A stretch of 64,000 nt of DNA from Micromonospora zingiberis (GTDB taxonomy: Bacteria; Actinomycetota; Actinomycetes; Mycobacteriales; Micromonosporaceae): positions 62,001-126,000 of the forward strand of contig NZ_SJJR01000007.1 in the NCBI RefSeq assembly GCF_004331455.1, written 5' to 3'. A program made the translations under genes and the position numbers. A model generated the notes under the pieces. That model was not told where the DNA came from and searched no databases. It was given only the letters and a program-made list of their open reading frames with translations. Below, one piece after another: positions 1-64,000 of the stretch. Each line of letters opens with the position of its first letter. The first letter of the stretch is position 1.

Positions 1-2462
1 ATCTTGCACAGCGCGGTCAACCGGGTGCCCGGCCTGGCCCAGCCGACCTGCCGGTCGTTGTCCTGCCGAGGCACCGAGAAGATCTCGTTGCCGTTACGGC
101 CGTCGACATCCCGGTCGCAGTAGGTGCGCTGGTCCGGGTCGCTGCCGTTGACGCAGGTGGCGACGCCGATCAGGGCGTCGGTCGCCTGCGCCCGCGTCGC
201 CGTACCCGAACCGGCGGCGTTGGACGCCGTCACCGTGAACGTGTAACCGGTGCCCGGCGTCAACCCATTCATCGTGATGCGCGAACACGGACCGCTCGTG
301 GCCGGCTGACCCGACCGGGTCAACGTGCACGTCGCCTGCCCACCACCGGCGTCCACGGTGAACACCACCGTCGCGGACGTCGCGGTCGCCGACGACCCGG
401 TCACCGTCACCCGAGGCGCCGCCACCGTACGCGCCGTCGTCGTCGCCTCCGGACCCTCACCGGCCTCGTTGACCGCCCGGACCCGCACCGTCACGTTCTG
501 CCCGTCACCCAGACCACCCACCGTCGTCCGGGTGTCGGTGACCTCGCTGCTCTTGCCCGCGACATCCACCACGTACCCGGAAACCGGCCGGCCGTTGGCC
601 TGCGCCGGCGCCCACTGCACCGACACCGTCCCCGGCTGATCGGCCACCGTACTCGCCCGCAACTCCACCGGCTCACCCGGCACCGTGAACGGCACCACCG
701 TGTCGCTGACCGGAGACGCCTCCGACGCCGCACCCTTGTCGTTGACCGCCACCACCGTGAACGCGTACTGCGTGCCGTACTCCAACTCACCGGCGGCGAT
801 CACCAGCTCGGTGCCCTCCGACTCACCGGCCGGGGCGTTCGTCCCCGCCGAGGTGGCCGTCACCGCGTACCGGGCGATCGTGTTGCCCTGCCCATTCGCC
901 TCCGGCCAGCTCACCACCACCGTGCCGTCCGGCCGGGCCTGCGCGGAGACGCTGGTCGGCGCGTCCGGCACCTCCGCCGTCGGGGTCACCGGATTGCTCC
1001 TGCGGGACGGACCCGCCCCCTTGGCGTTCACCGCGTGCACCGAGAACGTGTACGTCTCCCCGTTGGTCAGCTCCTTGACCTCCACCGACCGCTGGTTCGC
1101 ACCCACCTCCAGGCGCTGCCCGGCACCCTCCACCACATACCGCATGATCTCCGCGCCGTTGGCCGCCGCCGGCCGCCAACTCACCCGCGCCTGCGCGTCA
1201 CCAGCCGCCGCGGTCACGCTGCGCGGCGCACCCGGCTTGTTCACCTGCGGCTTCTTCGGCGGCGGAGGCGGCGGCGGAGGCTCCACCGGCGGGTCACCGC
1301 CGAGCACGTCGTTGGCGTACTTGTCGACCTCCCGCACCTCGTGCCGGTCGTTGACCACCCGGGCGGTCGCCGCGTCCGGCGCGTTGATGAACAGGTGGTT
1401 CTCCCGTACCTCCAGCTCCAACGGCCCGCCCCAGCGGCCCCGGATGGTCTCCACCAGCTGGCCCGCCGCGTCGAACGCGTACACCACGCCCGCCGCGTCA
1501 TCGGCACAGTAGAAACGACCCGCCCACGCCACCGCGGCACCCAGCCGGTCACCCTCACCCGGCACCGTGAACGACCGCACCTCGCCACCGTCGGTGATCG
1601 CGTGCACCTGCCGCTGCCCGGCCACCGTCACCGGCACCACCGGCCCGCTGGTGCGTACCGGCAACATGCCCGGCCCGGTCAACTGCTCACCCAACCCCGT
1701 ACGCCGCGTCGTGCCCCGCACCACCGTCACCAGCGTCCCCGCCGTGCGGTCCAGCACCGCCACCCCGTCGTCCAGCGTGGAAACCACCAACTCGTGGCTC
1801 GGCTCGGCCACGTCATGGGTCTCCACCTGCCTCGGAGCCACCGCCGCACCCGCAGCCGGCGACGACGGCAACTCGGCCGCGGTGATCGCCGACACCGTGC
1901 CCTCGGCCGGCACCGCGATCCACAGCCGACCCTGGCCGTCGAACGTGCCACCGGTGATCCCCGGCGGGTACCGCACCGGTTCACCCACCGGCGCCAACGA
2001 CCGCGGGTCCAACTGCCGCACCACGCCCTGCACCGCATCCACCACGAACGCCGCGTCCTCGTGCAACGCCACACTCACCCCAAGACCAGGCGCGGTCGGC
2101 GTGGTCGCGGTGATCTGAAGCGTGGCCAGGTCCAGCGCGCTGATCTGACCCGTGTGCAGATCACGCAGGACCAGCACCCGGTCGGTCTGCACCACCTGCA
2201 TCGGATGCCGCCGCGCCGCCGGCACCTCCACCCGGGTGTCCACCCGGGCGGTCACCCCGTTGACCCGGGCCAGCTCACTGCGCGCCGCGCTCCACAGCCA
2301 GGAACTCGCGTCGTAGCTGGCCACCGCGTTGTCCGCCGAGCCGAGACCGAGCACGGTCAGACCCATCGCCGCCAGCAGCGCCAGCACGGTGCCCACGGTG
2401 ACCAGACCACCCCGCAGCCGGGACCGGGACCGGGTCGTGCGGGTCGGAACGACCTCGTCCAT
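1..2462 (-). CDS. Membrane-anchored beta-propeller/fibronectin type III protein (partial, C-terminus cut by window edge)
   Basis: About 820 residues are visible; the gene runs off the left edge. After a basic N-terminus (MDEVVPTRTTRSRSR) there is one membrane helix near residues 20-45, so the rest is probably outside the cell. Residues 60-380 contain repeated NHL/YVTN-like blade motifs (for example VVRQLDPRSL and GGTFDGQGRLWIAV), followed by a run of prolines near residue 405. Then come at least three fibronectin III modules with the usual YVVxxxG, LTNGETYTFSVHAVN and NDKGAAS features, and the start of a further Cys-containing segment. ATG at 2462 is the only start that places the membrane helix at the N-terminus. 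A structural or adhesive cell-surface role is inferred; the substrate is unknown. The downstream gene at 2663-5323 also ends in an FN3 module. Confidence 0.8.
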   Translation of the reverse strand, partial: MDEVVPTRTTRSRSRLRGGLVTVGTVLALLAAMGLTVLGLGSADNAVASYDASSWLWSAARSELARVNGVTARVDTRVEVPAARRHPMQVVQTDRVLVLRDLHTGQISALDLATLQITATTPTAPGLGVSVALHEDAAFVVDAVQGVVRQLDPRSLAPVGEPVRYPPGITGGTFDGQGRLWIAVPAEGTVSAITAAELPSSPAAGAAVAPRQVETHDVAEPSHELVVSTLDDGVAVLDRTAGTLVTVVRGTTRRTGLGEQLTGPGMLPVRTSGPVVPVTVAGQRQVHAITDGGEVRSFTVPGEGDRLGAAVAWAGRFYCADDAAGVVYAFDAAGQLVETIRGRWGGPLELEVRENHLFINAPDAATARVVNDRHEVREVDKYANDVLGGDPPVEPPPPPPPPKKPQVNKPGAPRSVTAAAGDAQARVSWRPAAANGAEIMRYVVEGAGQRLEVGANQRSVEVKELTNGETYTFSVHAVNAKGAGPSRRSNPVTPTAEVPDAPTSVSAQARPDGTVVVSWPEANGQGNTIARYAVTATSAGTNAPAGESEGTELVIAAGELEYGTQYAFTVVAVNDKGAASEASPVSDTVVPFTVPGEPVELRASTVADQPGTVSVQWAPAQANGRPVSGYVVDVAGKSSEVTDTRTTVGGLGDGQNVTVRVRAVNEAGEGPEATTTARTVAAPRVTVTGSSATATSATVVFTVDAGGGQATCTLTRSGQPATSGPCSRITMNGLTPGTGYTFTVTASNAAGSGTATRAQATDALIGVATCVNGSDPDQRTYCDRDVDGRNGNEIFSVPRQDNDRQVGWARPGTRLTALCK

Positions 2463-2662
2463 GCTCGCCACAGCCGGCGCCTCCCGTGTCGTCCTGGCAG
2501 GTGGCGCCCCTCACGGCGACCCCTCCCCTGAGCCGGGAGCCATCATATGGTCACGCTGCGGACCCCGGGAACCCGCACCGTCGGGCTGTGGACACCCAGC
2601 GTGGCGTGTCGTCGGCGTGTCCCCTCACCACTGTCGGGCCGCGACACTTGCCCCGTTCCCGG

Positions 2663-5323
2663 TCAGTTCGGCGGGTTGCCACCCTCCCGCGACGTGCACA
2701 CCTGCCCGGAGGTGGCGAACTGATCGGTGCCGTAGACGGCGAGCACGGTGAAGCAGTAGTCCACCCGGGAGTTCAGCCCGTTCACCGTGTAACTGGTCTG
2801 TCCCGGACCCACCGTGGCCATTACACCCAGCGGCTGGCCGGCACGCCCACCGGCCACCATGAACGGCACCAGCCCGTCCGACGGATCGGCCCAGGTCAAC
2901 GTGATCGTGGTCGTGTCGTCGCGCAGCTTCAGCTCCTCCGGCGGCGCCCCGCCCTGCACCGGCGCCGACGACTCGGGCACCGTCGGCGGCGGCGCCGCGG
3001 CTCGCCGGTCCAGCAGCAACAGCCCGACCCCGACCACCGCCGCGAGCGCCACCACCACCGCGACCACCGCCACCACCACCGCCGCCCGGCTACGCCCCGG
3101 TGCCGGCTCCACCGCCGGCATCACCAGAGCACCCTGGTACGGCGGGGCGACCGCCGGCCGCCCCGGCACCACCGCCGAAGGCTGCCCGGCCGGCTGCTGT
3201 CCCCACCCCGCCGCCGGGTAACCCGGCGGCGCGGGCGGAACCTGCGGAGCCACCCCCTGCGGATACCCGCCACCGAACCCGCCGTGCTGCTGCCCGCCAG
3301 CCGTCGGACCGTAGCCGACCGGTGGGCTGCCGCCCGGGCCGTGATGCGGCGCCACACCGTACGGCGCTGTGCCGGCCGGCGGGTTCGTGATTGACGCGTT
3401 CGTGATCGGCGTGTTCGTGATTGGCGTGTTCGTGGTTGGCGTGTTCGTGGTTGGCGTGTTCGTGGCTTCCTGGCCGGGCGGCGTGCCGGGCGGACCGAAC
3501 GGATACGGCACCTGACCCGGCGGCCCGCTGGTCGGTCCCGGCTGAGGCAGCGGTGCGGTCAACTCGTGCGCTGCCGGAGTCGTCAGCGAGGGGTATCCCG
3601 TGCCGCCTAATCCCGGCACCTGGTGCGTCGGTAGCTGCGGCAGGTACAGATCAGCTGCTGGAGCGCTGGTGGGCGGTCCGCTGCTCGGCAATGCGCTGAT
3701 GGGTGGTCCGCTGATGGGCGGCGCGCTGGCCGGTGGTCCGCTGATGGGCGGCGCGCTGGCCGGTGGTGCGCTGGCCGGTGGTGCGCTCATTGGTGGTGCG
3801 CTGGTGGGCGGCGGGGTGTCGGTGGCCGGCGCCGTAGCTCTCTGAGGAGGGCCGAGGCGGGCGGCCTCGTCGGCCAACAGCGGCCCGATCTGCTGGACCG
3901 GGATCGTCGGCGTCGCCCACTGCGGATGCTCCGGTGCCGCAGTTCGACTGACGGCCTGCCCTGCGTCGGCGGGACGAGGTCCCGCCGACATGCCGGTTAC
4001 CTCGGTGTCCGGCATCCCCTGCGAGGCAGCCGCGGACGTCGGTGCCTGCGGTGACAGTGTCTGGTCTGGTGATGCCTGCGGTGACGGTGCCTGGGGTGGT
4101 GCGGCGGGTGAAGTGGGCGGCAGGCCGATTGGCGCCGGGTGGGTGGTACGGGCCATGGCGCCAGCCGGGTCCGTGGGGGGCGTCGGCAGCGGCAGGGCCG
4201 GTCCGCCGGACGGGGCGGGCTGGTCGTGGAAGGCAGCCCTGGGGGGTGGTACCACCGGAACGGGCGGCACTCCTGGGGCGGGGCGACCCGTAGCGGGCGG
4301 CCGGCTGGTGACCGGCGGAGCCACCGGGAATGCCGCTGGTGGGCCCGAGACCGGTGGCGCCGCTGGCATGGCCGGTGCGGGAGGCGGTATCACCGGCGGG
4401 GGCGCTGCATACGGAGGAGTAGCCGGCGTGAGGGCTGGTGGCACCGGCAGGGACGGCGTGGCGTGTGGTGGCGCTGGCAGGGATGGCGTGGCGTGTGGTG
4501 GCGCTGGTGGGGCGGTCGGCGGGGTTGGCGTGCCGTGTGGTGGCACGGGTAGGGCGGTCGGCGGGGGTGGCGTCACGTGCGGTGGCACCGGCGGGATGGT
4601 CGGCTCGGGGGCGGGCGGCATCGGTGCGGCAGCCGGAGCGGTGGACGGCGGCATGGGCGCGACGGTCGACGCGGAAGCCGGCACCATGGGTGCAGGGGGA
4701 ACAATCGGGGTGCCCGGCGCAGCCGGTGCCGCCGAGTGGAATGGCGTCGCAGCGGTCGACGCGTCGTGCGGTTTCCAGGCGGTCGACAACACCGCCAGTG
4801 ACACCGTCGGCTCCGCGAGTGCGTCATGAGGCGACTGGCCGGTGAGCGGCTGACCGGCAGAGGGCACCGGCGGCTGAGGGGCGGGCGCGGCATCGCCGAG
4901 ATACTCCCGTGCGGTGCGTACCGCCGGATGATCGACGCCGAGCACGGCGGGGCCGGCGGCCGCGACGCGGGTGTAGTTGCGGCGGGCCTCATGGCGGTTG
5001 CCCAGTTCGTCGGCGACGGAGCCCAACTCGTAGGACAACGCCAGCATCAACGGGTCGGACTGCGGCCACGTGCGCTCCCCGGCCGCGAACGCCTCCTCCA
5101 ACACCCGACGGGCGGCGCTCGGATCGTCCGCCTCCCGGTGCAGCCTGGCCAGCAAGTGCGCGGTGCTGAGTACGTCCGGGTGATCCTTGCCGAACGGCGG
5201 CCGGGCAGACTCGATCGCGTCGCTCAGCAGGTCGCGGGCGGCAGCGAGGTTGCCCGCCCCACGAAGCGCAAGGGCACGCTGCTGGAAGACGGCCAGGGGA
5301 GAGGCATGGGGCACGTGGCCCAT
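2663..5323 (-). CDS. TPR / proline-rich membrane protein with C-terminal fibronectin III module
   Basis: 886 residues. Residues 1-150 are tetratricopeptide-like (LALRGAGNLAAARDLL, GKDHPDVLSTAHLLARLHREADD), the pattern seen in actinobacterial proteins with Kinesin-light-chain-type TPRs. Residues 170-700 are low-complexity Pro/Ala/Thr with short repeats (SAPP/SGPP blocks and a TNTP(T/I) block encoded by 15-bp DNA repeats). A membrane helix near residues 755-780 (VVVAVVAVVVALAAVVGVG) is followed by a basic RR and a single FN3-like domain ending at residue 886. Topology is therefore cytoplasmic TPR plus Pro-rich region and an external FN3 domain. The gene lies 200 bp before the FN3/propeller gene on the same strand. 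A scaffold linking cytoplasm and envelope is inferred; no enzyme motif is visible. Confidence 0.75.
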   Translation of the reverse strand: MGHVPHASPLAVFQQRALALRGAGNLAAARDLLSDAIESARPPFGKDHPDVLSTAHLLARLHREADDPSAARRVLEEAFAAGERTWPQSDPLMLALSYELGSVADELGNRHEARRNYTRVAAAGPAVLGVDHPAVRTAREYLGDAAPAPQPPVPSAGQPLTGQSPHDALAEPTVSLAVLSTAWKPHDASTAATPFHSAAPAAPGTPIVPPAPMVPASASTVAPMPPSTAPAAAPMPPAPEPTIPPVPPHVTPPPPTALPVPPHGTPTPPTAPPAPPHATPSLPAPPHATPSLPVPPALTPATPPYAAPPPVIPPPAPAMPAAPPVSGPPAAFPVAPPVTSRPPATGRPAPGVPPVPVVPPPRAAFHDQPAPSGGPALPLPTPPTDPAGAMARTTHPAPIGLPPTSPAAPPQAPSPQASPDQTLSPQAPTSAAASQGMPDTEVTGMSAGPRPADAGQAVSRTAAPEHPQWATPTIPVQQIGPLLADEAARLGPPQRATAPATDTPPPTSAPPMSAPPASAPPASAPPISGPPASAPPISGPPISALPSSGPPTSAPAADLYLPQLPTHQVPGLGGTGYPSLTTPAAHELTAPLPQPGPTSGPPGQVPYPFGPPGTPPGQEATNTPTTNTPTTNTPITNTPITNASITNPPAGTAPYGVAPHHGPGGSPPVGYGPTAGGQQHGGFGGGYPQGVAPQVPPAPPGYPAAGWGQQPAGQPSAVVPGRPAVAPPYQGALVMPAVEPAPGRSRAAVVVAVVAVVVALAAVVGVGLLLLDRRAAAPPPTVPESSAPVQGGAPPEELKLRDDTTTITLTWADPSDGLVPFMVAGGRAGQPLGVMATVGPGQTSYTVNGLNSRVDYCFTVLAVYGTDQFATSGQVCTSREGGNPPN
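3383..3466. repeat. 15-bp tandem repeat in the Pro-rich protein gene
   Basis: About 5.6 copies of a 15-bp unit (plus-strand GTTCGTGATTGGCGT with G/A and T/C variants), kept in frame and coding Thr-Asn-Thr/Ala-Pro/Ser repeats on the minus strand. Unit length is a multiple of three, so copy-number change would not shift the frame. Confidence 0.85.
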
Positions 5324-5532
5324 GCTGCCGGGTGCCGCCGCCGTGCCGCCACCCGACCCGCGTACGCGTCACACAAGCGTCCAGAAACCGCCTTTCAGGT
5401 CGGCCGGCGCCGGCGGCGGATGCCGATGTGCATGATCCATCTGCGGCGTGTACAGTAACTCCCCGTGCGGCCCGCCGGGCGGCCTTCGGATGGTGGACCA
5501 TCGAGGCCGGCAGGGTAGGCTGGACAGAGTAG

Positions 5533-5616
5533 GTCCGGGTGGCGGAATGGCAGACGCGCTAGCTTGAGGTGCTAGTGCCCGTATAGGGCGTGGGGGTTCA
5601 AGTCCCCCCTCGGACA
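5533..5616 (+). tRNA. tRNA-Leu (anticodon GAG)
   Basis: 84-nt class II tRNA. The acceptor arm GTCCGGG pairs with CTCGGAC, followed by discriminator A. The anticodon stem GCTAGC/GCTAG closes the loop TTGAGGT, giving anticodon GAG. A long variable arm (GCCCGTATAGGGC) identifies a leucine or serine class tRNA. The T arm is GGGGG-TTCAAGT-CCCCC. CCA is not encoded. Confidence 0.95.
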
Positions 5617-5635
5617 CGTACAGTTACCCCACAGT

Positions 5636-5674
5636 AATCAGCGTCAGGCTTAGCCTCGACGCTGATTTTGTTTT
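5636..5674 (+). terminator. Intrinsic terminator after tRNA-Leu
   Basis: Stem AATCAGCGTC / GACGCTGATT enclosing a second short stem AGGCT/AGCCT with one bulged C, followed directly by a T-rich run (TTTTGTTTT). It lies 19 nt after the tRNA end. Confidence 0.85.
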
Positions 5675-5769
5675 GGCCGGGTTGTAGGTGAGGGCGAGTC
5701 GTAGCTCGCGGTTAGACGTTGCTCTTGTCCTGGTAGGGGTTGCGAGACGTCCCTTGGTGCAAGACCGAG

Positions 5770-6012
5770 ACGGAACGCGACGACCTGGTTCAGCGGGACT
5801 TCACCGCCGGCGGCCCGAACCGGCTGTGGCTGTCCGACATCACCGAGCACCACACCGCCGAGGCAAGCTCCACCTCTGCGCGATCAAGGAGCCCTCAACC
5901 GCCACCACATGGCCGGATCGATGGGCCGCGTCGGCGCCGCCGGCGACAACGCCGCTAGGGAGTCCTTCTTCGGCCTCCTGCAGAACAACGTCTCACGCCG
6001 TGGCGGGCCGCC
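5770..6012 (+). pseudogene. Decayed IS3-family transposase (OrfB, rve integrase core) remnant
   Basis: Two pieces of an IS3-type OrfB survive in different frames. The first piece reads DDLVQRDFTAGGPNRLWLSD and contains the first catalytic Asp context (SDITEH); after a frame change it continues as KLHLCAIK. The second reads RHHMAGSMGRVGAAGDNAA followed by RESFFGLLQNNV, which holds the catalytic Glu. The part between them, with the second catalytic Asp, is deleted, and no complete ORF or terminal inverted repeat is visible. It lies beside tRNA-Leu, a common insertion area. It cannot encode an active transposase. Confidence 0.75.
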
Positions 6013-6030
6013 TGGCCGGTTGATCTGGCG

Positions 6031-7242
6031 CTACGGTGCGGTGCCCGCGATCTTCGGCTGGCTGTAGAGCGGGTCGTCCAGCGGCGGAGGCCCGGCCGCG
6101 AGCCGGTCCAGTTCCGCGCGGATGGTCCGCAGCGCCTGACCGAGTCGGGCGTCCGGAGCGGTGAGGGCCAGCCGTACGAATACGTCCATACCGGAATATA
6201 CGCGGCCGGAGGAGACGACGACTCCGCGTGCTCGCAGCGCGTCACATACCTCGTCGCTGGTGTGACCGGTCGACCGCACGTCCAGCCACAGGTAGAAGCC
6301 GCCGAGTTCGTCGGTGGTGGCCGACGGGGCCCAGGGGCCGAGCACGTCGACGGCGCTGCGGTGCCGTTCACGGTAGATGGCGGCGAGTTCGCTGCCCCGG
6401 CCGGACAGCGAGCGTAGTGCTTCCATGGCGGTGACTTGTGCCGTGATCGGCGCGCAGCCCGCGACCGTGCCGTGCAGCGCCGCCACGTCACCACGGAACC
6501 GGGGTGGGGAGATCAGAGCGCCGACCCGCAGCCCCGTCATCGAGTAGGTCTTGGAGAAGGTGCGGGCGCAGAAGGTGACGTCGGGTCCATGGCTCAGCGG
6601 CGATGGGGCTCGGCCACCCGCGTACACGATCGACTCGTATGCCTCGTCGGACAGCAGGTACGCGTCGTGGCGGCGGACCAGGTCCACAAGCGATCGCAGC
6701 GCGTCGCCGGAGGCGACGGCGCCGGTGGGGTTGGCCGGCGAGTTGACGACGACCAGCCGGGCACCGGCGCGCAGACCGTCCTCGATGCGGGCCAGGTCGG
6801 CGAAGCCGGCTCCGCTGCCGCCCTGCGGGTAACTGTGCACCGGGATGCCCAGTCGCGTCGCGAGGATCCGGTAGTTGGGCCAGGCCGGGTCGGGAACGAC
6901 TATCCCGGTTGCGGGGGAACTGGCCGCGGCCAGGGCGACCGCGACCGCGCCGGTGCCACCAACGGTGATCACCACGTCGTCGGTCGCCGGCCGGTGGCCG
7001 GTACTCGTCGCCACGTCGTCGGCGACCAGTTCGCGCAGTTCTGGTAGGCCGAGTTTGGGTGTGTAGCCGGTCCGACCGGTACGCAGGCTGCGGACCGCGG
7101 TCTCGACCAGGATGTCGGGCAGCGCCTGGTCGGGCTCGCCGATGCTCAGGTCGATCTCCCCGTCGGCGACCGCTCCCGCCATGATCCGCCGGACGGCCGT
7201 GTCCAGCGCCGGCCGGTTACTCTCCGCTACGCCCGAGCTCAC
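6031..7242 (-). CDS. PLP-dependent class I/II aminotransferase
   Basis: 403 residues, fold-type I aminotransferase of normal length. Visible motifs are SIGEPDQALPD near residue 33, the PLP-contact region VVNSPANPTGA near 165, LLSDEAYESIVY near 195, and the Schiff-base lysine in FSKTYSMTGLRVG near residue 230. The conserved C-terminal arginine region (DVFVRLALT) is also present. The start is GTG with an AAAGAGGT ribosome site. It is divergent from the amino acid importer operon that begins at 7522, so it may share control and supply transamination for the same pathway. Substrate is not determined by sequence; an aspartate/aromatic-type transaminase is most likely. Confidence 0.85.
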   Translation of the reverse strand: MSSGVAESNRPALDTAVRRIMAGAVADGEIDLSIGEPDQALPDILVETAVRSLRTGRTGYTPKLGLPELRELVADDVATSTGHRPATDDVVITVGGTGAVAVALAAASSPATGIVVPDPAWPNYRILATRLGIPVHSYPQGGSGAGFADLARIEDGLRAGARLVVVNSPANPTGAVASGDALRSLVDLVRRHDAYLLSDEAYESIVYAGGRAPSPLSHGPDVTFCARTFSKTYSMTGLRVGALISPPRFRGDVAALHGTVAGCAPITAQVTAMEALRSLSGRGSELAAIYRERHRSAVDVLGPWAPSATTDELGGFYLWLDVRSTGHTSDEVCDALRARGVVVSSGRVYSGMDVFVRLALTAPDARLGQALRTIRAELDRLAAGPPPLDDPLYSQPKIAGTAP

Positions 7243-7521
7243 TCGGTCACCTCTTTCCCGTGCGTCGGCGACATGTCGTCAGCGGGACCGCCGCCGACTC
7301 CGCAGCCAATGCTAGGCGCGGTTTCCTGTCGTGAGGATGTCGTCCTGGCGTGGTGGAAACCGCCGTCGACCAGTTGTGAAATGCGTCGGTAACAAGCTCC
7401 GTTTTTCATTCAACATGTCGCCGTCGCCCACGGATGGCGGCAACCAGGTCACGATCAGTGCCGCGATTTCGAAATCGGACAGAAAGTACGGCCCAGCCTT
7501 CTTGTCGAAAACGGAGTTCCC

Positions 7522-8367
7522 ATGCGCAAACCTCGCTCCCGATCCCTCGTCGCCGGATTTGCCGCTTCTCTGTTTGCCCTGTCCATCGCCGCGTGTTCAG
7601 CCGATACGACGGACGGTGGCGCGGATGGCGCGGCTGCCGTCACCCTCGTCGCCGCAGCGGATCCATCGCTGCTGCCATACAATTTCCTCGATACTGACGG
7701 GAAGACCTGGAAGGGTATCAACGTCGATCTGGCGGCGGCGTTGTCGGAGAAGCTCGGTAGCCCCATAACCTTTCAGAGCGCGGGATTCGACACTATCGTC
7801 CCCGGGCTCGCCGCCGGACGTTTCGACCTGGCTCTGACCGGGATGTTCGACACACTGGAACGGCAGAAGACCGTCGACTTCGTCGATTACCTGGCGGCGA
7901 AGAACAACTTCCTCACGCTGAACACGTTCCGTGACGTGGCCTCGATGAACGACCTGTGCGGCGTACGGGTGGGCATCCCCGGGGGCGCGCTCGAATCCAC
8001 TCTGCTGGCCGACGCCTCGACCGAGTGCGTCAAGGCCGGCAAGCCGGCTGTCGACGTCAACGAGTTCGCCGACCTCGACGCCACCGTCCTGGCCCTGCGC
8101 TCCGGCCGGATCGACGTGACCCCGAACGACTCCGCGGCGAACGCGTACATCAACTCGCAGAACAAGGACACGATGAAGGTCTCCGGCGGCTACCTCAACG
8201 AGGGGTACTTCGCGGCGGCCTTCCCGAAGAACAGCGAGCTGACGAAGAAGGTCGAGGCCGCGTTCAGCGAGATCATCGATGACGGTACGTACGCCGAGAT
8301 CCTGCGCGAGTGGGGCGTCGCGGACCGGGGGCTGGAAGCGCCGATCATCAACGGGGCCACGTTCTGA
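7522..8367 (+). CDS. ABC importer substrate-binding lipoprotein, polar amino acid type (SBP family 3)
   Basis: 281 residues. A lipoprotein signal peptide (basic MRKPRSR, hydrophobic core, lipobox LSIAAC) places it on the outer face of the membrane. The mature part has the family-3 layout: [50 protein letters not shown] and [14 protein letters not shown]. The family binds polar or cationic amino acids and opines. It is the first gene of an overlapping operon: its stop overlaps the permease start (ATGA at 8367). Context with ornithine-cyclodeaminase-like and oxoprolinase-like genes suggests an unusual amino acid or lactam as ligand, but this is inference. Confidence 0.9.
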
Positions 8368-9290
8368 TGACCGTACTACCGGCCAACACGACGCGGGACG
8401 AGGACAGCGACGTCGTCGTCCCGCGCCGGCGCCCGTGGCGGTGGGTCGGCACGGTGGTGTCGGTCCTGATCGTCGCGGCGGTGGCCAACTCGTTCCTCAC
8501 CAATCCCAACTACCAGTGGGACGTGGTGGCGACCTACCTGTTCGACCCACGCATCCTCGACGGTCTGCTCACCACGCTCCAGCTCACCGTGGTCAGCATG
8601 GTGTTGGCCTCGGCGCTGGGTCTGCTGCTCGCCGTGATGCGTCTGTCACGTGGTCGGCTGCCCCGTGGCGCGGCCGGCGTCTACATCTGGTTGTTCCGCG
8701 GTACGCCCGTGCTCGTGCAGCTGATCCTCTGGTACAACCTGGCGATTCTCGTACCGTCGGTCAGCATCGGGATTCCGTTCGGCCCGACCCTGTTCTCGGC
8801 CCAGACGAACACCATCATCACGCCCTGGACCGCGGCCATCCTGGGCCTGGCCCTCAACGAGGCCGCCTATCTCGGCGAGATCATCCGCTCCGGCATCGTC
8901 TCCGTGGACCGGGGACAGACCGAGGCGGCGAACGCCCTCGGTCTCAGCCGGGTCGACACCTTCCGGCGGATCGTGCTGCCCCAGGCCCTGCGTGTCACCG
9001 TCCCGCCGGCCTCCAACGAGGCGATCGGGCTGCTCAAGTACTCGTCGGTGGTCAGCGTGATCGCGCTGCCCGAGTTGCTCTACTCGGGCCAGCTCATCTA
9101 CGCCCGCACCTACGAGACCATCCCGGTCCTGCTCGTCGTCTGCATCTGGTACCTCGTCGTCGTCACCCTGCTGACGCTGCTGGAGCACTGGCTGGAGCGC
9201 CGGCTCGGCGTCGGCTTCCGGACCGGCGCCGGTGGCGACGCCAATCCACGGAAGGGCAGGTGGGCCCGATGGTGGTCCGGCAACCACTGA
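8367..9290 (+). CDS. ABC importer permease, polar amino acid type
   Basis: 307 residues from the ATG overlapping the previous stop; a longer in-frame start at 8310 lies inside the upstream gene and is not needed. Several membrane helices are visible, with the HisM/GlnP-type core [31 protein letters not shown] and the EAA loop ([20 protein letters not shown], then [22 protein letters not shown]). The inner-membrane protein forms the channel with the ATPase encoded at 9269. A cytoplasmic tail of about 30 residues overlaps the start of the ATPase gene. Confidence 0.9.
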
Positions 9291-10060
9291 CACCGACGGA
9301 GCAGCCGCTCGTTCAGCTGCGCGGCATCCGTAAACGGTTCGGCAGCCACGAGGTGCTGCGCGGCGTCGACCTCGATGTCGACACCGGCCAGGTCCTCTGC
9401 CTCGTCGGTGCCTCCGGCAGCGGCAAGTCCACCCTGCTGCGCTGCATCAACCACCTGGAACGGCCGGACGCGGGCCGGGTGCTGGTCGGCGGTGAACTGG
9501 TCGGCTACGTCGAACGCGACGGCCGGCTGCACGAGCTGCCGGAAAGTCGCATCCGTGCCCAGCGGGCCGGTATCGGCATGGTGTTCCAGCATTTCAACCT
9601 CTTCCCGCACCTGACCGTGCTGGAGAACGTGGTGACCGCGCCGATGCGGGTGCTGGGCTACTCCCGGTCCGCCGCCGAGGCGACCGCCCACGATCTGCTC
9701 GCCCGGGTCGGCCTCGCCCCGAAGGTCGACGCCTACCCCCGCAGCCTCTCCGGCGGCCAGCAGCAGCGGGTCGCCATCGCCCGCGGCCTGGCGATGCGGC
9801 CCCGACTGATGCTCTTCGACGAGCCGACGTCCGCGCTCGACCCGGAGCTGGTCGGCGAGGTCCTCGACGTCATGCGAGGTCTCGCCGCCGACGGCATGAC
9901 GATGATCGTGGTGACCCACGAGATGGGATTCGCCCGCGAGGTGGCCTCCCAGGTGGCCTTCATGTCCGAGGGCCTGATCGTCGAACAGGGACCGCCCCAG
10001 GATCTGCTCGTCGCGCCACGGCACGAGCGCACCCGCGCCTTCCTGTCGAAGGTGCTCTGA
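9269..10060 (+). CDS. ABC importer ATP-binding protein, polar amino acid type (GlnQ-like)
   Basis: 263 residues. Walker A is GASGSGKST (about residue 46), Q-loop [17 protein letters not shown], signature LSGGQQQR, Walker [14 protein letters not shown] and H-loop VTHEMGF. This is the full set for the GlnQ/HisP family. The start ATG at 9269 lies 22 bp inside the permease gene with an AAGGGCAGG site upstream. It energises import of the lipoprotein-bound amino acid. Confidence 0.92.
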
Positions 10061-10064
10061 CCCG

Positions 10065-11417
10065 ATGGCGCCCACGTCACCCCCCATTGACCAGGCGATC
10101 GGCCGGCTGCTGCGCCCCCGCGACGCCGCGCTGATGAGTCCCGCCCTGCTCTGTGGCGAGCCGGGCTCGACCGCCGCCCGGCTCCAGGTGCGGGTGGGCC
10201 GGACCAACTGGCCCACCCTGGTACGCCAGGACGCCACCGGCGCGGTGCAGGCGGCGACCGTACGCGACACCCGGCTGGTTCTGGTTGGCGGGCGCTCCTT
10301 CGGCTGGGTGCACCAGGCGGTGCGCACACTGCGGCCGGCCGGTCGGTTCCCGATCGCGGTGCTCGCCACCGACGTGCAACCCGAACAGGTGCTGACCCTG
10401 CTCGACGCGGGTGCCAATCTCGTTCTGGAGAGCCACGCCGGGGCTCGGGAGGTGCTCGCCCGACTGCTGGCGCTGTGCCGCAGCTCGCTCGGTGACTCCG
10501 GCGGGCAGGTGCGCTGGTTGCACGCCGGCGAACTGCGTCTCGACCTCGCCGCGCGGCGCTGCGTCCTCGCCGAGACACCGATCCCGCTCGGCCACAACGA
10601 GTTCGACCTGCTCGCCTACCTGATGGGCAGGTCGCAGCAGGTGGTGCCGCAACACGAGATTCTCCAGCAGGTCTGGGGCTGGCGACAGGGCGATGGCAGC
10701 AACACCCTGCGCATCCACATCGGGCGACTGCGCCGCAAGCTCGGCGACACCGCCGTCCGGCCACAGTGGATCGGTTCGGTACGCGGCGTCGGCTACCAGT
10801 TCCTGCCGCCGGTGGCCGAACTCGGTGACGACCGGGGCTCCGACCGGCTGCGGGAGTCCATGGCGTTGCTCAACGCCCAGGCCGACGCGCTCAAGGCACT
10901 CGTCGACGGTGTGACGGCGGCGGCGGACGAGACAGCCGTCGCGGAAACCGTGGTGCAGTGGGCGGTCGATCGGGGGTTCAGCGACGCGGCCACCGTATTC
11001 CGATTCGACCTCGACCAGACTGATCCCCTCCGCCGGACCGCCGGAGCGTCCCGCCTGGTCGCCTCCGCCGGCATGTCGGCCCGGTGGCAGCAGTCCATCT
11101 CCACCGGCCACCCGATCAGCGACGGCTTCCTCGGCGCCGAGGTCTACAGCAGCGGCAAGGTCGTCCAGCTGCGGGACATGAGTGGCCTGGCCAAGCGTTT
11201 CCCGTTCACTGCCCGCATGTCCTACGACGAGGACCTGCACGCCTGCGTGCTGTTCCCGCTGCACGTACATGGTCTGATCTGGGGCGACCTGGCCTTCGTC
11301 TCGCGTACCGACCGGGCCTTCACGCCGGCCCGGACCGCGTTCCTGCGCACCGTCGCCGGGGTGGTGTCGCTCGCGTTCGCCGCGCAGGCCGGCCGACCAG
11401 GGGCGCACGATGCGTGA
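10065..11417 (+). CDS. Atypical OmpR-type regulator with degenerate receiver and C-terminal GAF domain
   Basis: 450 residues. Residues 60-140 look like the second half of a receiver domain (PIAVLATDVQPEQVLTLLDAGANLVLES), but no phospho-acceptor Asp or conserved Lys is recognisable. Residues 150-250 form an OmpR/PhoB winged helix (LGHNEFDLLAYLMGR, TLRIHIGRLRRKLGD, GVGYQFLPP). Residues 265-440 resemble a GAF sensor domain. This order suggests direct ligand sensing instead of phosphorelay. It starts 5 bp after the ATPase and overlaps the following ornithine-cyclodeaminase-like gene by 8 bp, so it is probably the pathway-specific regulator of this operon. Confidence 0.75.
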   Translation: MAPTSPPIDQAIGRLLRPRDAALMSPALLCGEPGSTAARLQVRVGRTNWPTLVRQDATGAVQAATVRDTRLVLVGGRSFGWVHQAVRTLRPAGRFPIAVLATDVQPEQVLTLLDAGANLVLESHAGAREVLARLLALCRSSLGDSGGQVRWLHAGELRLDLAARRCVLAETPIPLGHNEFDLLAYLMGRSQQVVPQHEILQQVWGWRQGDGSNTLRIHIGRLRRKLGDTAVRPQWIGSVRGVGYQFLPPVAELGDDRGSDRLRESMALLNAQADALKALVDGVTAAADETAVAETVVQWAVDRGFSDAATVFRFDLDQTDPLRRTAGASRLVASAGMSARWQQSISTGHPISDGFLGAEVYSSGKVVQLRDMSGLAKRFPFTARMSYDEDLHACVLFPLHVHGLIWGDLAFVSRTDRAFTPARTAFLRTVAGVVSLAFAAQAGRPGAHDA

Positions 11418-12327
11418 GTACGACGACGCCCACGTCGATCGGTGGGTCGACCGGGCGGCCCTCGTCGCCGAGGTGACCCGCTGCCTGGCCGACCTGGGCC
11501 GGGGCGAGGCCGAGCAGGCACCGAAGCAACTACTGCCGATGGTCGGTGGCGGCTTCTTCCTCACCCTGGCCGGTGTCGTGCCCCGGCTCGGTCTCGCCGT
11601 GGCCAAATGGGCGTCCTACCGGCCCACGGCCGACGGCGCCGCGAGCCGGTCCACCGCCACGATCCTGGTCAGCGCCGCCGACCGGGGCGACCCGTTGGCG
11701 CGGATCCACGGGATGCGGGCCACCGAGGCACGCACCGCGGCCACCGCGGTGGCGGTGGCTCGGGCGGCCCGGCCGGACACGGTGCTGCGTCGGATCGGCC
11801 TGCTCGGCTTCGGGCCGACCAACCGGAGCGTCCTGGACACCGTGCTCGCGACCCTCGACACGGTCGAGGAAGTCCGGATAGTGGTCCGTACGGAGCGCAC
11901 CGCCCAGCTCGTACGCCGGCAGTCGACCCGGCGCGGGCCGACGGTCAGTGTCGGCACCGACCCGGCGGCGCTGGCCGGCGTCGACCTCGCCGTGTCGGCC
12001 ACCGGTGCCACGGCGGCGGTGGCCGATCTCGACCTGATCGCCCCCGACGGTGTCGTGGTATGTCTCGACGGCGCGCACATCTGGCGGCACGGTGGCGCGG
12101 CGGAACTGCTCGACGACCGGGTGGTTGCCGGACGGGTCCCCAGCGTGGCGCGAATGTTCTGCGGCGTCGAACCGCCGGCCGGTCGGCTGCTGCTGGACGT
12201 GGCGGGCAGCGCCGTCGCGGACGCCGCACTGGCATCGCTGTTGTTGCGTACCGCCGACCCGGGCCGGCTCACGCCGCGCGGTGCGGACCCCCAGCCGGAC
12301 GCGGCGTCGCCGGGGCGGCTGTCATGA
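11410..12327 (+). CDS. Ornithine cyclodeaminase / mu-crystallin family NAD(P)-dependent protein
   Basis: 305 residues, typical family length. Early residues resemble the substrate-binding half (KWASYRPTADGA, ILVSAADRGDPLARIHG, RATEARTAATAVAVARAARP). The Rossmann part shows IGLLGFGPTNRSVL (a GxGxxN variant of the usual GxGxQA), then DLAVSATGAT and GVVVCLDGAH. The family includes ornithine cyclodeaminase, ketimine reductases and SbnB-type dehydrogenases. The altered dinucleotide loop makes the exact reaction uncertain. Its start overlaps the regulator gene and its stop overlaps the MFS gene (ATGA at 12324). A role in breaking down or reducing an imine intermediate is inferred. Confidence 0.75.
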   Translation: MREYDDAHVDRWVDRAALVAEVTRCLADLGRGEAEQAPKQLLPMVGGGFFLTLAGVVPRLGLAVAKWASYRPTADGAASRSTATILVSAADRGDPLARIHGMRATEARTAATAVAVARAARPDTVLRRIGLLGFGPTNRSVLDTVLATLDTVEEVRIVVRTERTAQLVRRQSTRRGPTVSVGTDPAALAGVDLAVSATGATAAVADLDLIAPDGVVVCLDGAHIWRHGGAAELLDDRVVAGRVPSVARMFCGVEPPAGRLLLDVAGSAVADAALASLLLRTADPGRLTPRGADPQPDAASPGRLS

Positions 12328-13436
12328 CGTACCGACTCGGCCGGCCGGGCCGGCTCGGCCCGATAGTCGTGGCGCAGACCGCCGCCGCCGGCTTCTCCAG
12401 CTTTCCCAGCCCGTTCTACCACCGGATCGCCGGCGCCACCGGTTCGCCGTGGACCACCACCCTGCTCTTCGTCGCGCACGGTACAGCCGCAGCCGCGGCG
12501 ATGGCGCTGCTGACCCGCCCGGCCCTGGCCGCGCGGGTCACCCGGCTCGGGCCCGGCCGCCTGATACCCGCCCTGCTGCTGATCGACGCGGCCGGCGCGG
12601 TACCGCTGATCCTCGCACCGGAGCCGGCGGGAGTCGGCCCGTTGCTGCTCGGCCGGATCATCACCGGCGCCGCGATGGGGGCACTGACCCCGCTGACCAC
12701 CACCGTGCTGGCCCAGCACCGGCACGGCACCGTCCTGGCCACCGGCGCCATCTTCGGCGGCGTCGGCGGCGGTGCGCTCATCGCCGGCGCACTGGCGGCA
12801 TCCGGCCTGCCCCGGGAAGCGGTCTTCGGCATCGGCGCGCTCGGCCTGCTCGCCGCGGCCGCCGCTGCCGGACGCCGGCAACCCGACGTGCACCGGCCGG
12901 CCGCCGAGGACCCCGGCGGCGACCGCCCTGTCGAACCGGTTCGCCCCGAGGCGCCGGCCCCGCCGCCGAGGGCGACCGGCGGCGGGAACACCCTGATCAT
13001 CGGCGGCGCCGCACTGGCGTTCACGGCCAACGGCGTCCTCGGGCTGTTCAGCTCGACCCTGCCCGGGCTGATCGCGGAGCGCTCCGGCGGGTCGGAACTC
13101 GTGGCCGGGGCCAGCGCCGGACTGGTCCTGCTCGCCGCCGGCGCGGCCCGGCTGGGCGTGACCCGGGCACCGGCCGCCGTGGTGCGTGGGGTCGCCCTCG
13201 CGGTCGCGCTGCTCGGCACCGTCATGTTCGTCGCGGGCCTGCGCGCCGACACGGTGCCGGTGGCGCTCACCGGCGGGATCCTGCTCGGTGCCGCCGCCGG
13301 GATCGGCTACGACACCGCCCTGGCGGTCGCCACCGGACACCGTGCCCAGGTCCGGCTGATCGCCCGCGTGCAGTACGCCGGTCAGCTCGGACTCGTCCTG
13401 CCCGTGGCGGCCTACCCGCTTGTGGTGCCGCCGTGA
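12324..13436 (+). CDS. MFS transporter
   Basis: 370 residues, nearly all hydrophobic, with 10-12 predicted membrane helices and a Pro/Arg-rich central cytoplasmic loop near residues 185-215, as in major facilitator carriers. The start ATG overlaps the previous stop. RITGAAMGALTPLTTTVLAQHRHG resembles the motif region after helix 4. Located inside the hydantoinase operon, it could import the substrate or export a product; direction is not visible. Confidence 0.7.
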   Translation: MTYRLGRPGRLGPIVVAQTAAAGFSSFPSPFYHRIAGATGSPWTTTLLFVAHGTAAAAAMALLTRPALAARVTRLGPGRLIPALLLIDAAGAVPLILAPEPAGVGPLLLGRIITGAAMGALTPLTTTVLAQHRHGTVLATGAIFGGVGGGALIAGALAASGLPREAVFGIGALGLLAAAAAAGRRQPDVHRPAAEDPGGDRPVEPVRPEAPAPPPRATGGGNTLIIGGAALAFTANGVLGLFSSTLPGLIAERSGGSELVAGASAGLVLLAAGAARLGVTRAPAAVVRGVALAVALLGTVMFVAGLRADTVPVALTGGILLGAAAGIGYDTALAVATGHRAQVRLIARVQYAGQLGLVLPVAAYPLVVPP

Positions 13437-13488
13437 CCGTACCCGCCGTTTCGTACCCCGCCCGTCATCGAGTCCAAGGACACCAACC

Positions 13489-15579
13489 ATGCGAGTGAGT
13501 TTCGACATCGGCGGCACCTTCACCGACCTGGTCCTGCTGGACGAGCGATCCGGCCGCGCCTGGCTGGGCAAGTGCCTGACCACCTACGACGACTTCAGCC
13601 GCGCCATCGCCCAGGGCATCCGTGAACTGCTCGGCACCGGCGACCTCGGACCCGCGGACGTGGACCACCCGGTCGTCGGTGCGACCACCCTGGTCACCAA
13701 CGCGCTCATCGAACGCCGGGGTGCCGACACCGCCCTGATCACCACCCGAGGCTTCGGCGACACCGTCGAGATCGGCCGGGAATGGCGCTACGACCTGTAC
13801 GACCAGCAGCTGCAACTGCCCGATCCGCTGGTGCCTGTGCGGCAACGGTTCGAGGTGACCGAACGGCTGCGCGCCGACGGCGCCGTCCACACGCCCCTCG
13901 CTCTCGACGAGATCGGCCGGATCGCGGACCGGATCGCCGAGAGCGGCGTCGAGTCGGTGGCCGTCTGCCTGCTGCACTCGTACGCGAACTCCGCGCACGA
14001 GGAGGCGGTCGGCGCCGTCCTCGCCGAGCGACTGCCCGGCGTGCCGGTCACCCTCTCCAGCCACCTGGTGCCGGTGATCCGCGAGTACGAGCGCACCGTC
14101 ACCACGCTCGCCAACGCGTACGTGCGGCCGGTGGCCGGCGAGCACTTCGCCGATGTGGAACGCGCCATCGGTCAGGTGGGCATCGCCCAACCGCTGGTGT
14201 TGATGCAGTCCAACGGTGGTGTCGTCTCCACGGCGACGGCCCGGCAGTATCCGCTGCGGCTGCTGGAGTCGGGGCCGGCGGCCGGCGCGATCGGCGCCGC
14301 GTACGTCGGGCAACGGCTCGGCCTGGACCGGCTGATCGCCTTCGACATGGGCGGCACCACCGCCAAGGTGTGCGTGGTGGAGAACGGCACCCCGGCCGTG
14401 CACCACGGCTTCGAGGTGGGTCGGGTGCACCGGCTCAAGCCCGGCAGCGGACTGCCGGTGGCCATGCCGGTGGTCGACATGCTGGAGATCGGTGCCGGCG
14501 GTGGTTCGATCGCCGCCCTGGATCCACTCGGGCTGCTCAAGGTCGGGCCGCACAGCGCCGGATCCCGCCCCGGCCCCGCCGGGTACGGCCTCGGTGGCGA
14601 ACAGCCGACCGTCACCGACGCCGACCTGGTCCTCGGCTACCTCGACCCGGACTACTTCCTCGGTGGCCGGATGAGCCTCGACGTCGATGCCGCCCGGCGG
14701 GCCATGCTCGCCCACCTCGGGCCGGCCTTCGACGACGACCCGGTCGCCGCAGCGGCGGGCATCGTCCGGGTGGTCGACGAGCACATGGCGCTGGCGATGC
14801 GGGTGCACGCCACCGAACGCGGACACGACCCGAGGACCTTCACGATGCTCGCCTTCGGCGGCGCCGCGCCGGTGCACGCCGCCCGGGTGGCCCGGATCCT
14901 CGGCCTACGCCGGGTCGTGATCCCGACCGCCGCCGGGGTGCTGTCGGCGACCGGTCTGCTCGTCGCGCCGCCGATGGTGGAGACCTCACGGACCCGGCTG
15001 ACCGAACTCGCGCAGTGGTCGGACGCCGCCGTCGCCGAGGTGTACGCCGGGCTGGTCGGCCAGGCCGCGGCCGAACTCGCCGAGCCGGTCGACCGGGTCG
15101 AACGCTTCGTCGACATGCGCTTCGTCGGCCAGGGGTTCGAGATCGAGGTGCCGGTGGCCGACACCGACGGGCCGGAGCAGTACCTGACCCGGTTCGCCGC
15201 CGAATACCAGCGGGTCTACGGCGTCCGTCCGGACTACCAGCGGGCGGAGGTGGTGACCTGGCGAGTCCGCGCCTACGGCCGCTTCACCCAGCCGGAACTG
15301 GTCCGGACCGCGCCCGACACCCGCGCGGCGGCGGACGCGCCGCGTACCCGGCAGGTGTGGTTCCCGGAGACCGGCCTGACCGAGGCGCCGGTGCTGCGGA
15401 TGCTGGCCCAGCCGCCGGGCACCCGGGTCGTCGGCCCGGCGATCTTCCAACTGCCGGAGAGCACCGCGGTGGTGGGCCCGGGGGACCTGGCCGAGGTGGA
15501 CCGGGACGGCAACCTGCACATCATGGTGAACCTGCCCTCGGCCAACCAGGACATTCGGCGCAGCGAGGTGGCGGCATGA
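13489..15579 (+). CDS. hyuA: Hydantoinase/oxoprolinase family protein, subunit A
   Basis: 696 residues, normal for HyuA. The N-terminus has the actin-like ATPase motif DIGGTFTDLVLLDE. Further family marks are GATTLVTNALIERRGADTALI, SSHLVPVIREYERTVTTLANAYV, MQSNGGVVS, DMGGTTAKVCVVENG, IGAGGGSIA and the HAARVARILGLRRVVIPTAAGVLSATGLL block. The family uses ATP to open five-membered cyclic amides (hydantoins, 5-oxoproline) together with subunit B, encoded at 16480. ATG at 13489 is chosen over an upstream in-frame start because of the AAGGA site at 13476. Its stop overlaps the next start. Exact substrate unknown. Confidence 0.9.
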   Translation: MRVSFDIGGTFTDLVLLDERSGRAWLGKCLTTYDDFSRAIAQGIRELLGTGDLGPADVDHPVVGATTLVTNALIERRGADTALITTRGFGDTVEIGREWRYDLYDQQLQLPDPLVPVRQRFEVTERLRADGAVHTPLALDEIGRIADRIAESGVESVAVCLLHSYANSAHEEAVGAVLAERLPGVPVTLSSHLVPVIREYERTVTTLANAYVRPVAGEHFADVERAIGQVGIAQPLVLMQSNGGVVSTATARQYPLRLLESGPAAGAIGAAYVGQRLGLDRLIAFDMGGTTAKVCVVENGTPAVHHGFEVGRVHRLKPGSGLPVAMPVVDMLEIGAGGGSIAALDPLGLLKVGPHSAGSRPGPAGYGLGGEQPTVTDADLVLGYLDPDYFLGGRMSLDVDAARRAMLAHLGPAFDDDPVAAAAGIVRVVDEHMALAMRVHATERGHDPRTFTMLAFGGAAPVHAARVARILGLRRVVIPTAAGVLSATGLLVAPPMVETSRTRLTELAQWSDAAVAEVYAGLVGQAAAELAEPVDRVERFVDMRFVGQGFEIEVPVADTDGPEQYLTRFAAEYQRVYGVRPDYQRAEVVTWRVRAYGRFTQPELVRTAPDTRAAADAPRTRQVWFPETGLTEAPVLRMLAQPPGTRVVGPAIFQLPESTAVVGPGDLAEVDRDGNLHIMVNLPSANQDIRRSEVAA

Positions 15580-16469
15580 GATCCCTCGACTGGCTGGACC
15601 GGATCGGGCTGCCACCCGGTGACCCGGCGCAGCCGGCCACCAGCACCGGCCGATTCGCCGACGGTGGCTGGTACAAGTGGGAGGTCGCCGGGGCGCTCGA
15701 CGCGGCCTCGGTGCGCCGGCTGACCGAACTGCTCGCCCCGCACGGGGTACGGCTGCACCAGGCGACCAACACGGTCGGCACGATGCGCTACCTCGACGCC
15801 GAGGTGGTCGACCTGGTGCAGACCTGCCGGGAACTGGGCGTGCAGCTGCGGATGGCGGTCGGCCCGCGGGGCCTGTTCGACATCGGCGGACAGAAACTCG
15901 CCGCCGGCCCGGTCGCCGCCGCCAGCGCCTACCGGCTGCGCGGCACCGACCAGCTCGCCCAGGCCGTCGAGGACGTGGCACACGCCGTCGACCTCGGCGT
16001 ACGCGGCTTCCTCGTCTTCGACGAGGGACTGTTGACCGTGCTGGACCGGCTCCGGGCCGATGGGGTGCTGCCGGCCGAACTGCGGCTGAAGGCCTCGTCC
16101 AACATGGGCGCCGGCAATCCCGCCCACGCGAGGCTGCTCGCCCAGCTCGGCGCCGACTCGGTCAACCTGCAACGTGATCTCGACGTCCGCATGCTGGCCG
16201 CGGTTCGGGCCGCCACCGACGTGGCACTGGACCTGCACACGGACAACCCACCCGGCACCGGCGGTTTCGTCCGGGGCTACGACGTGCCGCAGATGGTGCG
16301 GGTCGCCGCCCCGGTCTACCTGAAGACCGGGAACGCCGCCCAGGACTTCTCCGACGAACCGCCGTCACCACGGCAACTCGCCGCGATCACCCACCAGCTG
16401 CTGCTCGACCAGCAGTTGGTGACGCGACTCGAACCCTCGGCGACCCCATCCGACCAACCCGAGTTCTAG
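15576..16469 (+). CDS. U32-peptidase-like TIM-barrel protein between hyuA and hyuB
   Basis: 297 residues, start ATG overlapping the hyuA stop. The second half reads LRLKASSNMGAGNPAHARLLAQ, then LGADSVNLQRDL, LDLHTDNPPGTGGFVRGYDV and APVYLKTGN, which resembles proteins annotated as the U32 peptidase family, a TIM barrel. The first half has VRLHQATNTVGTMRYLD and LRMAVGPRGLFDIGG. Classical collagenase-type U32 cysteine motifs are not evident, so proteolysis should not be assumed. Position between the two hydantoinase subunits implies a step in the same pathway or assistance to the complex. Confidence 0.55.
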   Translation: MRSLDWLDRIGLPPGDPAQPATSTGRFADGGWYKWEVAGALDAASVRRLTELLAPHGVRLHQATNTVGTMRYLDAEVVDLVQTCRELGVQLRMAVGPRGLFDIGGQKLAAGPVAAASAYRLRGTDQLAQAVEDVAHAVDLGVRGFLVFDEGLLTVLDRLRADGVLPAELRLKASSNMGAGNPAHARLLAQLGADSVNLQRDLDVRMLAAVRAATDVALDLHTDNPPGTGGFVRGYDVPQMVRVAAPVYLKTGNAAQDFSDEPPSPRQLAAITHQLLLDQQLVTRLEPSATPSDQPEF

Positions 16470-16479
16470 GAGCCCCGCG

Positions 16480-18018
16480 ATGACGACCTGGGATGCCGCG
16501 ACACTTCAGATCTGGTGGCAGCGGCTGATCTCGGTGGCCGACGAGATGGCCGCCGTGCTGCTGCGTACCGCCTTCAGTTCGGTGGTCCGCGAATCCAACG
16601 ACCTGGCCTGCGCGGTACTGACCGCCGACGGCGAGCTGCTGGTGGAGTACGGCCGCTCGGTGCCGGTCTTCACCGGCTGCGTCTCCGGCACGGTACGGGC
16701 GATGGTCGAGCACTTCGGGGCGGAGAACCTGCGCCCCGGCGACGTGATCGCCACGAACGATCCCTGGTACGGCAACACCCACCTACCCGACCTCACCGCC
16801 GCCACGCCGGTGTTCCGGGACGGCCGGATCGTGGCGTACGTCGCCAGCATCTGCCACCTGTCGGACATCGGCGGCGCCTCGGAGGGCGCGTTCGCGCAGG
16901 ACGTGTACGAGGAGGGTTTCTGCCTGCCGCCGGTCAAACTCGTCGACGCGGGTACGCCGAACCAGCTGGTCCGCCAGATCCTGGCCCGCAACGTACGGGT
17001 GCCGGGCCAGGTGCTCGGCGACGTCGACGCCCTGATCGCCGCGAACGCGCTCGGGGAACGACGGGTACGGGCGATGCTCGACAGCGATCCGGAGCTGGAT
17101 CTGGGTACGGCGGCCGAACACATCTGCGGTGTCACGGAGCGGGCGGTCCGGGAGTCGATCCGGCGGATCCCCGACGGCCGGTACGCCGCCGAGGTGGATC
17201 TGGACGGCTTCGAGGAACCCAAGAAGATCGTCGTGACGGTAGAGGTTGCCGGCGACTCGCTGGTGGTCGACTACGAAGGCACCTCCCCGCAGAGCCGGTT
17301 CGGCATCAACTCGGCCGCACCGACGTACGGCTACACCCGGTACGGGCTGGCCTGCCTGCTGGCCCCGGACGTGCCGAACAACGAGGGCGCCCAGCGGCCC
17401 ATCACCATCCGGGTGCCGAAGGGGTCACTGCTCAACCCCGACAAGCGGGCCGCGGTGAGCGCCAACTTCCCGGCCCACGCCATTCCGGCGGTGCTGTCCC
17501 GGGCGTTGCTGGAACCTCTGCCGGACCGGGTCGCCGCCGCGGCGGGCACCCCGTTCTGGGTGGTCGGCATCCGGGGCACCGCCGCCGACGGCAGCTTCGC
17601 CTCCCTGCTCTGCTTCAACGGCGGGCAGGGTGCCTCGGCCGGGCAGGACGGCCATCCGACGTTGAGCACCCCGAGCAACGTGTCGAACACCCCGGTCGAG
17701 GTGGTGGAGAGCCAGGTTCCGGTCCTGGTGGAGAGCAAGCGGATCGTCCGGGGCTCCGGCGGGGCGGGACGGTGGCGCGGCGGCGACGGACAGGAGATCA
17801 CCATCCGGTCCGTGCATCCCGACCCGCTCGACATCATCTTCCTCACCGAACGCATCGAGCACGCCGCGCCCGGCCTGGCCGGCGGCCAGGACGGGCAGGT
17901 CGGCCTGCTCCAGGTCGACGGGGTCGACGTCGCGGAGCCCAAGGGCCGCACCGCGTTGCCACCCGGCTCGCGGATTCTGCTGCGTACGCCCGCCGGGGGC
18001 GGCTTCGGCCCGGCTTGA
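16480..18018 (+). CDS. hyuB: Hydantoinase/oxoprolinase family protein, subunit B
   Basis: 512 residues, typical HyuB length. Family motifs are LISVADEMAAVLLRTAFSSVVRESNDLACAVL, GDVIATNDPWYGNTHLPDLTAATPVF, HLSDIGGASEGAF, VSANFPAHAIPAVLSRALLEPLPD and GGAGRWRGGDGQE. TAGGAG at 16467 precedes the ATG by a normal spacing. It forms an ATP-dependent lactam-opening complex with HyuA. Cytoplasmic. Confidence 0.92.
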   Translation: MTTWDAATLQIWWQRLISVADEMAAVLLRTAFSSVVRESNDLACAVLTADGELLVEYGRSVPVFTGCVSGTVRAMVEHFGAENLRPGDVIATNDPWYGNTHLPDLTAATPVFRDGRIVAYVASICHLSDIGGASEGAFAQDVYEEGFCLPPVKLVDAGTPNQLVRQILARNVRVPGQVLGDVDALIAANALGERRVRAMLDSDPELDLGTAAEHICGVTERAVRESIRRIPDGRYAAEVDLDGFEEPKKIVVTVEVAGDSLVVDYEGTSPQSRFGINSAAPTYGYTRYGLACLLAPDVPNNEGAQRPITIRVPKGSLLNPDKRAAVSANFPAHAIPAVLSRALLEPLPDRVAAAAGTPFWVVGIRGTAADGSFASLLCFNGGQGASAGQDGHPTLSTPSNVSNTPVEVVESQVPVLVESKRIVRGSGGAGRWRGGDGQEITIRSVHPDPLDIIFLTERIEHAAPGLAGGQDGQVGLLQVDGVDVAEPKGRTALPPGSRILLRTPAGGGFGPA

Positions 18019-18048
18019 TCCATTCATTCAGGAAGGAACGAGATTTCG

Positions 18049-18675
18049 ATGAGCGGTACGCACACACGGTGGGCGAGCCCGGGCACCACAGTCCTGGCGC
18101 CGAAGGGCCGGCTGGCGCTGCGGGTGCGCCCCGGCCAGCGGATCACCGTCACCGACCTTGAGGGACAGCAGGTGATGGACTTCATCGCCGCGATGGTCGC
18201 CGACCCGGACGAGCGACTGTCGGCAATGTTCACCCGGGTCAGCTCCGGGCGGTGGGATCTCCAGCAGGGCCACACCATCTACAGCGACAAGTGCCGCCCG
18301 ATGCTGAAGGTCGTCCACGACGACAACGGCATCCACAACATGACCGGCGGATACTGCACGAGGTACTCCAACGCCTTCCGGTACGCCGTCCAGGACACCT
18401 GGGGTTGTCTGGACAACCTGGCCGGGGACTGGGCCGAACTCGGGCTCGACGTCACCAAGATCAACCCGGATCAGTGCATATCGCTGTTCATGAACATCCT
18501 GCACCATCCGGACGGGCGGATGGAGATCGTCGAGCCCACCACCAAGCCCGGCGACAGCATCGTCTTCGAGGTGCTCGACGAGCTTTACCTGGGCTTCTCC
18601 AACTGTCCCGAGGAGCACAACCCGTGCAACGCCTTCAACCCGACCACCATGTCGGTGACCGTCGAACAGGCATGA
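18049..18675 (+). CDS. DUF1989 / urea carboxylase-associated family protein
   Basis: 208 residues. Features of the family are the early LRVRPGQRITVTDLEGQQVMDFIA, the Cys/His-rich region (GHTIYSDKCRPMLKVVHDD, NMTGGYCTRYSN) and the C-terminal DSIVFEVLDELYLGFSNCPEEHNPCNAF. These proteins usually occur beside urea/allophanate or guanidine-type nitrogen catabolism and may be metal-binding. GGAAGGAACGAG precedes the ATG. As last gene of the operon it supports a nitrogen-scavenging role for the cluster. Biochemical activity is not established from sequence. Confidence 0.8.
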   Translation: MSGTHTRWASPGTTVLAPKGRLALRVRPGQRITVTDLEGQQVMDFIAAMVADPDERLSAMFTRVSSGRWDLQQGHTIYSDKCRPMLKVVHDDNGIHNMTGGYCTRYSNAFRYAVQDTWGCLDNLAGDWAELGLDVTKINPDQCISLFMNILHHPDGRMEIVEPTTKPGDSIVFEVLDELYLGFSNCPEEHNPCNAFNPTTMSVTVEQA

Positions 18676-18692
18676 CAGGTTCCCGGGGATCG

Positions 18693-18712
18693 GTCCGGCC
18701 GGGTTGCCGGAC
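18693..18712 (+). terminator. Possible hairpin at the operon end
   Basis: Perfect 7-bp stem GTCCGGC/GCCGGAC with a 6-nt loop, 18 bp after the DUF1989 stop. There is no T-run, so it is at best a weak or Rho-assisted end signal. Confidence 0.3.
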
Positions 18713-18828
18713 GCGACCCTCCGATCTTCGGCTGACGTGCGAGGCGATCTTCGATCTCGTCGCCGGTAACGCGCACCGCGCCCTGCAGGACCTCCGCGAG
18801 GCCGCCGTGGAGAAGGTCCGAGCGCGTC

Positions 18829-19338
18829 TCAGTGTCCCTCGGTGCCGTCGAGCAGGGCTTGGCGCAGCGCCAGTCGGTGCTCGCGGCGGATCTGCGCCTC
18901 GCGGTAGCGGCGTCGGTCGCCGTCGGTCTGGGGTAGCAGCGGCGGCACCGACCGGGGTTGGCCCTCGTCGTCGACGGCGACCATGACCAGGTGGGCGGTG
19001 GCCACGTCGGTCGGTGGTACCGCTCGGTCCCACCGGTCGGCGGTGACCTTGACGGTGACCTCCATGGAGCTGCGTCCGGCCCAGGTGATGTGGGCATCGA
19101 CGTGGACGACGTCGCCGACGCGGACCGCGCGGAGGAAGGCGGTCTCGTCGATGGCGGCGGTGACTGCCGGGCCGTCGGAGTGCCGGGCGGCGACCACTCC
19201 GGCGACGGAGTCGATGAGGTTGAGGATCCGGCCGCCGTGGACTGTGCCCATCAGGTTGGTGTGGTGCTGGTCCATGATCTGCGACAGGGTCAGGTGGGAG
19301 GCCGACGGTGGTCGGCCGGCGAGCGTGGTGTCGTGCAT
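18829..19338 (-). CDS. Acyl-CoA thioesterase, hotdog fold
   Basis: 169 residues from ATG 19338 (GAGGACGGA upstream). The sequence matches the YciA/acyl-CoA hydrolase pattern: SQIMDQHHTNLMGTVHGGRILNLIDSVAGVVAARHS, then FLRAVRVGDVVHVDAHITWAGRSSMEV. The Asp in NLIDSVAG is in the usual catalytic position. It hydrolyses acyl-CoA to free acid and CoA in the cytoplasm; chain-length preference is unknown. A cobalamin riboswitch (19472-19676) lies upstream in the same orientation with no other gene in between, an unusual pairing for this enzyme. Confidence 0.85.
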   Translation of the reverse strand: MHDTTLAGRPPSASHLTLSQIMDQHHTNLMGTVHGGRILNLIDSVAGVVAARHSDGPAVTAAIDETAFLRAVRVGDVVHVDAHITWAGRSSMEVTVKVTADRWDRAVPPTDVATAHLVMVAVDDEGQPRSVPPLLPQTDGDRRRYREAQIRREHRLALRQALLDGTEGH

Positions 19339-19443
19339 GGGGCGTCCGTCCTCGGGAAGGATGCCACCGATCCGTGGGCGCGCACGTCGAGGAACACGCT
19401 GTTTCGGCGCGTCACCCGCCCGACCCGCCCTCGAGGTCGACGG

Positions 19444-19468
19444 CTGCGCACACACCTTGTGTGCGCAG
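19444..19468 (-). promoter_or_regulatory. Perfect 11-bp hairpin below the minus-strand cobalamin riboswitch
   Basis: CTGCGCACACA / TGTGTGCGCAG with a 3-nt loop, starting just after the aptamer end and 105 nt before the thioesterase start. No T-run follows on the minus strand, so it may be part of a translational or Rho-linked expression platform instead of a classic terminator. Confidence 0.6.
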
Positions 19469-19471
19469 CGC

Positions 19472-19676
19472 GGGCAGGTCTTCGGACTCGTGGGCGGGAC
19501 CGGACTCGGCCGGTCTCCTACTGGCCGTCGCTTCCCAGGCCTTGCGGCCCAGTGCGTGGTGACGGCGGTCGTTCCCACTCACCGCTGCGGGGCAGTCCCG
19601 GATTTCCACCGGGTTCCCTCTTACGACGCTCGACCGGTAACAGTCGGGCGAACCAGCGCCGTCGGCCAGCCTATCC
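19472..19676 (-). ncRNA. Cobalamin riboswitch (minus strand)
   Basis: On the minus strand the conserved core reads GGGAACCCGGTGGAAATCC, then GGACTGCCCCGCAGCGGTGA, a long variable insert, and near the 3' end GAGTCCGAAGACCTGCC, the hallmark strings of the AdoCbl-type aptamer. A 5' arm CGACG...CGTCG closes the upstream stem. Boundaries are approximate. The first gene downstream in the same direction is the thioesterase at 19338. Binding of a cobalamin would be expected to lower expression. Confidence 0.88.
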
Positions 19677-19861
19677 TGATCTGGTCAGACGACCGGCGGG
19701 CCAGGGGTGCCTGCGGTGGGTTGTCTCGATCTCTCCGTCGCCGTCCGCCGGTCTTGGCCGTGGATCGTGGCCGCGATTGGTCGACGGCCGTGTCGCCGTT
19801 GCATACCGTGCGCGGTTGGTCGCGGATTGACAGTGGCTGTGTGGGGGGCGAGACTGGCGCG

Positions 19862-19980
19862 ACAACTGAACAACCGCGTGTGCGTGCGGGGGAAGTCCGG
19901 TCGAAGTCCGGCACTGGCCCGCAACGGTAGGTCGTTGGGTGCAATCCCGGCGGCGAGTCCGAATACCTGCCGTACCCGCG
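19862..19980 (+). ncRNA. Cobalamin riboswitch (plus strand, first)
   Basis: Core strings GGGGAAGTCCGG-TCGAAGTCCGGCACTG, GCCCGCAACGGTA and GCGAGTCCGAATACCTGCC are present. A closing stem of 10 positions with one mismatch pairs 19875-19884 with 19971-19980. The motif ACAACTGAA just upstream is shared with the riboswitch at 21762. About 110 nt separate it from the start at 20089. CGGAA...TTCCG around the GGAAAGG ribosome site of that gene could form a small sequestering hairpin, suggesting translational control. Confidence 0.92.
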
Positions 19981-20088
19981 AGTTTCTGCTCCTCACCCGT
20001 CGTGGCCCACGGGTCGGAGGCCGGCCAGCCGCGCCGTTGCCGGGCGGGCCGGGTTTCTGACGACCGCCGGGCCGGAAAGGCGCTTCCG

Positions 20089-21132
20089 ATGGTCGTTCGC
20101 CTGAGCCGGCACCGCCTGCTCGCGCTGTTCTGCGGTGTACTCGCCGCTCTCACTCTCGCCACACCGGCGATCGCCACACCCACGCAGGTCGGCGCCGTCC
20201 GATCCGATGCGGCCGCCGGCTGGTTGGCCCGACAACTTGTCGACGGGGAACGCTTCGAGGCTGTCTTCGGCGGCGTCGCGTACCCGGACCAGGGGTTGAC
20301 CCTGGATGCGGTCTTCGCGTTCGCCGCCGGCGGTGTCGCCGAAGACTTCGGCGCTCGGGCCCTGGCGTGGGTTACCCGGCCGGATGTGCGCGACGGCTAC
20401 CTCGGTGACGGTGTCACCGAGGCGTACGCGGGCGCGACCGCCAAGCTCGCTCTCGCCGTGGCGGTCCGCGGCGGTGACTCGACCGACATGGGCGGTGTGG
20501 ATCTCATCGCCCGGCTGCGGTCGCTTCAGTCGCCTGGCGGCCGGTTCACCGACCGGTCCGCGTGGGGTGACTTCAGCAACGCGTTCAGCCAGTCCTTCGC
20601 GATTCTCGCGCTGGACCGGACCGCGCACGGCGTGCCGGCGGCCGCCGCCGGCTGGCTGGCGGGTACCCGGTGCCCGGACGGCGGCTTTCCGCTGCTGCCG
20701 GCGCAGCCGGTTTGTGTCTCCGATGTGGACGCAACCGCCATCGCGGTGCAGGCGTTGCGGGCCGCCGGCCGCAGGGCTGATGCCGCCGCGGGACTGCGTT
20801 GGCTGGTCTCCGTCCAGCGCGCCGACGGCGGGTTCACCAACGCGGATGGCGTCGCGAACGCCAACAGCACCGGGTTGGCAGCCCAGGCGTTGCGTGACGG
20901 TGGACGGTCGCTGGCCTGGGCGCGGGCCCGGGTGTTCCTGGCCGGTCTACAGATCGGCTGCGCCGGCCCGGTCGCCGACCGGGGCGCGGTGGACTTCGAC
21001 GGCGGCCTCTTCGATTCCAGTACCGCCACCCGCGCCACCGCCCAGGCGCTGCTCGGCCTGACCGGCACCGGATATGCCCGGCTTTCCACCACCACCGCGA
21101 CCACCGGCGCACCCACCTTGCCCTGCCACTGA
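20089..21132 (+). CDS. Secreted alpha/alpha-barrel protein resembling the alpha domain of intrinsic factor/transcobalamin
   Basis: 347 residues. A Sec signal peptide (MVVRLSRHRLLALFCGV, cleavage near ATPAIA-TP) is followed by about 300 residues of repeated helical hairpins of the terpene-cyclase/prenyltransferase toroid type: DVDATAIAVQALRAAG, NANSTGLAAQALRDGG, STATRATAQALLGLTG. The STGLA-QAL repeat is the one found in eukaryotic cobalamin-binding proteins (Pfam Cobalamin_bind). No DxDD or QW cyclase motif is present, so terpene cyclisation is unlikely. Transcribed behind a cobalamin riboswitch and followed 36 bp later by a DUF4430 protein. It has no membrane anchor. The proposed role is an extracellular cobalamin binder; this is inference from family and context. 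Confidence 0.78.
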   Translation: MVVRLSRHRLLALFCGVLAALTLATPAIATPTQVGAVRSDAAAGWLARQLVDGERFEAVFGGVAYPDQGLTLDAVFAFAAGGVAEDFGARALAWVTRPDVRDGYLGDGVTEAYAGATAKLALAVAVRGGDSTDMGGVDLIARLRSLQSPGGRFTDRSAWGDFSNAFSQSFAILALDRTAHGVPAAAAGWLAGTRCPDGGFPLLPAQPVCVSDVDATAIAVQALRAAGRRADAAAGLRWLVSVQRADGGFTNADGVANANSTGLAAQALRDGGRSLAWARARVFLAGLQIGCAGPVADRGAVDFDGGLFDSSTATRATAQALLGLTGTGYARLSTTTATTGAPTLPCH

Positions 21133-21168
21133 CCGGCGACAGATTCCGTCCCATCCCAAGGAGTACTC

Positions 21169-21657
21169 ATGTCCCAGGTCCATGATCCCGTCCGTCGATG
21201 GCTCGCGGGCCTCGTGGTGGCGGCTGTCGCCGCCGTCGGGCTGATCGCTACCGAGCCGTCTCCACGGGCTGCGCAGGCCGCCGCGTGTACCGGCACGTCC
21301 GGAGTCACGGTGGTGGTCGACTACGGCCCGCTCGGCGGCGGCGTCCAGGTCGCCTGCGCGCTCGGTGACCCCGCCACCGGGCTGGCCGCCCTGCAGGGCG
21401 CCGGTTTCACGGTGGCCGGTACGCAGCGGTGGGGGTTGGCCTTCGTCTGCCGGATCAACGGTCAGCCGACCGCCGCGACGGAACCCTGCATCAACACCCC
21501 GCCGGCCAGCGCGTACTGGTCGTACTGGCACGCGTCCGGCAGTGGCGCCTCCTGGACGTACAGCACGCTCGGGGCGACCAGCTACAACCCGGCGCCCGGC
21601 ACGGTCGAGGGCTGGTCCTTCGGCTCCGGCACGGCACCCAGCATTACCGCCCCCTGA
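21169..21657 (+). CDS. Secreted DUF4430 protein resembling the beta domain of intrinsic factor/transcobalamin
   Basis: 162 residues; ATG with strong AAGGAG site. Signal peptide to about residue 38 (cleavage AQAAA). The single mature domain has the DUF4430 layout: VTVVVDYGPLGGGVQVACAL, TGLAALQGAGFTVAGT, PPASAYWSYWHASG and GTVEGWSFGSG. DUF4430 is the fold of the C-terminal beta domain of transcobalamin and intrinsic factor. Four cysteines are in the mature domain and could form two disulfides. It pairs with the alpha-barrel protein in the same riboswitch-controlled transcript; both are soluble and secreted. Confidence 0.82.
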   Translation: MSQVHDPVRRWLAGLVVAAVAAVGLIATEPSPRAAQAAACTGTSGVTVVVDYGPLGGGVQVACALGDPATGLAALQGAGFTVAGTQRWGLAFVCRINGQPTAATEPCINTPPASAYWSYWHASGSGASWTYSTLGATSYNPAPGTVEGWSFGSGTAPSITAP

Positions 21658-21761
21658 CCTGTGTACCCTGCATGAGCCGTTGACGTGCCGGGTGTCGCTC
21701 GCCACGCTGGCGCCGAGAGGCGACCGGGCGGTACGGTGACGACACCCGGTGCGCCGGGTGC

Positions 21762-21865
21762 ACAACTGAATACGTCCTGTATGGGGGGAAGCCGGTAGAA
21801 GCCGGCGCTGACCCGCAACCGTGAGCGAGATCTGTCTCGCGAGCCGGAATGCCCCGCACAGGACG
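21762..21865 (+). ncRNA. Cobalamin riboswitch (plus strand, second)
   Basis: A perfect 8-bp closing stem CGTCCTGT (21773-21780) / ACAGGACG (21858-21865) encloses GGGGGGAAGCCGGTAGAAGCC, GCGCTGACCCGCAACCGTGAG and GAGCCGGAATGCCCCGC, the conserved cobalamin-aptamer elements. The ACAACTGAA motif directly 5' of the stem is shared with the riboswitch at 19862. It precedes the anchored-binder/ECF operon beginning at 22002. Confidence 0.93.
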
Positions 21866-21969
21866 AGCGGCTTCCACTGTCGAGGTCTACAGGGTGGAGT
21901 CCGGGCAATCGAGCTACGGCATTTCCTCGCGGCCACGCGAGCGGATGCCGCCGCCGGTGCCTTCCGGAG

Positions 21970-22004
21970 CTTTCACCGACCGCTCTGCGAAAGGCACCCC
22001 CTTG
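21970..22004 (+). promoter_or_regulatory. Ribosome site with candidate sequestering stem and TTG start
   Basis: GAAAGG at 21989 sits 7 nt before TTG 22002. CTTTC at 21970-21974 can pair with GAAAG at 21989-21993, which would hide the ribosome site. This fits translational switching by the upstream riboswitch and favours TTG over upstream in-frame ATGs. Confidence 0.5.
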
Positions 22005-23468
22005 CCCACGTTTGCGCTCCGGCGCGTCGGCGCCGTCACCGCCACCGCACTTGTCGTACTCGCAGCCACCCCCCTCGGCGTGGGTGCCGCGCCGTCGCCG
22101 ACTCACGCCGTTGCCGCGCGTGATGCCGCGACCTGGCTCGCGGGGGAGTACGCCGACGGCGTGCTGCCCGGCCCGTTCACTCCCGAGGACTGGGGGCTGA
22201 GCATCGACGGAGTGATCGCCCTCACCGCCGCTGGTGTGGCTGGCGCAACTCGACAGGCGGCGACCGCGCAGATTGCCGCGCACGTACGGTCCTACAACAG
22301 CTACGACGACTGGGGCATCGAGGGCTTCACCGACGGTGGCGCCACCGCGAAACTGCTCTACGTTGCCTCCGCCGCCGGCGCCGACCCCACCGACTTCGGC
22401 GGCTGGGACCTACGCGCCGAAACCCTGACCCTGCTCTCCGGGACGGGCACCGGTCACCAGCACGGCCGGATCACCAGCCGCACCACCGAGGCGACCGGCC
22501 CGGACCCGAGCAACACCTTCGACCAGTCCTTTGCCGTGCTGGGTCTGGCCCGCAGCGGCGGCACGCCGCAAGAGGCCGTCGACTTCCTCATCCGGCAGCA
22601 GTGCACGGCCGGCGGCTTCCGGCTCTACCCCGATGCCGACGGCGCGCCGTCGGCCTCCTGCGATGCCCAGGGCAACGCCACCCTCGACGTCGATTCGACC
22701 GCCATGGCCGTCCAAGCATTGCTCGCGGCCGGCGCCACCGCTGCGGACGAGGCCGCACAGCGCGGCGCGGACTGGCTGGTGGCGCAGCAACGCGCCGACG
22801 GGTCGTTCGGCGGGTCGGGGCCGACCAGCGGCGCGAACTCCAACAGCACCGGCCTGGCCGGGCAGGCCCTCGCTGCGGCGGGGCGCGACGCCGAGGCGGC
22901 ACGGGCCGCAGCGGCCCTGGCGGCGCTGCAGCTCACCGCCGCCAACGCTGGAGCCGCGGCGGCCGACGCCGGCGCCATCGCCTACGCCAGTGACGCACTG
23001 ACCGAGGCGGTCCGCGACGGGATCGCCGAGAACTTCCGGGACCAGTGGCGCCGCGCCACCGCGCAGGCGCTCCTTGGACTGGCCCAAATACCGCTGGGCC
23101 GGATCGGCCTCGATCTTCCGCCCTCCGGCGAGCCCACCGCGTCGCCAACCGGGCCACCGACGCCAACCGCGCCACCGTCGCCGACCAGGTCACCCACGCC
23201 TACCGCCGTACCGACTCTGACCGTGTCGCCCACACCGAGCACCTCGCCCACCGGCGGTCCGACGCCGAGCGCCGTGCCGTCCACGCCCACGCCCACGCCT
23301 ACCGTGACCGCGCCGACTCCCACCTCCTCTGCCACCAGTCCCGCCGCGGGCGGGCCGGGTCGCCTGCCGACCACCGGAGTGGCGATCGGCGGGTACGTGC
23401 TCACCGCGCTGCTGCTGCTCGGTGGGGGAGCGGTGCTGCTGGTGCTCGGCCGCCGGCGGGCCACATGA
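22002..23468 (+). CDS. Cell-wall-anchored alpha/alpha-barrel cobalamin-binder-like protein with LPXTG-type tail
   Basis: 488 residues from TTG 22002, which puts a signal peptide (PTFALRRVGAVTATALVVLA) at the N-terminus; upstream ATGs would add about 50 unrelated residues. Residues 30-370 are the same helical-hairpin toroid as the protein at 20089, with DSTAMAVQALLAAG and NSNSTGLAGQALAAAG repeats. A Pro/Thr/Ser linker of about 85 residues follows, then LPTTG, a membrane helix and a basic RRRAT tail, the sortase-substrate arrangement. It would hold the barrel at the cell surface. First gene of a five-gene operon with ATGA overlaps leading to an ECF importer. Cobalamin binding is inferred. Confidence 0.8.
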   Translation: MPTFALRRVGAVTATALVVLAATPLGVGAAPSPTHAVAARDAATWLAGEYADGVLPGPFTPEDWGLSIDGVIALTAAGVAGATRQAATAQIAAHVRSYNSYDDWGIEGFTDGGATAKLLYVASAAGADPTDFGGWDLRAETLTLLSGTGTGHQHGRITSRTTEATGPDPSNTFDQSFAVLGLARSGGTPQEAVDFLIRQQCTAGGFRLYPDADGAPSASCDAQGNATLDVDSTAMAVQALLAAGATAADEAAQRGADWLVAQQRADGSFGGSGPTSGANSNSTGLAGQALAAAGRDAEAARAAAALAALQLTAANAGAAAADAGAIAYASDALTEAVRDGIAENFRDQWRRATAQALLGLAQIPLGRIGLDLPPSGEPTASPTGPPTPTAPPSPTRSPTPTAVPTLTVSPTPSTSPTGGPTPSAVPSTPTPTPTVTAPTPTSSATSPAAGGPGRLPTTGVAIGGYVLTALLLLGGGAVLLVLGRRRAT

Positions 23469-24421
23469 GGACCCGGGCGGCCCGGGCCTCGCTCGTTCTC
23501 GCCCTGGCCGGCGCCAGCGTCCTGGTCGGACCGGTACCGGCGGCGGCTGCCGGCAGCGCCGGGTACTGCCCGGACAGCGGCGGCGTCACCGTCGTGGTGG
23601 ACTTCAAGGAACTCGGCGGCGGCACGGTCGTCCGATGTGCCCCAGGCGACCAGGCCACCGGCCTCGCGGCGTTGAAGAACGCCGGCTTCCAGATAGCCGG
23701 CACGCTGCGCTGGGGCGAGGGATTCATCTGCCGGATCGAGGGCAAACCCTCGGCCAGCGAGGAGAAGTGCGTCGACACACCTCCGGCCAGCGCCTACTGG
23801 TCGTACTGGCACGCACCCAACGGCGGCAGCTGGACCTACAGCGACAAGGGTGTGCTCAACCGCAAACCACCGGCGGGCAGCTTCGAAGGCTGGTCGTTCT
23901 CCCTCAACCGCAACACGGACAACGCACCCCGACCAGGGGTGGCGCCCACCCGGCCGGCACCGCCACCGCGCACCACGCCACCGGCACCGCCACCGCGCAC
24001 CACGCCACCGGCACCGCCACCGCGCACCACGCCACCGGGGTCCCCACCCCGTCCTTCCTTGCCACCGACCGCCCCACCACCGGCCGCCGGTGGACCTGCC
24101 GCGCCGTCCGGAAACACACCGACCGGCATGGCCGGGCCGCCGTCAGCTACCACCGCAGGTGGCTCGACCCTGGCCGGCAGCCCGCCTGTCCCCACGGCGG
24201 AGGCACCGACGACAGGCGCTGGTGTCCTGCCGCCCGGGGTCGCCCCCGCTACACCTCCGGACGAGTCGACGAACGCGTTCCCACCGACCGAGGTCAGCGC
24301 CACCCGTGACGCCGGTGGGCTTCCGGTGGGCACCCTGGCCGGGCTGCTCCTGCTGGTCGCGCTTGCCGGCGGTGGGATCGTCGCGGCCCGCCGTCGGCGA
24401 AGCGTCGAGCCGGATGACTGA
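23465..24421 (+). CDS. Membrane-anchored DUF4430 protein (beta-domain partner)
   Basis: 318 residues; ATG overlaps the previous stop. Signal peptide to about residue 30, then a DUF4430 domain to about residue 155 that closely matches the secreted protein at 21169 (TGLAALKNAGFQIAGTLRW, PPASAYWSYWHAPNGGSWTY, GSFEGWSFSL). A Pro-rich spacer of about 130 residues contains PAPPPRTTP repeats. A C-terminal helix (LPVGTLAGLLLLVALAGGGIVAA) and RRRR stop-transfer anchor it in the membrane. It is placed to act with the anchored alpha-barrel protein and the ECF transporter encoded downstream. Confidence 0.82.
   Translation: MRTRAARASLVLALAGASVLVGPVPAAAAGSAGYCPDSGGVTVVVDFKELGGGTVVRCAPGDQATGLAALKNAGFQIAGTLRWGEGFICRIEGKPSASEEKCVDTPPASAYWSYWHAPNGGSWTYSDKGVLNRKPPAGSFEGWSFSLNRNTDNAPRPGVAPTRPAPPPRTTPPAPPPRTTPPAPPPRTTPPGSPPRPSLPPTAPPPAAGGPAAPSGNTPTGMAGPPSATTAGGSTLAGSPPVPTAEAPTTGAGVLPPGVAPATPPDESTNAFPPTEVSATRDAGGLPVGTLAGLLLLVALAGGGIVAARRRRSVEPDD
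23953..24037. repeat. 27-bp tandem repeat in the DUF4430 protein linker
   Basis: Three near-identical 27-bp units coding PAPPPRTTP, in frame, lengthening the spacer between the beta domain and the membrane. Confidence 0.8.
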
Positions 24422-25664
24422 TCGGAGCCCCGCCGGCAGCGGCGTTTCCCCGCGGCTGGCGGAGGCACCGCAGGACGCCCGGTCCGCCATGACGGGGACC
24501 GGGCGGCTACCCCGGGCGTTGCATCCGGGCGCGTGGTGGCTGTGGGCGTTCGGCCTGGCGACCGCGGCCAGCCACACCACCAATCCGCTGCCGCTGGCGC
24601 TGCTCATCGCCGCCGCCGCGCTGGTGGTCGTCCGCCGCCGCGGTAACGCTCCCTGGGCGTTCGCGTTCCGGCTGTACCTGGTGCTCGGTGCGGTGATCGT
24701 GGCCATGCGGGTCGTGTTCCGCCTCGTTTTCGGCGGCGGACAGGGCGAGCACGTCCTGCTTCACCTGCCGGAGATCCCGCTGCCCGCCTGGGCGGCCGGC
24801 ATCCGATTGTTCGGCCCGGTCGCCGCCGAACAACTGCTCGGCGGCTTCTACGACGGACTGCGCCTGGCGGCGATGCTCGTCTGCCTCGGTGCCGCCAACG
24901 CTCTGGCCAACCCGAAACGCCTACTCAAGGCGGTCCCCGGTGCCCTGTACGCGGTCAGCACGGCAGTGGTGGTCGCGCTGTCGGTCGCCCCGCAGCTGGT
25001 CGAGAGCGTGCTGCGGGTACGCCGGGCACGACGGCTGCGTGGCGCCGCCGGACAGGGTCTGCGTGCCCTGCGGGGGATCGCTCTGCCGGTGTTGGCCGAC
25101 GCCCTGGACCGCTCCCTGGCCCTGGCGGCGGCGATGGACTCACGCGGCTACGGCCGTACCGCCGCGATCCCGGCCGGCCAGCGTGCCCTCACCGGCGGGC
25201 TGGTGCTCGCCGGACTGGTCGGTGTCTGCGTCGGCACGTACGGGCTGCTCGATGCCACCGTGCCCGGCTACCTCGGCCTGCCGATGCTGCTCGCCGCCCT
25301 GGCAACGGCCGTCGTCGGGATGCTGCTGGCCGGCCGTCGGGTCCACCGTAGCCGCTACCGGCCGGACCGCTGGCGGATCACGGAACTCGCTGTTGCCGGC
25401 TGCGGGGCGGCCACTGCCGCAGCGATGATGGCGGCCGGATCCGCGGACCCGGACCGGCTCTACCCGCCGGTCAGCCCGCTCACCTGGCCCGAGCTGACCC
25501 CGCTGATGCTCCTGACCATCGTGGTCGCGGTGGCCCCGGCCTGGCTGGCGCCGCCGCCGGCGCTGGCGGCGAAGCCCGCCGTTGAGTCGGCGCCCAATCC
25601 ACCGGACGGCACGACCCGCAGCGCGCCGAGGCGCGACACCAGGCAGCCGGAGACACCACGATGA
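24414..25664 (+). CDS. ECF transporter T component (CbiQ/EcfT family)
   Basis: 416 residues; ATG at 24414 lies 8 bp inside the previous gene. After an N-terminal cytoplasmic stretch there are several membrane helices. The coupling helices carry the family Ala-Arg-Gly-type motifs: RRARRLRGAAGQGLRALRG near residue 205 and AAAMDSRGYGRTAA near residue 240, which contact the ATPases. An added C-terminal helix pair and Pro-rich tail make it longer than a usual EcfT (about 250). It couples ATP hydrolysis to the S component encoded at 27289. Confidence 0.88.
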   Translation: MTDRSPAGSGVSPRLAEAPQDARSAMTGTGRLPRALHPGAWWLWAFGLATAASHTTNPLPLALLIAAAALVVVRRRGNAPWAFAFRLYLVLGAVIVAMRVVFRLVFGGGQGEHVLLHLPEIPLPAWAAGIRLFGPVAAEQLLGGFYDGLRLAAMLVCLGAANALANPKRLLKAVPGALYAVSTAVVVALSVAPQLVESVLRVRRARRLRGAAGQGLRALRGIALPVLADALDRSLALAAAMDSRGYGRTAAIPAGQRALTGGLVLAGLVGVCVGTYGLLDATVPGYLGLPMLLAALATAVVGMLLAGRRVHRSRYRPDRWRITELAVAGCGAATAAAMMAAGSADPDRLYPPVSPLTWPELTPLMLLTIVVAVAPAWLAPPPALAAKPAVESAPNPPDGTTRSAPRRDTRQPETPR

Positions 25665-27292
25665 TCGAGTTCGATCGGGTCACCGTCCACTACGCCGAGG
25701 CCCGCGAACCGATGCTGCGCGAGGTGGACCTGCACATCCCCGAGGGGGAGCTGTGTCTGGTCGCCGGCCGTACTGGCGCCGGCAAGTCGACCCTGTTGCG
25801 GGCCATCAACGGGCTGGTGCCGCACTTCACTGGCGGCACCCTGTACGGCAGCGTCACCGTGCAGGGGCGCGACACCCGCAGTCATCCTCCACGCGACCTG
25901 GCCGACGTCGTCGGAGTCGTCGGCCAGGACCCCCTCGCCGGCTTCGTCACCGACACCGTCGAAGAGGAACTGGCCTACGGCATGGAACAACTCGCCCTGC
26001 CCGCGTCGGTCATGCGTAAGCGCGTCGAGGAAACCCTCGACCTGCTGGGCATCGCCGAGCTGCGGGACCGCCCCTTGCGGACACTGTCCGGCGGGCAGCA
26101 GCAGCGGGTCGCCATCGGCGCGGTGCTCACCAGCCACCCGCAGGTACTCGTCCTCGACGAGCCGACCTCCGCCCTGGACCCCACCGCGGCGGAGGACGTG
26201 CTGGCCACCGTCACCCGCCTGGTCCACGACCTCGGTGTCACCGTCGTCGTCGCCGAACATCGTCTCGAACGTGTCGTGCAGTACGCCGACCGGCTGCTCT
26301 ACCTTCCCGGCGACGGCACGGTCGTCGACGGAGAACCGGCCGCCGTCCTCGCCGACATCGACCTCGCCCCACCCCTTGTCGAACTGGGCCGTGCCGCAGG
26401 CTGGGCACCCTTGCCGTTGTCCGTCCGCGATGCCCGCCGCCGGGCGGCGAACCTCCGGCAGCGGCTCGCTGACGCCACTGCACCGCCGACGGCGCCGGCA
26501 CATGATGGCCCCCCGGCGCTGACCGCCCGCAAGATCGTGGTCCGCTACCCCGGCACCGTCGCCGTGGCCGGCGTCGACCTCGACCTGCCCGCCGGCCAGG
26601 TCGTCGCGCTGATGGGCCGCAACGGTTCCGGCAAGTCCAGCCTGCTCTGGGCGTTGCAGGGCAGCGGCCCCCGACAGGTCGGAACGGTCACCGTCACCGG
26701 CCCCGACGGCGCCATCGACCCGAAGACACTTCCCGCCGGCCGCGCCCGACGACAGGTCGGACTGGTCCCGCAGACTCCGGGGGACCTGCTCTACCTGGAG
26801 CGGGTGGACGCCGAGTGCGCCCAGGCCGACCGCGAGTCCGATGCACCCGCAGGCACGTGCCGGGCACTGCTGGACCAGCTCACCCCGGGGCTGCCCGGCG
26901 ACCAGCACCCGCGTGACCTGTCGGAAGGGCAGCGGCTGGCCCTCGCTCTCGCCGTTCAACTCACCGCCGCACCACCGGTCGTGCTACTCGACGAGCCCAC
27001 CCGGGGACTCGATTACCTCGCCAAACGGCAGTTCGCCGCCGTTGTCCGACGGTTGGCCGGCGAAGGCCGGGCGGTCGTGGTCGCCACCCACGACGTCGAG
27101 CTCGTCGCCACGCTCGCCGACCGGGTCGTCGTCATGGCACAGGGGGAGATCGTGGCCGACGGTACCGCCGCCGAGGTCATGCTCGCCTCACCCGCGTTCG
27201 CCCCGCAGGTTGCCAAGGTCATGGCACCCGAGCCCTGGCTGACCGTGGACCAGGTCACCACCGCGCTGGCCGACGCCGGAACACCGGGATGA
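25661..27292 (+). CDS. ECF transporter ATPase, fused A and A' domains
   Basis: 543 residues with two ABC domains in one chain; ATG overlaps the previous stop. Domain 1: Walker A GRTGAGKST (residue 40), signature LSGGQQQR, Walker [14 protein letters not shown]. Domain 2 (from about residue 285): Walker A GRNGSGKSS, signature variant LSEGQRL, Walker B VVLLDEPTRGLDY. Each has an H-loop (VAEHRLER, ATHDVELV). The FVTDTVEEELAYG and LLYLERVD segments resemble ECF Q-helices. Fusion of the two ATPases is common in actinobacterial ECF systems. Confidence 0.92.
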   Translation: MIEFDRVTVHYAEAREPMLREVDLHIPEGELCLVAGRTGAGKSTLLRAINGLVPHFTGGTLYGSVTVQGRDTRSHPPRDLADVVGVVGQDPLAGFVTDTVEEELAYGMEQLALPASVMRKRVEETLDLLGIAELRDRPLRTLSGGQQQRVAIGAVLTSHPQVLVLDEPTSALDPTAAEDVLATVTRLVHDLGVTVVVAEHRLERVVQYADRLLYLPGDGTVVDGEPAAVLADIDLAPPLVELGRAAGWAPLPLSVRDARRRAANLRQRLADATAPPTAPAHDGPPALTARKIVVRYPGTVAVAGVDLDLPAGQVVALMGRNGSGKSSLLWALQGSGPRQVGTVTVTGPDGAIDPKTLPAGRARRQVGLVPQTPGDLLYLERVDAECAQADRESDAPAGTCRALLDQLTPGLPGDQHPRDLSEGQRLALALAVQLTAAPPVVLLDEPTRGLDYLAKRQFAAVVRRLAGEGRAVVVATHDVELVATLADRVVVMAQGEIVADGTAAEVMLASPAFAPQVAKVMAPEPWLTVDQVTTALADAGTPG

Positions 27293-28209
27293 CGACCGCC
27301 CTGCGGGTCGCCCCGCGCACCGCCGTCGTCCTGGCCCTGGCCTCCGTCGCCGCGCTGGCCACCTTCAGTTGGCCGTTCTTCGTGCCCGCCCAACCCGAGA
27401 GCATGGCCCGCACCACTGAGGCGCCACTGGTCTTCATCGCCGTACTACCGGTCCTGCTGGCCCTCGTCCTGGCCGAACTCAGCTCCGGCGGTATCGACAG
27501 CAAGGCCCTGGCGATGCTCGGCGTGCTCGCCGCCGTCAACGCCGCCTTACGTCCACTCGGCGCCGGCACCGCCGGGATCGAGACGGTGTTCTTCCTGCTC
27601 GTCCTCGCCGGCCGGGTGTTCGGGCCCGGCTTCGGGTTCCTGCTCGGCGCCATTTCGCTGTTCGCCTCCGCCCTGCTCACCGCCGGTGTCGGCCCCTGGC
27701 TGCCGTTCCAGATGCTGGCTGCCGCGTGGATCGGTCTCGGTGCCGGCCTGTTGCCCGCTCGGCTGCGGGGCCGGGCGGAGATCGCCGTGCTGGCCGGCTA
27801 CGGCGCGATCGCCGCCTACGGCTACGGGCTGCTGATGAACCTGTGGTTCTGGCCGTTCAGCACCGGCGCGGACACCCAGCTCTCCTACGTTGCCGGGGCG
27901 CCGGTGCTGGAGAACCTGCACCGCTTCGCGGTCTTCACGGCCGTAACCTCCACCTTCGGCTGGGACACTGGCCGCGCCATCACCACCGCCATGGCGATCG
28001 TCCTGGTCGGACCCGCCGTCCTGGCCGCACTTCGCCGCGCCGCCCGCCGCGCCGCCTTCGACGCACCGGTCACCTTCGCCACGACACGCGGGCCCGCACC
28101 GAGCGCGTCCGGGACGGATGTCGGGTCCCGCATGCGACTGCGGGACACCGGACAGCAGCCTCGCATCGAGGGTGATCCCTCGCCACCCCCCTCGCCGGCC
28201 GGGCGGTAG
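27289..28209 (+). CDS. ECF transporter S component, predicted cobalamin-specific
   Basis: 306 residues, ATG overlapping the previous stop. At least six membrane helices in the first 250 residues (LALASVAALATFSWPFF, LVFIAVLPVLLALVLAEL, PLGAGTAGIETVFFLLVLAGRVFGPGFGFLLGA, GLGAGLLPARLRG, YGYGLLMNLWFWPF). This matches substrate-specific S proteins. The last 55 residues are a low-complexity cytoplasmic tail. Specificity for cobalamin is inferred from the riboswitch and the linked binder genes, not from a known motif. Confidence 0.82.
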   Translation: MTTALRVAPRTAVVLALASVAALATFSWPFFVPAQPESMARTTEAPLVFIAVLPVLLALVLAELSSGGIDSKALAMLGVLAAVNAALRPLGAGTAGIETVFFLLVLAGRVFGPGFGFLLGAISLFASALLTAGVGPWLPFQMLAAAWIGLGAGLLPARLRGRAEIAVLAGYGAIAAYGYGLLMNLWFWPFSTGADTQLSYVAGAPVLENLHRFAVFTAVTSTFGWDTGRAITTAMAIVLVGPAVLAALRRAARRAAFDAPVTFATTRGPAPSASGTDVGSRMRLRDTGQQPRIEGDPSPPPSPAGR

Positions 28210-28331
28210 CCGACAGTTTCGCGCTCTGTGCCCGGCGCGGGCCCTTGGCGACCGACATCGGACGACCGCCTCACCACGTCACGCCGCCGCCCCCTTCCGC
28301 TAGCGGCTGCGCGGCACCCCGCGACTCCGCC

Positions 28332-28404
28332 GAGCGAACCGAAGCCGAGCGAACGGAAGCCGAGCGAACGGAAGCCGAGCGAACGGAAGCCGAGCGAACC
28401 GAAC
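28332..28404. repeat. 15-bp tandem repeat in an intergenic region
   Basis: Nearly five head-to-tail copies of GAGCGAACGGAAGCC (28332 to 28404; first and last copies carry ACC for ACG) in the 245-bp gap between the ECF operon and the oxygenase gene. The two genes are convergent. No hairpin potential or coding role is evident. Confidence 0.85.
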
Positions 28405-28454
28405 ATGAGGGCCGAGAAGCGCTGCTGCGGGGGACCGCGGCGGCTGGCAGCCGG

Positions 28455-29327
28455 TCATCTGCTCGGCCGGCGAGGTGCAGGGGTTTCCTGCGGGCCGAGC
28501 TGGCTGATGTCGTACCCGTTGGGGTAGGTCTTGGTGGTGATGCCGTCGGCGAACAGTGGCGTGGTCGGTGGCGTGCCGAACCAGCGTTGGAGCCGTGAGC
28601 GGGTCTTCAGCGCCAGGTGCAGGCCGGCCCGGATCGGCCAGGCCGGTGTGTCGACGCGCATGGCGCGCCGCAGTGGGGCGTCGTACATGGCGCTTACCAG
28701 TGCGTTGCCCAGTGGGGCGAGGGGTGTGGGGATCCGGTTGAGCATCAGCATGCGGGTGGCTCGCTCGATCGCCGCGGCGTCGTCGTTGGGTTGCAGGTGG
28801 ACCGCGTCGTGGGTGTCGAACCAGGTATCGAAGTCCTGGTAGGAGTCGGGGATGTCGGTGATGCCCATCCGCCGGCCGAGTTCCCGGTAGAAGAGATAGG
28901 TGGCCCGGATCTCGTGGCAGCAGGGGCGGCGCCAGCCGTACTGCTGCAGCCAGCGGGTCGGGATCACCACCAGGCAGCCGAGGACGTAGAGGTAGTCCTC
29001 GTTGTCGATGTCGTACGGGCGGTGGATCTGGTTGACGCGCCGCAGGGCGTCTCGGCCGCGTGGTTGGTCGAAGCCGTTGAGGACCATCTCGTACATCAGG
29101 AGGCCGGTGTCGTCGAGGCGCTTCTGGGTGTGTTCGGTCAGCTCGCCGGTGGCGGTGTGTACGGCGGCGATGGCGGGGATGGAGAAGGACCGGTTGAAGG
29201 CGAGGTTGAAGCCGAGCTTCATGTCCCAGGCAAACTCGTAGCGCAGCATCGTCTGGTAGATCGTCAGGTAGTCCTGCTCGGGATCCAGGGCGCGGGTACG
29301 GGTCAGGTTCTCGTAGCGGCCTCTCAT
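28455..29327 (-). CDS. MpaB/DUF2236-family oxygenase (rubber-oxygenase-like)
   Basis: 290 residues. The chain has the all-helical DUF2236 pattern with conserved Arg/His/Asp residues: RYENLTRTRALDPEQDY near the start, LRYEFAWDMKLGFNLAFNRSF, FDQPRGRDALRRVNQIHRPYDI, and DEDYLYVLGCLVVIPTRW-type text with HEIRATYLFYRELGRRMGI. Members are haem b enzymes such as latex-clearing protein and MpaB that cleave C=C bonds. The usual His ligand region is consistent with NQIHRPY. ATG 29327 overlaps the stop of a 49-residue ORF. No signal peptide is visible. Confidence 0.8.
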   Translation of the reverse strand: MRGRYENLTRTRALDPEQDYLTIYQTMLRYEFAWDMKLGFNLAFNRSFSIPAIAAVHTATGELTEHTQKRLDDTGLLMYEMVLNGFDQPRGRDALRRVNQIHRPYDIDNEDYLYVLGCLVVIPTRWLQQYGWRRPCCHEIRATYLFYRELGRRMGITDIPDSYQDFDTWFDTHDAVHLQPNDDAAAIERATRMLMLNRIPTPLAPLGNALVSAMYDAPLRRAMRVDTPAWPIRAGLHLALKTRSRLQRWFGTPPTTPLFADGITTKTYPNGYDISQLGPQETPAPRRPSR

Positions 29328-29473
29328 CGGCGGGCGTCTCCTGCCGTGGGTTGCGGCGGCTGCTCAGCGGCGAGTGTCTGAGCCACCACGGGTGATCGGG
29401 CGTAGGCGTCGGTGACGAGGGTCAGCCACGCGACCTCACCTGCGTAGCCGCCGTCCGGGCGGTGCACACTCAT
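29324..29473 (-). CDS. Small ORF (49 aa) translationally coupled to the oxygenase
   Basis: ATG 29473 to TGA 29324, the stop overlapping the oxygenase ATG. The peptide begins MSVHRPDGGYAGEVAWLTLV and ends TAGDARR; it is mostly soluble with a short hydrophobic run. No family recognised. The oxygenase start has no obvious ribosome site of its own, so the ORF may serve for coupled translation or be a small partner. Confidence 0.45.
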   Translation of the reverse strand: MSVHRPDGGYAGEVAWLTLVTDAYARSPVVAQTLAAEQPPQPTAGDARR

Positions 29474-29602
29474 GGGCGGGCTGCGGGTGTGTGGCCACGA
29501 TACCGGCGTGGCGTCGCGTCGCGGATCCCGGCGAGTCGGCGGGTCGGCGCGTGGTCGATATCGCGCAGGGCGGTAAGGGGGAGGGGCCTGACCCCGGCAG
29601 GA

Positions 29603-30835
29603 CTATCGCCCGCGGGTGGTGTCGGTCGACAGGGTGGCGCGGTCGGCGGCCTGCCGACCGGACGTCCAGCCCTCGTGGCTGTCCACCCGGGTGGCCCGGG
29701 CACGGACGGTGTGGGGGAAGACCCGCCGCATGGTCTCGCGGATCTGTTCGTCCCGGGAGGCGAGTACCGGCAGCAGGTCGGCCGGTTCGCTCTCCCCGGT
29801 CTCGCCGCCTCCGGTGGCCTGCGCGAATGCGAGCTGTGCCGCGCTGGTGAGTCGTTCGTCGATCCGGGCCGTGAACGCCACCAGGAAGGACTGGCGGAAC
29901 GCTCTCAGGCGGCTGCGGCCGGCCTTGCCTCCCGGTGGTTCGACCCGGGCCATCGCCCGGTGTGCCTGCACCAGCAGTGAGGTGTAGAGCAGGTCGACCG
30001 CGTCGATGTCGGTGTCGAAGCCGAAGACGGTGCTGAACGCCAGTTCCGGTGACCAGACCGTGTGGCAACGGTTGGCCTGGGCGATGGCCTCCAGGAGGGC
30101 CGCCTTCTCGCCGTCGTGCGGGTGGTCCAAGCCGATCCGCCGCGCGTACGGCATCACCGGCGCCGCGTCACCGCTGCGGGCGGCGAGCAGCGCCTCGTCC
30201 AGGCTGTGTCGGGTGACCAGTTCCTGGGCCTTGGCGGTGTACGTCTCCGCCTCGGCCGGGAAGGTCGTGGACTCGGCCTTGGCGAGCAGGGCGCGTACCC
30301 GGTCCAGTTGCCGGGCGTCGATCCGGGACGGCGTGACCGCGCTCGCCCCGTCGGCCGGCGCTTCGGCGGACCCGGGCGGGGCAATGAGCATTTCGATCGG
30401 CGGGAGCGTGGCCAGGATGGCGAGCAGGCCCAACAGCAGATCGAGGACGGCCACCCGGTCGAGCCGCCAGCGGGTCGCGAGTTCGTGGACGTACGTGGCG
30501 TCGCCGGTCCACCAGATCCGCGCGCCGAGGACGTCCGCCTGCGCCTGCCACCGCTCGTCGACGGTGGCCCGGGGAAACTGTCGCAGGTGCGCGGCGATCG
30601 CGTCGGTCACCAGGTCGGCCTGGTGTGGGCGGCCCCGTCGGGTGACCACCCGGTGCAACTCGGCCGGTTGCCATCCGCCGCGCCACAGCCGTGTGAACGC
30701 CTCGTCCTTCGCGGCCATCAGTTCCGGGTCGACCTCGGCCGACGGGGTGACCGTCAGCGCGTCCAGCGCCGCCTCGTAGTCGACTGTCCCGGCGAGAACC
30801 GCCCTGATCCGCTCCCGCACAGATGTCACCGGCAC
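29603..30835 (-). CDS. DUF2786 domain protein
   Basis: 410 residues, no signal peptide. The DUF2786 segment is at about residues 175-215 (DRVRALLAKAESTTFPAEAETYTAKAQELVTRHSLDEALL), the helical module typical of this family. The rest is helical and Arg/Ala-rich with a hydrophobic stretch near residue 130 (VAVLDLLLGLLAILATLPPIEML). Function of DUF2786 is not established. It stands alone on the minus strand, 130 bp upstream of the 49-aa ORF. Confidence 0.8.
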   Translation of the reverse strand: MPVTSVRERIRAVLAGTVDYEAALDALTVTPSAEVDPELMAAKDEAFTRLWRGGWQPAELHRVVTRRGRPHQADLVTDAIAAHLRQFPRATVDERWQAQADVLGARIWWTGDATYVHELATRWRLDRVAVLDLLLGLLAILATLPPIEMLIAPPGSAEAPADGASAVTPSRIDARQLDRVRALLAKAESTTFPAEAETYTAKAQELVTRHSLDEALLAARSGDAAPVMPYARRIGLDHPHDGEKAALLEAIAQANRCHTVWSPELAFSTVFGFDTDIDAVDLLYTSLLVQAHRAMARVEPPGGKAGRSRLRAFRQSFLVAFTARIDERLTSAAQLAFAQATGGGETGESEPADLLPVLASRDEQIRETMRRVFPHTVRARATRVDSHEGWTSGRQAADRATLSTDTTRGR

Positions 30836-30956
30836 AAGGCTACGGAGTCCGGCCCAGGAGTATCGGCGGTGGCCCGGAGGACCACCCGTTTGATCAACTC
30901 AGTTCCGGCGGAGTGGCGGGCTTCTGGCGGCTGGGATACCGCCTTTCCGCCGAAAC

Positions 30957-30992
30957 GGCTCCGGCCCGGCCCGTACGGGCCGGGCCGGAGCC
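30957..30992 (-). terminator. Strong palindromic terminator of the sugar ABC/FAD operon
   Basis: A perfect 36-nt inverted repeat centred at 30974/30975 (arms GGCTCCGGCCCGGCCCGT and its complement) lies 7 bp after the stop of the minus-strand gene at 30999. On the minus strand the arm is followed by GTTTCGG, a weak T-rich end. Confidence 0.7.
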
Positions 30993-30998
30993 GGGTTC

Positions 30999-32546
30999 CT
31001 ACAGCCGGGGCGCGGTGCCGGTGAAGGTGCCCGCGTCGGCTAGGTACTGGGTGGAGATCCGCCCCTCGGCCAGTGCCTGCCGGACCGCCGCGACGGCGGC
31101 CTGTCGCTGCTGGCGGACCTGCTCCGGGTCGCGGTGCAGCGAGGCGTTCTGGCCGACCAGCGCCGCCTGCAACCGCGGCACGTCGACCTTGCGGGGCTCC
31201 ACGCCGTCGAGTGCCGCGACCGCGGCGGCGGTCCCGGCGGCCTGGCCGATCCCCATCACTCCGCCCTGGGTCCGGAACGAGCCGTGCGCCTCGTGCGTGG
31301 CCGAGATGGCGCGGCCGGCGATGACCAGGCCGTCCAGCCGGCGCGGCACCAGGCAGCGGTACGGGATGTCGTACGAGTCGTCGAGGTCGCCCCAGGTGCC
31401 CTGGTCCGCGTCCGCGCCGTACCCCTCCTTGCCCTTGAGGTTGTGGATGTCGATCGGGAAGTAGCCGCGCGACACCACGTCGGTCACCTTGGTGCCGCTC
31501 ATCACCTCTTCCCCGGTGAGCACGTGCTCGCCGAGGATGTGCCGGCTCTCCCGGATACCGATCTGTACACCGGTGGCGATGAGCCGGGCGTCCGCGAAGC
31601 CGGGTACGTTCTTGATCAGGTACTCGCTGAGCGACATCACCTGGCGGCGGCCGTCGATCTCGCCGCGGGTCAGGCTCTCCGCGTCGGTGCCGTCGACGCC
31701 GCTGATCCGGGTGCTGTTGAAGTGCAGCACCCCGGGGTGGGTGGTGGTGAGGAACAGGATCGTGTCCCGCCCGAGGTAGAGCTCACCGGAGTCCAGGCCC
31801 TGCCGGATCAGAGACCTGAAGCCCTGGCCGACGAAGTGGTCCTGGGGCAGGCTGGCCGCGTACGGCTTGACGGCGACCAGTTCGGAGGCCCACTCGAACT
31901 CCTCCGGGTGGGCGTCCATGTAGTCCTTCACGGCCCGGGTGTCGACGCCGGCCATGTCGAACATCATCGTGCCGGGCTGGGCGACCTGGTCGTCACCCCG
32001 GCCCAGCACGAACTCGGCGCCGGCCAGCGCCGCCACGTCGCCGTCGCCGGTGGCGTCGACGACGACCTTCGCGTGGTAGTCCAGGTTGCCCGACTTGTTG
32101 GTCACCGTGACGCCGACGACCTTGTCGCCGTCCTTGAGTACGCCGCTGACGAACGAGTGGAACAGCGGCACGACGCCGGCCTCAAGGGCGAGCGTGAGGG
32201 CCGCCCACTTGTATGCCTCACGGTCGTAGAAGCACAGGTAGGCGCCGCTGCCGTGCGGGTTGGTGGTGCGCAGGTGACCGGTGCTGCCGCCGATCGACAT
32301 CATCCGTTCGACGAACTCCTGCGGAATGCCCTGCACGACCTGTTCGTCGCCGAAGTGGAACGGGGAGATCGGGCCGAGTGCCGCGCTCGTCGGCATGCCA
32401 CCGAGGAAGCCGTACTTCTCCACCACGAGCGTACGGGCGCCTTGTCGGGCGGCGGCGATCGCGGCGATGAAGCCGGAGGGTCCGCCTCCGACGACGATCA
32501 CGTCGTACGAGCGCTGCGGATCGGGCTGAGGCATCCGGATATCCAC
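30999..32546 (-). CDS. FAD-dependent oxidoreductase (FAD_oxidored family)
   Basis: 515 residues. The N-terminal dinucleotide motif VIVVGGGPSGFIAAIAAARQGARTLVVEK is followed by GFLGGMPTSA, then VVVDATGDGDVAALAGAE and near the C-terminus GLVIAGRAISATHEAHGSFRTQGGVMGIGQAAGTAA, the pattern of PF12831 oxidoreductases. Cytoplasmic; substrate unknown. It starts 3 bp after the stop of the solute-binding protein gene, so it is the last gene of the importer operon and probably oxidises the imported sugar or polyol. No Cys-rich iron-sulfur motif is seen. Confidence 0.85.
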   Translation of the reverse strand: MDIRMPQPDPQRSYDVIVVGGGPSGFIAAIAAARQGARTLVVEKYGFLGGMPTSAALGPISPFHFGDEQVVQGIPQEFVERMMSIGGSTGHLRTTNPHGSGAYLCFYDREAYKWAALTLALEAGVVPLFHSFVSGVLKDGDKVVGVTVTNKSGNLDYHAKVVVDATGDGDVAALAGAEFVLGRGDDQVAQPGTMMFDMAGVDTRAVKDYMDAHPEEFEWASELVAVKPYAASLPQDHFVGQGFRSLIRQGLDSGELYLGRDTILFLTTTHPGVLHFNSTRISGVDGTDAESLTRGEIDGRRQVMSLSEYLIKNVPGFADARLIATGVQIGIRESRHILGEHVLTGEEVMSGTKVTDVVSRGYFPIDIHNLKGKEGYGADADQGTWGDLDDSYDIPYRCLVPRRLDGLVIAGRAISATHEAHGSFRTQGGVMGIGQAAGTAAAVAALDGVEPRKVDVPRLQAALVGQNASLHRDPEQVRQQRQAAVAAVRQALAEGRISTQYLADAGTFTGTAPRL

Positions 32547-32549
32547 CGG

Positions 32550-33866
32550 TCACTTCCTGTTCTGGTTGTACTGGTTCTGGACCTCGGTCAGCCCGGCGGG
32601 GATGGCTGCACCGTCGAAGACCATCTTTTGGGCCGCCTTGACCAGGTTGGTGCTGAGTTCGCTGTAGTCGGGCGGGTAGACGGAAACCTTTCCGTCGGCG
32701 GCCAGGTAGTCGCGCCACTCCAGGAGTTCCTTGGCGTTGCTCGCCTGGGCCACCGCCGGCTGGTCGTAGACGCTGCGGAGCACCGGCAGCACCCCGGCCG
32801 CGGCGAACTTGGCCTGCGACTCGGCGCTGAGGTAGTACTGCATGAACGCCCACACCTGCTCGGGGTGCTCGGTGTTGGCGCCCATCGCGAGGGTCTGTCC
32901 GGCGACGGCGGTGGGCAGCCGGCGCCCCGCGGTCACCCCCGGAACCGGGCTGGTGACGAGGTTGTCGCCGACACCGTCGGCGGAGCGGGTGGCGGCCACC
33001 CGGAAGCTGCCCGCGATCGCCATCGCCACGGTGCCGGCCTTGACCCCGTTGACCACCTCGTCGGCGCCCATGGTGAGCACCTCCCGGCCGAAGGCTCCGG
33101 CGTCGGCGAACTTCTTGACCATCGCCATCGCCTGGACGCCGGCGTCACCGGCGAAGGCCGCCTTGCCGTCGGCGCCGATGACCGCGCCTCCGTAGCCAGC
33201 GGTCAGCGGGTCGAACTTCTCCATGAAGTCGGCGCCCAGGGACTGCTCGGAGAGGCCGATCGCGAAGCCGGTGACCTTGTTACCGGACGCTTTGCGGACC
33301 GCTGCGCCGGCCGCCACCGCCTCGTCGAGAGTGGTCGGCGGGGTGACGCCGTACTTGTCGAGGATGTCCTTGCGGTACCAGAACAACCAGACCCGCGACT
33401 CCCAGGGCAGGGCCATCAGCTCACCGTCGATCTTGGCGCTGTCGACCGGGAAAAGGTAGTCGGACCCGGCCTGGGCCAGCCAGTCCTTGGCGAACTCGTC
33501 GATCGGCTGGACGCTGCCGCCTTCGACGTGCTGGGCGAGCTGCGGGAGGTAGATGTTGACGATGTCAGGGCCGCCACCGGTGTTGGCCGCCCGGATCACC
33601 TCGCCGTCGATCTTGGCGTAGTTGATGCTGGTCACGGTGACCTTGGCGGCGCTCTGGCTGCCGTTGAACCCGTCGACGATCTCCTGGAGCGCCTTGCCGC
33701 GCGGGTCGGTGCCGGTCGGGTCGAGGAAGGTCCAGAGTTGCAGGTCGGCGACTCCGTCACCGGAGGCGTCGTCGGAGCCGCAGCCGGCGAGGCTGCCGGT
33801 ACCCGCGGCGGCGATGGTGGCGGCGCCCAGCATCAACAGCCGCCGCCGGTCCAGACGAATGCTCAT
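32550..33866 (-). CDS. Sugar ABC importer substrate-binding lipoprotein (SBP family 1)
   Basis: 438 residues. N-terminus MSIRLDRRRLLMLGAATIA with lipobox LAGC at about residue 29; the RRR start is twin-arginine-like. The mature protein follows the maltose-binding pattern: LQLWTFLDPTGTDPRGKALQEIVDGFN, PDIVNIYLPQLAQH, LMALPWESRVWLFWYRKDIL and VWAFMQYYLSAESQAKF. Encoded just after two permease genes, with no ATPase gene nearby; such importers in actinobacteria often share a common MsiK-type ATPase, which is inferred here. Confidence 0.9.
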   Translation of the reverse strand: MSIRLDRRRLLMLGAATIAAAGTGSLAGCGSDDASGDGVADLQLWTFLDPTGTDPRGKALQEIVDGFNGSQSAAKVTVTSINYAKIDGEVIRAANTGGGPDIVNIYLPQLAQHVEGGSVQPIDEFAKDWLAQAGSDYLFPVDSAKIDGELMALPWESRVWLFWYRKDILDKYGVTPPTTLDEAVAAGAAVRKASGNKVTGFAIGLSEQSLGADFMEKFDPLTAGYGGAVIGADGKAAFAGDAGVQAMAMVKKFADAGAFGREVLTMGADEVVNGVKAGTVAMAIAGSFRVAATRSADGVGDNLVTSPVPGVTAGRRLPTAVAGQTLAMGANTEHPEQVWAFMQYYLSAESQAKFAAAGVLPVLRSVYDQPAVAQASNAKELLEWRDYLAADGKVSVYPPDYSELSTNLVKAAQKMVFDGAAIPAGLTEVQNQYNQNRK

Positions 33867-33899
33867 TGTGGTCTCCAGGGGCTCGGGGCTGAGTGAGGT

Positions 33900-34823
33900 T
33901 CAGCCCTTGCTGGCGCCGGCCGAGAGGCCGGCCACCAGGCGACGTTCGAACAGGACAAAAGCGATGATCATCGGCAGCAGGGTGACCATGACCGCGGCGG
34001 TCAACTGGCCCCAGACCGTGCCGTACTGGGTGAGGTAGGTGTAGAGGCCGACGGAGATCAGCCGCAGGTCCGGATCGCTGACGAAGGTGCTGGCGATCAG
34101 GTAGTCGTTCCAGACGTAGACGAAGGTGATGATGGCGGCGGCGCCGAGGCCGGGTTTGGCCAGCGGCAGCACCAGTCGCAGGAATGCGCCGGCTGCCGAC
34201 ATGCCGTCGACCCGCCCGGCCTCCTCGATCTCCACCGGGATCGACTCGAAGAAGCCGCGCAGGATCCACACGATGGTCGGCACCTGCCAGGCCGAGTAGA
34301 TGACGATCATGACGAGGTAGGTGTCGTAGACGCCGAGCTTGACGGCGAGGTAGTAGAGCGGCACCAGGACCGCGATGCCGGGAACCATCGAGGTCATCAG
34401 GATGAAGAAGAGCAGCCCGGCCTTGCCGCGGAACCGGTAGCGGGCCGCCGAGTAGGCCGCCGGCACGGCGATGATCAGGGTGACCAGGACCGTGACGACG
34501 CTGACGATCACGCTGTTGAGCAGGTTCAGCGGGATCTGGGAGTGGAACAGCACCGCCTCGTAGTTCTCCAGGGTGAGGTGTTCCGGGATCCACCGCACCG
34601 GTGTGGCCAGTACGGTCGACTCCGGCTTGAGCGAAGTGCTCAGTCCCCACAGCAGCGGCAGGACGGCGAACCCGGAGGCAGCCAGCAGGCCGAGGTAGAT
34701 GCCGGCCCGCCGGACCCGGCTCGGACGGCGGGCGGACCGGGCGGCGCCGCGCGCCGCGCCGACGCTCGGCGTGGAGGCCCGGGTGCCGGCTGGGGTCGCG
34801 GTGCCGGTCAGGGTGTCAGCCAT
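33900..34823 (-). CDS. Sugar ABC importer permease (MalG-like)
   Basis: 307 residues from ATG 34823, which overlaps the previous gene by 8 bp; an in-frame upstream start at 34982 lies inside that gene. Six predicted helices, with STSLKPESTVLATPVRWIPEHLTLENY and the EAA loop IPVEIEEAGRVDGMSAAGAFLRLVLPLAKPG, as in MalG-type permeases. Confidence 0.9.
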   Translation of the reverse strand: MADTLTGTATPAGTRASTPSVGAARGAARSARRPSRVRRAGIYLGLLAASGFAVLPLLWGLSTSLKPESTVLATPVRWIPEHLTLENYEAVLFHSQIPLNLLNSVIVSVVTVLVTLIIAVPAAYSAARYRFRGKAGLLFFILMTSMVPGIAVLVPLYYLAVKLGVYDTYLVMIVIYSAWQVPTIVWILRGFFESIPVEIEEAGRVDGMSAAGAFLRLVLPLAKPGLGAAAIITFVYVWNDYLIASTFVSDPDLRLISVGLYTYLTQYGTVWGQLTAAVMVTLLPMIIAFVLFERRLVAGLSAGASKG

Positions 34824-35742
34824 CGTTCTTCCCCTTGAGAACCCGGATGTACGCCACACCGAAAACGATGTTGAGGACGAAGAGCACGACGCTGTACGCG
34901 GCACCGACGCCGATCTTGAAGAACTGGAACGACTGTAGGAACGCGTTGAGGCTGAGCACCTGCGTGCCGGAGAACGGTCCACCGCCGGTGAGCGTGTAGA
35001 CCAGCGTGACCATGTTGAAGTAGAGGAGGGTCAGCATGATCACGAGGATCAGCAGCGTCGACCGGATCGTCGGCACGATGACCTGGAAGAACGACTGACG
35101 TGGGGTGCAGCCGTCGACCCGGGACGCCTCGATCTGCTCGGCCGGTACGGTCTGTAGCGCGGCGAGGCAGAGGATCGTGGCGAGCGGGTAGCTGAGCCAG
35201 ACGTTCACCACGATCAGTGACGCCATCGAGCCCCACGTCGACGAGAGTGGGCCCTCGCCGCCGAAGAGACCGTGCAGCGGGCCGTACTGGCCGTTGAGTA
35301 GCCACTTCCAGAGCAGGGCCGCGACGGTCTGGGAGACCACCCACGGCAGCAGGATGACCACCCGGAACAGCCGGACGAACCGGACCTGCTTGTTGAGCAG
35401 GACCGCCAGCGCGAGCCCGAGCGGCACGGCCAGCAGGAGGGAGGCGACGACGTACACGAAGGTGCGGGCGATGTCGGCCCAGCCGGCTGGCCCGAGCACC
35501 GTGGCGAAGTTGTCCCAGCCGATGAACTCGACCGTGCGCAGGGCCCGGGTCCGGTAGACGCTGAGCCGAAGCGCGTAGGCGATCGGGAAGACCGAGACAA
35601 GCGCGACGAGCACCAGGGCCGGCAGGTAGAGCGCCACCGGGCCGAGTCGGCGTCGGCGGGCCGCGTTAGCGCCCTCGGGTGGTGGGGCGGCCGACGGTCG
35701 GTGATCCGTGCCGGCCGTGACCACTGTGGACGTGGCGCTCAC
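34816..35742 (-). CDS. Sugar ABC importer permease (MalF-like)
   Basis: 308 residues. Six helices; EAA-loop motif VPAEQIEASRVDGCTPRQSFFQVIVPTIRS near residue 205. The GTG start at 35742 overlaps the stop of a short ORF (GTGA) and has no recognisable ribosome site of its own, so it is probably coupled to the 38-aa leader ORF. Confidence 0.9.
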   Translation of the reverse strand: MSATSTVVTAGTDHRPSAAPPPEGANAARRRRLGPVALYLPALVLVALVSVFPIAYALRLSVYRTRALRTVEFIGWDNFATVLGPAGWADIARTFVYVVASLLLAVPLGLALAVLLNKQVRFVRLFRVVILLPWVVSQTVAALLWKWLLNGQYGPLHGLFGGEGPLSSTWGSMASLIVVNVWLSYPLATILCLAALQTVPAEQIEASRVDGCTPRQSFFQVIVPTIRSTLLILVIMLTLLYFNMVTLVYTLTGGGPFSGTQVLSLNAFLQSFQFFKIGVGAAYSVVLFVLNIVFGVAYIRVLKGKNDG

Positions 35743-35855
35743 CGGCGTGCACCCGACCGGTGAGCGGCGACCAGACCACCGGTGACCAGGGTGCCGACCG
35801 TGATGGCGATCGGAGCCCCACCGGTGGGCGGTGGCTGCGGGAGAATGGTGACCAC
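35739..35855 (-). CDS. Short ORF (38 aa) leading the sugar importer operon
   Basis: GTG 35855 has a full AGGAGGT ribosome site at 35864-35870, 8 nt upstream, the strongest site in this operon. The peptide has PQPPPTGG followed by a hydrophobic stretch (APIAITVGTLVTGGLVAA) and basic RSGARR, so it may be a one-helix membrane peptide. The TGA stop overlaps the GTG of the permease gene. No family recognised. Confidence 0.55.
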   Translation of the reverse strand: MVTILPQPPPTGGAPIAITVGTLVTGGLVAAHRSGARR

Positions 35856-35894
35856 TGAGGAGTACCTCCTGAACGCGCTGTGGGGTACTATCTT

Positions 35895-35906
35895 GGAATC
35901 GATTTC
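35895..35906. promoter_or_regulatory. LacI-type operator upstream of the importer operon
   Basis: GGAATCGATTTC, 11 of 12 positions of the palindrome GAAATCGATTTC, lying in the divergent gap between the importer operon and the lacI-family gene at 36016. LacI-family sites commonly have a central CG like this. Confidence 0.7.
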
Positions 35907-36015
35907 AGATTGGTTTCGCAAGAGTTAACGCCCCCGGTCAGGGCCGTGTCAAGAGGCGATCCTGACCGCGTGCGAGCAGAGCCCTCGGTGGCTCGACGAA
36001 CCAGAGGGGTACCCG

Positions 36016-37242
36016 ATGGCCAACATCTATGACGTGGCGAAGGCGGCCGACGTCTCGCCCGCCACCGTCTCCCGGGTGCTCAACGGCGGCAGCGTCAGCC
36101 CCGAGCGCGCCGCCCGCGTCCGGGCCGTCTGCGAAGAGCTGGGGTTCCGGCCCAACCGGGTGGCCCGTGGCCTGCGCAGACAGCGCAGCGACGTGCTCGC
36201 TCTGATCATCTCCGACATCGAGAACCCGTTCTTCACCGCGCTGGCCCGAGGTGTGGAGGACGTGGCCCGGGCCAGCAATCTCTCGGTCGTGCTGTGCAAC
36301 GCCGACGACGACCCGGAGAAAGAGGCGGAGTACCTCGACGTCGCCCTGGCCGAACACATGGCGGGCGTCGTCATCTTCCCGGCCTCGCTTGCTGAAACCG
36401 ATGTCACCGCCCTCCTGGACCGGGGCGTTCCGGTCGTCGCGGTCGACCGATCCCCGGAGTCGGCGACGATCGACACCGTCACCGCCGACGACGAGATCGG
36501 CGCGTACACCGCCACCCGGCACCTCCTGGACGAGGGATACCGCCGGGTCGCCTGCATCACCGGCCCGCGCGCCTCGTCGGCGGCGATGGTGCGGCTACGC
36601 GGCTTCCTGCGCGCCCACCGTGAGGGCGAGGCCCCGCGCCGGCGGCCCCGGGTGATCTACTCCGACTTCCGGGTCCGGGGCGGCTACCAGGCGATGAGTG
36701 AACTGCTCGACCTTGCCGAGCCGCCGGACGCGGTGCTGGCCACCAACAACCTGATGGCGGCGGGCGCCCTGGAGGCGCTCTACGACCGTGGCCTGCGACC
36801 GCCGACGATCGGCCTGGCCGCCTTCGGCGACACGTTCTGGTCGCACCTGGTCCGGCCGGCCTTGACCACCGTGCATCAGCCGGCGTACGAGATCGGCCAG
36901 GCCGCCGCCGAGTTGCTGCTCAAGCGGCGGCACGCGCCCGACATCGAGCCGCAACGCCTCGTGCTGCCGACCCGGCTGCAGATCCGGGGCAGTTCCCGCC
37001 GCACCGCCGAGGCGGAACCGACCCCGACCGCCGCTCCGGCGACCTCGGCCACCGGTTCGGCGTCGGCCGATGGTCGGACGGTGCCGACCGGAAGCCGGGC
37101 GAGTGCGGCGGACGCGGTGGTGGGCGCCAAGCAGTCACCCCGCCTCGGCCAGCCGCCGGTCCGGGAGCAGGCGACCGGCCAGGCGCGTGCGACCGGGCGC
37201 GGCAGGTTGACCCGGCCGCGCCGGCCGGGCGCCACGACGTGA
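36016..37242 (+). CDS. LacI-family transcriptional regulator
   Basis: 408 residues. HTH IYDVAKAADVSPATVSRVLNGG at residues 4-25 and hinge VRAVCEELGFRPNRVARGLRRQRSDVLALIISDIENPFF. The periplasmic-binding-type sensor domain runs to about 330 (ASLAETDVTALLDRGVPVVAVDR, VLATNNLMAAGALEALYDRGL, TTVHQPAYEIGQAAAELLL). A Pro/Ala/Thr/Arg-rich tail of about 75 residues is beyond the usual LacI end. It is divergent from the sugar importer, which it probably represses until the sugar binds. Confidence 0.92.
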   Translation: MANIYDVAKAADVSPATVSRVLNGGSVSPERAARVRAVCEELGFRPNRVARGLRRQRSDVLALIISDIENPFFTALARGVEDVARASNLSVVLCNADDDPEKEAEYLDVALAEHMAGVVIFPASLAETDVTALLDRGVPVVAVDRSPESATIDTVTADDEIGAYTATRHLLDEGYRRVACITGPRASSAAMVRLRGFLRAHREGEAPRRRPRVIYSDFRVRGGYQAMSELLDLAEPPDAVLATNNLMAAGALEALYDRGLRPPTIGLAAFGDTFWSHLVRPALTTVHQPAYEIGQAAAELLLKRRHAPDIEPQRLVLPTRLQIRGSSRRTAEAEPTPTAAPATSATGSASADGRTVPTGSRASAADAVVGAKQSPRLGQPPVREQATGQARATGRGRLTRPRRPGATT

Positions 37243-37255
37243 ACCCCCGCGCGGT

Positions 37256-37267
37256 GAAATCGATTTC
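37256..37267. promoter_or_regulatory. Second operator-like palindrome, downstream of lacI
   Basis: Perfect palindrome GAAATCGATTTC 14 bp after the lacI stop. It lies between two convergent genes, so it is not in front of any gene. It is a better match than the upstream site and could be an auxiliary operator. Confidence 0.6.
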
Positions 37268-37330
37268 TGGCGTGCTTCCGGTCTGCGCCCTCCAGAGCTG
37301 ATGTCGCCTCGTGTCCGGGTAGCCGACAGG

Positions 37331-38860
37331 TCAGTCCGGCGGCGACCCGGCGGGGCCGTTCTCGACCGTGGCCAACCGCTGGAGCCGGGCCAGCGCGTGT
37401 ACCTCCTGTCGGCTGCTCGGATACAGCGAGGTGTAGTGCGGAAAGAGGGCATCGTAGGTGGCCTGGTTCGCCGGGTTCGGTTCGACGAGTCGCCCCGGCA
37501 CCGTCCAGTCGGTCTCGGGCGGCACCAGGCCCGCCCCGATGGCCGCCAGCAACGCGTCGCCGTAGCTGGCCCCGATCGTCACCCGGGGTACCTCCTGGCG
37601 GCGTCCGGTCACGTCGCTGACGATCTGCGTCCACAGCCCGCCCTGGGTGCCACCGCCGACCGCGACCAGCCGGCGCACCGGATTGGCCTCGGTGTCGAGC
37701 AGGTCCAGGATCTGTCGGATGCCGAACGCGATTCCCTCGTACACCGCCCGGAACAGGTGGCCACGGCCGTGCCGGAGGGTGAGCCCGGCGATGACGCCCC
37801 GGGCGTCGGGGTCGAAGATCGGCGTCCGTTCACCGGCGAAGTACGGCAGCACCAGCAGCCCGTCGGCGCCCGGCGGGATTCCGGCCGCCTCGTCGACCAG
37901 CGTCTCGAACGGCACCTCACCCACCAGGTCACGTAACCAACTGGTCAGGCTGCCGGAGGTGGCCATTCCCGCCGCCAGGCAATGGTCGCCGGGCGCGACG
38001 CCGGCGGTGTTCCAGAGCTGCGGATGCCGGGCCGCCTCCCGCAGCATCTGCACGAAGAACATGGTCGAGCCGTACATGAGCATCAGGTCGCCGGGCGTAC
38101 GGACGCCGACGCTGACCGCCTCCGCCCAGGCGTCCACGGTGCCCGCGCAGACCGGCGTGCCGGCCGGCAGACCGGTGGCCTCGGCCGCTGCGGCGGTCAC
38201 CGTGCCGACCACCTCGCCTGACCAGGCCAGCCGGGGTGCCGGCAGGTCGGCCGCGATCTCCTCGTACCACGGTTCGTGCCACCGCCGGGCCGTGACGTCG
38301 TACCAGGGCACGCACTGGCTGGCGGTGTGGTGGTCGATGACGTACTCGCCGGTGAGCCGGCCGACCACGTACGAACTGGAGTTGTACCAGCGACGCGCCC
38401 GTGCCCACACCTGCGGTTCGTGCCGGCGGACCCAGAGCGCCTTCGGGCCGACCGCCTGGGTGGTGATCGGCGCGCCGCACCGTTCCAGGACGGCGTCGGC
38501 GCCGTACCGGTCGGTCAGCTCGTCGATCTCGGCGGTGGCCCGCATGTCGACGCCGTACAGGATCGCCGGCCGCACGGGCCGGTCGTCGGCGTCGCAGAGC
38601 ACCAGGCAGGGGCCGACCCCGCTGACGCAGACGGCGGCGATCGGCGCGCCACCCGCGCGGCCGGTCAACTCGGCCGCGATCGAGGTGACGTCGGCCCACC
38701 AGACCGCCTCGGCGTCGACCTCGGCCCAGCCCGCCCGGGGCATCGACATCGACCTCGGCCGGGGCCGCACGGCCGTGGCCAGCACCCGCCCCTCGGGATC
38801 GGTCAGGACGCCCTTGCTGCTCCCGGTGCCCAGGTCGATGCCGATCAGCAGCGGGCCCAT
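37331..38860 (-). CDS. FGGY-family carbohydrate kinase (xylulokinase-like)
   Basis: 509 residues from ATG 38860, which overlaps the preceding stop. The phosphate-binding loop LIGIDLGTGSSKGVLTD is at the start. VSGVGPCLVLCDADDRPVRPAILYGVDMRA, AGTVDAWAEAVSVGVRTPGDLMLMYGST (catalytic Asp region) and LVAVGGGTQGGLWTQIVSDVTGR (FGGY signature 2) are visible. It would phosphorylate the ketose made by the isomerase-like protein of the same operon. Confidence 0.9.
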   Translation of the reverse strand: MGPLLIGIDLGTGSSKGVLTDPEGRVLATAVRPRPRSMSMPRAGWAEVDAEAVWWADVTSIAAELTGRAGGAPIAAVCVSGVGPCLVLCDADDRPVRPAILYGVDMRATAEIDELTDRYGADAVLERCGAPITTQAVGPKALWVRRHEPQVWARARRWYNSSSYVVGRLTGEYVIDHHTASQCVPWYDVTARRWHEPWYEEIAADLPAPRLAWSGEVVGTVTAAAAEATGLPAGTPVCAGTVDAWAEAVSVGVRTPGDLMLMYGSTMFFVQMLREAARHPQLWNTAGVAPGDHCLAAGMATSGSLTSWLRDLVGEVPFETLVDEAAGIPPGADGLLVLPYFAGERTPIFDPDARGVIAGLTLRHGRGHLFRAVYEGIAFGIRQILDLLDTEANPVRRLVAVGGGTQGGLWTQIVSDVTGRRQEVPRVTIGASYGDALLAAIGAGLVPPETDWTVPGRLVEPNPANQATYDALFPHYTSLYPSSRQEVHALARLQRLATVENGPAGSPPD

Positions 38861-40494
38861 CAGATCCGCACGTCCCCGCACAGGTGCACGACCACGCCGA
38901 GCGCCTCGAACATCGCCGCCTTGGCCAGCAGGGCCCGGTCGGCGCTGGCCGCGTCGAGCCCGTACGCCACGTTGAGGTGGTTGGCCTTGTGCCGGGCCAT
39001 CAACTGGTCGCGGCCGACCCCGTGCAGCACCGCGTGCATGATCGGCCACTGCGGAGTGGTCGCGTCGAGACGTCGGCGGGTCTCCTCCTCCGGCAGTTCG
39101 ACGACGGTGCCCCGACCGAGATCGACGTGCAGCACCCCGTCGGCGATGAAGACCCGGGACCAGACGATCTCGCCCGGCCTGGACACCCCGCTGAGGGTCC
39201 CGCCGCCGAGCGGGAAGTACATCGGCGGTTGCCGCATGCTGTAGCTGCGGTGGTAGCCGCCGTTGTGCGACGCGGGCACCGAACCGGAGATCTCCATGAC
39301 CCAGACGAAGCGCCCGTCGTGGTCGTCGCCCCACCGGATGTCGTGCAGCGTGGTCGCCGGGTCCAGCCCCATCGCGGTCCAGATCCGGTTGGTCACCAGC
39401 GAGTCGACGGCCACGCCCTCGTCGACCTCGTTGAAGTGCGGCAGCGGCTGGCCCGGGTAGAGCTCGCGGGCGCCGTCACGGCTGCGCACCGGCGGTCGCT
39501 CGACGTTGTTGAGCAGACCCTCGGCGAGATCACTGGCGGGCACGGTGTCCTTGAGCCCCTGCTGGTACTGGATGCCCACGGCGTCCAGGCCGAAGTCGTC
39601 GGAGATCCGCAGCGCGGCGACATACATGCGGAACTGGCTGAGCAGCTGCGCGTCGGTGAGTTCGCTCGCCTCGTCGGTACCGGTGTGGAAGGTCATCCCT
39701 GCGGCGTCCAGCCAGTCGCGCACCGCCTGTGCCTCGTCGTCGCCGACCCGGGCCATCTCGGCGACGAGTGCGCTCTGCGACAGCCGCTCCTTGTAGATGC
39801 CGAGCGGGTTGAGCAGCTCGTCGTCGATGATCGCGTTGTACATGCCCATGCAACCCTCGTCGAAGACACCGATGATCGCCTTGTCGCGGCGCAGTTGCGC
39901 GGCGAGGGCCCGACCCAGGTCCACCTCCGGGGCCGCCGGAAGCTGCGGCAGGTCGCGTACGTGGCTCAGGTCGTGGGTCAGGATCCCGGTCGCCAGCCAG
40001 GTCCGCAGCCCGCGCACCGCCCAGTCGTCGGTGAAGTCCTTGCTCCACAGGATGGAGTGCGCGACGTCGGCCTTGGTGAGGCTCGCCGTCAGGTTGAGCA
40101 GGCCGACCAGACCGGGGAACTGGCCGCTCCAGTTGGCTACCACGAGGATCGGCCCCCGGTGGGTACGCAGCCCGGCGAGCACATGGTGGCTGTACTGCCA
40201 GACCGCCTCGGCGACGATCAGCGGCGCGTCCGGCGGGATGGTGCGGAAGACCTCGATGCCCTGGCGTTGGCTGGCGATGAAGCCGTGCCCCTCGCCGGTG
40301 TCCTCCGGGTGCGCGCGCTGGACCCGCCAGCCGAGAGCGTCGACCGCTGCCGCCAGGTCGTTCTCGAACTGCCGCTGCGCCGGCCAGCAGGTGACGTTCG
40401 CGGACTGGCGCAGATCACCGCTGGCCACCGTGTAGACGACGCCAGGTTCGGCGCTGATCTCCTCGGCCGGCGGGGGAAACAGGTAGGTGCTCAC
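38860..40494 (-). CDS. L-fucose/arabinose isomerase-like protein
   Basis: 544 residues. GTG 40494 is preferred because AAGGAG lies 7 nt upstream; an ATG at 40533 would put that site inside the gene. The chain contains [17 protein letters not shown] and [36 protein letters not shown], similar to the fucose isomerase fold with acidic and His metal ligands, and a C-terminal substrate-binding part ([26 protein letters not shown]). Typical fucose isomerases are about 590 residues. An aldose-ketose isomerase or related metal enzyme is inferred. Confidence 0.72.
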
Positions 40495-40529
40495 GAGGGG
40501 TCTCCTTGCGGGACGGGCAGGGGGTGGGG

Positions 40530-41408
40530 TCACAACAGGTCGGCGACGTCGGCCGCCAACGCACGGCGGTCGGCCGGCGAGATCCCGTCGAGCGGGGCGC
40601 GTAGGCCGGAGGTGGCCACGCCACGCAGCTCCAGAACCGCCTTCAGATGGGCGAGGTTGCCGTGCCGGGTGGCGGCGACGGCGCGTCGAGCCCGTTCCCG
40701 GGCGACCCGCAGGGCCACGGGGTCGTCGGCCCGCAGGGCGTCGCGTACCTCCAGGAAGGGAGCGGGGAGCACGGAGCTGACACCGGACACCACGCCGGTC
40801 GCGCCGATCCCCACCACCTCGGCGAACTCAAGGTCCGCGCCGGAGTAGACCTCGATCTGCGGGTGGGGCAGGGCGGCGAGGTACGCGGCAACCGCCGCGC
40901 TGCCCTCGCCACTGATCTTCACACCGGCCAGCCCGGTCCCGGCGAGTCGACCGAGCAGCTCCGGCGAAACCGAGGTGGTGGTCCGCTCGGCGAACACGTA
41001 CCCGTACACCGGTATGCCGGCGGCCCGGGCCACCACCGTGTCGTAGTACCTCAGCAGCGCGGCCTCGGTGGCGGGGAAGTAGTAGGGGGTGAGCGCCGCC
41101 AGCCGCCGGGCACCCTGGTCGACCGCTGCCGCGGTGAGCTGCCCGGCCTGGTGGGTGGAAGCGGCCCCGACGTGCCAGTAGGTCCGCTCCGGGCCGAAGA
41201 CGGCGCCGGCCACCGCGCAGACCGCCAGCCGCTCCTCGTCGCTGAGGGTGGTGAACTCGCCGGTCGTGCCGGCGACGAAGACGCCGTCCAGCGGCGTGTC
41301 GGCCAGCCCCTCGTAGGCGGCCTTGGTGGCATCGAGATCGACCGCGCCGTGCTGGTCGAAGAGCGTGGGCAGCGCGCTGATCAGGGCCGCCTGGGGGTAC
41401 GCGGTCAC
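40530..41408 (-). CDS. DapA/N-acetylneuraminate-lyase family aldolase
   Basis: 292 residues from GTG 41408 (GAAGGA upstream). TIM-barrel class I aldolase: [22 protein letters not shown] (substrate carboxylate loop), [16 protein letters not shown] with the active Tyr, and the Schiff-base lysine in [10 protein letters not shown]. In this family it splits or forms 2-keto acids. Its start overlaps the GntR stop (GTGA). Together with the isomerase and kinase it suggests degradation of a sugar acid or deoxysugar through a 2-keto-3-deoxy intermediate. Confidence 0.85.
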
Positions 41409-42091
41409 AGTGTCGAATCCTTCGTTGAGGTGGCGGGTGCCGGGGCCGTGGCCTGTAGCCGCGCGCAGGTGGTCCGTAGGTGCCGGTGTAGTTCGGTCTT
41501 GACCGCCGTCACGTCGCCTGCGGCGGCCAGGTCGGCGAGGTCGTGGTGCTCTCGCGCCGACGGGGCGAGATCGTCGAGCCGTTTGCCGGAGGCGTGCAGC
41601 AGTCCCTCGATGGTCGGGCGGAACTGGTGCCACAGCACGTTCAGCCGGGTCAGTCCGGCGACCTCGAAGAAGGCGCTGTGGAACCGCAGGTCCGCACTGG
41701 TGAAGGCAGCCGCGTCGGGTACGGCCACGGCGGCGTCCATCTCCGTCAGGGCGGCCCGCAGCGCGGCGGCGAGGACCTCCCGGTGCCCGGCGATGGCCCG
41801 CTCCGCGGCGAGCAGTTCGAACGACTCCCGTAGGGCCATCAGCTCGTCGATGTCCGCGGCGCTCAGCGAGCGGGTCACGGCGTACCGGCCGGTGCCGGTG
41901 ACCAGCCCTTCGGCCCGAAGGATCTTGATCGCGTCCCGGACCGGTCCCCGGCTGACCTGGAAGGACTCGGCCAGCTCCTCCTCCACCAGCCGGGTGCCGG
42001 TCGGCACGTCCCCGGCGATGATGCGTCGCCGCAGCTCGGTGGCGAGTCGCTCACCGAGCGACTCCGTCCGGATCGGCCTACCGTCGAACAC
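41405..42091 (-). CDS. GntR-family regulator (FadR/FCD subfamily)
   Basis: 228 residues from GTG 42091, 5 nt after AGGAGG. Winged HTH LGERLATELRRRIIAGDVPTGTRLVEEELAESFQVSRGPVRDAIKILRAEGLV, then an FCD helical domain with metal/ligand residues (DLRFHSAFFEVAGL, REHHDLADLAAAGD, HRHLRT). It heads the aldolase-isomerase-kinase operon and has a palindromic operator just upstream, so autoregulation is likely. Confidence 0.9.
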   Translation of the reverse strand: MFDGRPIRTESLGERLATELRRRIIAGDVPTGTRLVEEELAESFQVSRGPVRDAIKILRAEGLVTGTGRYAVTRSLSAADIDELMALRESFELLAAERAIAGHREVLAAALRAALTEMDAAVAVPDAAAFTSADLRFHSAFFEVAGLTRLNVLWHQFRPTIEGLLHASGKRLDDLAPSAREHHDLADLAAAGDVTAVKTELHRHLRTTCARLQATAPAPATSTKDSTL

Positions 42092-42105
42092 TGTCACCTC
42101 CTGAA

Positions 42106-42119
42106 AACTGTTAACAGTT
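42106..42119. promoter_or_regulatory. GntR operator
   Basis: Perfect 14-bp palindrome AACTGTTAACAGTT, overlapping a second GTTAAC half-site, directly upstream of the gntR ribosome site. AT-rich in a GC-rich region. Probably bound by the regulator encoded next to it. Confidence 0.75.
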
Positions 42120-42280
42120 AACACCCCGGGTGCGAGGACGGTCAACGGGCAGCGTGAGACGCCCACGGTTGATCATCACGGCACCTGAACCCGTGGGCCG
42201 GCTACGGCTCGTCAACGGGCGCCTTCGCAGCGATAAGCCCCGGCTGCGGGCACCTCGGCGTATCCGTACGCGGCGCCGGT

Positions 42281-42760
42281 CTAGGTCGTGTCGGTCGGTG
42301 TGTGGGCGCCGATGTGTTGAACGGTGTGGGAGCCGGTGCGGACGGCGGTGGTGATGGCGTCGGGTAGTGGGATGTCGCGGGCGAGGTCGAGGGCGAGGCT
42401 GCCGAGGAAGGCGTCGCCGGCCCCGGTGGTGTCGACGGCCTGGACGGTGGGTGCGGGTGCGGTGCCGACTCCGTCGGGATGGGCGTAGGCGGCGCCGTGC
42501 TGGCCTGCGGTGACGATGACGGCACGGGGGCCGAGGCGCCGTAATGCGACTGCGGCCATCACGGGATCATCGGTGGTGTTCCGGAGGATGGCGGCGGCTT
42601 CGTGCTGATTGACCACGAGGATGTCCAGGCGCTGCAGGACGCTGTGGTCGAGTTGGGGGTGGGGAACGAGGTTGCCGATGACGATCGGTGCGCGGCGGTG
42701 GCTCAGCAGCGTGGTTACGGGTTCGGGCGGCAGGTCGAGTTGCACGACCACTGCTTACGT
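42281..42760 (-). pseudogene. C-terminal fragment of a PfkB/ribokinase-type sugar kinase
   Basis: About 156 residues homologous to the last half of ribokinases: VVVQLDLPPE, VVNQHEAAAIL, VIVTAGQHGAAYAHPDG, and the catalytic anion hole/base VQAVDTTGAGDAFLGSLALDLA. The N-terminal substrate-binding half is absent: an in-frame TAA lies just before the fragment and a different sequence continues upstream. It therefore looks like a deletion product. No start with a good ribosome site. Confidence 0.75.
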
Positions 42761-43210
42761 CGTGAGACTGGCGACGGCGTGGTCGATGTCGTCGGCGGTG
42801 AGTTCGGTGGCGGGTGAGAGGGCCAGGCTTGAAGCAGCGGATGCGGTACGAGGACAACCCAGCCGAAGCCAGCCCTCGCCTTCCTGCGCGCTGACGTATG
42901 CGCCCCTCGCAGTCGACCAGACCGGACTCAGGGTGGCGTGCGGGCCGTGCCGCCGGCGTCGGCCGAAGCGCAACCTCGTTGCGTCGTCCATTGCTGCCAT
43001 GGTGGTGGCGGGCAATCCGACGGTCAAGAACATCCGCTGCGGCGTGGTCGCCGACCCCGCCTCGTTTTGCTGTGGTCCGGCAGCGGCGCATCATGTGTGA
43101 TTGCACGGGTTTCCTCATTGCACTGTTCTTGCAATAGCACCGTTGTCGCATTCGACTTTGCCGAATATCGTCCTCCTGGCAATCGCTGCGGGAAAGGTGA
43201 CCGATATTCC
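42761..43210. other. Decayed intergenic DNA between kinase fragment and MFS gene
   Basis: No intact gene. A minus-strand piece ending ELTADDIDHAVASLTT (stop adjacent to the kinase fragment) looks like the C-terminus of another coding gene, not identified. The segment 43100-43200 is relatively AT-rich and probably holds the promoter of the MFS gene. Confidence 0.5.
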
Positions 43211-44539
43211 GTGCGTGGATTACTGGGCAACAGAACCTACCGGCGGCTGTTCGCTGCCCAGGTGATCGCGCTCGTCGGCACTGGTTTGGCGACGGTGGCT
43301 CTCGGCCTGCTCGCGTACGACATCGCGGGGGCGCGGGCTGGCGAGGTTCTCGGGACCGCGTTGGCGATCAAGATGGTCGCGTACGTGTGCGTATCGCCAC
43401 TGGTCGGAGCAGGGCTGGACCGGGTGCCGCGTGGCGTGGTGATGGTGGGCGCTGACGCGATCCGGCTCGGGGTGGTCCTGCTGCTGCCGTGGGTCGACGC
43501 GGTCTGGCAGGTCTACGTCCTCATCGCCGTACTACAGGCCGCGTCGGCCACGTTCACGCCCACCTTCCAATCCGTGCTCCCCGATGTCATCGAAGACGAG
43601 GACGACTACACGAAGGCGGTCTCCGCGTCGCAGGTAGCCGTTTCGGCGGAGAACATCGCCAGCCCGGCAATCGCCGCCGGACTGCTCCTCGTCATCGACT
43701 TCAATTTTCTTTTCGTGGGGACCGCCGTAGGGTTTCTCGTGTCGGCGCTGTTCGTGAGCGCAGCCGTGGTTCCCCGAGCACGACGCAGCAGCCGCATCCG
43801 GTTTGCTGAGCGACTGTTGGCGGGACTGCGCGTGTTCGCGGCCACCCCGCGCCTACGGGCGGTGATGGCACTGAACATGGTGGTCGCCGGCTCGGGCTCC
43901 ATCACCGTCGTCAGCACCGTCAACGTCGTACGCGACCTGCTGGACGCCCCCGAATCACAGGTCCCACTCCTGCTCGCCGTCGCCGGCCTCGGAACGGTCA
44001 CGGCGGCCTTCGGAACGCCGCCGCTGCTGCGCCGGCTTCAGGAACGACGCGCACTACGTGTCGGGACCACCACGGCCTTGGTCGCAATGCTGGGAGCACT
44101 GTTGCTGTCTGCGGTGCCGTCGTGGCCCCTCGCGATCTGCGTGTGGCTCCTCATCGGCTTCGCGGGCGGCCTCATCATGGTCACGATCAACCGGATCCTG
44201 CGTGCATCGTCGGCCACCTCCGACCGGCCAGCCCTGTTCGCAGCCCAGTTCTCACTGTCCCACTCCGGCTGGCTGATCACCTACCCCCTCACCGGCTGGG
44301 TCGGAGCAACCGCAGGCTTCACCGCAGCGTGGACGCTCCTCGCGGGCATGGTGCTCACGGCCGGATTCATCGCCGCCCGACTCTGGCCAGCCGGTCTCAC
44401 CGTCACCGTCCGGCACAGGCACGGCGCTGGCACTGACCACGAGCACCTGGACGACGCCACGTGGGACGGGGCCGCGTGGGTCCACACCCACCGCGTCGTG
44501 ATCGACGGCCACCACACCCGATGGCCACAACCCGCATGA
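43211..44539 (+). CDS. MFS exporter with His-rich C-terminal tail (NreB/EntS-like)
   Basis: 442 residues from GTG 43211; a longer frame upstream is not protein-like. Twelve helices with motif A-like VGAGLDRVPRGVVMVGADAIRLG and mid-loop ARRSSRIRFAERLLAGLRVFAATP, typical of the MFS_3 group. The tail after the last helix carries clustered His/Asp (RHRHGAGTDHEHLDD, HTHRVVIDGHH), as in NreB-type nickel exporters. Metal or siderophore export is possible. It lies alone on the plus strand, next to the decayed region. Confidence 0.7.
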   Translation: MRGLLGNRTYRRLFAAQVIALVGTGLATVALGLLAYDIAGARAGEVLGTALAIKMVAYVCVSPLVGAGLDRVPRGVVMVGADAIRLGVVLLLPWVDAVWQVYVLIAVLQAASATFTPTFQSVLPDVIEDEDDYTKAVSASQVAVSAENIASPAIAAGLLLVIDFNFLFVGTAVGFLVSALFVSAAVVPRARRSSRIRFAERLLAGLRVFAATPRLRAVMALNMVVAGSGSITVVSTVNVVRDLLDAPESQVPLLLAVAGLGTVTAAFGTPPLLRRLQERRALRVGTTTALVAMLGALLLSAVPSWPLAICVWLLIGFAGGLIMVTINRILRASSATSDRPALFAAQFSLSHSGWLITYPLTGWVGATAGFTAAWTLLAGMVLTAGFIAARLWPAGLTVTVRHRHGAGTDHEHLDDATWDGAAWVHTHRVVIDGHHTRWPQPA

Positions 44540-44631
44540 ACACGATCGCCCGCACTGCCCCGGCGTGGATCGCTTGGTCGCACCAGTGCGTCGCCGTAGT
44601 CGAGGTGAGGTTGCCGCAGGGCGACCGAACG

Positions 44632-45150
44632 TCAGGACGATTCGTCCGGCGGAGGAACCCAGGAGGGCATGGTCTTGATGACCACGTCAAGCAGTACGCG
44701 TAGTCGCTGGTAGTCCTCGTCGCCCAGCGAATCGCGGATGTGGTTGTCCAGGTGCAGCATGAGCCGGTCGGCTCTGGCCGTCTCGCGGCGTCCGCTGTCG
44801 GTGAGGTGCAGTTCCTGGATGTTCGCGTGGCGCGGGTGGGTTCGGCGTTCGATCAGGCCGCGTTCGACGAGTTTCACGACCAGCGGTGTGATCGCCTGCG
44901 GCGTCACCCCGACCACGCGGGCCAGTTCGGCGCCGGTCAGGCCGGGCGTCACTCCCAGGTTGGCCAGGAGGGCGTAGAGCGAGCCTGACACGCCGATCTT
45001 GCGTAGCGGCGGCTCTTTGGCGGCGAGTACGGCGAGGTCGGCCCGGCGCAGTGTCGACGCGACGCGGCCGAGCATCTCTTCGCGATCGAAAGTCACTGCC
45101 GTTTCGTCGGTCACGGTCAAGGAGCTTACCGCACCTTGATCTGGATTCAT
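44632..45150 (-). CDS. MarR-family regulator
   Basis: 172 residues from ATG 45150 (ATG 45162 is possible but falls inside the operator). Winged-helix core LGVTPGLTGAELARVVGVTPQAITPLVVKLVERGLIERRTHPRHANIQELHLTDSG, followed by the dimerisation helices. It is divergent from the ABC/ALDH/hydrolase operon starting at 45255 and probably controls it together with its own gene. Confidence 0.88.
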   Translation of the reverse strand: MNPDQGAVSSLTVTDETAVTFDREEMLGRVASTLRRADLAVLAAKEPPLRKIGVSGSLYALLANLGVTPGLTGAELARVVGVTPQAITPLVVKLVERGLIERRTHPRHANIQELHLTDSGRRETARADRLMLHLDNHIRDSLGDEDYQRLRVLLDVVIKTMPSWVPPPDESS

Positions 45151-45161
45151 GCCTTGCGCCA

Positions 45162-45177
45162 TATCAATGTCTTGATA
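45162..45177. promoter_or_regulatory. MarR operator
   Basis: Inverted repeat TATCAATGTCTTGATA (6-bp arms, 4-bp spacer) in the gap between the marR gene and the divergent importer operon; a further TTGAT half-site is at 45136. Typical MarR-type arm sequence and position. Confidence 0.75.
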
Positions 45178-45254
45178 CTCTCGTCATGCGGGTCGATGCC
45201 GTCGACCTCACCGACGCTCCATCCACTCAAGCGAGCTGAGCACGGAAGGGGATC

Positions 45255-46331
45255 ATGGACATGCACTGGACGCAGAGGGCGAACCCAACACACCGGAGAT
45301 CCCGCCGCACGCTGATCGCCACGAGCCTCGCCCTCGGCCTGCTCACCGTCGCGGGTGCCTGCGGCACCGACGGCGAACCGGCCGAGACAACCGAATCGGG
45401 CCTGACCCGACTCGTCATCGACTTCAGCCCAACCGCCAACAACGCGCAGCTCTCGCTCGGCATCGACCAGGGAATCTTCGAACGGTACGGCTTCGAGATC
45501 GACCAGGTGCCGGGCTCCGGAGCCAGCGCCAACAGCGTCGCACTGCTCCTCAACGGACAGATCCAACTAGCCGTCAGCGAGATCACCGCAGTGCCGGCCG
45601 CCGTCGCCGCCGGCTTCCCGGTGCAGATCGTCACCTCACTGGTCACCGACTACGAGTCGCCGGAGGGCGACGCGTTCTCCCTGGTCGTGCCGGAGGCCAG
45701 CGACATCCGGTCGTTCGCGGACCTGACCGGCCGGACCGTCGCCGTCAACGGCCTGGAAAGCTTCTTCGACCTGACCGTCCTCGAAGCGGTGCGCCGGGCG
45801 GACGGCGACCCGAGCGCGGTCCGGATCCTCGCCGTGCCCTTCGAGGACCAGGTCGCCGCGCTGCGGCAGGGCCGCGTCGACGCGATCAGCACCCTGGAGC
45901 CGTTCGCCGGTCAACTACTCACCGGCGGCGGGTTCCGTTCCCTCGGCAACCCCGCCACCAGTGCGCTCGGCCCGCGCAGTGTGCCCAGCATCCTGATGGG
46001 CTCCCAACGGTTCGTGGACCGGAATCCGGACGTGATGCGCCGCTTCCTCCAGGCGTGGGGCGAGGCGACCACGTACGCCAACGACAACCCGGAAGCGGTC
46101 CGGGCGACGATCGTACGGACCACCGGCGCACCTCCCGAGGCGGTGGCGGAGCTGCCACTGCCCTGGTACGTCAGCGGGATCGACCGACGCTCGGCGGAAC
46201 TCATCGCCCGGCTGATGGTCGACTACGACCGGATCGACACGGCACCGGCGCTGGACGAGTTCACCTGGTCGGAATCGCCGGACGCGCACGACCTCGGGAC
46301 GCCCCCGCGCGGGCTCCGGGTCTCGGAGTAG
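45255..46331 (+). CDS. ABC importer substrate-binding lipoprotein (SsuA/THI5-like)
   Basis: 358 residues; GGAAGGGGATC before ATG 45255 (ATG 45261 also possible). Lipobox VAGAC near residue 35. NMT1/SsuA-type features: LVIDFSPTANNAQLSLGIDQGIFERYGFEID, GQIQLAVSEITAVPAAVAAGFPVQIV, LTGRTVAVNG and ALRQGRVDAISTLEPFAGQLL. The family binds alkylsulfonates, nitrate, pyrimidine precursors or aromatic acids; ligand unknown here. First gene of a six-gene operon. Confidence 0.88.
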   Translation: MDMHWTQRANPTHRRSRRTLIATSLALGLLTVAGACGTDGEPAETTESGLTRLVIDFSPTANNAQLSLGIDQGIFERYGFEIDQVPGSGASANSVALLLNGQIQLAVSEITAVPAAVAAGFPVQIVTSLVTDYESPEGDAFSLVVPEASDIRSFADLTGRTVAVNGLESFFDLTVLEAVRRADGDPSAVRILAVPFEDQVAALRQGRVDAISTLEPFAGQLLTGGGFRSLGNPATSALGPRSVPSILMGSQRFVDRNPDVMRRFLQAWGEATTYANDNPEAVRATIVRTTGAPPEAVAELPLPWYVSGIDRRSAELIARLMVDYDRIDTAPALDEFTWSESPDAHDLGTPPRGLRVSE

Positions 46332-46334
46332 GCG

Positions 46335-47099
46335 ATGAGACCCACCCTGCTGCTACCCGTACTCACCACGGCGGCGCTGCTCGGCAGCTGGGAGGTGCTG
46401 TCCGGCACAGGCGTTCTCCCGGCCGAGGTGCCGCCGGTCTCCGACATCGCCGCCTGGCTCTGGGCCAACATCGGCACCGCCGTTGTCTGGACGGCCGTGT
46501 CGCAGACGCTGGCGCACTGGGCCGTCGCGCTGATCGTCGGTGTCACGGTCGGCGTGCTCGTCGGCGCCGCCATGGCGAGCGTCCCCGTGGTCAACGAACT
46601 GCTGCTCGGCATCGTCGAGTTCCTCCGTCCGATCCCGGTCGTGGTCTACCTGCCCATCATGTTGCTGCTGCTCGGCGCCAGGCCGGTGGTGGTGGTCGTA
46701 CTGGCGGCGGTGGCGGCCCTGTGGCCGATGCTGCTCCAGACGCTCTACGGCGTGCGGGACGTCGACCCGGTCACCACCGACACGGCACGGGTGTTCGGAC
46801 TGACCACACCGCAGCGGCTGGTCTGGGTGACGGCCCCGAGCATGCTGCCGTACTTCTTCACCGGCCTGCGGATCGCCTCGACGATCACGCTGCTGGTGGC
46901 GATCGCGATGGAACTCATCGGCGCCGTACCCGGCCTCGGCAACACCCTGGCCACGTACGCGGGCAACGGCCTGTACGACGCGACGTACGGCGTCATCGTC
47001 ATCGCCGGCCTGCTCGGTGTCGGTCTCAACGCCGTCTTCGAGCGGCTGGAACGGCGGGCGTTGCGCTGGCACTCCGCCTACCGGACGCAGCAGGCATGA
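46335..47099 (+). CDS. ABC importer permease 1 (SsuC/TauC-like)
   Basis: 254 residues, 3 bp after the lipoprotein gene. About six helices; the SsuC-type EAA region is DTARVFGLTTPQRLVWVTAPSMLPYFFTGLRIAS. The C-terminus ends FERLERRALRWHSAYR. A second permease gene follows directly, so the transporter is probably a heterodimer. Confidence 0.88.
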   Translation: MRPTLLLPVLTTAALLGSWEVLSGTGVLPAEVPPVSDIAAWLWANIGTAVVWTAVSQTLAHWAVALIVGVTVGVLVGAAMASVPVVNELLLGIVEFLRPIPVVVYLPIMLLLLGARPVVVVVLAAVAALWPMLLQTLYGVRDVDPVTTDTARVFGLTTPQRLVWVTAPSMLPYFFTGLRIASTITLLVAIAMELIGAVPGLGNTLATYAGNGLYDATYGVIVIAGLLGVGLNAVFERLERRALRWHSAYRTQQA

Positions 47100-47113
47100 G
47101 GAGGTCACGCGTG

Positions 47114-47866
47114 ATGAGAATCGTCCTTCGGCTGCTCGTACCCGTGCTGCTCGTGCTGCTCTGGTGGACGACCTCGGCGGGCAGCACGTCGCCCTTCTAC
47201 CCGCCGCTGCGCGAGGTGCTGGCCGCCTTCCAGGAATCCTGGCTGTTCACACGCCTCGGCTCGGATCTGGTCCCGAGCGTCACCCGGCTACTCGCCGGCC
47301 TGCTGATCGCGACGGTCGTCGGGATCGCCGTCGGCGCGGCGCTCGGCCGCAGCCGGCTGCTCATGCAGGCCCTGAACCCGGCGGTGCAGTTCGGCCGTTC
47401 GCTACCCGGCACCGCACTGATCCCGATCAGCGTCGTCCTGTTCGGCATCGGCGACGGCTCGAAGATCCTGGTCATCGCGTTCGTGTGCCTGTTCCCGGTG
47501 CTGTTGAACACGGTCGACGCGGTCCGTGGGGTAGACCCGCACCTGGAGGACGTGGCCCGCTCGTACCGGCTCACCCCGGCGCAGCGGCTGGCCTTCGTAC
47601 TGCTGCCGGCGGCGGCACCGCAGATCTTCGCCGGCATCCGCACGGCGCTGGGGATCGCTTTCATCATGATGGTCGTCACCGAGCTGTACGCCGCGACCAA
47701 CGGCGTCGGCTTCGTCACCCTCAGCGCCCGCAATTCCTTCGACGTACCGCAGATGTGGGCCGGCACCGTGCTGCTCGGCCTGCTCGGGGTGGCGCTGAGC
47801 GCCCTCTTCCTCGTCCTGCAACGACGCGTCCTGAGCTGGCACATCGGCATGACGGAAAGGAACTGA
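47114..47866 (+). CDS. ABC importer permease 2 (SsuC/TauC-like)
   Basis: 250 residues; AGGAGG at 47099 is 9 nt upstream of ATG 47114 (GTG 47111 and ATG 47096 are alternatives). EAA region is EDVARSYRLTPAQRLAFVLLPAAAPQIFAGIRTALG. Pairs with the permease encoded at 46335. Confidence 0.88.
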   Translation: MRIVLRLLVPVLLVLLWWTTSAGSTSPFYPPLREVLAAFQESWLFTRLGSDLVPSVTRLLAGLLIATVVGIAVGAALGRSRLLMQALNPAVQFGRSLPGTALIPISVVLFGIGDGSKILVIAFVCLFPVLLNTVDAVRGVDPHLEDVARSYRLTPAQRLAFVLLPAAAPQIFAGIRTALGIAFIMMVVTELYAATNGVGFVTLSARNSFDVPQMWAGTVLLGLLGVALSALFLVLQRRVLSWHIGMTERN

Positions 47867-47867
47867 C

Positions 47868-48683
47868 ATGCTCTCGGTAACGAACCTGCGTAAAACGTAC
47901 GGCTCCGGCGGCCAGGCCGTCGAGGCGATCCGCGACCTGACCCTGACGGTCGACAAGGGGGAGTTCGTCTGCATCGTCGGGCCGTCCGGCGCCGGCAAGA
48001 CGACCATGCTGAAGTGCCTCTGCGGCCTGCTGAAGCCGTCGTCGGGCACGGTCACCCTCGACGGCGCCCCGGTCACCGGGCCGCCGAAGGAGATCGCCTC
48101 GGTATTCCAGGACTACAGCCGCTCGCTGATGCCCTGGTTCACCGTGCAACGCAACGTCGGCCTGCCGCTGCGCAACCGGTACCGGTCGGCGGCCGACCGC
48201 GCCGAGCGGGTCGCCACGGCGCTGGACGCGGTGGGCTTGAGCGGGTTCGGCGACCGCTACCCGTGGCAGCTCTCCGGCGGCATGCAGCAGCGCGTGGCGA
48301 TCGCCCGGGGTCTGGCGTACGCGCCGGAGATCCTGCTGTTGGACGAGCCGTTCGCCTCGGTGGACGCCCAGACCCGCGCGGACCTCGAAGACCTGATCCT
48401 GCGGGTACGCGACGACACCGGCGTCACCATGCTCCTCGTCACGCACGACATCGACGAGGCGGTCTACCTGGCGGATCGGGTGGTGGTGATGTCCGCGCGT
48501 CCGAGCGTCGTGCTCGAAACGGTGCCGGTCGACCTTCCCCGCCCGCGTGACCAGGTGACCACCAAGCGCCTGCCCCGATTCGCGGAGCTGCGCGCACACG
48601 TACTGACGCTGATTCGGCGCACCGCCCTCGACGGCGCGGCGCCCACGCCTGACCAGCACTCGACGATCGGGGCACGACGATGA
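47868..48683 (+). CDS. ABC importer ATP-binding protein (SsuB/TauB-like)
   Basis: 271 residues. Walker A GPSGAGKTT, Q-loop VFQDYSRSLMPWFTVQRNV, signature LSGGMQQR, Walker B ILLLDEPFASVD and H-loop THDIDEA. The FQDYSRSLMPW phrase is characteristic of nitrate/sulfonate/taurine importers. Its stop overlaps the ALDH start (ATGA at 48680). Confidence 0.92.
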   Translation: MLSVTNLRKTYGSGGQAVEAIRDLTLTVDKGEFVCIVGPSGAGKTTMLKCLCGLLKPSSGTVTLDGAPVTGPPKEIASVFQDYSRSLMPWFTVQRNVGLPLRNRYRSAADRAERVATALDAVGLSGFGDRYPWQLSGGMQQRVAIARGLAYAPEILLLDEPFASVDAQTRADLEDLILRVRDDTGVTMLLVTHDIDEAVYLADRVVVMSARPSVVLETVPVDLPRPRDQVTTKRLPRFAELRAHVLTLIRRTALDGAAPTPDQHSTIGARR

Positions 48684-50224
48684 GCACGCAGATCGGGAAC
48701 AGCACGACCCGGGACGGCGACCCGGCCGCCACCGGCGCAGAGGTGATCACCCTCGACCAGAGCACCGGTCGGGAACTGGCCCGCTACCCGGCGGCGGGTC
48801 CGGAGCAGGTGGGTGCGGCGGTCCAGGTCGCGCGGACGGCCGCCGGGCCGTGGTGGGACCTCGGCTTCGAAGGACGGGCGGTACGACTGCGTGCCTGGCG
48901 CCGGGAGATCGCCCGGGGCGGGGAGGACCTGGCGGCGCTGATCCACGCGGAGAACGGCAAGTCCCTGGAAGACGGCCGGGCAGAGGTGCTCTCCGTCCTC
49001 GGGCACCTGACCTTCGTGCTCGACAACGTCGAACGGGTCCTCGGCCGCCGCGAGGTTCCCCCGTCGGCCTCGATGCCGAACCAGCGGGCGTGGGTGGAAC
49101 ACCTTCCCTACGGCGTGGTCGGCGTGATCGGGCCGTGGAACTTCCCGCTCGGCACCCCAGGAGCGATCGTCATCCACGCCCTGGCCGCCGGCAACGCCGT
49201 CATCCTCAAGCCCAGCCCGATCACCCCCGGAGTCGGCGTGTGGCTGGCCCGGTCCTGGCGTCGGGCCGTACCCGACCTGCCCGGCGCCTTCCAGACCGTC
49301 GTCGGCTTCGCCGCCACGGGTCAGCACCTCACCACCGGCGTGGACAAGATCGCGTTCACCGGCAGCGTCCGCTCGGGTCGGGCCGTGGCCGCGGCCTGTG
49401 CCCCGCGCCTGACCCCGATGCTGCTGGAACTCGGCGGCAACGACGCCGTCGTGGTGGCCGGGGACGCCGACCTGGACGACGCCGCCGCCCACATCACCTG
49501 GGGTGCCCTCCAGAACGCTGGCCTGGGCTGCATCAGCCTCGAAGTGGCCTACGTCGTGGACGCCGTGCACGACGCCCTGGTGGAGAAGATCGCCGCACAC
49601 GCCGGGCGGGTGCATGCCGGCAGTGGCGACGACGACCTGATCGGCCCGGTCCCACTGCCCGCCCAGATCCCGGTCATCCGCCACCACGTCGCCGACGCAC
49701 TCCAGCGGGGCGCCACCGCCGTGGTCGGCCCACCGGCCGACGGGACCACCGACGACCGGTACATCCAACCCACCATCCTCATCGACGTCCCGCCGGACGC
49801 CCTGGCCGCCACCGAGGAAACCTTCGGGCCGGTGCTGTCGATCGTCCGGGTCCGCGACACCGAGGAGGCGATCACCCGGATCAACGCCAGCCCGTACGGC
49901 CTGGGCAGCGCCGTGTTCAGCCGCGACCGGGGCGAGGACATCGCCCGCCGCCTGCGCGTCGGTATGACCAGCGTCAACGACGCGCTCGCCTTCTCGCAGC
50001 ACGCCGGGCTGCCGTTCGGCGGGCGCGGACACAGCGGCCACGGCCGCAAGCACGGCGACGAAGGACTCCTCGAATTCGTCTACCCGCACGCCATCACCGT
50101 CAAGACCGGTCCCGCGCCGGCACCCACGACCACCTTCGCCCGTCCCCTCGGGGCGATGGCCAACGCTCTCGCCGCAGCCCGTGCGCGTCTGCTCGGCGAG
50201 GACGACCGCAAGGAAAGGAGCTGA
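48680..50224 (+). CDS. Aldehyde dehydrogenase family protein
   Basis: 514 residues. Catalytic set: GVIGPWNFPLGTPG, KPSPITPG, FTGSVRSGR, general base Glu in LLELGGND (about residue 250) and nucleophile Cys in GLGCISLE (about residue 284). The Cys context (GLGCIS) is like the coniferyl/vanillin aldehyde group, not the common GQVC/GQTC. It would oxidise an aldehyde with NAD(P)+ in the cytoplasm. The link to an SsuABC-type importer and a hydrolase suggests breakdown of an imported aromatic or ester-type compound. Confidence 0.88.
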   Translation: MSTQIGNSTTRDGDPAATGAEVITLDQSTGRELARYPAAGPEQVGAAVQVARTAAGPWWDLGFEGRAVRLRAWRREIARGGEDLAALIHAENGKSLEDGRAEVLSVLGHLTFVLDNVERVLGRREVPPSASMPNQRAWVEHLPYGVVGVIGPWNFPLGTPGAIVIHALAAGNAVILKPSPITPGVGVWLARSWRRAVPDLPGAFQTVVGFAATGQHLTTGVDKIAFTGSVRSGRAVAAACAPRLTPMLLELGGNDAVVVAGDADLDDAAAHITWGALQNAGLGCISLEVAYVVDAVHDALVEKIAAHAGRVHAGSGDDDLIGPVPLPAQIPVIRHHVADALQRGATAVVGPPADGTTDDRYIQPTILIDVPPDALAATEETFGPVLSIVRVRDTEEAITRINASPYGLGSAVFSRDRGEDIARRLRVGMTSVNDALAFSQHAGLPFGGRGHSGHGRKHGDEGLLEFVYPHAITVKTGPAPAPTTTFARPLGAMANALAAARARLLGEDDRKERS

Positions 50225-50229
50225 CCACC

Positions 50230-51171
50230 ATGACCGAGGTACGACAGGCGCCGGCCGAGGACCGGATCGCAGACCTGCTGAACCGGATCGCGGCCGGATT
50301 CAGCTACCCACCCCGCTCACCGGTGCTGCGCTCGCCGGGCGAACTCGGACTCGACGTCGAGGACGTCACCTTCCCGTCCCGCGACGGAGTGCCGCTGGAG
50401 GGCTGGTTCCTGCCCGCGCCCGGCGCGACCAGGCTGGTCATCGCGAACCACCCGATGGGCTTCACCCGCGCCGGCCTGCCCACCCACCTGGAGCCCTGGC
50501 ACTCGGCCTGGGCAGCCAGCGGCAACGGATTCGAGGTCGACTTCGTACCCGACTACCGGATCCTGCACGACGCCGGCTACCACGTCCTCGCCTACGACCT
50601 GCGTAACCACGGTCTCAGCGGCGCCGGCAACGGCGGCATCAGCTCAAGCGGCCTCTTCGAGGCCCGCGACGTCGTCGGCGCACTCACCTACGCCCGCCAC
50701 CGCCCGGACACCCGCGACGCGGCCATCGGCCTGTTCAGCCGATGCCTCGGCGCCAGCTCCACCTTCGCTGCCATGACCCAGTTCCCCGAGGCGTTCGAGG
50801 GCGTACGCTGCCTCGTCGCACCGCAGCCGGTGACCGCGCGGGTCATCATGGAACGCCGACTGGCGATGCTCGACGCGGCGGGCCGGCTCGACGACCTGGA
50901 ACAGCTCATCATCCGGCAGACCGGCATCGGCTTCGCCCGCCGCAGCCCGCAGGAATGGGCTCGCAGTGTCCGCGTCCCCACCTTCCTTTACCAGGTACGC
51001 GATGACATCCTCACCGACCCCAGCGACGTCCAGACGATGTACGACAACATCCCCATCACCGAGAAGAAGCTGCACTGGATCGAAGGGACGACCGCGCGCT
51101 GGGACGGCTACCTGGAGTTCCAGCGCCGCCCCGAGCCCATGCTCGACTGGTTCGCAAAGTACCTGTCCTGA
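50230..51171 (+). CDS. Alpha/beta hydrolase with Cys at the nucleophile position
   Basis: 313 residues; AAGGAG-type site 50214. Fold marks: VTFPSRDGVPLEGWFLP, NHPMGF (oxyanion region), DAGYHVLAYDLRNHGLSG and the nucleophile elbow GLFSRCLGASS, where the expected Ser in Sm-x-Nuc-x-Gly is Cys172 (TGC at 50743). Cys nucleophiles are known in dienelactone hydrolases. Late acid/His candidates are YQVRDDILTDPSD and the C-terminal HWIEGTTARWDGY, where no clear catalytic His other than HW is obvious. Last gene of the MarR-controlled operon. Confidence 0.82.
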   Translation: MTEVRQAPAEDRIADLLNRIAAGFSYPPRSPVLRSPGELGLDVEDVTFPSRDGVPLEGWFLPAPGATRLVIANHPMGFTRAGLPTHLEPWHSAWAASGNGFEVDFVPDYRILHDAGYHVLAYDLRNHGLSGAGNGGISSSGLFEARDVVGALTYARHRPDTRDAAIGLFSRCLGASSTFAAMTQFPEAFEGVRCLVAPQPVTARVIMERRLAMLDAAGRLDDLEQLIIRQTGIGFARRSPQEWARSVRVPTFLYQVRDDILTDPSDVQTMYDNIPITEKKLHWIEGTTARWDGYLEFQRRPEPMLDWFAKYLS

Positions 51172-51286
51172 CCGGTGTTCGCTGTTCGGCAATGACCGGA
51201 CATGCGCCATCGCGACCAGGGCAACGTGTTTCCTTTGCCCCACCTGCTTCCTGCGGGCCGTTCGGGGCTGGTGGGGTAACGGGGGA

Positions 51287-52159
51287 TTAGGATCGAAGCT
51301 CGGCGAGGGCGTTGGTGAGGATTCCGGACAGCGATCGTTGTGCGACACTGTCGCGAAGCGCTTGCCAGTGGGGATAGTAGTTCAACATCCGACCTGGGTT
51401 GGACGGATCCGGATAGCCGGCGAACACCCCCCAGCGCCACAGCGCGTACTCGTGCCGGGTGGCCATCGGTCCGCCAGCATGTTCCGAGCAGTAGAAGTAG
51501 CCGGGGATGAACAATTCCGGGTAGATCTGCCAAACCTCTTCCTCGTTCGGGATTGGCAGGAAGAACCGGTCGAAGTACATGTCGCAGTACACCTGGAACG
51601 TCGACTGGATCTTGGTGAAGGCGGCGATCAGGTACGCCTCCAGTTGCGCGGTCTGCAGGTTCGCCTGGGCCCGCGCCGCCAACGCCACCGGCCCCAGCGT
51701 CGCGATGAGGATGCCGAGGTCACGCATTGCCGCGAAGTTGAAGTTCTGCGCGACCACGTCGTAGCGGACGCTGATGGCCGTAACGCAACCAGTGGCGTCT
51801 TGCGCGAATCGTTGCTTGAGGCTGAGCGAGAAGTCCTGACTCTCGACGAACTCCAGCATGGCGTGCTCGGTGCAGCCTCGAACCTCGGCGACGGTCAGCG
51901 CGTCCATGTGATTCTTGATCGCTTGCTCGGAGCGCCGCACCTCACTGATCATCATTCCGACTGCCTGCTCAAGCGTCAGCTCACCGCTTTTTGACCCGCT
52001 GTAGAGGGAGTACGCGGCGTAGGCGAACTGTGCCACTTGGATGATCGTGCCCGGGTCCACCGCCTGCGCCGGCCGTGGGGCGGCCGGCACCGCCGCCCCG
52101 GTGGCCACCATCACGGCGACCAACCCTCGTACGGCGATCCGCTTGATCCTGGTCGCCAT
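51287..52159 (-). CDS. Secreted protein of unknown function, tandem paralogue 2
   Basis: 290 residues from ATG 52159. Signal peptide MATRIKRIAVRGLVAVMVATGAAVPA with cleavage near AQA-VDP. The mature part is mostly helical (AAYSLYSGSKSGELTLEQAVGMM, EQAIKNHMDALTVAEVRGCTEHAMLEFVES), with five or six cysteines, and a C-terminal Tyr/Trp-rich segment (YPELFIPGYFYCSEHAGG, YALWRWGVFAGYPDPSN). The N-terminal half parallels the gene upstream (52162). Starts 2 bp after that gene's stop. No family recognised. Confidence 0.75.
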   Translation of the reverse strand: MATRIKRIAVRGLVAVMVATGAAVPAAPRPAQAVDPGTIIQVAQFAYAAYSLYSGSKSGELTLEQAVGMMISEVRRSEQAIKNHMDALTVAEVRGCTEHAMLEFVESQDFSLSLKQRFAQDATGCVTAISVRYDVVAQNFNFAAMRDLGILIATLGPVALAARAQANLQTAQLEAYLIAAFTKIQSTFQVYCDMYFDRFFLPIPNEEEVWQIYPELFIPGYFYCSEHAGGPMATRHEYALWRWGVFAGYPDPSNPGRMLNYYPHWQALRDSVAQRSLSGILTNALAELRS

Positions 52160-52161
52160 CC

Positions 52162-52959
52162 TCAGATCCCTCCGTTGTTCATCCGTTGCAGGACGTCCTT
52201 GGCGACCACCCAGCTCGTAGCGGCCCCGGCGGCGGCCTTGAGCGTCGCCTCGGTCCATGGCCCTTCCTGCCAGTGGCCGTTGACCTGGTAATCCTGGAAG
52301 GTGCGGTCACCGTAGGGCGTCCTGCAGGTGTGCACCACGTGGTAGATCGACGGGTGGTAGTCCATGTCGCCCTCCCGGGAGGAGCACTGCGGCTCCAGCC
52401 GGTTGACGATCGCCTCCATCGCCGTTCGATAGTTCGGCAGATACGTCGTCGTGCCGAGCCCTGCGGCGATCCTTGCCTGAAGTCCGACCGCGTAGAGCGA
52501 TGCGACGGCAAAACCGAGATGATCGGCCTCAGGGCCGAATTCGACCGCGTCGAAGACGCTCTTGGCCTGACGTGCGTGCAGCGCTACCTGCAATGCGTAG
52601 TCCTGCAGCGGGTCCTCGGCGAGGAGCGGAAGGGAAGGCACCTCCAGGATCGCGTGCTGGGCGGCGCCGACCCAGGGGGCCGCCGCGACCGCGTCCAGAT
52701 GCGAGATGATTTCGCTCTCGGCGTCGCGGACAACCCCGACAAACTGCTGCAACGCCTGAATGATCTGCTGCTCGGTCAGTTCACCCTGGCGGCTCTGCAG
52801 GAGGAGCCCGAAGGCGACCTCACCCACCTTCTTGATCGCGTCGACGCCGGCCGCCCGCGCTGGCGTCGCCGCACCCGGTAGCGTCACCACCACCGCGAGC
52901 GCCGCCACGGCAACGCCACGAATCACCCTCGCTACCAACCTGGGACTCCCTCCTGCCAC
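52162..52959 (-). CDS. Secreted protein of unknown function, tandem paralogue 1
   Basis: 265 residues, ATG 52959. Signal peptide RGVAVAALAVVVTLPGAATPARA-AG. Shares with the downstream gene the order hydrophobic start, (S/Q)R(Q/K)SGELT-type turn, a long helix with ESEIISHLDAV, and QHAILEV. The C-terminal part differs and has paired Cys (EPQCSSREG, VVHTCRTPYGD) and NGHWQEGPWTEAT, which recalls small extracellular domains. Function unknown; both are likely exported together. Confidence 0.75.
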   Translation of the reverse strand: MAGGSPRLVARVIRGVAVAALAVVVTLPGAATPARAAGVDAIKKVGEVAFGLLLQSRQGELTEQQIIQALQQFVGVVRDAESEIISHLDAVAAAPWVGAAQHAILEVPSLPLLAEDPLQDYALQVALHARQAKSVFDAVEFGPEADHLGFAVASLYAVGLQARIAAGLGTTTYLPNYRTAMEAIVNRLEPQCSSREGDMDYHPSIYHVVHTCRTPYGDRTFQDYQVNGHWQEGPWTEATLKAAAGAATSWVVAKDVLQRMNNGGI

Positions 52960-53529
52960 TCACTGCTTGTCTGGCGTCACGGACCCCCGCGGCCATGACC
53001 GCCCGTTCTGATCTGCTTCCCTGTCCTTCGTGTCGGAAGGTGCCGAACCGATGCGCCGCACATGGTGCGGCGGTGTTCTTGGTGAACCAGGACGATCAGC
53101 CGACGTCGAAGTTCGAGTGGGTGCTGAGCAAAGGGTTGTCGAGGCAAGACGTCTGAGACGAGCGATGGGCATCAGCATTGCTCGTGCCCGCTGGCGTCAC
53201 GTCGACTGTCAGCGGAACCGTAGCGCCGCATAGATATATTGACGCCCACCGTTTGGTTGTACGTCAAGAGATCAACCGACAACACCTGTACGCAGCTGCG
53301 CCTGGCGCTTTCGTCCGTCGCACCGAATGACTCGCGTCTCGTCATCGGGCGTCACCTTGCCAAGGAGGGTCACTCGACCCAAAGCTCCCGCGTCGGCCTG
53401 ACCTCTACGCCGTACTCCGCGAACTCCAAGCCCTCCTGGCCAGACTGGCCGGCGCATGCCCCACCTGCAAAACCCGCTTCCCACAAGACGAAGACCCCGA
53501 GGCCCGTCTCCGATCATGACAAAGCACTA
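52960..53529. other. 570-bp region with only small or decayed ORFs
   Basis: Contains a possible 53-aa Cys-rich ORF (52995-53156) and, on the plus strand ending near 53519, a short frame reading DLYAVLRELQALLARLAGAC followed by PTCKTRFP, a plausible C-terminal remnant with a CxxC. There is an AT-rich spot near 53235 (ATAGATATATTG). No intact larger gene. Confidence 0.5.
52995..53156 (+). CDS. Possible small Cys/His-rich ORF (53 aa)
   Basis: ATG to TGA, 53 residues, with CPSCRKVPNRCAAH: C-x2-C-x6-C-x2-H, the spacing of a small zinc-binding knuckle. The ribosome site is weak (GGACCCCCGCGGCC). No family recognised; may be chance. Confidence 0.25.
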   Translation: MTARSDLLPCPSCRKVPNRCAAHGAAVFLVNQDDQPTSKFEWVLSKGLSRQDV

Positions 53530-54342
53530 CTAGTCGGCGAATGTGATGGTTTGTAGGCCGACGTATCCTTCACCGCTGGTGATCTTGCCTTCGTTGACTC
53601 GGATGACGGTCTTGGGGCCGTGCAATTCGAACTGCCCGGAGTCTCCGGCGGGGTACACCTGCCAGGTCTGTGCTGCGGACCCGGGCTCACAGGTCTGAAG
53701 CTTCAGCACGCCCGGCGCGGTGTCGGTGACGCACTGGCCAGGACCGAGATCCTCGTTGTAGAACGGCGGCGCGATGACCACCCGGTTCTTGGTCTCGTCG
53801 GTGCGGCTAGGGACCCGCGCCGGCTTCAACGCCATCATCGTGTTGTCGGTCCTGCTGGTGCCGGTGAAGTCGACCACACCGTTCGGGCCCACTTCCATGT
53901 ACCGGTCGAGCCCGTCGTCAGCCACATCGATGAGAACACCAACGTTGAATTCAACGCCGAGCCTCTTCAGAACAGACACGTCCGAGGAATACAGCGGCGG
54001 TCCCTGGGAGCCGGAACTTGCGCCGGGTTCTGGTGTCCTGCTGCTCGGTGAGGATGTGCCCGACGGCGAGGCCCCCGTACTCGGGCTGGCATCGGATGGC
54101 CTGCTCGGGGTAGGGGCAGGAGGGGTCGGCGTGGACGATGGTGGTGCTCCAGCAGTTCGAGTAACGGCGAAGCCGAGGCCCAGCATCCCGACCAGGACGA
54201 GTCCGAAGGTGGCGGTGACGGCCTTGCGCTGTCTACGTCGGCTGGCGAGTTGGCGGATCTCGACCGGTGTGGGCAGTCGACCCACGCCGTGCAGGTGAGC
54301 GGCATAGTCGTTCAGCTCATCGGCAAGGTGATCGTCAGACAT
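53530..54342 (-). CDS. Membrane anti-sigma-like protein with extracytoplasmic repeat-family domain
   Basis: 270 residues from ATG 54342, overlapping the ECF sigma gene by 8 bp. Residues 1-45 are cytoplasmic and helical (MSDDHLADELNDYAAHLHG, PTPVEIRQLASRRRQRK), a membrane helix at about 46-66 (FGLVLVGMLGLGFAV) and a Ser/Pro linker. Then from residue 130 a domain with VGVLIDVADDGLDRYMEVG, VDFTGTSRTDNTMMALKPA, KNRVVIAPPFYNEDLG, CVTDTAP, LKLQTC and AAQTWQVYPAGDSG. The domain recurs at 55077 and 60697. The order fits an anti-sigma factor sensing an external ligand; no Zn-finger motif is seen. Confidence 0.7.
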   Translation of the reverse strand: MSDDHLADELNDYAAHLHGVGRLPTPVEIRQLASRRRQRKAVTATFGLVLVGMLGLGFAVTRTAGAPPSSTPTPPAPTPSRPSDASPSTGASPSGTSSPSSRTPEPGASSGSQGPPLYSSDVSVLKRLGVEFNVGVLIDVADDGLDRYMEVGPNGVVDFTGTSRTDNTMMALKPARVPSRTDETKNRVVIAPPFYNEDLGPGQCVTDTAPGVLKLQTCEPGSAAQTWQVYPAGDSGQFELHGPKTVIRVNEGKITSGEGYVGLQTITFAD

Positions 54343-54985
54343 CACGAACTCTCCTCGCCTCGTACGTGCCCTCGTCCGACAGATGTGCGGCAAGCGCGTG
54401 GCGGCCACGAGAAAGCCATGACATGACGGTGCCGGGTGCGGCGCCCATCTCCTGCGCGATCTCCGCCACGGTCAACCCGACCAGGTGGTGCAGCACGACG
54501 GCCCGCCGGTGATTGGCTGGGATGTGGCGGAGCGCGGTGACAAGCGCTACGTGGTTGGGGTTCAACGCTTCCACCTCCTGCTCCGTGGTGTCGCGGTGGT
54601 GGGCGCGCAGCCGGTTGACGGCTCTGCGCCAGGTGCTGACCGCGTGACGGTAGGCGACCTGACGTACCCATGCTTCTGGACTGTCGTACTGCCGGATCCG
54701 GTTCCACCGGTTCCATGCCTTGAGGTACGCCTCTGCGACCGCGTCTTCAGCGTCGGCCTGGCTACCCACCATGGCGCAGACGTGGGCGAGGACCCGGCGC
54801 GACGACGCGCTGTAGAAGGCGTCAAAGTCCTCAGAGGTACGCACTGGCGGCGAGGCTCCTGCTACGTCGTTCGGTCGTCGACCAGATGCCGACGGGGATC
54901 CGATGTCCGCTGGGCGGACAGTGCGCGGTGACGCTGCCACGGCCGGCGCTTCGACAACTGTTGCGGCGGCAGAGGATCTTCTCAT
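54335..54985 (-). CDS. ECF RNA polymerase sigma factor
   Basis: 216 residues from ATG 54985 (GGAGAAGC upstream). About 70 residues of Ala/Pro-rich N-terminus, then sigma region 2 (FDAFYSASSRRVLAHVCAMVGSQADAEDAVAEAYLKAWNRW) and region 4 (LVTALRHIPANHRRAVVLHHLVGLTVAEIAQEMGAAPGTVMSWLSRGRHAL). SigE-type ECF. It overlaps the following anti-sigma-like gene, the usual regulator pair order. Confidence 0.92.
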   Translation of the reverse strand: MRRSSAAATVVEAPAVAASPRTVRPADIGSPSASGRRPNDVAGASPPVRTSEDFDAFYSASSRRVLAHVCAMVGSQADAEDAVAEAYLKAWNRWNRIRQYDSPEAWVRQVAYRHAVSTWRRAVNRLRAHHRDTTEQEVEALNPNHVALVTALRHIPANHRRAVVLHHLVGLTVAEIAQEMGAAPGTVMSWLSRGRHALAAHLSDEGTYEARRVRDV

Positions 54986-55076
54986 GCTTCTCCAGTAGGC
55001 GCTACTCGCGACGCCACGCGTGCCATCCGGTCGGGGTGGCCCGCGTAGGCGAGCGCCCCGACCGCTCCGAGGCCTG

Positions 55077-55757
55077 TCAGTCGGCGAACTTGATGGTTTG
55101 TAGGCCGACATATCCTTGACCGCTGGTGATCTTGCCGTCGTTGACTCGGATGACGGTCTTGGGGCCGTGCAATTCGAACTGCCCGGAGTCTCCGGCGGGA
55201 TAGATCTGCCAGGTCTGCGCGGCGGACCCGGGCTTACAGGTCTGAAGCTTCAGCTGGAGCGGCGCCGTGTCGGTGACGCACTGGCCAGGACCGAGATCCT
55301 CGTTGTAGAACGGCGGCGCGATGACCACCCGGTTCTTGGTCTCGTCGGTGCGGCTAGGGACCTGCGCCGGCTTCAACGCCATCATCGTGTTGTCGGTCCT
55401 GCTGGTGCCGGTGAAGTCGACCACACCGTTTCGGCCCACTTCCATGTACCGGTCGAGCCCGTCGTCAGCCACATCGATGAGAACACCAGCGTTGAAGGTA
55501 ACGCCGAGCCTCTCCAGGACAGACACATCCGAGGTGACCGGGCGGCCTGCTTTGGCATCCGGGGATCTGCCGGCGTTCCCGGCCTCCCCCGCCTGCGGCG
55601 AGGTCGGCGTCACCTGCGGCTGAGTGTCAGTCGTGACAGGCGTCGGGGGTTCGGTCGTGGGACTGTCGGCCGGTCCTCCGGCGGCGCACGCCGTCGTCGC
55701 GACGGCACCGATCATGAGGGTCACGCCGAGGAACAACCGCTTTGCCGTACGAGACAT
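55077..55757 (-). CDS. Lipoprotein with the same extracytoplasmic domain (copy 2)
   Basis: 226 residues, ATG 55757. Lipobox TTAC (VATTACAAGG) near residue 24, Thr/Pro linker, then a domain nearly identical to residues 130-270 of the anti-sigma-like protein (VLIDVADDGLDRYMEVG, NTMMALKPAQVPSRTDETKN, QTWQIYPAGDSGQFELHGP). DNA of the two domain regions is also nearly identical, showing recent duplication on either side of the sigma gene. The domain has a QxW-like motif with paired Cys, recalling one ricin-type beta-trefoil repeat, but this is only suggestive. Confidence 0.78.
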   Translation of the reverse strand: MSRTAKRLFLGVTLMIGAVATTACAAGGPADSPTTEPPTPVTTDTQPQVTPTSPQAGEAGNAGRSPDAKAGRPVTSDVSVLERLGVTFNAGVLIDVADDGLDRYMEVGRNGVVDFTGTSRTDNTMMALKPAQVPSRTDETKNRVVIAPPFYNEDLGPGQCVTDTAPLQLKLQTCKPGSAAQTWQIYPAGDSGQFELHGPKTVIRVNDGKITSGQGYVGLQTIKFAD

Positions 55758-56041
55758 GGTGTTCGTCCTTGTCTTGTCCACCCGGACAGCTATGTCGCCG
55801 CTGACGTCTCCTGAGCCACTGGCGATCCGATGCGACGTACACGCGCCAGCAATCCACCCCATTGCATGCCAGAGGTAACAAAGAGATAACGACGGTGAGT
55901 GTCCACACCGCACCGACCCATCCCGAACCGCGGACATCGCAACGACCGCCCGCCTGGCGTCGCGCGACAGCACCGGCGTCACCGACCGGCGCGACGTCGC
56001 AGCCTCGGGTGGCAGTCGGGTATCGCGGCTATGGAGCGCCG

Positions 56042-57595
56042 TCAGTTCGTCGGGATGAGGCCAGCGAGCAGGTGCTCGATGCGGGCCTTGATCTCGTCGC
56101 GGATGGGGCGGACGGCCGCGATGCCCTTGCCGGCCGGGTCTTCGAGTTTCCAGTCCTCGTAGCGCTTGCCGGGGAAGACGGGGCAGGCGTCGCCGCAGCC
56201 CATGGTGATGACGATGTCGGAGGCTTCGACGGTGTCGTACTCGAGCAACGTGGGCTTCTGGCCGGTGATGTCGATGCCGACCTCGCGCATGGCCTCGACG
56301 GCGGCGGGATTGATCGTCCCGGCGGGGGCGGAGCCGGCGGAGCGGACCTCGACGGCGTGGCCGGCGAGGTGGCGTAGCCAGCCGGCGGCCATCTGGGAGC
56401 GGCCAGCGTTGTGGACACAGACGAACAGGACGCTTGGCTTGTCGTTGGGCATGAGGGCTTTCCTTGTCGCTGTCGGGGTCGATGCCGATCTCGGAGAGCG
56501 CGGCTGCGGCGGCGCAGGACACTGTCGCGGGAACAGGCGCCGTCGCAGGGCGAGGCTGACGTAGACCAGGGCGACCAGCGCGGGCACCTCGATGAGCGGG
56601 CCGACGACGCCGGCGAGGGCCTGTCCGCTGGTGACGCCGAACGTGCCGATGGCGACGGCGATGGCGAGTTCGAAGTTGTTGCCGGCGGCGGTGAACGCGA
56701 GGGTGGTGGTGCGCTCGTAGTTCAGGCCGATGGCCCGGCCGAGGGCGAAGGAGCCGGCCCACATGACCGCGAAGTACACCAGCAGTGGCACGGCGATCAG
56801 CGCGACGTCCCACGGCTGCGAGGTGATGGCGTCGCCCTGGAGGGCGAACAGGATGACGATGGTGAACAGCAGCCCGTAGAGGGTGACCGGCCCGATCGTT
56901 GGCAGGAATCGGCTCTCGTACCAGGTGCGGCCCTTTGCGCGTTCGCCGAGGTGGCGGGTGAGGTAGCCGGCGAGCAGGGGGATGCCGAGGAAGATCAGCA
57001 CGTTGACCGCGATGTCCCACCCGGACACCTCCAGTCGTGCGCCGGACAGGTTCAGCCAGTCCGGCAGCGCGGAGAGGTAGAACCAGCCGAGCAGGCCGAA
57101 CGCGAGGACCTGGAACACGGAGTTGAGGGCGACGAGGACGGCGGCGGCTTCGCGGTCGCCCCGGGCCAGGTCGTTCCAGATGATGACCATGGCGATGCAG
57201 CGGGCCAAGCCGACGATGATCAGGCCGGTGCGGTACTCGGCGTGGTCGGCGAGGAAGATCCAGGCGAGGGCGAACATCAGGGCCGGGCCGAGGACCCAGT
57301 TGAGCAGTAGCGAGGACAGCAGTAGCCGCCGGTCGCCGGTGACGGTGTCGAACCGGTCGTAGCGGACCTTGGCCAGCACCGGATACATCATGATGAGCAG
57401 GCCGAGGGCGATTGGCAGGGAGATCCCGCCGATCTTCACCGCCTCCAGGGCGGTGTCCAGGCCGGGGATGAGCCGGCCGAGCAGCAGGCCGGCGGCCATG
57501 GCCAGGCCGATCCACAGCGGGAGGAACTGGTCGAGGCGCGACAGCCGCGCGACGACCGCCGGCGGCGCGTCGCCAGCGGTGGTGGTGTTCGTCAT
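56042..57595 (-). CDS. Arsenite permease Acr3 fused to arsenate reductase ArsC
   Basis: 517 residues. Residues 1-365 are Acr3 (ten helices; conserved Cys in IVGLARCIAMVIIWNDLA and Glu in AAGNNFELAIAVAIGTFG). A linker of about 20 residues leads to an LMW-phosphatase-type ArsC (residues about 388-517) with P-loop VCVHNAGRSQMAAGW (C-x5-R) and the further cysteine segment MGCGDACPVFPG. Arsenate reduced to arsenite can be passed straight to the exporter. Such fusions occur in actinobacteria including mycobacteria. ATG 57595; follows the arsR fusion gene with a 1-bp gap. Confidence 0.93.
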   Translation of the reverse strand: MTNTTTAGDAPPAVVARLSRLDQFLPLWIGLAMAAGLLLGRLIPGLDTALEAVKIGGISLPIALGLLIMMYPVLAKVRYDRFDTVTGDRRLLLSSLLLNWVLGPALMFALAWIFLADHAEYRTGLIIVGLARCIAMVIIWNDLARGDREAAAVLVALNSVFQVLAFGLLGWFYLSALPDWLNLSGARLEVSGWDIAVNVLIFLGIPLLAGYLTRHLGERAKGRTWYESRFLPTIGPVTLYGLLFTIVILFALQGDAITSQPWDVALIAVPLLVYFAVMWAGSFALGRAIGLNYERTTTLAFTAAGNNFELAIAVAIGTFGVTSGQALAGVVGPLIEVPALVALVYVSLALRRRLFPRQCPAPPQPRSPRSASTPTATRKALMPNDKPSVLFVCVHNAGRSQMAAGWLRHLAGHAVEVRSAGSAPAGTINPAAVEAMREVGIDITGQKPTLLEYDTVEASDIVITMGCGDACPVFPGKRYEDWKLEDPAGKGIAAVRPIRDEIKARIEHLLAGLIPTN

Positions 57596-57596
57596 G

Positions 57597-58307
57597 TCAG
57601 CAGGTCTTGAAGTTCTGGGAGTGGGTCCGGGCCTGCGCGGCGAGGTCGGCCAGGTGCAGTGCCGCGCCCTGCAGGGCGTCGGGGCTGAGCCGGTAATAGG
57701 TGAAGCGTCCGCGTGGCTCGGCGGTCACGACGCCGGCCTCGCGCAGCAGCTTGAGATGACCGGACACGTTGGGCTGCTTCGCGCCGGTGTCGGTGACCAG
57801 GTGCGACGTGGTCGCGGGGCCGTCGGCGAGGATCTGCACGATCTTCGCCCGCAGCGGGTCCGCCAACAACCGCACCACATCAGGATTGGCTGATATCAGC
57901 GTGTCCTGATTCAAGTCGGAGTGGGTGTCCGGCGCCGCGGATACGGTGCGGGGTGGCGCGTCGGTGTTGCTGGTCAGCAGGTTGCCGAGCAGGTCCAACG
58001 CCTCCTGGCGCACCCAGTAGTAGACCCAGGTGCCCCGGCGCTCGCAGCCGACCATGCCGGTTTCGCGGAGTACCCGCAGGTGGTGCGAGATCGTCGCCCC
58101 GGTCACGTCGAAGGCATCGGTCAGGTCGCAGACGCAGACCTCCGTGGTGGAGGCGATGAGCGACAGCAGTCGCAGCCTGACCGGGTCGCCCAGTGCCTTG
58201 AACAGCGGCGCCAGCTCACCGGCGACCTCTGGTGCGAGCGGCTGCACCGACAGGGGAGGGCAGCAGCCCTGCGCCGCCGCGGCGTCCAGCACGGGAAGAA
58301 CCGACAT
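57597..58307 (-). CDS. ArsR-type repressor with two fused HTH domains
   Basis: 236 residues. Domain 1 (about 30-105): LFKALGDPVRLRLLSLIASTTEVCVCDLTDAFDVTGATISHHLRVLRETGMV with the CVC arsenite-site motif at the ArsR position; an extra QGCCPP lies at the N-terminus. Domain 2 (about 142-215): LLADPLRAKIVQILADGPATTSHLVTDTGAKQPNVSGHLKLLREAGVV and a Cys at the very end (FKTC), without the CxC. It precedes the Acr3-ArsC gene by 1 bp. Metal-free protein would repress both. The linker between domains holds a DNA palindrome. Confidence 0.9.
   Translation of the reverse strand: MSVLPVLDAAAAQGCCPPLSVQPLAPEVAGELAPLFKALGDPVRLRLLSLIASTTEVCVCDLTDAFDVTGATISHHLRVLRETGMVGCERRGTWVYYWVRQEALDLLGNLLTSNTDAPPRTVSAAPDTHSDLNQDTLISANPDVVRLLADPLRAKIVQILADGPATTSHLVTDTGAKQPNVSGHLKLLREAGVVTAEPRGRFTYYRLSPDALQGAALHLADLAAQARTHSQNFKTC
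57879..57910. promoter_or_regulatory. Operator-like 32-bp palindrome inside the arsR fusion gene
   Basis: Arms ATCAGGA (57879) and TCCTGAT (57910 end) flank the perfect centre GCTGATATCAGC; only 3+3 positions do not match. It codes the linker between the two HTH domains. ArsR/SmtB sites often look like ATCAG-spacer-CTGAT, so it may be a buried operator of a once separate second arsR gene. Confidence 0.65.
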
Positions 58308-58312
58308 GCGCC

Positions 58313-58334
58313 TAGCTTGACAGTCGTCTAGCTA
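58313..58334. promoter_or_regulatory. ArsR operator upstream of the arsenic operon
   Basis: 22-bp imperfect palindrome with arms TAGCT/AGCTA and inner GAC/GTC, starting 6 bp upstream of the arsR start, where the repressor would cover the promoter. Confidence 0.7.
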
Positions 58335-58506
58335 AGATGCAAGGTGGGGTCGCCGGTTCGACAAGAATCGAGATGACCGATCAGTGGGGGCTGATGCGCC
58401 CTGGACCGCACCGAGGTCACGGCTGTCGACCGACCGGCGTGATCGCCGCTGGGCGCGGTGTCCGGCGGGTCGCGTCGCCCCACGTCAGGAAGCAGGGAGA
58501 GTCATC

Positions 58507-60216
58507 ATGAGCGAGGACCAGACCGTACCGTGCTGTGCCACCACGCGGGCTGCCGCCTGCGGCGACCCGGGTGCGGCGACCGGGGTGGTCGCTGCGGGCG
58601 CGAGCTGCTGCGGCCCCAGCGACGCATCAGTCACCGATGATGACACCGTGGCGGCCCAGACGGTCGGGGTGGCCGGTCAGGCCGGGCGGGTCGACGGGCC
58701 GCACCCGGTCGTGGTCATCGGCGCCGGCCCGGTGGGGCTGGCGGCGGCGGCACACCTGCACGAGCGGGGACTGCCGTTCACCGTGCTGGAGGCGGGGCCC
58801 TCGGCCGGTGCGGCCGTGGCCGAGTGGGGGCATGTGCGGCTGTTCTCGCCGTGGCGGTACAACATCGACCACGCCGCCCGCCGCCTGCTGGAGGCCGCCG
58901 GCTGGGCCGCCCCCGATCCCGAGACGCTGCCCACCGGCGCCGACCTGGTCGAGGCGTACCTGCGCCCCCTGGCCACGCTGCCGCAGCTCGCGCCGCACGT
59001 GCGCTACGACGCCCCGGTCACGGCGATCGGCCGCGTCGGCGTGGACCGGGTCACGACCGCCGGCCGTGAGAACACGCCGTTCGTGGTACGGCTGGCCACC
59101 GGCCAGGACGTGCTCGCCTCGGCGGTGATCGACGCCTCCGGCACCTGGCGTACCCCGAACGTGCTCGGCGCCACCGGGCTGCCCGCGCACGGCGAGACCG
59201 ACCCGCAGACCGCGATGCTGATCGAGGGCGCGCTGCCCGACGTGCTCGGCGCCGACCGCGACCGGTTCGCCGGCCGGCACACCGTCGTCGTCGGTGCGGG
59301 GCACTCCGCTGCGAACACGCTGCTCGCGCTCGCCGAACTCGCCGAGCAGGAGCCGGGCACGACCATCACCTGGGGCACCCGCGGCGGCTCGATCGACCGG
59401 GCGCTCGGCGGCGGGGACGCCGATGCGTTGCCCGGCCGCGGGGCGCTGGGCACCGGGATCAAACTGCTCGTCGACTCCGGTCGTGTCCAGTTGGTCACCG
59501 GCTTCGCCGTGCACACCGTCGCCGCCGCCGGCAGGCACGCCGAGCTGACCGCCGCTGACGGGCGCATCCTGACCGCCGACCGGATCATCGCCGCCACCGG
59601 CTTCCGACCCGACCACACCATCGCCGCCGAACTGCGTCTCGACCTGGATCCCGTGCTGGGCTGCACCCGGACCCTCGCGCCGCTGATCGACCCGAACGAG
59701 CACTCCTGCGGCACCGTCCGCCCGCACGGCGTCGACGAACTCACCCAGCCCGAGTCCGGCTACTTCGCCGTCGGCATGAAGTCCTACGGCCGCGCCCCGA
59801 CCTTCCTCATGGCCACCGGCTACGAGCAAGTCCGCTCCATCACCGCCGCCTTCGCCGGGGACTGGACCGCCGCCCACGACGTGCAGCTCGACCTGCCCGA
59901 GACTGGTGTCTGCTCCGCCACCCGGGGCTACGCGGCGATGCTCGACGACGCCGCCGCCCGCTACGGCCTCGCCCCGGACACTCCCGGCCAGCTCATCTCC
60001 GCGGCCTTGCGCCACCTGCCGCTCGCCGGCACCGTCGCCGCCGCCACCCGCGCCGCCGCCGCCGAACTCGGCCTCGATCCGGATGTCGCACTGCAACTCG
60101 CCGCCCTCGCTGGCGACCAGTTCGACACCGTCGACCAGGACCCGGCGGGCGACGGCCGCCCGCGCGCCGAACTCGGCCTGGTCACCGTCTCCTCCGGTGG
60201 TGGCTGCTGCGGGTGA
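58507..60216 (+). CDS. Cys-rich FAD-dependent oxidoreductase of the arsenic locus (ArsO/ArsT-like)
   Basis: 569 residues; GGGAGAG site before ATG 58507. Residues 1-60 are rich in Cys with pairs CCATT, SCCGPS; the C-terminus ends GGGCCG. The flavoprotein part has HPVVVIGAGPVGLAAAAHLHERGLPFTVLEAG, then VDASGTWRTP-type text, and a second dinucleotide site VVVGAGHSAANTLLALAE. Similar enzymes accompany arsR/acr3 clusters. Paired Cys tails suggest binding of arsenite or relay of electrons. Divergent from arsR, so probably under the same operator. Substrate uncertain. Confidence 0.75.
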   Translation: MSEDQTVPCCATTRAAACGDPGAATGVVAAGASCCGPSDASVTDDDTVAAQTVGVAGQAGRVDGPHPVVVIGAGPVGLAAAAHLHERGLPFTVLEAGPSAGAAVAEWGHVRLFSPWRYNIDHAARRLLEAAGWAAPDPETLPTGADLVEAYLRPLATLPQLAPHVRYDAPVTAIGRVGVDRVTTAGRENTPFVVRLATGQDVLASAVIDASGTWRTPNVLGATGLPAHGETDPQTAMLIEGALPDVLGADRDRFAGRHTVVVGAGHSAANTLLALAELAEQEPGTTITWGTRGGSIDRALGGGDADALPGRGALGTGIKLLVDSGRVQLVTGFAVHTVAAAGRHAELTAADGRILTADRIIAATGFRPDHTIAAELRLDLDPVLGCTRTLAPLIDPNEHSCGTVRPHGVDELTQPESGYFAVGMKSYGRAPTFLMATGYEQVRSITAAFAGDWTAAHDVQLDLPETGVCSATRGYAAMLDDAAARYGLAPDTPGQLISAALRHLPLAGTVAAATRAAAAELGLDPDVALQLAALAGDQFDTVDQDPAGDGRPRAELGLVTVSSGGGCCG

Positions 60217-60335
60217 CCATCCGCTCCGCCACCGACGTCCCCGCCGGCCACCCAGGTCGGCGGGGACCAGTGGGCCACCATCCTGGACAAAGGCACGCCA
60301 TGCCGGTCGTGCCTGCCCGGAGCAGTGCAGCGCGT

Positions 60336-60515
60336 TCAGCCGTCCATGCCGCTGATGGCCACCTGCACCCACAGGATCGAGGCTGCGGCGATGCCCAGGA
60401 AGGTGAGCGCCGACAGTCCCGACGCGGCGGCGAGGCTCAGGCGCTTGCGGCTTGCGACGAAGACGGCTGCGGATGCGGCCACTGCGAACAGTGCCAGGTA
60501 AACCGTGAATGCCAT
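60336..60515 (-). CDS. Small membrane protein (59 aa)
   Basis: ATG 60515 with AGAGAAG upstream. Two hydrophobic helices (VYLALFAVAASAAVFVA and AASGLSALTFLGIAAASILWVQVAI) separated by RKRLS. Inner-membrane. 180 bp downstream of the lipoprotein gene at 60697. No family recognised. Confidence 0.6.
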   Translation of the reverse strand: MAFTVYLALFAVAASAAVFVASRKRLSLAAASGLSALTFLGIAAASILWVQVAISGMDG

Positions 60516-60696
60516 GTTTCTGCTTCTCTCTGCTAGGCGTACCGCAGCACCGAACTTTTCTTCAGTCAGGTGAGGTCGTTCGATGCCGAGGGGGATGATC
60601 CGATGTGGTGCAGGACGGCGACGGCGCGAATACGTGATGGTGGGGCGCAGGCTGTGGACGCAGCTGGCGTCGACGAGAAGACCAGCTGGTCGAGCG

Positions 60697-61383
60697 TCAC
60701 TGGGCGTACGGCAGGACCTGCAGGCCGGTGTCCCTGTCCCCGGAGGCCGTGATGCGGCCGTTCTTGACGCCGATGACGCCGTACGCGCCGTGTAGTTCGA
60801 ACAGGCCGGAGTCACCTGCCAGCTGCACCCGCCAGACCTGCGACGCCTTACCGTCCTGGCAGTTCTCCAGCTTCAGCGCGGCACCGGCGGTGTCCGCGAC
60901 GCAGTATCCGCCGCCGACCTCCTCGTTCCAGAACGGCGGCTTGATGACCACCCGGTTCTTCGCCGACACCGCGGCCGGGTACAGGGCCATCATCGTGGCG
61001 TCCGTCCGTTCGGTCCCGGTGAAGTCGACTCCGCCCTGGCCCACTTGCAGGAAGCGATCCGCGTCGTCGCCGGCGACGTCGATCAGGACGCTCTTGCCGG
61101 CCTTGATGCCGGTGATGCGGAGCCCGGACAGGTCCGACGTGGCCTTCGCCCTGGTCGTCGGCTTGGCCGGGGTGGTGCCGGTGCTGCCGGTTGGCGCGGC
61201 AGAGGCCGGCGCGGTCGACGGCTCGGCGGGGACCGCCGGAACGGACGACCCGGCCGGCGTGGACGTGACGGGTGCGGGCGTGCCCGACGGCGCGGCGGAT
61301 GTGCCCTGGCTGTTGGCGCAGCCGGTGAGCAGGGTGGTGGCGGCGAGGACAGCCCCGATGACGAACGGACGGGTGTGACGCAT
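60697..61383 (-). CDS. Lipoprotein with the shared extracytoplasmic domain (copy 3)
   Basis: 228 residues; ATG 61383 with GAAGGAG upstream (longer in-frame starts lack it). Lipobox LLTGC near residue 22, Pro/Ser linker, then the domain seen at 53530 and 55077: SVLIDVAGDDADRFLQVG, VDFTGTERTDATMMALYPA, KNRVVIKPPFWNEEVG, CVADTA, LKLENC, SQVWRVQLAGDSGLFELHG. It is more diverged than the other two. No sigma gene is near this copy. Ligand unknown. Confidence 0.8.
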   Translation of the reverse strand: MRHTRPFVIGAVLAATTLLTGCANSQGTSAAPSGTPAPVTSTPAGSSVPAVPAEPSTAPASAAPTGSTGTTPAKPTTRAKATSDLSGLRITGIKAGKSVLIDVAGDDADRFLQVGQGGVDFTGTERTDATMMALYPAAVSAKNRVVIKPPFWNEEVGGGYCVADTAGAALKLENCQDGKASQVWRVQLAGDSGLFELHGAYGVIGVKNGRITASGDRDTGLQVLPYAQ

Positions 61384-61790
61384 GCTCTTCTCCTTCAGGA
61401 GAGGGATTGGCGGGTATGTGCGGTGACGGAGACCGGGTGGGCCATCCGGCGTGCGGCGATCAGGCGGGCCGGCACCGGGCCGCGTGTCGGGCGTTGACGG
61501 CAGAACCGCGACAGTGCCGACGCCACCAGCCGTTCGGGCCGGTGGCCTGGCCTTGTACCGCGGTGTCGGGTTCATGTCGTAGAGACTGCCGAACGGAGGC
61601 GGCGGCCTCTTCCGTCCGCGAGCCGGCGTCGGCTCGGCGCTGGGCGGATATCAGGTGCCGCGCCTCGTTCGAAAGGTGGAGGCGACGTCACCGCGCCGAC
61701 CGTGCCGATGAGCGAGATCTCCTGCTCGGCAGGACGAGTTCGGGGTGCTCAACGGCCGACCAGGCGCCTTGCTCCCGGATGGGGGAGCTG
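61384..61790. other. Intergenic region, about 400 bp
   Basis: No ORF with a credible start and composition on either strand. It separates the lipoprotein gene from the response regulator gene; probably holds the lipoprotein promoter. No operator or repeat noticed. Confidence 0.5.
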
Positions 61791-62438
61791 TCAGGCGTCG
61801 ACCAGCCCGGCTCGCCATGCCCAGGATGCGACCTCGACCCGGTTGCGTACGCCGAGCTTCGACTGCGCGGCAGCCAGGTGGGTCTTGACGGTGGACACCG
61901 CCACGAACAGCTCGTCCGCGATCTCCTGGTTGGTCAGTCCCCGGGCCACCGCCCGTACGACGTCGTTTTCCCGGTCCGTCAGGGCCTCCACCGGTGCGGT
62001 CGTCCGGACCTGCGGCCGGTGCCGGAAATGACGCAGCAGCCGGACGGTGACCTGTGGCGCCACCAGGACGTCGCCGCGGACGGCCGCTCGGACCGCCTCG
62101 ACCAGCAGGGCCGGTCCGCAGTCCTTGAGCAGGAACCCGCTCGCCCCGGACTGTAGGGCGGTGTCCACGTACTCGTCGTCGTCGAACATGGTGATGACGA
62201 CGACGGCGATCGGATCGGCCACGTCGGGACCCGCGAGCAGCCGGGTGACCTGTAGTCCGTCCAGGCCCGGCATCCGGATGTCCAGTAGGCACACGTCCGG
62301 GCGCAGGCGACGCGCCGCCTCGACCGCCGCTCGCCCGTCGGCGACGTCGGCCACCACGGTGATGTCCGGCTGGGCTTCCAGGATCATCCGGAACCCGACC
62401 CGCATCAGCTCCTGGTCATCGGCGATCAAGACCCGCAC
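61791..62438 (-). CDS. Two-component response regulator, NarL/LuxR family
   Basis: 215 residues; GTG 62438. Receiver: VLIADDQELMRVGFRMIL with acidic pair, phospho-Asp in DVCLLDIRMPGLDGLQV, and Lys in FLLKDCGPALLVEAV. LuxR-type HTH LTDRENDVVRAVARGLTNQEIADELFVAVSTVKTHLAAAQSKLGVRNRVEVASWAWRAG. All phosphorelay residues are intact. Downstream partner of the kinase encoded at 62618. Confidence 0.93.
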   Translation of the reverse strand: MRVLIADDQELMRVGFRMILEAQPDITVVADVADGRAAVEAARRLRPDVCLLDIRMPGLDGLQVTRLLAGPDVADPIAVVVITMFDDDEYVDTALQSGASGFLLKDCGPALLVEAVRAAVRGDVLVAPQVTVRLLRHFRHRPQVRTTAPVEALTDRENDVVRAVARGLTNQEIADELFVAVSTVKTHLAAAQSKLGVRNRVEVASWAWRAGLVDA

Positions 62439-62617
62439 TGGCTACCGTCTCCGTCCATCCCGCCCATCGGGCACGAATGATACGGGTTGGTCGTAGCGCC
62501 GCCCCGGAGCCGCCATGTGTTGCCCGGTCCGCCGTTGATCCCGGTGCGGCGACGATGGACATCGGGCAGCCTGGGACCGGCGCTCTCCGCCTGCTGCGGG
62601 TTGTTCGGCGAACAGCA

Positions 62618-63910
62618 CTACCGCTCGGCCCGGTGCAGCGGCAGGTCGGCGATCACTCGCCAGCCGCCGCTCGTGCGGCCAGCGGTGAACCGGCCGCCGA
62701 GCAGGCGCACCCGCTCCCGCATGCCGACGAGTCCGAAGCCACGGCGACGTCTGCCGATCGTCCGGGTCACCCGCCCGTCGTCGTGGACCTCGACCCGGAC
62801 GTACCCCTGCTCGGTCCGTACCGATGCCACGATCTCCCGTGCCCCGGCGGCATGCCGGCGGGCATTGGTCACCGACTCCTGTACGAGGCGCAGCACCGAT
62901 GTCGCGACCTCGTCGGCCACCGGTTCGGCGAGATCGACTGTCACCCGGACCGGCGGACTGCCGGCCGACGTCATTGCCCGCAGGTCGGCCGACAGGTCGG
63001 TGGTCCGGGTCAGCGGTGCCGACGTCCTGCCTTCGCCCGGTTCGCCCTCGCGTAGCGCGGCGACCAGGTGACGCATCGAGGACAGCGCCTCGATTCCGGA
63101 GCGTTCGATCACCGGCAGGGCGTTGGCTGCCGCGCCGGGGTCCGACGCGGCGCGTTCCTGTGCGGCCTGTGCCTGCTCGATCATCGCGCTGACCTGGTGC
63201 GTCACCACGTCGCGGAGTTCCCGCGCCAGGCCGAGCCGCTCCCGCTGCTGTACCGCGATCACCGCGGCCCGGCTCGCACGGGCCCGTTGCCGGTCACGAC
63301 CCCGCAGATACCACCCGTACGCCACCGGCAGCACCACCATCGCCATTCCCGACAGCGACACACTCCACCATGGCTCCGGTTCCGACCCCGCCGGTAGCGA
63401 CCAGTACTGCGGCCGTAGTTGCGCCGCAGTCACACCGGTGGCCAGGAGCAATCCGATGAGGCCGGTCGCGACAACCCCGGGAACCTGCCGGACCACTGCC
63501 ACGATGACGATCGCCAGGGCGGCGACCTCGGTCATTGCCAGACCCGCCAGCATCTCGGCGCCGACCGCCCGCAGTACCCCGGTCGAGACGACGAGAGTTG
63601 CCGCGGCACCCAGCGCCCCGGCAACCGGCCGTACCTGTGCCAGCAGCGCCATGGCCGCCATCGGAACGACGCCCAGCACCACCCATCCTCGGCCCGCCGT
63701 TTGGAGTTCCCCGGAGATCTGCACGTCGAGCAGGGCCAGGACCACCAGCGGAACAGCCCACGGACACAGTCGCAGCACCAGCGCCCACACCACCGTCTGC
63801 TCACCATCCCGCGCAGCGCCTCCACACTCGCCGGGAGGACACCGGAGACAGTACGGGTCGGGGTACGGTTCGTCGTTACCGGAGCGGAACGCCTGCCCCA
63901 CTATCGTCAC
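62618..63910 (-). CDS. Sensor histidine kinase (HisKA_3) with missing phospho-acceptor His
   Basis: 430 residues; GTG 63910 (GTG 63793, just before the membrane region, is an alternative). Five or six membrane helices to residue 200. The dimerisation helix reads RERLGLARELRDVVTHQ, where Arg233 (CGC, 63212-63214) replaces the usual phospho-acceptor His of RELHDVV. The ATPase domain keeps the N-box QESVTNARRHA and G-boxes DDGR, GFGLVGMRERV. Encoded 180 bp before an intact response regulator. Kinase activity by the usual route is doubtful. Confidence 0.85.
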   Translation of the reverse strand: MTIVGQAFRSGNDEPYPDPYCLRCPPGECGGAARDGEQTVVWALVLRLCPWAVPLVVLALLDVQISGELQTAGRGWVVLGVVPMAAMALLAQVRPVAGALGAAATLVVSTGVLRAVGAEMLAGLAMTEVAALAIVIVAVVRQVPGVVATGLIGLLLATGVTAAQLRPQYWSLPAGSEPEPWWSVSLSGMAMVVLPVAYGWYLRGRDRQRARASRAAVIAVQQRERLGLARELRDVVTHQVSAMIEQAQAAQERAASDPGAAANALPVIERSGIEALSSMRHLVAALREGEPGEGRTSAPLTRTTDLSADLRAMTSAGSPPVRVTVDLAEPVADEVATSVLRLVQESVTNARRHAAGAREIVASVRTEQGYVRVEVHDDGRVTRTIGRRRRGFGLVGMRERVRLLGGRFTAGRTSGGWRVIADLPLHRAER

Positions 63911-63958
63911 CGGCGGCCCCCGGATTCGGACCGATGCGAGGACTGCTGTGGTGGCGGC

Positions 63959-64000
63959 GTGAAGATCGACTGGCGGGCTCTGATCACCTGGGACTGGCCG
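63959..64000 (+). CDS. Possible start of a plus-strand gene (partial)
   Basis: GTG 63959 opens a frame beginning KIDWRALITWDWP at the window edge, a phrase like the N-terminus of actinobacterial membrane sensor kinases. ATG 63934 in another frame is an alternative. Only 14 residues are visible. Confidence 0.3.
   Translation, partial: MKIDWRALITWDWP

Follow-up and report, generated by a model that had tools for sequence, protein, structure and literature searches.

The 64,000-nucleotide stretch of Micromonospora zingiberis DNA that we analysed (GCF_004331455.1, NZ_SJJR01000007.1, positions 62,001 to 126,000, forward strand; hereafter the window) contains a locus that we read, with a probability of about 0.8, as a scavenging system for cobalamin, or a close corrinoid as putative ligand, built on split transcobalamin-like binders. 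The set is tied to cobalamin by its riboswitches and by the accompanying ECF importer; since carrier-like protein sets are found together with B12 riboswitches and a dedicated importer, B12 is probably caught outside the cell, in an animal-like manner. This kind of system is already known as a prediction. In fact, the available sections of Burroughs et al. (2007; PMC1796856) predict that proteins of the transcobalamin-like SLBB clade, with a toroid, are B12 scavenging proteins associated with CbiO/CbiQ genes, and propose a bacterial source for animal intrinsic factor and transcobalamin. What is new here is the actinobacterial branch, the split genes, the riboswitch control and the old pair of secreted and anchored paralogues. 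The features of the locus, in window coordinates, are the following:

19800..19988, + strand: cobalamin riboswitch 1, of the secreted pair (RF00174, 33.0 bits, cut-off 31.5; over the cut-off at the same site in 5 of 7 relatives)
20089..21132, + strand: alpha1, secreted alpha/alpha-toroid protein without anchor (SCO2321_fam, E 4e-32, under that family's cut-off)
21169..21657, + strand: beta1, secreted, predicted transcobalamin-beta-like beta-grasp protein (model pLDDT 94.4)
21760..21904, + strand: candidate cobalamin riboswitch 2, of the anchored pair and the ECF genes (RF01482, 41.6 bits, below the cut-off of 50)
22002..23468, + strand: alpha2, toroid, Pro/Thr-rich linker, LPTTG and membrane segment (putative start at TTG 22002, set by choice; the program-made list of open reading frames gives 21849)
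23465..24421, + strand: beta2, transcobalamin-beta-like domain (57% identical to that of beta1), Pro-rich linker and C-terminal membrane segment
24414..25664, + strand: ECF T component, CbiQ family (PF02361, 30.3 bits, cut-off 25)
25661..27292, + strand: fused ECF A-A' ATPase (two ABC_tran stretches; ECF_ATPase_1, 282 bits, under the cut-off of 315)
27289..28209, + strand: ECF S component (PF12822, ECF_trnsprt, 34.2 bits, cut-off 30.7)

The two alpha/beta gene pairs differ in their C-termini. By eye, the alpha1 and beta1 chains stop where the domain ends, which agrees with the soluble, secreted pair of the original prediction. In the second pair, held to be anchored by LPXTG or membrane segments, alpha2 closes with LPTTG followed by a membrane segment and Arg residues, and beta2 with a membrane segment; signal peptides and anchors of the Gram-positive type were likewise recognised by eye on the window proteins, as in the transcobalamin-like SLBB clade. 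Five sortase-family matches were found in the genome. The STGLA-QAL repeats attributed to both alpha proteins were recovered as the motif NSTGLAxQAL, common to alpha1 and alpha2. From alpha2 through beta2, T and A-A' to S, every stop overlaps the following start, so that the overlap of the anchored pair with the importer genes was borne out; on the basis of Pfam matches and overlapping reading frames, T, A, A' and S, encoded together, make up a dedicated ECF importer.

The claim that both transcripts start with a cobalamin riboswitch held for the first site and only in part for the second, which in the window stays under the RF00174 cut-off as well (31.1 vs 31.5 bits) and exceeds it in 5 of the 7 relatives tested. 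The minus strand carries a third and stronger riboswitch (95.8 bits; 19672-19456), absent from the earlier description, with a thioesterase gene downstream of it. Among 70 named loci, a set drawn from the 80 best of 291 relatives and near to the query (more distant members appeared only in other searches), riboswitch cores were recognised by pattern in 52, with 107 pattern matches as compared to 1 in one block-shuffled copy. The pattern gave no core in the other 18 loci, 13 of which are from Streptomyces. When 7 of these core-less Streptomyces loci were submitted to Rfam, a riboswitch directly preceded an alpha or beta gene in 3, 1 had two about 7 kb away, and 3 had none.

The beta proteins had been described as DUF4430 proteins. 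Neither beta1 nor beta2 matched Pfam DUF4430 (PF14478) at E ≤ 1, and 1 of 21 relatives did (E 0.0023); that part of the description therefore fell, and kinship is argued instead from the predicted fold, a modest profile match and gene order. The AlphaFold2 model of beta1 gave Z scores between 9.0 and 9.8 with the beta domains of the animal carriers (9.8 with transcobalamin, 9.7 with intrinsic factor, 9.5 with haptocorrin). The bacterial structure 3u7z, which a DUF4430 profile likewise ranked first in the PDB (E 0.067), scored 9.6; the first entry of a different kind followed at 6.9. In a Foldseek search of the PDB, the top 13 rows for beta1 were transcobalamin (12) and haptocorrin (1), with E-values of 0.02-0.2 and none below 0.001; sequence searches of the PDB with beta1 and with the beta profile gave nothing useful. 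Members of the transcobalamin-like SLBB clade carry a beta-hairpin, inserted behind the helix, that touches the ligand; in the beta1 model, strands 45-48 and 52-59 come after helix 34-40 and could belong to such an insert or to the core. The beta profile matched DUF4430 with P 6.7e-5, and more weakly (P 6.1e-4) when a larger beta set was used, and Pfam-detected DUF4430 genes occupy the same cassette in all 6 stretches examined. The modelling thus supports the assignment of the beta fold to that of the intrinsic factor, transcobalamin and haptocorrin beta domains; by this predicted fold of beta1, the window betas are classed with the transcobalamin-like SLBB clade and not with the Pfam family DUF4430.

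The fold also bears on the nature of the ligand. T belongs to the CbiQ family, named for cobalt transport, and control by a riboswitch is not enough to define the ligand, which might then be a corrinoid other than cobalamin (cobinamide, pseudo-B12) or else a complex of cobalt. We consider this quite improbable, given that the predicted beta fold is that of cobalamin binders and that no CbiM- or CbiN-type subunit occurs among the Pfam matches of the operon proteins.

As regards the alpha proteins, their profile matches the squalene-hopene cyclase toroids in the PDB. PF01122, the alpha family of intrinsic factor and transcobalamin, was not reported for the window alphas and was matched weakly by 5 of 23 relatives (best E 0.034). 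Natural chains in which beta precedes alpha occur in seven loci (L054, L078, L104, L106, L114, L122 and L123), so that relatives have both folds in one chain, as animal intrinsic factor and transcobalamin do. One mixed alignment (A3) placed alpha N-termini on the beta domain in 71 of 139 partial rows; because of this misplacement it was discarded and not folded. The fusion model was obtained from alignment A4, whose row sets were altered until no row was misplaced, and had a pLDDT of 92.3 and a pTM of 0.81. The matches listed for it were toroids; transcobalamin and intrinsic factor were not among the best 50 matches listed in two fold searches. This model supports an alpha/alpha toroid for alpha. 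Drimenyl and squalene cyclases (Z near 25) are the solved structures closest to its toroid, as would be expected if alpha were a secreted toroid enzyme, terpene-cyclase-like or other, that is B12-regulated by chance. DxDD is the acid motif of cyclases. DxDDT occurs in 0 of 153 alpha domains, with [DN]xD[A/S/T]T at that position in 117, and on this motif count the enzyme was set aside; the alphas are, moreover, exported, and their partner, in the same chain or a separate one, is a beta domain of a ligand-binding type, and we give the enzyme reading hardly any credence.

The survey of co-occurrence was in favour of a binder coupled to the importer. The survey covered 396 genomes of the phylum; beta was found in 60, each of which also gave a match to the S component profile. 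Thirteen further genomes contain S and might be taken as a break in this link; in 6 of them S has alpha and a divergent, weak beta (22-39 bits) as neighbours, and in the other 7 the contig breaks off. In one genome (G165), a second S copy has no alpha, beta or T alongside. Long loci were defined as the 70 named loci minus 15 under 17 kb. All five components (alpha, beta, T, A-A' and S) are present in 52 of these 55 loci of at least 17 kb, and alpha and beta together in 53. A C-terminal membrane segment or anchor motif was seen in 57/97 alpha and 66/123 beta reading frames (L057-L126).

For the count of the two tiers, "anchored" means more than 25 residues beyond the domain, and some of the proteins so labelled have no membrane segment or anchor motif. 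In the trees, which were quick searches without fusions and multi-domain chains and carry warnings of long branches (alpha) and few columns (beta), the secreted/anchored label changes 5 times among betas as compared to a shuffled mean of 37, and 4 times among alphas as compared to 28. The alpha2 of L064 is labelled secreted solely because the contig ends there. Judged from these sequences, the secreted and anchored forms are an old paralogue pair. A secreted beta stands without a secreted alpha within the stretch in 13 of the 55 long loci, which counts against an obligate soluble alpha/beta pair.

We propose that, when intracellular cobalamin is low, both riboswitches would permit expression of the operons and the alpha and beta proteins would be exported. 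As in transcobalamin and intrinsic factor, a single cobalamin might then be clamped between the beta-grasp domain and the alpha toroid. The secreted alpha1/beta1 pair, or beta1 on its own in some species, would gather cobalamin away from the membrane, and anchored alpha2/beta2 would keep it at the surface next to the S-T-A-A' importer, through which it would be carried in. A putative relay, in which the secreted protein would hand over to the anchored one, and this to the ECF importer, is plausible. Alternatively, the secreted pair may be no donor and may hoard cobalamin or deny it to neighbours, the anchored pair alone feeding the importer. Of the 52 long loci that have an anchored alpha, 10 lack any secreted part within the stretch, and the importer can therefore presumably do without one; the secreted alpha and the ECF genes lie on opposite strands in L096 and L105 (Umezawaea) and L101 (Embleya). 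We regard hoarding as rather unlikely, since an anchored part accompanies the secreted one in 43 of 44 loci and a single old group in the tree takes in 33 of 36 secreted alphas, both of which suit partners more than a stand-alone weapon. The fuller picture of a two-tier cobalophore, from secreted split transcobalamin through anchored paralogues to ECF, with tiers that came apart before several actinobacterial families parted or that spread between them, is put forward tentatively, and equally tentative is its likening, as a Gram-positive analogue, to the animal intrinsic factor/transcobalamin relay and to haemophore relays.

With the animal proteins (intrinsic factor, transcobalamin and haptocorrin), the system shares the predicted fold of the beta domain and the make-up of toroid plus beta; those are one chain with alpha first, whereas here there are two chains, or beta comes first where they are fused. 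The clade of Burroughs et al., as presented in the available sections of PMC1796856, is similar in its secreted or anchored beta-grasp domain and toroid, fused in either order, in its CbiO/CbiQ-type operon, and in hosts mostly without B12 synthesis, for which B12 scavenging was proposed. The hosts named there are low-GC Gram-positives, planctomycetes and, less often, euryarchaea. In contrast, we found the system in Actinomycetota, where beta falls below what Pfam detects, the genes are split, a secreted set is paired with an anchored one, and there are riboswitches, a word with no occurrence in the accessible text of that paper.

The ECF-CbrT transporter of Lactobacillus, as described in the available parts of PMC5997447 and PMC9963975, is likewise an ECF S component for cobalamin (the substrate here being predicted). 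CbrT uses an ECF module in common with other S components, whereas the operon described here is dedicated, encodes T, A-A' and S together with the extracellular binders, and has toroid proteins and two tiers. The same sources list a Lacticaseibacillus protein as "Additional lipoprotein component of putative cobalamin ECF transporter". In that species, a DUF4430 gene adjoins rtpR.

The NCBIfam families SCO2321 and SCO2322 from Streptomyces are given no function. The proteins tested from L188 and L196, which have a weak beta, are members of these families over the cut-off and take the places of alpha and beta next to the same S component; for this reason the two unnamed families likely gain a B12-scavenging role. 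The window proteins score far under the cut-offs (alphas 92.1-111.5 bits vs 300 for SCO2321, betas 29.4-36.3 vs 85 for SCO2322) and thus form a branch apart.

Extracellular capture of B12 by B12-requiring Gram-positive bacteria is little known, and our literature search, in the portions of the sources it returned, found no binding test of a bacterial member of the transcobalamin-like clade. The set described here is marked by riboswitches and occurs in a culturable genus, and its split genes allow the alpha and beta halves to be tested apart. As to synthesis and demand in the host, the corrin-synthesis markers CbiC and CobN were not found in the M. zingiberis genome, which has 7 B12-binding-domain matches over the cut-off. 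CbiC was present in 4 of 14 system-bearing Micromonospora, which counts against the scavenging reading; the contrast with 16 of 23 has p 0.02, with relatedness ignored. Two other strong cobalamin riboswitches in the M. zingiberis genome precede genes read as class I NrdA/NrdB and MetE, and a riboswitch was also observed at C13:95910.

The system lies on the plus strand of the window, in two units (19800-28209), within a host genome of 6.5 Mb. The units are organized as follows:

Unit 1, plus strand: cobalamin riboswitch (site 1), alpha1, beta1
Unit 2, plus strand: second riboswitch (site 2), alpha2, beta2, T, fused A-A', S

Here alpha is an alpha/alpha toroid protein, beta is a transcobalamin-beta-like beta-grasp protein, and T, A-A' and S are ECF importer components. 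Stop and start codons overlap gene to gene from alpha2 through S, the TTG start of alpha2 at 22002 being inferred. Signal peptides of both pairs were called by eye. Neither alpha1 nor beta1 extends past its domain. In alpha2 a Pro/Thr-rich linker leads to LPTTG, followed by a membrane segment and Arg residues, and beta2 carries a Pro-rich linker with a terminal membrane segment. The host genome contains five sortase-family matches over cut-off.

The betas had been predicted to be DUF4430 proteins, an assignment that the Pfam search did not bear out, since neither beta1 nor beta2 gave a match and only 1 of 21 relatives touched this family. When the beta profile was compared with 17 Pfam-found DUF4430 domains, P was 6.7e-5 over 72 columns (6.1e-4 with a larger beta set), with respect to 0.46 for alpha as a control. 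The kinship of beta is clearer from structure than from sequence profiles. The AlphaFold2 model of beta1 (49 rows; pLDDT 94.4, pTM 0.89) retrieved with Foldseek transcobalamin (12) and haptocorrin (1) in its first 13 rows, with E values of 0.024-0.21 and none below 0.001. Re-alignment over 93-98 residues (3.0-3.3 A) gave Z scores of 9.8 for transcobalamin 7qbe, 9.7 and 9.0 for intrinsic factor 3kq4 and 2pmv, 9.5 for haptocorrin 4kki and 9.5 for 5np4, which supports the predicted intrinsic-factor/transcobalamin beta fold. The bacterial protein 3u7z scored 9.6, and comparison of the DUF4430 profile with PDB also had it as the best, if weak, hit (E 0.067). The first entry of a different kind followed at 6.9.

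The alphas are alpha/alpha toroids by profile and, in a fusion from Actinomadura hibisca (L106:9884-11431; pLDDT 92.3, pTM 0.81), by model. Among solved structures the toroid came nearest to cyclases of drimenyl and squalene type, with Z near 25. Intrinsic factor and transcobalamin were absent among the 50 listed structure matches of the fusion model, so that the data agree with the claimed toroid fold but do not support a special kinship to the toroid of these two proteins. DxDDT was found in none of 153 alpha domains. Beta is fused to one or more alphas in seven chains (L054, L078, L104, L106, L114, L122 and L123), and in an eighth (L091) the stretch starts inside the beta domain. The Actinomadura hibisca chain ends at its toroid and would therefore be a secreted single-chain binder; it is close to transcobalamin in joining both domains in one chain, with their order reversed.

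The survey of these pairs against ECF S components gave a clear association. Among 396 genomes of the phylum, with S counted at 140 bits or more, beta was found in 60 and S in 73, including all 60 beta genomes, and 323 had neither (Fisher p 1e-58, uncorrected for kinship between genomes). In six of the 13 S-only genomes, S has alpha and a weakly scoring beta as neighbours (G083, G165, G391, G409, G423, G447), and in the other seven the stretch stops at a contig edge. In two weak-beta loci (L188, L196) alpha and beta are members over cut-off of the NCBIfam families SCO2321 and SCO2322, and in a third (L198) both fall under these cut-offs. A second S copy in G165 (L191, G165:C8:221000-235000) has a single ATPase half as its neighbour, and this 14-kb stretch lacks alpha, beta and T. 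In 61 relatives, alpha occurred in 20, S in 20 and both in 18. Of the 55 named loci that span 17 kb or more, 52 contained the full set (alpha, beta, T, A-A', S), the exceptions being L065 (alpha, beta), L086 (beta) and L117 (no alpha). Where Pfam had detected DUF4430 in a genome, all six stretches fetched, which had been picked for DUF4430 close to weak S matches, showed the order DUF4430-T-A-S-alpha; this order links the window beta to the described family. No riboswitch core was found by pattern in these cassettes of other Actinomycetota (L201-L206). An actinobacterial ECF set, CbrTUV, is predicted for cobalamin.

A transcobalamin-like SLBB clade was described in bacteria by Burroughs et al. 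2007 (PMC1796856), with toroid fusions in either order, secreted or anchored forms, operons with CbiO/CbiQ and hosts usually missing B12 synthesis, and was proposed to serve B12 scavenging and to have been transferred to animals. Among the proteins of a Lacticaseibacillus proteomics study (PMC9963975) is an "additional lipoprotein component of putative cobalamin ECF transporter", and the study also gives a DUF4430 gene adjoining rtpR. This kind of system is therefore already known, as prediction and annotation. The available text of PMC1796856 does not name actinobacteria for the clade or contain the word riboswitch, that of a 2025 review on cobamides in mycobacteria (PMC12713380) mentions no such system, and the accessible open-licence literature yielded neither a binding test of a bacterial member nor an account of the actinobacterial system.

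By tail length past the domain, both proteins occur in a secreted and an anchored form in 25 of the 55 long loci. Another 11 have a secreted beta with an anchored pair, eight an anchored pair only and two an anchored fusion, the remainder being single cases; an anchored part is present in 43 of 44 loci having a secreted one. Haemophore relays offer a comparison for such a two-tier arrangement. In the alpha tree, 33 of 36 secreted-labelled alphas form one group (SH-aLRT 100%) spanning Micromonosporaceae, Streptomycetaceae and Pseudonocardiaceae; outside it fall L064, cut by a contig end, and the uncut L090 and L116. The labels also cluster in the beta tree, where five changes are needed. This clustering indicates that the two tiers parted early or that their split was passed on between lineages. 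Some loci of Salinispora and of some Micromonospora keep beta1 and miss the secreted alpha1 (L049, L050, L052, L080, L084, L085, L087, L088, L092, L094); a few species are represented twice among them. The beta1 frame of L050 and L052 opens with an apparent alpha1 start, which we interpret as a deletion that removed alpha1. Such loss argues against secreted alpha and beta being an obligate pair and favours beta as the initial catcher, and 5np4, by its title the transcobalamin beta domain alone with cyanocobalamin, suits these loci.

A cobalamin riboswitch was expected to head both transcripts. Site 1 scored 33.0 bits against RF00174 (cut-off 31.5), whereas site 2 remained under cut-off in the window (RF01482 41.6 bits, cut-off 50; RF00174 31.1 bits) and, taken alone, is marginal because of these scores. 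Each site exceeded the Rfam cut-off in five of seven relatives tested: L061 (Micromonospora phaseoli), L066, L072 and L080 for both, with L083 for site 1 and L105 for site 2. The core pattern was present in 52 of 70 named loci (from the best 80 of 291 relatives), with 107 matches in 1.26 Mb as compared to 1 in one block-shuffled copy; many sit immediately ahead of an alpha or beta gene, and the others are placed elsewhere. Thirteen of the 18 loci without the core by pattern are from Streptomyces. Seven of these were run through Rfam: a riboswitch directly precedes an alpha or beta gene in L100, L116 and L118 (32.6-44.1 bits), L097 carries two at a distance of about 7 kb, and none was found in L098, L099 and L117.

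The corrin-synthesis markers CbiC and CobN were not found in the host genome, which gave seven B12-binding-domain matches over cut-off. Across 37 genomes of the genus, CbiC was present in 4 of the 14 that carry the system and in 16 of the 23 that do not (p 0.02). Two more strong cobalamin riboswitches in the host precede genes interpreted as those of class I NrdA/NrdB and MetE, B12-independent isozymes (host stretch L056):

L056:8563-12263: NrdA/NrdB region
L056:13496-15844: MetE region

In the window, a 4HBT acyl-CoA thioesterase gene (18829-19350, minus strand) lies downstream of a strong cobalamin riboswitch (19456-19672, minus strand; 95.8 bits). A homologue is found in 7 of the 55 long loci, and in all seven a riboswitch core precedes it on the same strand by about 240-330 bases. 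Perhaps this enzyme removes propionyl- or methylmalonyl-CoA during B12 shortage.
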